From positions 1 through 20,168 of the IMG/VR virus record IMGVR_UViG_3300042534_000259: a DNA stretch of 20,168 nucleotides; one strand, given 5' to 3'. This DNA is from a virus. Positions 1 through 20,168 of the stretch are shown in pieces. Under the pieces are notes generated by a model, which saw only the letters and a program-made list of their open reading frames with translations, did not search any database and was not told where the DNA came from. Numbering within the stretch: the stretch's first letter is position 1; each line of letters opens with the position of its first letter. The position numbers were made by a program, and so were the translations under genes.

Positions 1-2
1 GA

Positions 3-428
3 AATCAATTCAATGCTCAGAATGAATTGGTAGTAGCTCAGAGTAATGTTGAGTGGCGTAGAAATATGAACCTAGCTGATACTGCTGGTGTTAATCAAGC
101 CAATCAAATTAATGCACAGAACTCTTTTAATCTATCAGAACAATCTGTTGCCATGCTATGGCAAGAACTTAGGGATGAGGCTGCATGGGCACAAGAGAGT
201 TCTGAGAATGCGTTGACAAGAGCTTTACAGATTGATGTTGAGAACATTAAGGCAGATGCAGAAATTAATGCTGCTTTAGCTAAGGCAGGTGGAGAGTTGG
301 TGCACACTGTTGCCACCAATACAGACTGGGGGGATTTGGCTAGTACGGCTTGGGATTGGATTACCACAGATTCTTCAAGCAGTAATGATTGGTGGTCGGA
401 AGAAGATTGGGGGGATTGGGAACTATAA
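3..428 (+). CDS. Internal virion-like protein, C-terminal part (5' end outside window)
   Basis: The frame is open to the left edge, so this is the 3' part of a longer gene; the TTG at 27 is not a convincing start. What remains is a long Asn/Gln/Ala-rich, probably helical segment followed by an acidic, tryptophan-rich tail ending EEDWGDWEL. A motif NQ[F/I]NAQN occurs twice, 99 bp (33 residues) apart, at 3-23 and 102-122. Asn/Gln/Ala-rich helical repeats of this sort are seen in T7 gp14-like internal core proteins, so an internal or ejected virion protein is my inference; no catalytic motif is visible. It ends in TAATG shared with the next start, which makes it the first visible member of the coupled virion operon. 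Confidence 0.6.
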   Translation, partial: NQFNAQNELVVAQSNVEWRRNMNLADTAGVNQANQINAQNSFNLSEQSVAMLWQELRDEAAWAQESSENALTRALQIDVENIKADAEINAALAKAGGELVHTVATNTDWGDLASTAWDWITTDSSSSNDWWSEEDWGDWEL

Positions 429-601
429 TGAAAAAACAAAGAACAGATAGACCTACTTATCAAAAGATAGAAGAGGATATGGAAAAGAGATTGTATGAAA
501 TGTACCAATCATTCCCTGATGCAAAGACAGAGCGCAAGGTTGAGAGAGCTTTAGCCCGTAAACTTGGTGGCCCTTTGGCAGAGAAGTTCTTCTCGAATTA
601 A
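428..601 (+). CDS. Small basic hypothetical protein (57 aa)
   Basis: I chose the ATG at 428 because it overlaps the previous stop (TAATG), the commonest junction in this window; the longer frame back to 389 would run inside the preceding gene. The product is highly charged, mainly helical and without Cys or membrane segment: residues 1-30 are Lys/Arg/Glu-rich, and the C-terminal half reads like a helical hairpin (KTERKVERALARKLGGPLAE). I do not recognise a family. Its place between virion genes suggests a small structural or assembly component. The gene is real on coupling and strand context; the function is unknown. Confidence 0.6.
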   Translation: MKKQRTDRPTYQKIEEDMEKRLYEMYQSFPDAKTERKVERALARKLGGPLAEKFFSN

Positions 602-605
602 CCTA

Positions 606-1058
606 ATGCTAATAAGAAACGCTGAGAGAAAAGATTTACAAGATATACTAAGACTCTTCTTCAATATAGTAGAAGAGAGTCCTAGATATTCTTCTATAGC
701 TATATCAAAGGATGTACTACTTAATAGAATTAAGTGGTTAATACAATCCCCAAAAGGATTGTTGTTAGTGGCAGAGGATGGTGAAGAAGTTATAGGTATG
801 TTCTGGGCTTCTATAGATACATTCTTTTTTAGCGATGTACAGGTAGCTAATGAGCTTCTGATATATGTTACACCTAAACATCGAAAAGGATTCGTAGCAT
901 ATAGATTATTAAAACAATTTGAGTCTTGGGCTAGAAGTTTAAATATAGATCATATACAGGGTGGGGTCTCTACATGCATAGATAATTCTGGCATAGAGAA
1001 TTTTTATAATCGCATGGGGTACAATACCACTGGCGTTCTATTAAGTAAGGAATTATAA
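606..1058 (+). CDS. GNAT-family N-acetyltransferase (150 aa)
   Basis: The N-terminus MLIRNAERKDLQDILRLF is the usual GNAT opening (beta1-alpha1). Residues 50-70 give the beta2-3 hairpin (LLLVAEDGEEVIGMFW). Residues 83-108 give motif A, ELLIYVTPKHRKGFVAYRLL, with a degenerate form of the acetyl-CoA pyrophosphate loop Q/R-x-x-G-x-G/A. Residues 133-139 (FYNRMGY) are the typical motif B ending. The length is normal for a single-domain GNAT. It would transfer an acetyl group from acetyl-CoA to an amine; the substrate cannot be read. The start at 606 follows the previous stop by 4 nt and has little Shine-Dalgarno, so it probably depends on coupling. Sitting inside the virion operon it may modify a virion or host protein. 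The fold is well supported, the role is inference. Confidence 0.85.
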   Translation: MLIRNAERKDLQDILRLFFNIVEESPRYSSIAISKDVLLNRIKWLIQSPKGLLLVAEDGEEVIGMFWASIDTFFFSDVQVANELLIYVTPKHRKGFVAYRLLKQFESWARSLNIDHIQGGVSTCIDNSGIENFYNRMGYNTTGVLLSKEL

Positions 1059-1925
1059 ATGGGTGCTGGAACAAGTGATGGCTCAGGCGGAGTAAGCTTC
1101 GGTGGTAGTTCTTCTGACGATAGTTGGGGTTGGGATAATGATTCATATGCCGGAACAGAGTTTGGTTTCGGTTACTCTGAGACAGATGGTTCTACTAATT
1201 GGGGTGGGGATGAGTCCTCTTGGGAGACAGAAGATGTGCTATCAGAAGAGGAGGCATGGGAGCAAGCTGTAGCAGAGTTTGAGGCAGAGAGTTTTGATAT
1301 AGACTCTTTCAGTATAGGTGATTTCTTTGCAAACTCTGTACAAACATTCCTTAGAACAAGTGTAGCAAAACTAGGCTATGCAGCATTAGCGCCTACCCTC
1401 GGCCCATTAGCTCCTATTGCAGCTTCGTGGGGGGCTAATAAATTGGGAGATGCTGTCTTAGGGGAGATGAAGAATGATCCAACACAGTTCTTTACAAGCT
1501 ATCAGGATACGGTTGCTACGATAGCTAATCCAGAAAGAATGCTAAGTAAGGGTGAGGCTCTAGGTTTTAGTAAAGAACAATCTAAAGCTATGTCTGCTGT
1601 TGGTAGTCTGTACGGAAAGGAGGGTGCTAGTCTTCTTACGGCGGGTTACAAGGCGGCTAAGTCCTATGGTTCAGATACTCCTAATATGTCATTAGGTACT
1701 ACAGAGGATACTGCTGGGTATGACTCATACTCGACAGAGTTCCCAACTAAGGTGGTACAAAGGGATCAGCGTAGGAGCGTTTACGATGACGATGGTGGGG
1801 ATAAGGTGAGAAGAGATGCTGGTAAGTTGACCTACTTACAACCACACCAAGTTAAGTTGGGGACACCTTCTCTTTACGGAAGCGGTTTCCTTAATACTGA
1901 TATAGAAGAGAATCAATATGTCTAA
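1059..1925 (+). CDS. Putative virion protein with Gly/Ser/Asp/Trp-rich N-terminus (288 aa)
   Basis: The ATG directly abuts the previous TAA. Residues 1-75 are low-complexity Gly/Ser/Asp/Glu with repeated Trp (SWGWDND, NWGGDESSWETED). Residues about 85-140 form a hydrophobic Ala/Leu/Pro-rich stretch (LGYAALAPTLGPLAPIAASW) that could be an amphipathic or membrane-active helix pair. The C-terminal part is polar. The acidic Trp-rich style resembles the tail of the gene at 3-428, hinting that both bind the same partner. No enzyme motif is visible and I do not recognise a family. Position suggests an internal or tail-associated virion component. It overlaps the next gene by 8 bp. Confidence 0.65.
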   Translation: MGAGTSDGSGGVSFGGSSSDDSWGWDNDSYAGTEFGFGYSETDGSTNWGGDESSWETEDVLSEEEAWEQAVAEFEAESFDIDSFSIGDFFANSVQTFLRTSVAKLGYAALAPTLGPLAPIAASWGANKLGDAVLGEMKNDPTQFFTSYQDTVATIANPERMLSKGEALGFSKEQSKAMSAVGSLYGKEGASLLTAGYKAAKSYGSDTPNMSLGTTEDTAGYDSYSTEFPTKVVQRDQRRSVYDDDGGDKVRRDAGKLTYLQPHQVKLGTPSLYGSGFLNTDIEENQYV

Positions 1926-2418
1926 ACTAATTAATAAAATGGCTGTCAATAAGCTTGATGCGCCTATGCCGGGGCAAAGTCTAACAACTAATCCAGACAC
2001 CCCACAAGCTTGGGAGACTCCACCTGAGATTACAGATGTTAAAGAAGGTAGAGAGTATCTATTTGAAAAGATTACTAACCCAGATAACATCGGTAATATC
2101 CTATTCATGCTTAACAGTGATATACCAGTATCCAAGATTGCTTCCCTATTAGTTAAAGATGGATTTAGAAAAGGGTTATGGAGCCCAGACTTAGTTCTGC
2201 TTCTACTTGAACCTACTGCTCTTATGCTCATAGCAGTAGCTAAAGAGGTGGGTATTGATCCTGTAATAATTAATCCTAAGCTGAAGCAGAAGATGGCTTC
2301 TAATAGTGTAGACTTAATTAAGATTAAAAGCGGTATGGCTAAGAAGAATATTAAAGAAGGGGCAGAAGTGCTAGAAGGACTTATGGCTCCTACAGGGGGA
2401 ATGACTGATGGCAAGTAA
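1918..2418 (+). CDS. Putative virion structural protein (166 aa)
   Basis: The ATG at 1918 lies 8 bp inside the preceding gene. The protein has a polar Pro-rich N-terminus (residues 15-45), a hydrophobic middle (WSPDLVLLLLEPTALMLIAV, near residues 97-116) that could be a buried or membrane-associated helix, and a Lys-rich helical C-terminus. No signal peptide or catalytic motif is seen and I do not recognise the family. Synteny between structural genes makes a small internal or ejection-apparatus protein the best guess. The stop overlaps the next gene by 11 bp. Confidence 0.6.
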   Translation: MSKLINKMAVNKLDAPMPGQSLTTNPDTPQAWETPPEITDVKEGREYLFEKITNPDNIGNILFMLNSDIPVSKIASLLVKDGFRKGLWSPDLVLLLLEPTALMLIAVAKEVGIDPVIINPKLKQKMASNSVDLIKIKSGMAKKNIKEGAEVLEGLMAPTGGMTDGK

Positions 2419-3601
2419 TATGGGTAAAGGTTTCCTTACAGGATTTCTTGGTGCTGCTAATAAAGAGTATGAAGAAAATAAGGAGAAGGAATATGAGTTG
2501 ATTAAAGAGTCTCGTACTCGTAGAGACACTCTATATGCTACAGGTCATAAGTTAAATAAAGTAAACGCTGCTAGTCAGGCTGAGTATTTGCAGTATGCTA
2601 AGGAAGGTGGTGAGGCTAACATGATGAAGCTCTCAAGCGCTATGACACCAAAGGATATGACAAACGATCAGAAAGAATTGTTCATGCAAGAACAAATTAA
2701 GAACTGGCAGAAAGATCCTAGTTCTATAGCTAAAGCAGTTCGTACTAAATTCCCTATCGACCCGTCTATAGAAGAGTATAATCAGAGTGAGTATGCTGAT
2801 GGAGATTACTTTGAAGCAAAACGTAGAGCATTCGATAATTGGGGTATAGCTAATATGTTTGGGCTAGAAGCTCGACCTGCTAAGTTGAGAGAGGCAGTAA
2901 AGAAAGCTAAGCTTGCTGATGAGAACAGTAAAGCTGAGGTAGGCCCAATCACTCTACCTATGTTTTCTAAAGAGAAAGGGAAGCGTATCCGTGCTGGCTA
3001 CTATGAGCACATTGCCTCTGGTAAAGAAGTGCAGGGAACTATGAATGAAAAGGGCAACGTAATGGTTACTGATGAGTCAGGTAATCCAACACCTCTTACT
3101 AACGCCTATCGTCCTAAGTCTCTCACTGAAGGTATTGGTCAAAGTAAGACACCAGAGACTAAGAAAGTAACTGCTGCTCAAGTAGATCAATACGCTCCTC
3201 AGATTAAGCAGATGTTAGTCGATACTCCATATGATCTTCGTAGTGGAAAGACAGGTGAGATTGCTATGGTGGATGCTGCCCTTCAAGCATGGAATGATCT
3301 TACTGCTCAGAATAGAATGAGTGGTACAGAAGCTTCTGCTTATCTGAGTAGGCTTCTTAAGCAGACTAAGCCTAACGACCCTAAGTGGGGTTTGTTTGAG
3401 CAAGATGCGTTAGGGTTTAATGATTTTGATGTACCTTCATTCCGTTCTGTCATAGCTGAGAAATTAAAAGAGCTGTCTCCACCCACTGCTCAACAACAGG
3501 GTGGGGGGAATCCTCCTATCATGACACCGGAGCAAGTGAAAGCTGCTCCATCTGGAACTGCTTATATGACAAATGATGGACGGAGAGGAGTTAAACCTTA
3601 A
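2408..3601 (+). CDS. Putative virion structural protein, helical (397 aa)
   Basis: I took the ATG at 2408 because a GGGGGA Shine-Dalgarno sits about 6 nt upstream; ATG 2420 (MGKGFLTG) is a weaker alternative. The N-terminus has a small hydrophobic Gly-rich stretch (GKGFLTGFLGAA) followed by a strongly charged Lys/Glu helical region, residues 20-60, suggesting a coiled coil. The rest is soluble and mixed, with a flexible Gln/Gly/Pro segment (QQQGGGNPP) near the C-terminus. No enzymatic motif is visible. Between other structural genes and ending in TAATG with the giant internal protein gene, it is most likely an internal or tail-tube-associated protein. The family is not recognised. Confidence 0.65.
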   Translation: MASNMGKGFLTGFLGAANKEYEENKEKEYELIKESRTRRDTLYATGHKLNKVNAASQAEYLQYAKEGGEANMMKLSSAMTPKDMTNDQKELFMQEQIKNWQKDPSSIAKAVRTKFPIDPSIEEYNQSEYADGDYFEAKRRAFDNWGIANMFGLEARPAKLREAVKKAKLADENSKAEVGPITLPMFSKEKGKRIRAGYYEHIASGKEVQGTMNEKGNVMVTDESGNPTPLTNAYRPKSLTEGIGQSKTPETKKVTAAQVDQYAPQIKQMLVDTPYDLRSGKTGEIAMVDAALQAWNDLTAQNRMSGTEASAYLSRLLKQTKPNDPKWGLFEQDALGFNDFDVPSFRSVIAEKLKELSPPTAQQQGGGNPPIMTPEQVKAAPSGTAYMTNDGRRGVKP

Positions 3602-6600
3602 TGCCTATTGATCCTTATGCTGGATTAGGTGTAGAAGAAGTTGAGGCTATAGACCCGTATGCAGGTATGGGCGTAGAAGCTCCTGTAAGCCTCTCTGCTG
3701 CGTCTACAGAAGAAGACCCTTATGCTGGTATGGGTGTAGAGGATGCTCCTGCTACAGAGTCTCCTATCACTCCTGAGATTAGGGCTACCGAAGGGTTCTG
3801 GAACACAATAGAATCTCCTATCACTATGATGAAGAAGGAGTCTATCCCTGCTCATCTTATTAAATACTTCACTACAACTAAAGAAGAGTTTGATGTAGCT
3901 AATGCATCAGAACGTAAAGATGCTATTCACAGTACACCTATTCTAGAAAGCATGAACCAACAGCTCGATAGATATGAGCGTAGGATTAATGAAGGAGTGG
4001 CTTCTCCAGAGCAGATAGAGCAATTTGGTTTACTGCAAGATGCTTATGGGGATATGTATCAGAAGATAGAAGCTGAGTATGAGAAGGGTGGTATTGACCC
4101 GGCAGAGATAGTTGGTGGATTGATTGATGCATTTAAGAATGATGCAGGTGGAACCACTGCTGAGATGCTTAACTCCCTGATGGCTACACCAGAGCTTATG
4201 CTTACACCTGTTGGGTGGGAGAAGGCTGCTATGTCTGCTGCTAAGCTTGGGGCTACTAAGGCTGCTCAGACAGCAGCAGGTATGACTGGGGCTGGTGTTA
4301 CTGCTGGAGGTGTAGTGGGGCTTGAGAGTGCCACTGCTGACCTTGCGGAGACAGGAGAGGTAGACCCTGTGGGAGTGGCTGTGGATACTTCTCTTGGAGC
4401 TTTCTTTGGCGCTGCCACTGTAGGCACTCTCAAGGGTGGTAGCAAACTACTTGGAGATATGGCTGAAAGAAAACTTCCTAAGCAAGTGGAAGCGGCTAGA
4501 GATATGGTTAGGGAGAGGGCTATTGAATTAATAGAAGACTCTCACTTACGTCAGATGCCTACAGAGCAAGCTGTCAAAAGAGCTATTGTAGAAACTAAGA
4601 TGTCACCTGATGTTAGAAGTAAACTCTCTGGCCCAGAAGAACTTAAGAGTGAGAAGTATTTCATCTCTGATGAAGAGGTAGCTGCTAAAGGCTCCCAGCT
4701 TGCGGATGAAATGCTGTCATGGAAAGGGAAGCTAAAGACTACGGGTAAAAGGATAGCTGAGACTATTGATGATACTCTCGGTGCTACAACAACTCGCCTT
4801 AGTATTATTGATCCTTCTCTTGGTCATTCATTGAAGCGTCATGATATGCAGCAAGCGGCTCGTATCAAGGGCTGGCTTGATATTAAAGATGAATACATTG
4901 ACATGCTTGATAGTGTCCCTAAGAAGAAGATTGGCACTGAAGGGCTAACCCTGCGTACTAAAGCTGAACAACTTATTAATAATGGAGAGCCTGAGCAGCT
5001 AAGAGAGTTGCTTATTGATGCGAAGATACCAGATGTAGAAGGTAAGATGAATGTCCTTACTAAGGTCTATGAGAAAATGGATCAGGACTTCGCCGATGCT
5101 AAGGCTGCTGGGATTAAGATGGGTGGAGAAGCTGGTAAGTTTTATTTCCCTAGGTCTATTAAAAACTATGAAGCACTAATGCAACGTAGAGGTTATAGAA
5201 AGACTGAGGTAGATAAGGCACTGGCTAAGTTTATTAATAGGAAGTATAAGGCTATTAATAAAAACTTTGAACCTGTATTACCTACCACTCTTACTAAAGA
5301 TAAGGTGAGTAAGTATCTTAGTAATCAAGAAGTAACTAAAGCCTTTAATGAATACTTTGGTGGTAGGGCTGATGCTAGTGGTGCATCCACCTCACATGTA
5401 GCCCCTCGTGTATTTGATAGGATTGCTTCTAATGAGATGGTTGACTATGCAGATACAGTGGAAGCATTAAACGAATACATCATCAATATGTCTGGCAAGA
5501 TTCAGGTAGGTAAGTTCTTTGGTGGTAAAGCTATCGTCGAAGGTGATGATGCTGTTAAGAAATCTATTGGTGAGTTTGCGGCTAAGTTATACAATAGCGG
5601 GAAGATTACTAATAAGGATCAAGAAGCTGTCAAGAAACTCTTATTCGCTAGGTTCGTAGAGAGTGCTAGGCAGACTAGCCCCACTGTGGCTGCTCTGAAA
5701 GACATTGGCTACATTGCCACTCTTGCTAATCCATTATCTGCTGGCACTCAGCTAGGTGATATTGGTAGTAGCTTCTATCTCACTAATGCAGCGGACACTG
5801 TTACCTCTATGGGTAAGGTGCTGAGTGGTAAGGCAGAGCTTAACATGAAGGAGATGGGGCTAGACAATATTGTACAAGAGTTTGAGCACCTAAGACCAAC
5901 AGCTAAGATACTTAAAAAATCTTTAGCTATGTCTGGGTTCTCTGCTGTTGATAGGTTGGGTAAGAACACCATCCTCAATGCTTCTCTCCGTCAGTATAGA
6001 CGTATGGCTAAAGATGTTAAGGGCAGAAATGATATTAGAGATAAGTATAGAGATGCATTTACCCCCAAGCAAATGAACAAGATGCTAGATGATCTAGAGA
6101 AAGGAGATGTTATGACAGATGATATTAAATATCTGGCATGGCATGAGCTATCCAGAGCACAGCCTATCTCTATGTCTGAGATGCCTCTTCACTATCTACG
6201 TCACCCCAATGCTCGTATGTTCTATGCATTAAAGACATTTACTATTAAGCAGTTGGATGCTATTCGTAGAGATGCATACCTTGAACTTAAGGCAGGTAAG
6301 CCCGGTAAGGCTACAGCTAATCTGGTTAGACATGCAGGTATCCTTGGCATCTCTAACGCTGGTGTAGAGGAGGTGAAGGCTTGGGTGCAAGGTAAGGAGA
6401 ATCCAGAGTTTGATGATTTAGTTTATACCACTATGATTCGTAACTATGGTATATCACAGTGGTTGCTAGAAAGAGAGAAGCCTTCTGAAGCTATCATCTC
6501 ACTGGTAACTCCTCCGTTCTTAGGAGTGATAGATGATATAACTTCTTTCATTGCTGGGTCTGATAAGCGTATGACTTCCTTCTCTGGATTGAGAAAGACT

Positions 6601-6630
6601 AAAGCTGCTATTACAGGAGAGGAAGACTAA
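3601..6630 (+). CDS. Large internal virion / DNA-ejection protein (1009 aa)
   Basis: This is the largest gene in the window. Residues 4-12, 18-26 and 39-47 are three near-identical DPYAG[L/M]GVE repeats separated by acidic linkers. Residues about 200-285 are Gly/Ala-rich and weakly hydrophobic (AAQTAAGMTGAGVTAGGVVG), like the glycine-zipper stretches of large phage ejection proteins that enter the cell envelope. The remainder is mainly charged alpha-helix, and a conserved-looking block near residues 850-990 carries Trp/Pro-rich turns. I see no lysozyme or transglycosylase motif. Size, position and composition fit the large internal core protein of T7-like podoviruses (gp16 analogue), expelled with the DNA; this is inference from architecture. 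TAATG junctions on both sides indicate coupling to its neighbours. Confidence 0.75.
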   Translation: MPIDPYAGLGVEEVEAIDPYAGMGVEAPVSLSAASTEEDPYAGMGVEDAPATESPITPEIRATEGFWNTIESPITMMKKESIPAHLIKYFTTTKEEFDVANASERKDAIHSTPILESMNQQLDRYERRINEGVASPEQIEQFGLLQDAYGDMYQKIEAEYEKGGIDPAEIVGGLIDAFKNDAGGTTAEMLNSLMATPELMLTPVGWEKAAMSAAKLGATKAAQTAAGMTGAGVTAGGVVGLESATADLAETGEVDPVGVAVDTSLGAFFGAATVGTLKGGSKLLGDMAERKLPKQVEAARDMVRERAIELIEDSHLRQMPTEQAVKRAIVETKMSPDVRSKLSGPEELKSEKYFISDEEVAAKGSQLADEMLSWKGKLKTTGKRIAETIDDTLGATTTRLSIIDPSLGHSLKRHDMQQAARIKGWLDIKDEYIDMLDSVPKKKIGTEGLTLRTKAEQLINNGEPEQLRELLIDAKIPDVEGKMNVLTKVYEKMDQDFADAKAAGIKMGGEAGKFYFPRSIKNYEALMQRRGYRKTEVDKALAKFINRKYKAINKNFEPVLPTTLTKDKVSKYLSNQEVTKAFNEYFGGRADASGASTSHVAPRVFDRIASNEMVDYADTVEALNEYIINMSGKIQVGKFFGGKAIVEGDDAVKKSIGEFAAKLYNSGKITNKDQEAVKKLLFARFVESARQTSPTVAALKDIGYIATLANPLSAGTQLGDIGSSFYLTNAADTVTSMGKVLSGKAELNMKEMGLDNIVQEFEHLRPTAKILKKSLAMSGFSAVDRLGKNTILNASLRQYRRMAKDVKGRNDIRDKYRDAFTPKQMNKMLDDLEKGDVMTDDIKYLAWHELSRAQPISMSEMPLHYLRHPNARMFYALKTFTIKQLDAIRRDAYLELKAGKPGKATANLVRHAGILGISNAGVEEVKAWVQGKENPEFDDLVYTTMIRNYGISQWLLEREKPSEAIISLVTPPFLGVIDDITSFIAGSDKRMTSFSGLRKTKAAITGEED
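3610..3741 (+). repeat. Three copies of a DPYAGxGVE coding motif
   Basis: The nine-residue motif DPYAG[L/M]GVE is encoded at 3610-3636, 3652-3678 and 3715-3741, at the extreme N-terminus of the 1009-aa protein. Peptide identity is 8 of 9 between copies, while the codons differ (gatccttatgct, gacccgtatgca, gacccttatgct). That argues for selection on the peptide rather than recent DNA slippage. The likely role is a multivalent docking or targeting tag; this is inference. Confidence 0.9.
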
Positions 6631-7898
6631 TGGGTACTGTGTGGGAATATGACGATGAGTGGAGCGCTCAAGTACAGTCAGATTTAGCTTCTATTAGGGG
6701 AGAGTTAGCTAAGACCCCTATCTGGGAGGATGTAGAGGGAGGAATAAAAGCAACTGAGCCTGAGCATAAACCCACTGCTACACCTATATTAGATGCACCT
6801 CTATCTTTTATCTCTGGTGAGTATAAGCCAGATATAGAGAAAGATACAGGTCTATTAAGTAGACTCTCAGAATATTTTAAACAGGATGTTAGTCAGACCG
6901 CTGAGTTCTTTGGTGGAGCTACGGCTGATATGTTGAAGAAGTCTCAGGTTGGTGAAGAACCAAGCGTAGTGGATTACGCCCTGTCTGGGGCTGAGATGCT
7001 ACCTATGGCTGGTGCTGGAATAACAACTTGGCATGGAAGTGGAGCACTCTTTAATAGGTTAAGTCATAAGTTTATGGATAGTGGAGAAGGTGCTCAAATA
7101 AAAGGTTGGGGTACTTACTTAGCAGAATCTAAAGATGTAGGTAAAGCATACCAAGATAGCGTGGGTAGAAAAATACTATTATCAGATGATGGAAGCCCTA
7201 AGAACTTCCTTAATAGGATGTTTGAATCAGCAGATGCTACAGAGAGTTCTCTACTTAAAGCTAGAGAAGATATACTTGGCAGGAAGAAAAGAGGTTTAGC
7301 TAATGGGGATAAAGAATTTGTTGAAAAGATGGACGGTGCTTTAAAACTACTAGATGAAGGATACTCTCCTAAAAGTACAGGACACTTATATGAAGTAGAC
7401 TTACCAGACGAAGCTATAGATAAGATGCTTGATTTAGATAAGCCACTCTCTAAGCAAAGTGAATATATAAAAAAGGTTTTGAATAAAGACCCGCTCTTTA
7501 AAGCTCAGAAAGATAAAGTGGAGTCTGCAAGAAAGGCTGCTGTAGATAGGTTTGAAAGAGAGGGGTACAGCAACCTTTCTAGAACTGCTGGGGCTAAGCA
7601 AAGAGAGCTAACTAGAATAAATACTTTTAGGAATAACCCTGAATATGACCCTAACGGGGAGAGTATTTATGATATGGTATATTCTGTAGGTTTAAGTAAA
7701 CACCCTAAAGCTGGAGTTAGTAAAGAGTATTCAGATCCTAAAGCGGCTTCTGAATACTTAGACTCTATTGGTATAAAGGGTAATAAATATCTAGATGCTG
7801 GAAGTAGATCAGCTAATGACGGTACTAAGAACTTCGTAGTATTCAATGAAGACACGGCTAAGATATTAAAGAGGGATGATATAAAGATCAATGAGTAA
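6630..7898 (+). CDS. Virion-operon ADP-ribosyltransferase-like protein (ART-PolyVal domain, 422 aa)
   Basis: The C-terminal two thirds match the ADP-ribosyltransferase domain of phage polyvalent proteins. H135 sits in TTWHGSGALF. The family signature GEGAQIKGWGTYLAES is at residues 152-167, with Y163 as the probable NAD-stacking tyrosine. LYEVDLPDEAIDKMLD with DKPLSKQSEY follows, and the last motif KYLDAGSR...NFVVFNED is near residues 390-408. These are the H, Y and terminal elements of the H-Y-x class; the catalytic third residue is not certain. Residues 1-125 are a separate acidic region with a short Ala/Gly stretch, perhaps for packaging. The predicted reaction is transfer of ADP-ribose from NAD+ to a host target. 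Encoded next to the large internal protein, it could be ejected with the DNA, as T4 Alt is; that is inference. Confidence 0.8.
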   Translation: MGTVWEYDDEWSAQVQSDLASIRGELAKTPIWEDVEGGIKATEPEHKPTATPILDAPLSFISGEYKPDIEKDTGLLSRLSEYFKQDVSQTAEFFGGATADMLKKSQVGEEPSVVDYALSGAEMLPMAGAGITTWHGSGALFNRLSHKFMDSGEGAQIKGWGTYLAESKDVGKAYQDSVGRKILLSDDGSPKNFLNRMFESADATESSLLKAREDILGRKKRGLANGDKEFVEKMDGALKLLDEGYSPKSTGHLYEVDLPDEAIDKMLDLDKPLSKQSEYIKKVLNKDPLFKAQKDKVESARKAAVDRFEREGYSNLSRTAGAKQRELTRINTFRNNPEYDPNGESIYDMVYSVGLSKHPKAGVSKEYSDPKAASEYLDSIGIKGNKYLDAGSRSANDGTKNFVVFNEDTAKILKRDDIKINE

Positions 7899-8418
7899 TA
7901 AAATTCTCCTTATAGGTAATGGTAGTAATGTAGCTAACTTCAATGAAGAAGACTATGATACAATAGTAAGATTCAACTGGGGGATAAAAGATAAGGGGAG
8001 GACAGATGCTTGGGTGGATGCCTTGCTACAGCATGAGAACAAGTTAATGTTCCATTATGATAGAGCAGGTAGACCTGAGATATGGAGATTAAACGGGGAG
8101 AGTAGACATAGACTAAGCCAGATGCCTAGTGAGTGGTACCCTAGCACTACCTTCATTTCAGAAAGAAACTATAATAGGATGAAGAATGAATTCAATAGTA
8201 TGTGGAAACCTTCTATTGGGTTTGTTTGTATTTGGTGGTTGATTAATGTTCAGAACGAACGAGACATAACTATCACCGGCTTTGATAGCGGTGTTAGTAA
8301 GAATAGATATACAGATGAAATGCCATATACATCACATGATTGGGGAAAGGAGAGACTCTGGATTGAGTCCCTCATTTCCGATGGGTCAATTAAGAGACTA
8401 GATCCCAATCATCACTAA
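7891..8418 (+). CDS. GT29/sialyltransferase-like glycosyltransferase (175 aa)
   Basis: Three motifs of GT29-type sialyltransferase-like proteins occur in order. The first is the L motif, ILLIGNGSNVANF...YDTIVRFN (residues 5-29), a nucleotide-binding Rossmann-like start. The second is the S-like motif, KPSIGFVCIWWLIN...ITITGFD (106-132). The third is HDWGKE (149-154), equal to the H-x4-E sialylmotif VS. No signal peptide or membrane anchor is present, as expected for a phage cytoplasmic or virion enzyme. The family normally uses CMP-sugar donors; the donor and acceptor here cannot be read. The start codon ATG sits in ATGAGTAA across the preceding stop (8-bp overlap), so it is coupled to the ADP-ribosyltransferase gene. 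It is the last + strand gene, and its 3' end overlaps the opposing Tad2-like gene by 29 bp. Confidence 0.75.
   Translation: MSNKILLIGNGSNVANFNEEDYDTIVRFNWGIKDKGRTDAWVDALLQHENKLMFHYDRAGRPEIWRLNGESRHRLSQMPSEWYPSTTFISERNYNRMKNEFNSMWKPSIGFVCIWWLINVQNERDITITGFDSGVSKNRYTDEMPYTSHDWGKERLWIESLISDGSIKRLDPNHH
8115..8132 (+). repeat. 18-bp direct repeat, copy 1
   Basis: The sequence aagccagatgcctagtga is found exactly here and again at 10822-10839; extending three bases to the left adds ac plus one mismatch. This copy lies in the sense strand of the GT29-like gene. Confidence 0.8.
8390..8418. other. Tail-to-tail overlap of the two convergent operons
   Basis: The + strand GT29-like gene ends at 8418 and the - strand Tad2-like gene ends at 8390, so both coding sequences share 29 bp in antisense. 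There is no intergenic space and no GC-rich hairpin with T-run in the neighbourhood on either strand. Transcripts from both blocks would therefore have antisense 3' ends. Confidence 0.9.
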
Positions 8419-8662
8419 GAAGATCAGATTGACTAGCCACCCAAGGAACGATAGTTCCATCTGCTGTTTTCATATCAATATGTGGCTGATAATTGATTTC
8501 AGTACCCTCTGGGTAAATGCCCAGAAGAGGCTTCCTATTGACTATAAAGGTTGAGCCGGGGACTAAAAAGATAAACATCCCCTTACCATTCCATCCAGCC
8601 CTTGCTACTTTTCTTCCGGCAAGTATCGCCATTATTGCCCATGCAAAACTACTGTCTTTCAT
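8390..8662 (-). CDS. tad2: Tad2-like anti-Thoeris protein (DUF2829, 90 aa)
   Basis: The start at 8662 has AGGAG 7 nt upstream; the longer frame to 8749 would run into the upstream gene without a ribosome site. The protein follows DUF2829 closely: a helix with FAWAIMAILAGRKVARAGWNGKGMF (given in two parts: residues 6-18 and 19-30), a beta hairpin FIFLVPGS, then YQPHIDMKTADGTIVPW at 58-74 and the closing ASQSDLLSDDWDLV at 76-89. DUF2829 proteins include Tad2, a tetrameric sponge that binds the cyclic ADP-ribose isomer made by Thoeris TIR proteins and so stops the NADase effector. Family membership is well supported; that this copy counters Thoeris is inference. It is the last gene of the leftward block. 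Confidence 0.85.
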   Translation of the reverse strand: MKDSSFAWAIMAILAGRKVARAGWNGKGMFIFLVPGSTFIVNRKPLLGIYPEGTEINYQPHIDMKTADGTIVPWVASQSDLLSDDWDLVS

Positions 8663-8675
8663 TTGTTTTCTCCTA

Positions 8676-9194
8676 TTAAAAGGTTGTAAGGAAAAGGATT
8701 CCATTACGCTTATGTTTATGCTTCTTGGTAGCTCCGAAGACAGCTCCAATCTTATCAGCCCACCAAGCAGCGGGTTTAACAGTGGTGTGGGCTTGCTCTC
8801 CGTTAGGTAGCCTACAAGCTGCTTCTACTAGGCTGATAACAAATACAGCTTTATCACTAAGTCTGTAAATATCTTGTAGCACTTCATCAACTGCTGCCTC
8901 TGGCACATGCTCCATCACATCTAGGCAAGTAACAACATCAACATCGCTAGGGTCTGGTTGTTCCTGATATTTAGGAATGGCTGGGTCGTAGCGATGTTTT
9001 ACTTTGTTAGGCATTAGGTCAACAAATTCAGACTGACCGCAACCATAATCCAGAAGGCTATCAAACTCACGGACAAGAGGAGCAATAGCCCCAGCAAGAT
9101 GCTTGCTGCTAACACCATATACTTTACTAGAGTGCAACTGTTTATACTGATCAATATAATAACCCTTGATATCCTCTTCTCTACTAACTGCCAT
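8676..9194 (-). CDS. Class I SAM-dependent methyltransferase (172 aa)
   Basis: Motif I, LLDYGCGQSEFVDLMP (residues 47-62), has the GxG loop that binds S-adenosylmethionine. DVVTCLDVMEHVP (86-98) is the typical post-II/motif IV strand with the DVMEH signature of methyltransf_11/23-type enzymes. Residues 115-125 form a further core strand (KAVFVISLVEAA), and the Lys/His-rich C-terminus could bind nucleic acid. At 172 aa it is a minimal single domain without a target-recognition region. No DPPY/NPPY or PC motif is present, so it is not an evident DNA methylase; small molecule, cap or protein substrates are all possible. Its ATG overlaps the upstream stop (TAATG), and the Tad2-like gene follows after 13 bp. 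Confidence 0.85.
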   Translation of the reverse strand: MAVSREEDIKGYYIDQYKQLHSSKVYGVSSKHLAGAIAPLVREFDSLLDYGCGQSEFVDLMPNKVKHRYDPAIPKYQEQPDPSDVDVVTCLDVMEHVPEAAVDEVLQDIYRLSDKAVFVISLVEAACRLPNGEQAHTTVKPAAWWADKIGAVFGATKKHKHKRNGILFLTTF

Positions 9195-9394
9195 TAAATA
9201 ATCTCCTTCTTAGGTCTTCCGGGTGAACGCTTAGGTGAGGTAAGGATAAAAGATTGGAAGTATTCAACCCTAGTGCTCTCTCCTTTAATCACCATACCGC
9301 CTATTGGTTCATACCCATTGTCTGTCTCATGATTACATCTCTCTACGAACCTTGCTAGGTCTGTAGAGGCAACAACCTTATAGCTTTCAGCCAT
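9194..9394 (-). CDS. DUF1737-like protein with AT-hook-like tail (66 aa)
   Basis: The first 35 residues, YKVVASTDLARFVERCNHETDNGYEPIGG (here residues 5-33, written as the key strings YKVVASTDL and GYEPIGG), follow the DUF1737 pattern of a short alpha/beta unit. The last 14 residues hold KRSPGRPKKE (55-64), a basic stretch around a GRP core like an AT-hook, which binds the minor groove of A/T-rich DNA. A DUF1737 fold joined to a DNA-binding tail would suit a small DNA-associated accessory protein, but no function is established that I can rely on. It overlaps the upstream zincin gene by 8 bp and is coupled to the methyltransferase by TAATG. Confidence 0.7.
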   Translation of the reverse strand: MAESYKVVASTDLARFVERCNHETDNGYEPIGGMVIKGESTRVEYFQSFILTSPKRSPGRPKKEII

Positions 9395-9680
9395 ATAAAC
9401 TCTCCATAAATTTCTTATTCTCTTTCAATAGAGAATGAATACCTAAAGCTACACCATCTGTCTGTTGTTCAGAGAGATCGAGCTGTAGCAGCCCATCAAT
9501 AATATGTATCACTTCATGCAATGTAGTAGAACAGATTGCATCATGCGGCATTGTTGAATTAATTAAAACAGTTAGCTCAGAAGAACTAGCCATACCCATA
9601 CCGCCCTGTCTCCACATACCCGGATCTTCTAGGGTGTATGTAATATCATGTGATAACACCTTTATCTTCTTTGTCGCCAT
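9387..9680 (-). CDS. Small zincin-like metalloprotease-fold protein (97 aa)
   Basis: The motif TTLHEVIHIIDG (residues 53-63) is a clear HExxH zinc site (H55, E56, H59). Glu71 in LSEQQTDGVALGIHSLL is a good candidate for the third ligand, the spacing and following helix being like those of ImmA/IrrE-type and other minimal gluzincins. The N-terminus supplies a beta hairpin and an edge strand (ELTVLINS) usual for substrate pairing. At 97 residues it is close to the minimum for a working zincin. It could cleave a host regulator or be a structural remnant; the substrate cannot be read. It overlaps the genes on both sides (19 bp upstream, 8 bp downstream). Confidence 0.75.
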   Translation of the reverse strand: MATKKIKVLSHDITYTLEDPGMWRQGGMGMASSSELTVLINSTMPHDAICSTTLHEVIHIIDGLLQLDLSEQQTDGVALGIHSLLKENKKFMESLYG

Positions 9681-10018
9681 GCCTTGCTCCTCTTCCTTTG
9701 TTGCTCACTGGCTTTAAATAACTCATCCCAGCTTTGATATAGATTACAATCAATATGCGTATAGGCAAGCTCCTGTGCAGCTCTATACCTATTACACCCC
9801 TTATCCACTCTTAGTGTTCCATCTTCAAGCACTAGAATAGCCAATGGTTCTAGTAGCCCTTCCTTCTCTATACTTGTTGTAACATCTCTTTGGACTTTCC
9901 AGTTTTCAATCTCTGCTACTAATGGTACTAAAGAATTAATGGGGATACTTAATGTGTTCTCGTTCCTGTTTTTTGCTCTCAGTGCTCTCTGCTTCTGCTG
10001 CGGTATAGACTTCTCCAA
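9662..10018 (-). CDS. ParB/Srx-like nuclease-domain protein A (118 aa, TTG start)
   Basis: Residues 43-95 form a ParB-type N-terminal domain: RDVTTSIEKEGLLEPLAILV, then a strand DGTLRVDKG and the box CNRYRAAQELAYTHIDC (75-91), corresponding to the GxRRYxAAxxxG box of ParB. No helix-turn-helix follows, so this is a stand-alone ParB-like domain. The C-terminus SEQQRKRSKAWRQRR is strongly basic and holds the QQ[K/R] motif also present in the other two ParB-like proteins here. There is no ATG; the TTG at 10018 has GGGAG 7 nt upstream but gives an 83-bp overlap with the upstream gene, so a later non-canonical start (ATT near 9933) cannot be excluded. Confidence 0.7.
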   Translation of the reverse strand: MEKSIPQQKQRALRAKNRNENTLSIPINSLVPLVAEIENWKVQRDVTTSIEKEGLLEPLAILVLEDGTLRVDKGCNRYRAAQELAYTHIDCNLYQSWDELFKASEQQRKRSKAWRQRR

Positions 10019-10154
10019 CCTTTGCTCCCAGTTGTTCTACAAAATGTGTGAAATAAGTTTCTGCTACCCCTGCATTATCTAGGGGGAGCTTAACACTGAC
10101 TTGTTCTTCTGTACCAATCATACAAATCAATTCAATATTCTCTACTTTTACCAT
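9936..10154 (-). CDS. Hypothetical protein (72 aa)
   Basis: I chose the ATG at 10154 because it overlaps the upstream stop as TAATG; the frame open to 10205 starts inside the ParB-like gene. The protein begins with two short beta strands (VKVENIELICMIG, QVSVKLPLD), then a helix (VAETYFTHFVEQLG), and ends in a charged Glu/Lys/His tail. I do not recognise it. It lies between two ParB-like genes and partly overlaps the start of the downstream one, suggesting that it belongs to the same functional group. Confidence 0.55.
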   Translation of the reverse strand: MVKVENIELICMIGTEEQVSVKLPLDNAGVAETYFTHFVEQLGAKVGEVYTAAEAESTESKKQEREHIKYPH

Positions 10155-10513
10155 TATATCAATGCTCCATACTTCTGTTTGTGCCACTTCTGCTGTCGAA
10201 AGCATTCTTCTCCAGCCTTACCACTATCAATATAGACTAAAGCTCTCACTTTGTCAATACCTTTCCTCTTTAAATATTCCACTCTATTATGCCCACACCT
10301 AATCTGCATGATGATCTCATCATCTTCTACATCAGGTGGATCATTAATAAAAGGAACAGCTAACTTCTGAGCTGCCCATGTAGCCTTGTCTGTCAGTAAG
10401 ACTACTATAGGCTGCTCTATCTCCTCATTCTCCAAGATGGCTGATAGCTCATTAATAGCCTTAGCCCAAGTCATTGGGTAGAGGTCAGAGATATTAAGCT
10501 CTACTTCTTCCAT
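10154..10513 (-). CDS. ParB/Srx-like nuclease-domain protein B (119 aa)
   Basis: The core is a ParB-like domain: strand IEQPIVVLLTDK (32-43), an insertion ending DPPDVEDDEII, and the box MQIRCGHNRVEYLKRKGIDK (69-88), where CGHNR is in the place of ParB GxRR. The insertion and box closely resemble those of protein C at 12195-12605 (PP-x-x-x-DEx-x-QIRCGxNR), so these two look like paralogues. The C-terminus CFRQQKWHKQKY (104-115) has the C-x-x-QQK-x-x-KQ motif shared with C. The domain in other proteins has CTPase or nuclease activity; which applies here is unknown. It is joined by TAATG to the primase-helicase stop upstream and to the 72-aa gene downstream. Confidence 0.75.
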   Translation of the reverse strand: MEEVELNISDLYPMTWAKAINELSAILENEEIEQPIVVLLTDKATWAAQKLAVPFINDPPDVEDDEIIMQIRCGHNRVEYLKRKGIDKVRALVYIDSGKAGEECFRQQKWHKQKYGALI

Positions 10514-12207
10514 TAGAATTCTTTCTCCCCTCCATCACTCTTTGCTGGATTATCTACAGGTGTCATCCAACCTGTCTTATCATCGAAGAATAAGAAATCG
10601 GCTGGGCCTGTCCTGCCCGTGAAGCGGCACTTAAGTACATGCAAATGCGAGGTGTTTCGTAAGTCATCGTCCTCTGCCTGTTGATCTCTAGATAAAGCGT
10701 AGACGTTATTACTGAGCTGCTTAATACTACCGCTACCGCGTAAGTCATCCAGTGTTGGAACTGCCCCTTCTTCAAAACTCTTACCCCCACCTGTTGTCTT
10801 ACGAAGGTGAACAATCAAACCAAGCCAGATGCCTAGTGATTGTGTCAGATTCTTAAGCTTAGTCATAATAGAATCAATGCGCTCTCTCTCACCACCCTCT
10901 GAAGCAAACTCAGACACCACAATAGAGAGATGGTCTAGGAAAATGTACTTACAATCAAGGGCTTTAGCCATGTATGTAATCTTCTTAATCAAGCTATTAT
11001 CATCCACACTACCGAAGTGGTCGTATAGATGAATCCTGTTGCCACCAGCTACGGCCTTCCATGCTGTGTGCATCTCCTCGTCACTGATAGTGCCCCTAAC
11101 ATCTGGGAGAGATATACGCTTACGCATTTCAAGCGCCATGAGAGCCTCTACAGTATCCTCTAATGGTTCTTCTAAGGCAATGATACCAATGCTATCCTCA
11201 GTCTTCTCTAACAAATGTTTCTGAAGGATACGCACTACCTGTGTCTTACCCATCCCACTACCAGAAGTCCATGTATCAAGCTCCCCAATACGCATACCAT
11301 AGGTCATCCTATTGAGGCTGTTCCAACCATCAGGGTATGGGATGCTATCCACCTTTGGTCTATTCTTAATACGATCCCATGTATCAGCCCCAGAGATGAT
11401 GCCGTCAGGTCTAGCTGCTGTAGCTTGGAATAGAGACTTATAAAACTCCTCTGTCTTACCAGCTTGTAGCATAGCGTTAGCATCCTTCTCACTGAAGGTC
11501 ATTGTCTTAACCTTACCGGGAGAGAATAGATCAATAGCTTCCTTGGTAATCTTCTTACCGGGTTCATCCTGATCAAAGCAAAGAACAATATGCTGATGTT
11601 GCTCTAGCCAGTCCACGTTTACACGCAACCCTTGCTTATTGGCACCATTAGGGAGACTCACCACAGCATAGTCTTTACCCTTATCAAAGAACATTTGCTT
11701 AGCTGCCATAGCATCGTCTTCACCTTCGGTGATAATAATCATCTTACGAGGATTACCTACCATATGCTTACCAAATAAATCTGGTTGCTTAGCATTACCC
11801 GTAGAGCCAAAAGATTTATTAACAGATTTATATTTATATCCTGCAAACTTATCTTTTACATATAGAGGGTAGTACCACTTAACCACTTTATTAGTAGCTT
11901 CATCTCTCTCAATCCTAACCCCGTACATTTCAGCAACAGCTTCCTTAATACCCCTTGGAGTGATGTCTCCAAATGAAGTGCGCTGCTCTACTTCTTCTAT
12001 GGTTAGCTTAGGTGCTAAAGTTCTTACATTACTAGCACTACTCAAAGCTGTCATTATATCTCCATCTTCCTGTATGTGTTGGTAGTCCTTACCGCATGAA
12101 TAGCAATACCCATTAAAGGTGCCATCCTCTCTCTTATATATAGCGAATGCATCAGAGCTACCGCACTCTTCTGATGGACAGGCTGTATGGCGTATTAGCT
12201 CACCCAT
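10513..12207 (-). CDS. T7 gp4-like DNA primase-helicase (564 aa)
   Basis: This protein primes and unwinds DNA at the fork. A zinc-binding domain with C10-x4-C15 and C35-x2-C38 reads the primase template. A TOPRIM domain follows, with ITEGEDDAMAAK (about 158-170) and LCFDQDEPGKK (about 206-216) supplying metal-binding acidic residues. The RecA-like DnaB/gp4 helicase has Walker A GSGMGKT (about 314-320), Walker B KYIFLDHLS and later motifs LIVHLRK and LRGSGSIKQLSNNVYAL. The length matches T7 gp4 (566 aa). I preferred the ATG at 12207, with AGAGGA 6 nt upstream; ATG 12225 would add six residues with a weaker site. Both flanking genes encode ParB-like proteins. The C-terminus is acidic (AEDDD earlier, final EKEF), as in gp4 where the tail contacts polymerase. 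Confidence 0.95.
   Translation of the reverse strand: MGELIRHTACPSEECGSSDAFAIYKREDGTFNGYCYSCGKDYQHIQEDGDIMTALSSASNVRTLAPKLTIEEVEQRTSFGDITPRGIKEAVAEMYGVRIERDEATNKVVKWYYPLYVKDKFAGYKYKSVNKSFGSTGNAKQPDLFGKHMVGNPRKMIIITEGEDDAMAAKQMFFDKGKDYAVVSLPNGANKQGLRVNVDWLEQHQHIVLCFDQDEPGKKITKEAIDLFSPGKVKTMTFSEKDANAMLQAGKTEEFYKSLFQATAARPDGIISGADTWDRIKNRPKVDSIPYPDGWNSLNRMTYGMRIGELDTWTSGSGMGKTQVVRILQKHLLEKTEDSIGIIALEEPLEDTVEALMALEMRKRISLPDVRGTISDEEMHTAWKAVAGGNRIHLYDHFGSVDDNSLIKKITYMAKALDCKYIFLDHLSIVVSEFASEGGERERIDSIMTKLKNLTQSLGIWLGLIVHLRKTTGGGKSFEEGAVPTLDDLRGSGSIKQLSNNVYALSRDQQAEDDDLRNTSHLHVLKCRFTGRTGPADFLFFDDKTGWMTPVDNPAKSDGGEKEF
10822..10839 (+). repeat. 18-bp direct repeat, copy 2
   Basis: This is the second exact copy of aagccagatgcctagtga. 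Here it is on the antisense strand of the primase-helicase gene, in the segment coding for the LGIWLGLI region, so the two copies cannot be explained by a shared peptide. Confidence 0.8.
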
Positions 12208-12605
12208 ATCCCATCCTCTTTCCATTGCTTCATTTCTTTCTGCTGCTGTTTACACATCTTATTAGCTCCCTGCATTGTTAATGCATTATGTACCATTATG
12301 GATTTAACACCAGCTTCCATTGCTGCCCAGTAACGATTGTTGCCACACCTAATTTGATAAACTACTTCTTCATCTGGTAGATTGGGCGGAGGAAGTAAGT
12401 GAGGATTACTTTCACATAACTCCTTCCATTCCCGCACTGTCATAGGTACAACAACCAGAGGGCGTAATAGCCCATCTCTCTCTATACTAGCCTTAAGCTC
12501 TTCGTAAAACTCATAGTCATATACTTCTACAGATGGGTAAATATCTTTAATTAAAAGAAAGAGTTCTATGCAAGTAGCTTTCTTAGTTATCCACTGCTTA
12601 TTCAT
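12195..12605 (-). CDS. ParB/Srx-like nuclease-domain protein C (136 aa)
   Basis: Residues 34-110 form a ParB-like domain: helix EELKASIERDGLLRPLVVVP (35-54), an inserted segment with PPPNLPDEE, and the box YQIRCGNNRYWAAMEAGVKS (83-102). No helix-turn-helix follows. The tail MCKQQQKEMKQWKEDG (117-132) contains C-x-x-QQK-x-x-KQ, almost identical in pattern to the end of protein B. The N-terminal 20 residues are hydrophobic (CIELFLLIKDIYP) and resemble the strand that begins ParB domains rather than a signal peptide. It overlaps the primase-helicase gene by 13 bp and the upstream SLOG gene by 8 bp, so all are probably translated together. Confidence 0.75.
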   Translation of the reverse strand: MNKQWITKKATCIELFLLIKDIYPSVEVYDYEFYEELKASIERDGLLRPLVVVPMTVREWKELCESNPHLLPPPNLPDEEVVYQIRCGNNRYWAAMEAGVKSIMVHNALTMQGANKMCKQQQKEMKQWKEDGIWVS

Positions 12606-12936
12606 AAAAGAATACCTTTACATATAACCCTTTCTTAACTGCTGTCTCAATCATACCTTTAGTCCCTTTAGATTTACCATCCCAAAAAGCTACAAGAGCT
12701 TCAGCATACTTAGCCATTTCTGAGTTACGGATATGCCCAGCAGCTTTACCATGCTTATTCCAATCAGCAGGAAAGAGTTTAACAGGATTATCTCCAGCCC
12801 ACCTCTCCCCTAGTCGGTCAGCTCCCTTAGCTGTACCTGAAACCACTTCAGAAACTACCCAAGGAATCTCGTCCATACTTTCACAGAGCATTGTGAAGTC
12901 GTTGAAATCCCTACCCCCTGCTATGATAGTTCTCAT
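12598..12936 (-). CDS. SLOG-superfamily YAcAr/DUF2493 protein (112 aa)
   Basis: The sequence follows the DUF2493 (YAcAr, YspA) family from end to end: MRTIIAGGRDFND (1-13), a Rossmann-like strand and ligand loop; VVSGTAKGADRLGERWA (31-47); LFPADWNKHGKAAGHIRNSE (54-73); and FWDGKSKGTKGMIETA (84-99). This single-domain SLOG group is predicted to bind nucleotides or nucleotide-derived ligands such as ADP-ribose derivatives; no reaction is established that I can cite for phage copies. The length is typical for a stand-alone domain. The start overlaps the upstream stop as ATGA. Confidence 0.9.
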   Translation of the reverse strand: MRTIIAGGRDFNDFTMLCESMDEIPWVVSEVVSGTAKGADRLGERWAGDNPVKLFPADWNKHGKAAGHIRNSEMAKYAEALVAFWDGKSKGTKGMIETAVKKGLYVKVFFYE

Positions 12937-13157
12937 GCAAAATCCCCAGTGTCCCTTAATGTGCGCTTATACAAGCCAACACCATAAAGCTTAACTGCAC
13001 CTACACCATTAATGATGTGCTTGGTAGCACCCCCACAGCGGGGGCACTCTCCAGAATTAGCACGATCATCTATTGGTTGTCTGTACTCAAAGGTAGTTGG
13101 ATTACCCTCTTCATCTACACACTCTTCATTTAGACATTGCCCAATATATATTGCCAT
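12933..13157 (-). CDS. FmdB-like zinc-ribbon protein (74 aa)
   Basis: Four cysteines in two pairs, C8-x4-C13 and C38-x2-C41 (ECPRCGG), make a zinc ribbon, and FEYRQPIDDR between them is the typical FmdB-like middle strand. The C-terminus VKLYGVGLYKRTLRDTGDFA (56-74) resembles the endings of many small phage FmdB-like proteins. The role is unknown; a small nucleic-acid- or protein-binding adaptor is the usual suggestion. It shares an ATGA overlap with the SLOG gene downstream and is separated by 2 bp from the upstream membrane-protein gene. Confidence 0.75.
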   Translation of the reverse strand: MAIYIGQCLNEECVDEEGNPTTFEYRQPIDDRANSGECPRCGGATKHIINGVGAVKLYGVGLYKRTLRDTGDFA

Positions 13158-13159
13158 AA

Positions 13160-13363
13160 TTATTTTACTTTAAATAAAGGGTATAGGAAGATAGCGATAC
13201 CTATGAAGGAAAGTGAGGCTATGGTAATAAGTGGAGAAAGTACCCACCACCAAGACCAATCAATTACCCCTGTCAACTTAAGTCCTATAAGGAGTAGCGT
13301 TAGTCCACCAATAAAACCAATGCCACTACTACTATTATTATTAGTTTCTTTTATATACATCAT
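13160..13363 (-). CDS. Small two-helix membrane protein (67 aa)
   Basis: The start at 13363 forms TAATG with the reductase stop; the three extra upstream residues of the open frame are not needed. Residues 14-34 (GIGFIGGLTLLLIGLKLTGVI) and about 38-63 are two hydrophobic segments linked by a short DWSWWW turn, after a Ser/Asn-rich leader encoded by a run of ACT and ATT triplets on the + strand. This layout matches a widespread phage family of small membrane proteins sometimes labelled transmembrane Fragile-X-F. A holin-like function is possible but its place in the nucleotide-metabolism operon, away from a lysin, argues against it. The function is unknown. Confidence 0.7.
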   Translation of the reverse strand: MMYIKETNNNSSSGIGFIGGLTLLLIGLKLTGVIDWSWWWVLSPLITIASLSFIGIAIFLYPLFKVK

Positions 13364-15078
13364 TATCCACACTCCTTTTTCCCTGTACTGGGATCAACGT
13401 AACAGGCAGTTGCCACCTCACCACCACTGTCTTCATCAGCAGAGTTTAAAATACCATACCTTTTACCAGCAGCTCTGAATGTCGTACAACCCTTACACTT
13501 ACCTTTCCATGCCTTAACATATATATCCTTAAACTCATCCCAAGAGACATTCTCTCCTACGTTCAATGTTTTAGATACCGCTGAGTCCACCCACTTAGTA
13601 GCTGTTATTAGTACATTCAAGTGCTCATCTGTAGTACACTCATCTGCTCTCTTACCACTGACACCTAGCTCTCTATACCCATAGTCTGTAACTCTCTCAA
13701 CCTTAGCGCCAAGCTCTGTCTGTATTGTCCGATCAAAGAAATAACTAAACACAGGCTCACATCCACTAGATACATTATCAGCACTGAGGCTGATAGTGCC
13801 AGTGGGGGCTATACTAAGGAGGTGTGAGTTACGGATACCATTGGTAGCTATTAACTCTTGAACATCCTTATCAAGCCTCTTAATAAACTTACCTTCAAGA
13901 TACTTCTCCTTATCAAACAACGGGAAGCTTCCTTTCTCTGCTGCTAAGTTAGCAGATGCCCTATAAGATTCATTCGCTAGTACCCTACCAACCTTGTCTT
14001 CAAACTTAAGGAACTCTTTAGAGCCGTACACAAACCCAAGAGCTTCTCCAGTATTAGCTAGGGCTGTATACCCAAGCCCCATACGACGTTTACTCTTAGC
14101 TTCAGCTTCTTGCTCAGGTAGTGGGTATATAGTATTGTCCACCACATTGTCCATAGCCCGTACAACAATAGGAATATCAGCTTTGAATTGTTCCCAATCA
14201 AGCTTATATCCGTTGCTCTTATCGTGCAATAAATACTTAACAAGATTAAAGCTACCGAGTAGACAGGCACCGTGAGGGGGGAGGGGTTGTTCCCCACATG
14301 GGTTGGTAGCCGCAATAGTCTCACAGTACCAGAGATTATTCATCTCATTGATACGGTCGATATATAAGACACCGGGTTCTGCCCAATCCCAAGTAGCTCT
14401 CATAATCTTATCCCATAGATAACGGGCATCTACACGCTTATACACCCTACCACTAAACTTAAGATCGAAGCTACCACCAGCAAGCATAGCTTCCATAAAC
14501 TCATCAGTGATTCCTACAGACAAATTGAATTGTTTAAACTCTGTTTCGTTTGCTTTTGCTTCAATGAACTCTTCAATATCAGGGTGGTCTACACGCATGA
14601 CTCCCATCTGAGCACCCCTACGATGCCCAGCACTACTGACTGTAGCACAAATAGCATTGTAGATATTCATGAAAGAGAGAGGGCCACTGCTCTTGCTATC
14701 CAAAGAGACAATTAGGTCTCCCCTAGGGCGTAGTGTAGAGAAGTCATAGCCAATTCCCCCACCTAAACGCATAGTCTGGAAGGCTTGGTCAGCTACTTGC
14801 ATAATACCTTTAGAGCTATCCTCTATAGTCTGAGAGACAAAGCAGTTAAAAGCAGTTGTCTGTCTAGGGCTACCTACACTACTCTGAACACGACCTGCTG
14901 GTAGGAATTTTTGTGGTAATAGAATCTCTCTCCATGCCTCGAAATGATTTCTATTATCAGCCAAAGCATTACCAATCCTACTACATTTCTCTCTGTGGCT
15001 TTCTCCCTCTTGTCTGTACTTCATCTCATCTATCTCTATTGAGATAGGAAGTGTTGGGCCTTGATATGTTTTAATCAT
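13363..15078 (-). CDS. nrdJ: Adenosylcobalamin-dependent (class II) ribonucleotide reductase (571 aa)
   Basis: It makes deoxyribonucleotides for phage DNA. The ten-stranded barrel landmarks are present: TTAFNCFVSQ (C79, one of the disulphide-forming cysteines), the finger loop ATNPCGEQPLPPHG with the radical Cys at about 261, GSFNL, MGLGYTALA, and APTGTISLSAD. The C-terminus has CKGCTTFR and a final Cys pair region ending KKECG, probably the redox shuttle. The overall order matches the NrdJ single-chain B12 class; there is no ATP cone at the N-terminus and no NrdB gene in the window. Dependence on adenosylcobalamin means the host must make or import B12. AAGGAGAG precedes the ATG by 3-4 nt and the start overlaps the upstream gene as ATGA. 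Confidence 0.95.
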   Translation of the reverse strand: MIKTYQGPTLPISIEIDEMKYRQEGESHREKCSRIGNALADNRNHFEAWREILLPQKFLPAGRVQSSVGSPRQTTAFNCFVSQTIEDSSKGIMQVADQAFQTMRLGGGIGYDFSTLRPRGDLIVSLDSKSSGPLSFMNIYNAICATVSSAGHRRGAQMGVMRVDHPDIEEFIEAKANETEFKQFNLSVGITDEFMEAMLAGGSFDLKFSGRVYKRVDARYLWDKIMRATWDWAEPGVLYIDRINEMNNLWYCETIAATNPCGEQPLPPHGACLLGSFNLVKYLLHDKSNGYKLDWEQFKADIPIVVRAMDNVVDNTIYPLPEQEAEAKSKRRMGLGYTALANTGEALGFVYGSKEFLKFEDKVGRVLANESYRASANLAAEKGSFPLFDKEKYLEGKFIKRLDKDVQELIATNGIRNSHLLSIAPTGTISLSADNVSSGCEPVFSYFFDRTIQTELGAKVERVTDYGYRELGVSGKRADECTTDEHLNVLITATKWVDSAVSKTLNVGENVSWDEFKDIYVKAWKGKCKGCTTFRAAGKRYGILNSADEDSGGEVATACYVDPSTGKKECG

Positions 15079-15227
15079 CTACTCTCCTTAACTGTTACTG
15101 AGTGGAAGGAACCACATGAGGGGCAATGCACCCTATTCAGTAGTTGTCTATCCACACTAAATTGTGTATGACAATCTGGGCATGTATACATCCAGACTGT
15201 TTCTCTTATAGCTGTTACGACTGCCAT
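15075..15227 (-). CDS. 50-aa zinc-ribbon protein
   Basis: This short gene fills the space upstream of the reductase. Reading from ATG at 15227, it encodes 50 residues with C16-x2-C19 (CPDC) and C35-x2-C38 (CPSCG), a clean four-cysteine zinc ribbon, and ends in TGA that overlaps the reductase ATG by 4 bp (ATGA). The start lies 13 bp inside the upstream gene. The Cys spacing and tight coupling are good evidence that it is translated. Its partner is unknown; neighbouring reductase is a candidate only by position. Confidence 0.75.
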   Translation of the reverse strand: MAVVTAIRETVWMYTCPDCHTQFSVDRQLLNRVHCPSCGSFHSVTVKESR

Positions 15228-15469
15228 TTAGGAGGCTCCCCCTTAAAACTATCCTGACCAAAAGGTATCCACCACCTACCCTCTCCAAGGTCTACAGGCA
15301 CCTCAGACATCATGTGCTCATAGGCGTGCTTCCACCCATGAAGCATCGCTGCCTTATAATGAAACTCAATCTTCTCTACAACTTTAGAATCTTCTCCATG
15401 TGTGATAAGGAGATCTTCAATATAATTCCAATGTGCATCAGCTAGTTCTTTAACTACTCTCATATTCAT
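15215..15469 (-). CDS. Conserved phage hypothetical protein (84 aa)
   Basis: The ATG at 15469 has AAGGAG 10 nt upstream and overlaps the preceding small gene as ATGA. The first 55 residues form two amphipathic helices with the pattern HWNYIEDLLITHG and IEFHYKAAMLHGWKHAYEH, which I recall from small phage proteins near ribonucleotide reductase or thymidylate genes, though I cannot name a family. The C-terminal 25 residues (GRWWIPFGQDSF) look like an exposed binding tail. No catalytic motif is evident. Confidence 0.7.
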   Translation of the reverse strand: MNMRVVKELADAHWNYIEDLLITHGEDSKVVEKIEFHYKAAMLHGWKHAYEHMMSEVPVDLGEGRWWIPFGQDSFKGEPPKWQS

Positions 15470-15630
15470 TTCTTTAATTCTCCTTGGTCAGATACTAATT
15501 CAAAATATTGCTCAATAAGAGCCACTCTCTCAGTATATACATTAAGAGATACAGCATAGTCATCGTGTAGGTATATACCTAATGCTTGCCAGAGTCTATG
15601 TGCATCAGTAATTGTTAGCTTAGGTTTCAT
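15466..15630 (-). CDS. Small hypothetical protein (54 aa)
   Basis: ATG at 15630 is preceded by AGGAG with a 5-nt spacer, a strong ribosome site, and the frame ends in TGA overlapping the next ATG (ATGA). The product is a single acidic helical domain: LTITDAHRLWQALGIYLHDD (residues 5-24), then VYTERVALIEQYFELV (31-46). The family is not recognised. The gene is real on ribosome-site and coupling grounds; it explains most of the apparent gap between 15470 and 15720. Confidence 0.7.
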   Translation of the reverse strand: MKPKLTITDAHRLWQALGIYLHDDYAVSLNVYTERVALIEQYFELVSDQGELKK

Positions 15631-15638
15631 AAGTTCTC

Positions 15639-15737
15639 CTATATCAAGGAAAGTCCTGCGATTATAGCAAAGATATTTAGCATCAGGGAGAATAACACTC
15701 CCAGCACTATTGCTTTCTCTTTATTACTTGTATTCAA
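15639..15737 (-). CDS. Possible 32-aa single-helix membrane peptide (TTG start)
   Basis: From TTG at 15737 the frame gives a short polar start (NTSNKEK) and one continuous hydrophobic helix, residues 9-32 (AIVLGVLFSLMLNIFAIIAG), ending at TAG just ahead of the strong ribosome site of the next gene. It overlaps the upstream DUF1937 gene by 14 bp. Hydrophobicity and packing support it, but the TTG start and weak Shine-Dalgarno keep confidence low. Confidence 0.4.
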   Translation of the reverse strand: MNTSNKEKAIVLGVLFSLMLNIFAIIAGLSLI

Positions 15738-16044
15738 TACCGATCCCACATTGATTAGCAAACTCAATCTCTGCTTGAACACCTCTACTGTCACGCCATC
15801 CATCCAGCCGTAGCACAATCAGCCCTGATGCTTTCGATAGTATAGCCCTGTTGTGATTCTGCCAGAAGTCGAAGTCCTTTGGTAGATCGTATTTCTCGGC
15901 TAGTGCGTGGCAATGTACGATCGGGCTGTAGACGGGCAGCCCTTCGTTTAGCAGCCTTACGGTAAACAGCTCGGCAGCCTCAAACCGCTCCTGCATTACT
16001 TCCGGCGTGCCGCTGTATGGTGATGCGATGTATATGAAGCTCAT
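15724..16044 (-). CDS. DUF1937 / nucleoside 2-deoxyribosyltransferase-like protein (106 aa)
   Basis: The start at 16044 has GGAGG 8 nt upstream and an ATGA overlap with the membrane-protein gene; the longer frame to 16167 runs through that gene. Motifs fit DUF1937: MSFIYIASPYSG (1-12), VYSPIVHCHALAE, FWQNHNRAILSKASGLIVL, and GVQAEIEFANQCG, where the Glu is in the place of the catalytic acid of nucleoside 2-deoxyribosyltransferases. It may cleave or exchange an N-glycosidic bond of a (deoxy)nucleoside, but that activity is inferred from fold. Base composition is odd: two 60-bp rows, 15901-15960 and 15961-16020, are about 57-60% GC, compared with about 40% around, suggesting recent transfer. 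Confidence 0.85.
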   Translation of the reverse strand: MSFIYIASPYSGTPEVMQERFEAAELFTVRLLNEGLPVYSPIVHCHALAEKYDLPKDFDFWQNHNRAILSKASGLIVLRLDGWRDSRGVQAEIEFANQCGIGIEYK

Positions 16045-16295
16045 TGCGACTTCCTCCAGTTGATAATCCCACGGATGTTCATTACGACAACCATGATCTC
16101 CATCGTAATAAGTGAGGGTAGTTCTGTGGCATACCCCATCTCTGTTGCTACACCTACTACTAGCCAAGCCAGCGCACCTACTGTCCCATAAGCGTATGCC
16201 TGTAACACTTTACCAGACCCAACGAGCCAATAGAACAACCCAAGCCCTGTGAATCCAATCCATCCAATTAAATCTAATATTGGTAATTCAATCAT
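16041..16295 (-). CDS. Three-helix membrane protein (84 aa)
   Basis: Hydrophobic segments at about residues 5-25, 33-53 and 58-77 predict three membrane helices; the C-terminus VVVMNIRGIINWRKSQ (69-84) ends in a Trp-Arg-Lys cap. The N-x-x-G-x-x-x-W pattern resembles the repeated half of PnuC-type nicotinamide riboside and small sugar transporters, so a half-transporter that assembles as a dimer is possible, but this is weak. There is no signal peptide beyond the first helix. AGAGG lies 10 nt before the ATG. It is coupled to the DUF1937 gene by ATGA. Confidence 0.6.
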   Translation of the reverse strand: MIELPILDLIGWIGFTGLGLFYWLVGSGKVLQAYAYGTVGALAWLVVGVATEMGYATELPSLITMEIMVVVMNIRGIINWRKSQ

Positions 16296-16340
16296 TATTC
16301 TACTACCTCTTCATATCCCAATGCTTACACTTCTGATACA

Positions 16341-17108
16341 TCATAACCACTCACTCATTAAATAATTAAGTGAAAGTTCTAGCAAGCAAAAATCCCCATC
16401 CTCAACCTCATGTAACATTAGACATCCTTGCCAATGGTCATTAGCTTGCGGCCCTTTGTAATCCTCAAAGTGTTGATAGAAGCTACCAGCTACAATACCA
16501 CGCAATGTCTTACCATTACCTAGATGCTTCATAGCCATATCCAACCCTTGTTGGTGGCCCATAACAAAACTAAAACCAATGTTGTTTAGTTTAGTGGGAG
16601 CCTTACCACCATAAGGATGGCCCGACATAGGGTTATAAAAGTAATGGGCATATGTTAATCCATCAATAGTAATTGGTTTAAGAAAGTCAATTACCTCCCA
16701 ACCCATCTCTTCGATGCCCAGTGTATGGAACCCAAGGATTCCGTCAAGAATAGGATAGGCATTGATGTGCCTAGCTATTCGATTCTCATGATTACCCAAC
16801 AGGTACACCATGCGTGGTTTATATTGCTTCTTCTTGTTGGCTTTCCTCTGCCTGTTATACTCTTTAATGGGTTCTAGAAAGGCTCTCATTGCTCGCTGAC
16901 CGGCTCTAATATCCTCTTGGTAGTTAGCTCCCTCAGCCTTCTTAGTGCCGCGGTCATACGAGCTTAGAGAGTGCATATCAAAATGATCTCCAAGATGAAT
17001 AATTACATCTGGTTTGTGCCGTACAACATAATTACCAGCGGCGGTTAGGTGATCGATAGGAACACCCGGTCTTACCTGTGTATCGGGGATTATAAAATGT
17101 GTAGCCAT
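16341..17108 (-). CDS. Calcineurin-like metallophosphoesterase (255 aa)
   Basis: The metal-site motifs occur in the right order: IPDTQ (residues 7-11, D9), HLGDHFD (38-44), LLGNHENR (about 102-109), YAHYF (about 154), MGHQQG (about 182-187) and a C-terminal core. This is the two-metal calcineurin-like fold. The D-T-Q start in place of D-x-H is common in phage versions. Phage relatives are variously compared with SbcD/Mre11-type nucleases or small-molecule phosphodiesterases; sequence alone does not decide. It is coupled by TAATG to a 58-aa gene upstream. Downstream, 45 bp without a gene (16296-16340) hold only a 13-codon frame and the next ribosome site. Confidence 0.9.
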   Translation of the reverse strand: MATHFIIPDTQVRPGVPIDHLTAAGNYVVRHKPDVIIHLGDHFDMHSLSSYDRGTKKAEGANYQEDIRAGQRAMRAFLEPIKEYNRQRKANKKKQYKPRMVYLLGNHENRIARHINAYPILDGILGFHTLGIEEMGWEVIDFLKPITIDGLTYAHYFYNPMSGHPYGGKAPTKLNNIGFSFVMGHQQGLDMAMKHLGNGKTLRGIVAGSFYQHFEDYKGPQANDHWQGCLMLHEVEDGDFCLLELSLNYLMSEWL

Positions 17109-17284
17109 TATTCAAAGTCCTCCCAGAAATCACCCTCACTCTCTAGTAGTAGACTGTCTAATATTTCCATAGCTTCATATAGCATACCATATGCTTCAGA
17201 ATGGCTAGATGTAACCAGCTCTGATTGACATGCCATAAGCGTATCCTTAATATAACGCACCTCTTCTACACTTAATACATTCAC
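17108..17284 (-). CDS. Small acidic hypothetical protein (58 aa, GTG start)
   Basis: Reading from GTG at 17284, which overlaps the HNH stop as GTGA, gives 58 residues ending EDFE at TAATG, the start of the phosphoesterase. The product is acidic and helical (LSVEEVRYIKDTLMACQSEL at residues 4-23; YGMLYEAMEILDSLLLES at 32-49), like a small helical-bundle adaptor. The family is not recognised. Coupling on both sides makes it a credible gene and accounts for the otherwise empty 17109-17280. Confidence 0.7.
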   Translation of the reverse strand: MNVLSVEEVRYIKDTLMACQSELVTSSHSEAYGMLYEAMEILDSLLLESEGDFWEDFE

Positions 17285-17649
17285 TCCTTCATACCTCTCT
17301 CCTCATTTGTTTTAATTAAATGGCATTCTAAGCACAGCACTTGGAACCCTTCCTCTGGCGTAAGCCTCTCAACAAACTCTTTAAGATCATCCCCACACCT
17401 GAGTGTTCCCACTGGTACTATGTGATCTATCTGAATCTCTTTATCAGGGAACCAATCTTCACAATGGTTACACTGAAACTCCCACTTCAATCTCTTGTTA
17501 TCACTCTCATTAGATCTACGAGCTTCCATCTTAGCTGCTTGCATAGGCTTCCAATAGCGGAAGTGTCTACGAAGAGCAGAACGAATAGAACCCCAGAAGG
17601 CTGCCTCTGTCATAGTGCCAGCATTACGAGTCTTCTTAGCTCTTGCCAT
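17281..17649 (-). CDS. HNH endonuclease-like protein (122 aa)
   Basis: A structural zinc is held by C60-x2-C63 and C106-x2-C109; between them IQIDHIVPVG (72-81) provides the DH of the HNH core, and LECHLIKTNEE (107-117) supplies the last part of the beta-beta-alpha metal finger. The first 55 residues are very basic (RSALRRHFRYW...KMEARR), suiting DNA contact. It may be a free-standing nicking or homing-type nuclease, or a phage genome-processing enzyme; its target cannot be read. It overlaps the Dam-type methylase gene upstream by 14 bp. Confidence 0.85.
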   Translation of the reverse strand: MARAKKTRNAGTMTEAAFWGSIRSALRRHFRYWKPMQAAKMEARRSNESDNKRLKWEFQCNHCEDWFPDKEIQIDHIVPVGTLRCGDDLKEFVERLTPEEGFQVLCLECHLIKTNEERGMKE

Positions 17650-18118
17650 GAAACACTACCACTACGCTAGGGAATGGAGCTGACTGTGGCCTACCGTTCT
17701 TATCTAGAATTGGTTTACCACCCCTCTCAAACTTCAATCTACCTTTAAGGAACCTTACTTCAATACCTTCTTTAGGTCTTTGTAGCCGTGTGTCCCAGAT
17801 ATATTCGTGCCATGCTTTAGTGTCTGTCCTAGCTGGTATAAGAAAGACAGAGGTAGTTCCCTTCTTCTGTTCTTCTACAGCCTTAGCTAAGAAATACTTC
17901 TGCTTACCTCTACTGTAAGGTGGGTTACACCAAACGGGAGACAAGGTAGACCAATCCATTCCAAGAGAATCGGAAGAGAATTCTAACCTCTTAGCATTAT
18001 TAGTCTGGGCTGCTGCATCAAAGTAGAATCCAAACTCAGCATCCAGCTCATTGTAGAGCCATTGCGGAGTCTCCCACTCATCACTGTCACTACTAAAATG
18101 TACGTCAGTCTTCGTCAT
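17636..18118 (-). CDS. dam: Dam-type DNA N6-adenine methyltransferase (160 aa)
   Basis: It is the short phage form of adenine methylase. SDEWETPQWLYNELDAEF (residues 12-29) is the family opening; FYFDAAAQ (31-38) is the SAM-site strand; NPPYSRGKQ (65-73) holds catalytic NPPY; VFLIPARTDTKAWHEYI and VRFLKGRLKF complete the core. It would methylate adenine in a short motif, perhaps to protect phage DNA. I chose ATG 18118 because GGAG is 7 nt upstream; ATG 18124 is too close to it and 18154 lies in the upstream gene. A methylase next to an HNH nuclease resembles a restriction-modification layout, but no specificity domain is present. Confidence 0.9.
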   Translation of the reverse strand: MTKTDVHFSSDSDEWETPQWLYNELDAEFGFYFDAAAQTNNAKRLEFSSDSLGMDWSTLSPVWCNPPYSRGKQKYFLAKAVEEQKKGTTSVFLIPARTDTKAWHEYIWDTRLQRPKEGIEVRFLKGRLKFERGGKPILDKNGRPQSAPFPSVVVVFHGKS

Positions 18119-18287
18119 ATTCATACTCCACTGAATGACCAAGAACATTAACAAGAACGTGTTCTAGAGCATCATAGTCTCCTGCAAAAGAGCCGTGATC
18201 ATTACCATCTATTGTTAAGTCCACTCCCCAGTCTTCACAACATCCCTCAGCACACTTGTAATAGTATTCTTTAATTTTAATGTCCAC
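18105..18287 (-). CDS. Small acidic Cys-containing hypothetical protein (60 aa, GTG start)
   Basis: The start is GTG at 18287, with AGGA about 9 nt upstream and an 11-bp overlap with the exonuclease gene. The N-terminus IKEYYYKCAEGCCEDWG (residues 4-20) has three Cys in a short space; the remainder is Asp/Glu-rich (YDALEHVLVNVLG, VEYEYDED). The shape is like many small phage proteins that present a beta sheet with a helix; an acidic surface could mimic DNA, but that is speculation. The family is not recognised. Confidence 0.65.
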   Translation of the reverse strand: MDIKIKEYYYKCAEGCCEDWGVDLTIDGNDHGSFAGDYDALEHVLVNVLGHSVEYEYDED

Positions 18288-19245
18288 TATTTATCATCCT
18301 CATCAAATCAAAGTGGTCTCCCTCTATACGCATCATCCACAAGAGTTGTCCGTCCTCTTGCATACGAGCCTCTGGATCATCTTCCTTAATCGCATACCAT
18401 AAGCCTACAGCACATAGCTGTTCTCCTATAGTAAGTCCTTCTAGGATGGCCTCAGCTTTCTTTGGGCCAATACCAGACAACCCTTTAATGTTATCTGTAC
18501 TATCTCCCATAAGCCATTGCTTAAAGAACCAAGACAAACCTTCATCAGGATTAACGAATACCTTCTCATCCTTATTCCAGTTGTAGTGCCAGCCTGAGAC
18601 CATCATAAGATCTTTATCAATAGAACAAATGATGGTAGACTTCTTAGGGATACTTCCTAAGCATACTCCCGGATGCTCTTGTAGATATTCCAAATTCTTA
18701 ATAGAGTCTACTTGAGCAATAGCCATAGCATCATCAGCTTCCTTTCCCTCTACTACTATAGCACCCCAGACATTGATTAAATATTCTTTGATTGCATCGA
18801 AGTGTATAGGTTTAATAAAGTCTTTACGATTACCCTTGTAAGGTTGTGTGACAGCTACCCTCTCTCTGAAGTTCCCCTTCCCTGTTAGATAGCCTTTATA
18901 ATACTCAGCGTCTACAGCTTCAAGTATAGAGTTCAGCATCACCTTAACTGAGTGTAATGCATTCTCTATTGGGTCTGGTATAATCTCTGTCTCAACAGTG
19001 TAATCATCAGGCCCAAGTTCTTTCTCTGCTAACCAAATATTCATTTCCTTTTTGGTTTCAAATGTAGCTACGCCTTGCTTATCAACCACCCTAACCTTAT
19101 GTATGTTAGTCTGAGCAGCAAAGCCTACAGAGTAGCAGATAACATCCATGTCTATTAGAGCAGTGATTCCACTACCTTTTTTAGAAAAGTGATCATGCTC
19201 TTTAGGTTTGATATTCTCTGGAGTTCTTCTGATAAGCTTAGGCAT
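18277..19245 (-). CDS. 5'-3' exonuclease (FEN/PIN-like, T7 gp6 type, 322 aa)
   Basis: Metal-binding acidic motifs of the FEN family are in order: ALIDMDVICYS (residues 29-39), YKGNRKDF, EGKEADDAMA (about 163-171), CSIDKDLMM (about 206-214) and MGDSTDNIKGLSGIGPKKA (about 244-262), the last including the helix-hairpin-helix that grips DNA. It would remove RNA primers and degrade host or linear DNA for recycling. The length is close to phage gp6-type enzymes. The start is uncertain: I use ATG 19245, but two GTGs at 19254 and 19257 lie just upstream and the GAGG is only 3 nt from the ATG. It overlaps the upstream gene by 8 bp and the 60-aa gene downstream by 11 bp. Confidence 0.92.
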   Translation of the reverse strand: MPKLIRRTPENIKPKEHDHFSKKGSGITALIDMDVICYSVGFAAQTNIHKVRVVDKQGVATFETKKEMNIWLAEKELGPDDYTVETEIIPDPIENALHSVKVMLNSILEAVDAEYYKGYLTGKGNFRERVAVTQPYKGNRKDFIKPIHFDAIKEYLINVWGAIVVEGKEADDAMAIAQVDSIKNLEYLQEHPGVCLGSIPKKSTIICSIDKDLMMVSGWHYNWNKDEKVFVNPDEGLSWFFKQWLMGDSTDNIKGLSGIGPKKAEAILEGLTIGEQLCAVGLWYAIKEDDPEARMQEDGQLLWMMRIEGDHFDLMRMINSGH

Positions 19246-19645
19246 ATTCCTCACCACGCTCTTTCAACTCTCTTTTCATAACCATCCTTCTCCACTCCTG
19301 TATATGGCAGTTATCTAAGACAGCTTTAATATGATCAGATTCCATATCCTTAAGCTTATTAATCTTTAATGGATCTTTCCCACTAATCCCAAATGAACCC
19401 CACTCTAACACTTCCCTTACAATAGTATGCCCATCACCTATAGCAACACTTAAATCTTCTCCTAAAACACTTCTCCTAAGATAGTCTAGCCCACCGTCTA
19501 CCATATATATATTGTTGTCTATAGTATCTGTGTAGGTTACATAATCATAATGGTGCCTACTGACAAGTACTGTACCATCTGGTGTTCTTATAGCATTGTA
19601 TACTAATTGATCTTTAAAGACTTCTTCATAATCTTCATTAGACAT
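19238..19645 (-). CDS. Conserved phage hypothetical protein (135 aa)
   Basis: ATG 19645 has AGGAT 6 nt upstream. The sequence has a pattern I recall from many phage genomes near replication genes: LVSRHHYDYVTYTD, YMVDGGLDYLRRSV, then WGSFGISGKDPLKINKLKDM and DHIKAVLDN, but it has no accepted function that I can name. The His/Tyr/Asp-rich beta segment may bind metal or nucleotide. No membrane segment. It overlaps the exonuclease start downstream by 8 bp and the small upstream gene by 8 bp. Confidence 0.8.
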   Translation of the reverse strand: MSNEDYEEVFKDQLVYNAIRTPDGTVLVSRHHYDYVTYTDTIDNNIYMVDGGLDYLRRSVLGEDLSVAIGDGHTIVREVLEWGSFGISGKDPLKINKLKDMESDHIKAVLDNCHIQEWRRMVMKRELKERGEEYA

Positions 19646-19778
19646 ATATTAATCCTAATGCTTCTAGGTATTTATTAAGCATCTCCACCATAACATTATG
19701 GCAGCTATTCATAGTAGTCTTTAAAACCTCCACCATTTCTGGAGAGCAGGTGTTATTCACTATCTCTCTTAGACTCAT
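19638..19778 (-). CDS. Small helical hypothetical protein (46 aa)
   Basis: ATG 19778 is preceded by AAGGAG with a 7-nt spacer, the strongest type of ribosome site in the window, inside the end of the upstream phosphoesterase gene. The 46 residues are one or two helices rich in Met, Val, Asn and Leu (EMVEVLKTTMNS, VMVEMLNKYLEALG), with two Cys. The stop overlaps the next ATG region by 8 bp. The family is not recognised. Confidence 0.65.
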   Translation of the reverse strand: MSLREIVNNTCSPEMVEVLKTTMNSCHNVMVEMLNKYLEALGLIYV

Positions 19779-20168
19779 CACATTTCTCCTTAAACCAAGC
19801 CTCGATAGTATCGAAGTTTACTGGTTGCATTTTATTAAAGTCTACATTCACATTATAGTAAGGGTAAGGTAGTGGTGGAGTGGCGGCTCCATTATGGATA
19901 TGCCCATGAATATTCCCCCTACACCTATACATTTCCTGTGGGTGTATAGGTGCATGAGATAACCAGAACCCTTTGTACTGCCTAAACCCATGCACCTTAG
20001 TGAAATACTCTAGGTACGCTTTAGTAGTCAGCCCATCATGGTTCCCAATGATCAGCTCTTTAGTACCATTGATTTCTCCTATCAATGGCAATGCCTTATT
20101 ACTGAAGGCAGCATCTCCTAGAATGAATAGTTTATCCTTTTTACCAATCACTGAATTAAAGTTAGTAA
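19753..20168 (-). CDS. Metallophosphoesterase, partial (N-terminus beyond window end)
   Basis: The frame is open to the right edge, so the GTG at 20151 is not a real start; residues TNFNSV precede it in frame. Visible motifs are FILGDAAF (second metal site), IIGNHDG (third), WLSHAP and GNIHGHIHNG (final His ligands). The first motif, D-x-H, must lie past 20168. The spacing and short length (about 160-180 aa in total, by family) resemble YfcE/phage-type small calcineurin-like phosphodiesterases, distinct from the 255-aa enzyme at 16341-17108. It is the most upstream visible gene of the leftward block. Confidence 0.85.
   Translation of the reverse strand, partial: TNFNSVIGKKDKLFILGDAAFSNKALPLIGEINGTKELIIGNHDGLTTKAYLEYFTKVHGFRQYKGFWLSHAPIHPQEMYRCRGNIHGHIHNGAATPPLPYPYYNVNVDFNKMQPVNFDTIEAWFKEKCDESKRDSE

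Follow-up and report, generated by a model that had tools for sequence, protein, structure and literature searches.

Here we report a set of three diverged paralogues, P1, P2 and P3, each predicted to consist of a single ParB/Srx domain, which are encoded close together in one operon of a phage (a virus of bacteria) and are kept as a block in its relatives. We propose, at just short of an even chance, that the three are diverged nucleotide-binding ParB/Srx modules that act together, and that they are neither a partition system nor accessories of the helicase encoded among them. The sequence analysed, referred to as the window, is a 20,168-base IMG/VR fragment in which minus-strand genes from position 20151 down to 8676 make up a DNA-metabolism block, met head to head by plus-strand genes at about 8.4 kb. 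An RNR gene and other nucleotide genes neighbour the trio in the window. The three open reading frames proposed by a first-pass annotation are present, all on the minus strand, and lie within the following series of genes (L numbers denote related phage records gathered from IMG/VR):

12933..13157, minus strand: FmdB-like zinc-ribbon protein, left boundary of the ParB block (same position before P1 in L002, L008 and L096)
12195..12605, minus strand: P1, predicted ParB/Srx fold, single domain, 136 aa (Pfam ParB_N, AlphaFold2, Foldseek)
10513..12225, minus strand: T7-type primase-helicase (zinc ribbon, Toprim, DnaB_C) between P1 and P2 (PHROG 239, 2.4e-160)
10154..10513, minus strand: P2, predicted ParB/Srx fold, single domain, 119 aa (paralogy with P1, AlphaFold2, Foldseek; Pfam none)
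9936..10205, minus strand: small conserved ORF, 89 aa, overlapping P2 and P3, without a known family (orthologues in L002 and L008)
9662..10018, minus strand: P3, predicted ParB/Srx fold, single domain, 118 aa, TTG start (Pfam below cut-off, PHROG, paralogy with P1)
9194..9394, minus strand: DUF1737-like small protein, right side of the ParB block (counterparts in L002, L008 and L096)
8676..9194, minus strand: class I SAM methyltransferase (Methyltransf_23), right end of the ParB block (Pfam, 2.6e-7)

Assignment of these proteins to the ParB/Srx fold draws on both profiles and predicted structures. P1 matches the Pfam ParB_N profile (PF02195) with E=5.6e-6 and 26.8 bits, narrowly above the cut-off of 26.3, and its AlphaFold2 model (pLDDT 90.6) has ParB crystal structures, several of them nucleotide-bound, as its top Foldseek matches (7bm8, 4.8e-5). 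P2 has no match in Pfam; we nevertheless read it as a ParB-fold protein because its predicted structure (pLDDT 92.1) matches ParB/Noc, crystal structures of which are its top Foldseek matches (Noc 7ng0, 7.6e-5). According to these models, P1 and P2 are ParB/Srx-fold proteins. P3 matches ParB_N below the cut-off (E=0.0015) and PHROG 4715 at 7.5e-8 and, judging from Pfam, PHROG and alignment, is likewise a predicted member of the fold. A profile built from 29 aligned family members and compared with the PDB gave sulfiredoxin as the best match (1.3e-4), then Noc (1.7e-4) and ParB (5e-4), with Spo0J matched as well, in the range 1e-4 to 1e-3; hhalign aligned the family with Spo0J at 94.6% (E 7e-8). 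In the models of P1 and P2 the ParB/Srx fold fills the chain, and lengths of 118-136 aa leave no room for an HTH and a C-terminal dimerisation domain. The ParB_N profile search, named beforehand as the test that could overturn the original proposal, is therefore positive by profile and by fold matches, and the description of stand-alone ParB/Srx domains without an HTH holds by profile for P1 and P3 and by fold for P1 and P2.

The P1 model comprises the following elements (P1 numbering):

12-18: b1
31-44: a1
50-56: b2
57-66: inserted helix
81-87: b3
88-91: GNNR
89-97: a3
102-108: b4
111-131: a4 (the 'QQK tail')

Three columns are invariant in 29/29 family members, namely the box I proline (P49) and the glycine and arginine of GxxR (G88 and R91 in P1). 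Within the window GxxR reads GNNR in P1, GHNR in P2 and GCNR in P3; P2 keeps the box I proline together with GHNR, and its box I glycine is missing. The box PP...DE...QIRCG.NR and the ending C-x-x-QQK-x-x-KQ occur in P1 and P2 exactly as first described, and the C-terminal end of P3 is SEQQRKRSKAWRQRR. This box corresponds to the segment between b2 and b3, which contains a helix (residues 57-66 of P1) together with a Pro-Pro turn. Although it was correctly recognised in P1 and P2 as an insertion, it is not special to that pair: it occurs family-wide, is missing from ParB and Srx, has been lost from P3 of the window and of L008, and is kept in P3 of L002 (L002:10840-11229). The letters of the supposed shared C-terminal tail are also present, but they form no special tail; they belong to helix a4, the last of the fold (111-131 in P1, 97-118 in P2), which carries a degenerate box III. 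We added Spo0J to the family alignment, using its sequence from PDB alignments. ENLQR then coincides with the a4 helix, the conserved family Q lying on the Q of ENLQR, and the E-N of box III is replaced by C-K, C-F/K and S-E; a global hhalign run pairs a4 with the Spo0J box III region too, at low confidence there. On the strength of the models of P1 and P2 and the Spo0J alignment we rejected a special tail, which appears kept because the fold is common to the three proteins. The E and N of ParB box III are needed for CTP hydrolysis.

Smith-Waterman comparisons against shuffled sequences place the paralogy of P1 and P2 well beyond chance (z 21.6) and make that of P1 and P3 clear (z 11.6). Direct comparison of P2 with P3 is weak (z 3.1, with 25/2000 shuffles equally good), and this alignment would not be convincing on its own. 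Third codon positions are the most divergent in every comparison, revealing coding constraint on all three genes, which nonetheless diverge faster than the adjoining methyltransferase: identities are 40-70%, against 78-85% in the same phages for the methyltransferase, which has orthologues in L002 and L008 and homologues in L012, L013 and L096. Phylogenetic reconstruction resolves the orthologues of P1, of P2 and of P3 into one supported clade each, with deeper branches lacking resolution, and the trio is therefore older than the split of the window, L002 and L008 phages. These results support the earlier claim that one ParB/Srx fold was amplified in one operon, and the unit has been kept in related phages.

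Gene order in relatives defines the extent of that unit. In L002 (a 56.7 kb contig) the zinc ribbon, P1, P2, the small ORF, P3, the DUF1737-like gene and the methyltransferase are consecutive, L008 has an identical order, and L096 carries the zinc ribbon, two ParB paralogues, the DUF1737-like gene and the methyltransferase. The positions of the counterparts are:

L002 9756-9977; L008 5004-5198; L096 7660-7911: zinc ribbon before P1
L002 10653-10895; L008 5928-6134: small-ORF orthologues, in the same place
L002 11168-11488; L008 6399-6614; L096 8658-8843: DUF1737-like protein

Relative to L002 and L008 the window has three added genes: a SLOG protein gene precedes P1, the primase-helicase separates P1 from P2, and a gene for an HExxH protein follows P3. 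The conserved unit is the P1-P2-P3 block, and the full trio was found in three phages only (window, L002 and L008). Comparison of the small ORF with the small ORF of L013 gave no homology. An obligate link to the methyltransferase was considered and rejected: in a scan of 80 loci starting from the methyltransferase family, nearly only the already-known phages had a ParB-type protein, which makes the link one-sided.

The first-pass annotation preferred a reading in which P1, P2 and P3 flank the primase-helicase at the replication fork and serve it as accessory subunits. One paralogue does abut each side of this gene in the window, where the end of the P1 gene has a short overlap with its start (possibly at 12207) and P2 overlaps its stop via TAATG; these overlapping junctions, seen in this one contig, are what favours the idea. 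The arrangement is, however, absent from all relatives examined. The trio of L002 and L008 is unbroken, with no primase-helicase between P1 and P2, and BLAST detected no homologue of the window primase-helicase in L002's phage, which instead combines the trio with a different, separate DnaB_C helicase (8.8e-9) about 12 kb upstream, beside a PolA gene and a primase-like ORF. L096's phage has a homologue of the primase-helicase (41% identity, truncated where the contig stops) at about 11 kb from its ParB genes, and roseophage CRP-9 has one at about 29 kb from the ParB-type gene. The primase-like ORF of L002's phage was called by eye and has no Pfam match. Since relatives keep the same block order without it, the primase-helicase is best read as a lineage-specific insertion into a conserved ParB block. 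Conserved linkage of the trio to the primase-helicase is lacking, and we rejected such a partnership as a conserved feature on gene order in relatives, which mostly refutes an accessory role and leaves it very improbable. A multi-part machine at the replication fork is likewise unsupported, with helicases 11-29 kb away in three phages and no such gene within the trio of L002 and L008; the expectation of co-occurrence in related phages is borne out for the three ParB-type genes among themselves and not for the primase-helicase, so that the refutation test set beforehand has a split outcome.

The wider family shows variation in copy number and architecture. Two members each are found in L012, L013/L014, L015, L023 and L096 and one in most other records, giving 1-3 ParB-type copies between phages, counts that need care as the collection is biased to YTHIDC sequences (YTHIDC being the scan peptide). 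The two members are adjacent in L096, L015 and L023, and in L084, L085, L089, L071/L072 and L086 two such domains form one chain of about 240 aa, which suggests that two such domains function as a pair. In a further group of 302-305 aa, a ParB-type domain is followed by a methyltransferase-like part that has no Pfam match. Among named phages, tblastn with P1, L002 P3 and members of L015, L029 and L096 as queries gave gp50 of roseophage CRP-9 as the sole significant relative, the gene for which overlaps the methyltransferase gene gp51. Within host genomes, one MAG locus was seen.

Under the reading we favour, each of P1, P2 and P3 would most likely bind an NTP at the pocket formed by box I and GxxR and, by analogy with the pairing of CTP-bound ParB N-domains, may assemble into homo- or hetero-oligomers; these would regulate a nucleic-acid transaction that the end of the phage DNA-metabolism module encodes. 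Loss of the box III E-N leads us to expect that NTP is still bound and that ParB-type hydrolysis is weakened or done otherwise, so that a nucleotide sensor or slow switch would be likelier than a fast CTPase. We infer joint action because adjacency is kept, inheritance is joint and fused pairs exist. The earlier suggestion of a nucleotide-sensing set is supported in part, in that the fold binds nucleotides in characterised relatives. One or more of the trio may be without nucleotide binding, given that P2 has no box I glycine and all three have no canonical ENxQR. In a more specific and rather unlikely version, the proteins would form a three-subunit hetero-oligomer of ParB-fold modules only, an NTP-gated clamp or switch on nucleic acid that works without ParA, HTH or centromere and has specialised subunits, for instance two that bind nucleotide and one that is structural.

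The main rival to an NTP switch would be that the three nick or cleave host or phage DNA in a largely non-specific, NTP-regulated way, along the lines suggested for other ParB/Srx domains of phages and plasmids (Osa, ParB-methylase, DdrB-like). They share the fold and the conserved arginine, such activity is reported for other ParB/Srx domains (PMC5512222), and the PHROGs nearest P3 include 'ParB-like partition nuclease'. The PHROG names are annotations, however, the 29 members display no conserved metal-binding acid or nuclease signature beyond P, G and R, and a non-specific nickase does not require a three-fold set, and we consider this explanation unlikely. Arms-race duplication could instead have produced independent anti-defence or host-modulating proteins with one scaffold and separate targets. 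Divergence that outpaces the methyltransferase and a copy number of 1-3 between phages are consistent with this, but order and immediate adjacency are kept, fused pairs exist, and the trio has no PADLOC match to known defence families (the library excludes counter-defence proteins); we give this alternative a low probability. Sulfiredoxin- or SerK-like enzymes, which would use ATP to phosphorylate a small molecule or protein, might be suspected from the best profile match (sulfiredoxin, 1.3e-4), an Srx-like single-domain size, and the RNR and other nucleotide genes nearby. Against this, only the P3 proteins of the window and L008 (GCNR) have a counterpart of the Srx-type Cys (GCHR), which L002 P3 has lost (GNNR), the phages have no peroxiredoxin gene, and SerK-type proteins are roughly double the length, making such an identity highly improbable.

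Recognition of the ParB fold as a general NTP-binding module is recent, and lone phage versions have been noted with no function assigned. Set against that background, the three diverged lone domains form a compact natural set whose members have remained together as the phages evolved. Being small and expressible, this system lends itself to asking if ParB-fold domains can form heteromeric pairs, and what is switched when no DNA-binding domain is present.

Comparison with known systems places the trio more precisely. With the N-terminal CTPase domain of ParB/Noc (Spo0J, Caulobacter ParB) it shares the fold, the box I Pro, GxxR and a terminal helix with Q at the ENxQR position; unlike canonical ParABS ParB, it has no HTH or C-terminal dimerisation domain, no ParA gene and no box III E-N, and it carries an extra inserted helix. 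ParA (PF13614) was found in none of 7 phage records (several of them fragments) and was detected in 14/14 controls, and on the lack of a ParA gene in the phage records we rejected a partition system. Sulfiredoxin is alike in its single ParB/Srx domain, similar length and profile match, but the trio lacks a conserved catalytic Cys and a peroxiredoxin partner gene, on which grounds we rejected a sulfiredoxin identity; the search for peroxiredoxin (PF00578) addressed phage-encoded genes, the host's lying outside it, and found none in 7 phage records (several of them fragments) with detection in 14 controls. DdrB-like and other phage 'ParB-like nucleases' are also phage-encoded ParB/Srx domains without ParA; most of them belong to large multidomain proteins or are encoded beside late genes, whereas here single domains sit inside a DNA-metabolism block. 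Several ParB/Srx domains, single or fused, are reported to have nuclease or NTPase activity (PMC5512222).

The closest counterparts come from a 2025 fold survey (Kaljevic et al., PMC12704722), which started from Pfam PF02195 and described phage proteins of about 100 aa with the ParB-CTPase fold alone, thought to be genuine single-domain proteins. In that study NTP binding was seen in 11/28 well-purified proteins of the fold, the NTP bound was not predictable, and the non-binding control carried an R->A change in GxxR (PMC12704722). The trio has the size and fold-only architecture of this kind, sharing a length of about 100-130 aa, GxxR, phage origin and the lack of HTH and ParA. It differs in keeping three diverged paralogues together within one operon, in having a b2-b3 insertion specific to the family and a changed box III, and in that PF02195 either misses or scores below its cut-off P2, P3 and every one of the ten related members tested against it (10/10). 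Because they fall below that cut-off, the present branch was probably not seen in the PF02195-based survey; it is mostly invisible to Pfam, and Pfam-based surveys consequently miss it. The statement that no system with this layout had been described stands for the conserved three-member set, no description of which was found in an open-access literature library, but not for the lone domain as such (PMC12704722). The single-domain phage ParB-CTPase fold is a recently recognised kind, and the conserved trio is a new form of that kind.

Besides the primase-helicase gene, two genes set the window's ParB block apart from the corresponding places in related phage loci: one for a metallopeptidase-like protein, inserted between the ParB/Srx-fold paralogue P3 and the DUF1737-like gene and absent there from L002 and L008, and one directly preceding the paralogue P1, absent there from L002, L008 and L096.

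Window 9387-9680: TTLHEVIH (HExxH) protein, metallopeptidase-like by its motif
Window 12598-12936: SLOG/YAcAr-type nucleotide-binding protein
Window 13363-15078; L002 7071-9179; L008 3061-5004; L096 3726-6987: ribonucleotide reductase region
Window 7891-8418; L002 12000-12536 and 12533-13051; L008 7105-7614: protein with GNG...VRFNWG motif

The reductase lies at a roughly equal position near the block, but its type varies among relatives: the window has an NrdJ_Z type, L008 a B12 type that contains an insertion domain, and L096 two-subunit-like genes. This pattern resembles substitution of one reductase for another at a fixed site. The GNG...VRFNWG protein is conserved in the window, L008 and, in two copies, L002; Pfam gave no match, and by eye its sequence resembles sialyltransferase-type glycosyltransferases.

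Other phage proteins carry the ParB-type domain in longer chains. Proteins of 302-305 aa with this domain (YTHIDC) at the N-terminus are common among viral loci between L037 and L088, in a collection biased towards that peptide; they have no Pfam match, and what follows resembles a SAM methyltransferase domain. Single chains of about 240 aa carry two ParB-type domains.

L070 7749-8657: example of the 302-305 aa proteins
L084 1409-2131; L071 678-1388; L085 3699-4421; L089 7432-8154; L086 2-697: two-domain proteins
Window 10513-12225; CRP-9 7106-8653; homologue also in L096's record: primase-helicase gene

The primase-helicase gene has moved between relatives: it lies inside the ParB block in the window, whereas in L096's record and the roseophage CRP-9 a gap of 11-29 kb separates it from the ParB genes. 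L002's phage has another helicase in its stead, along with a primase-like gene.
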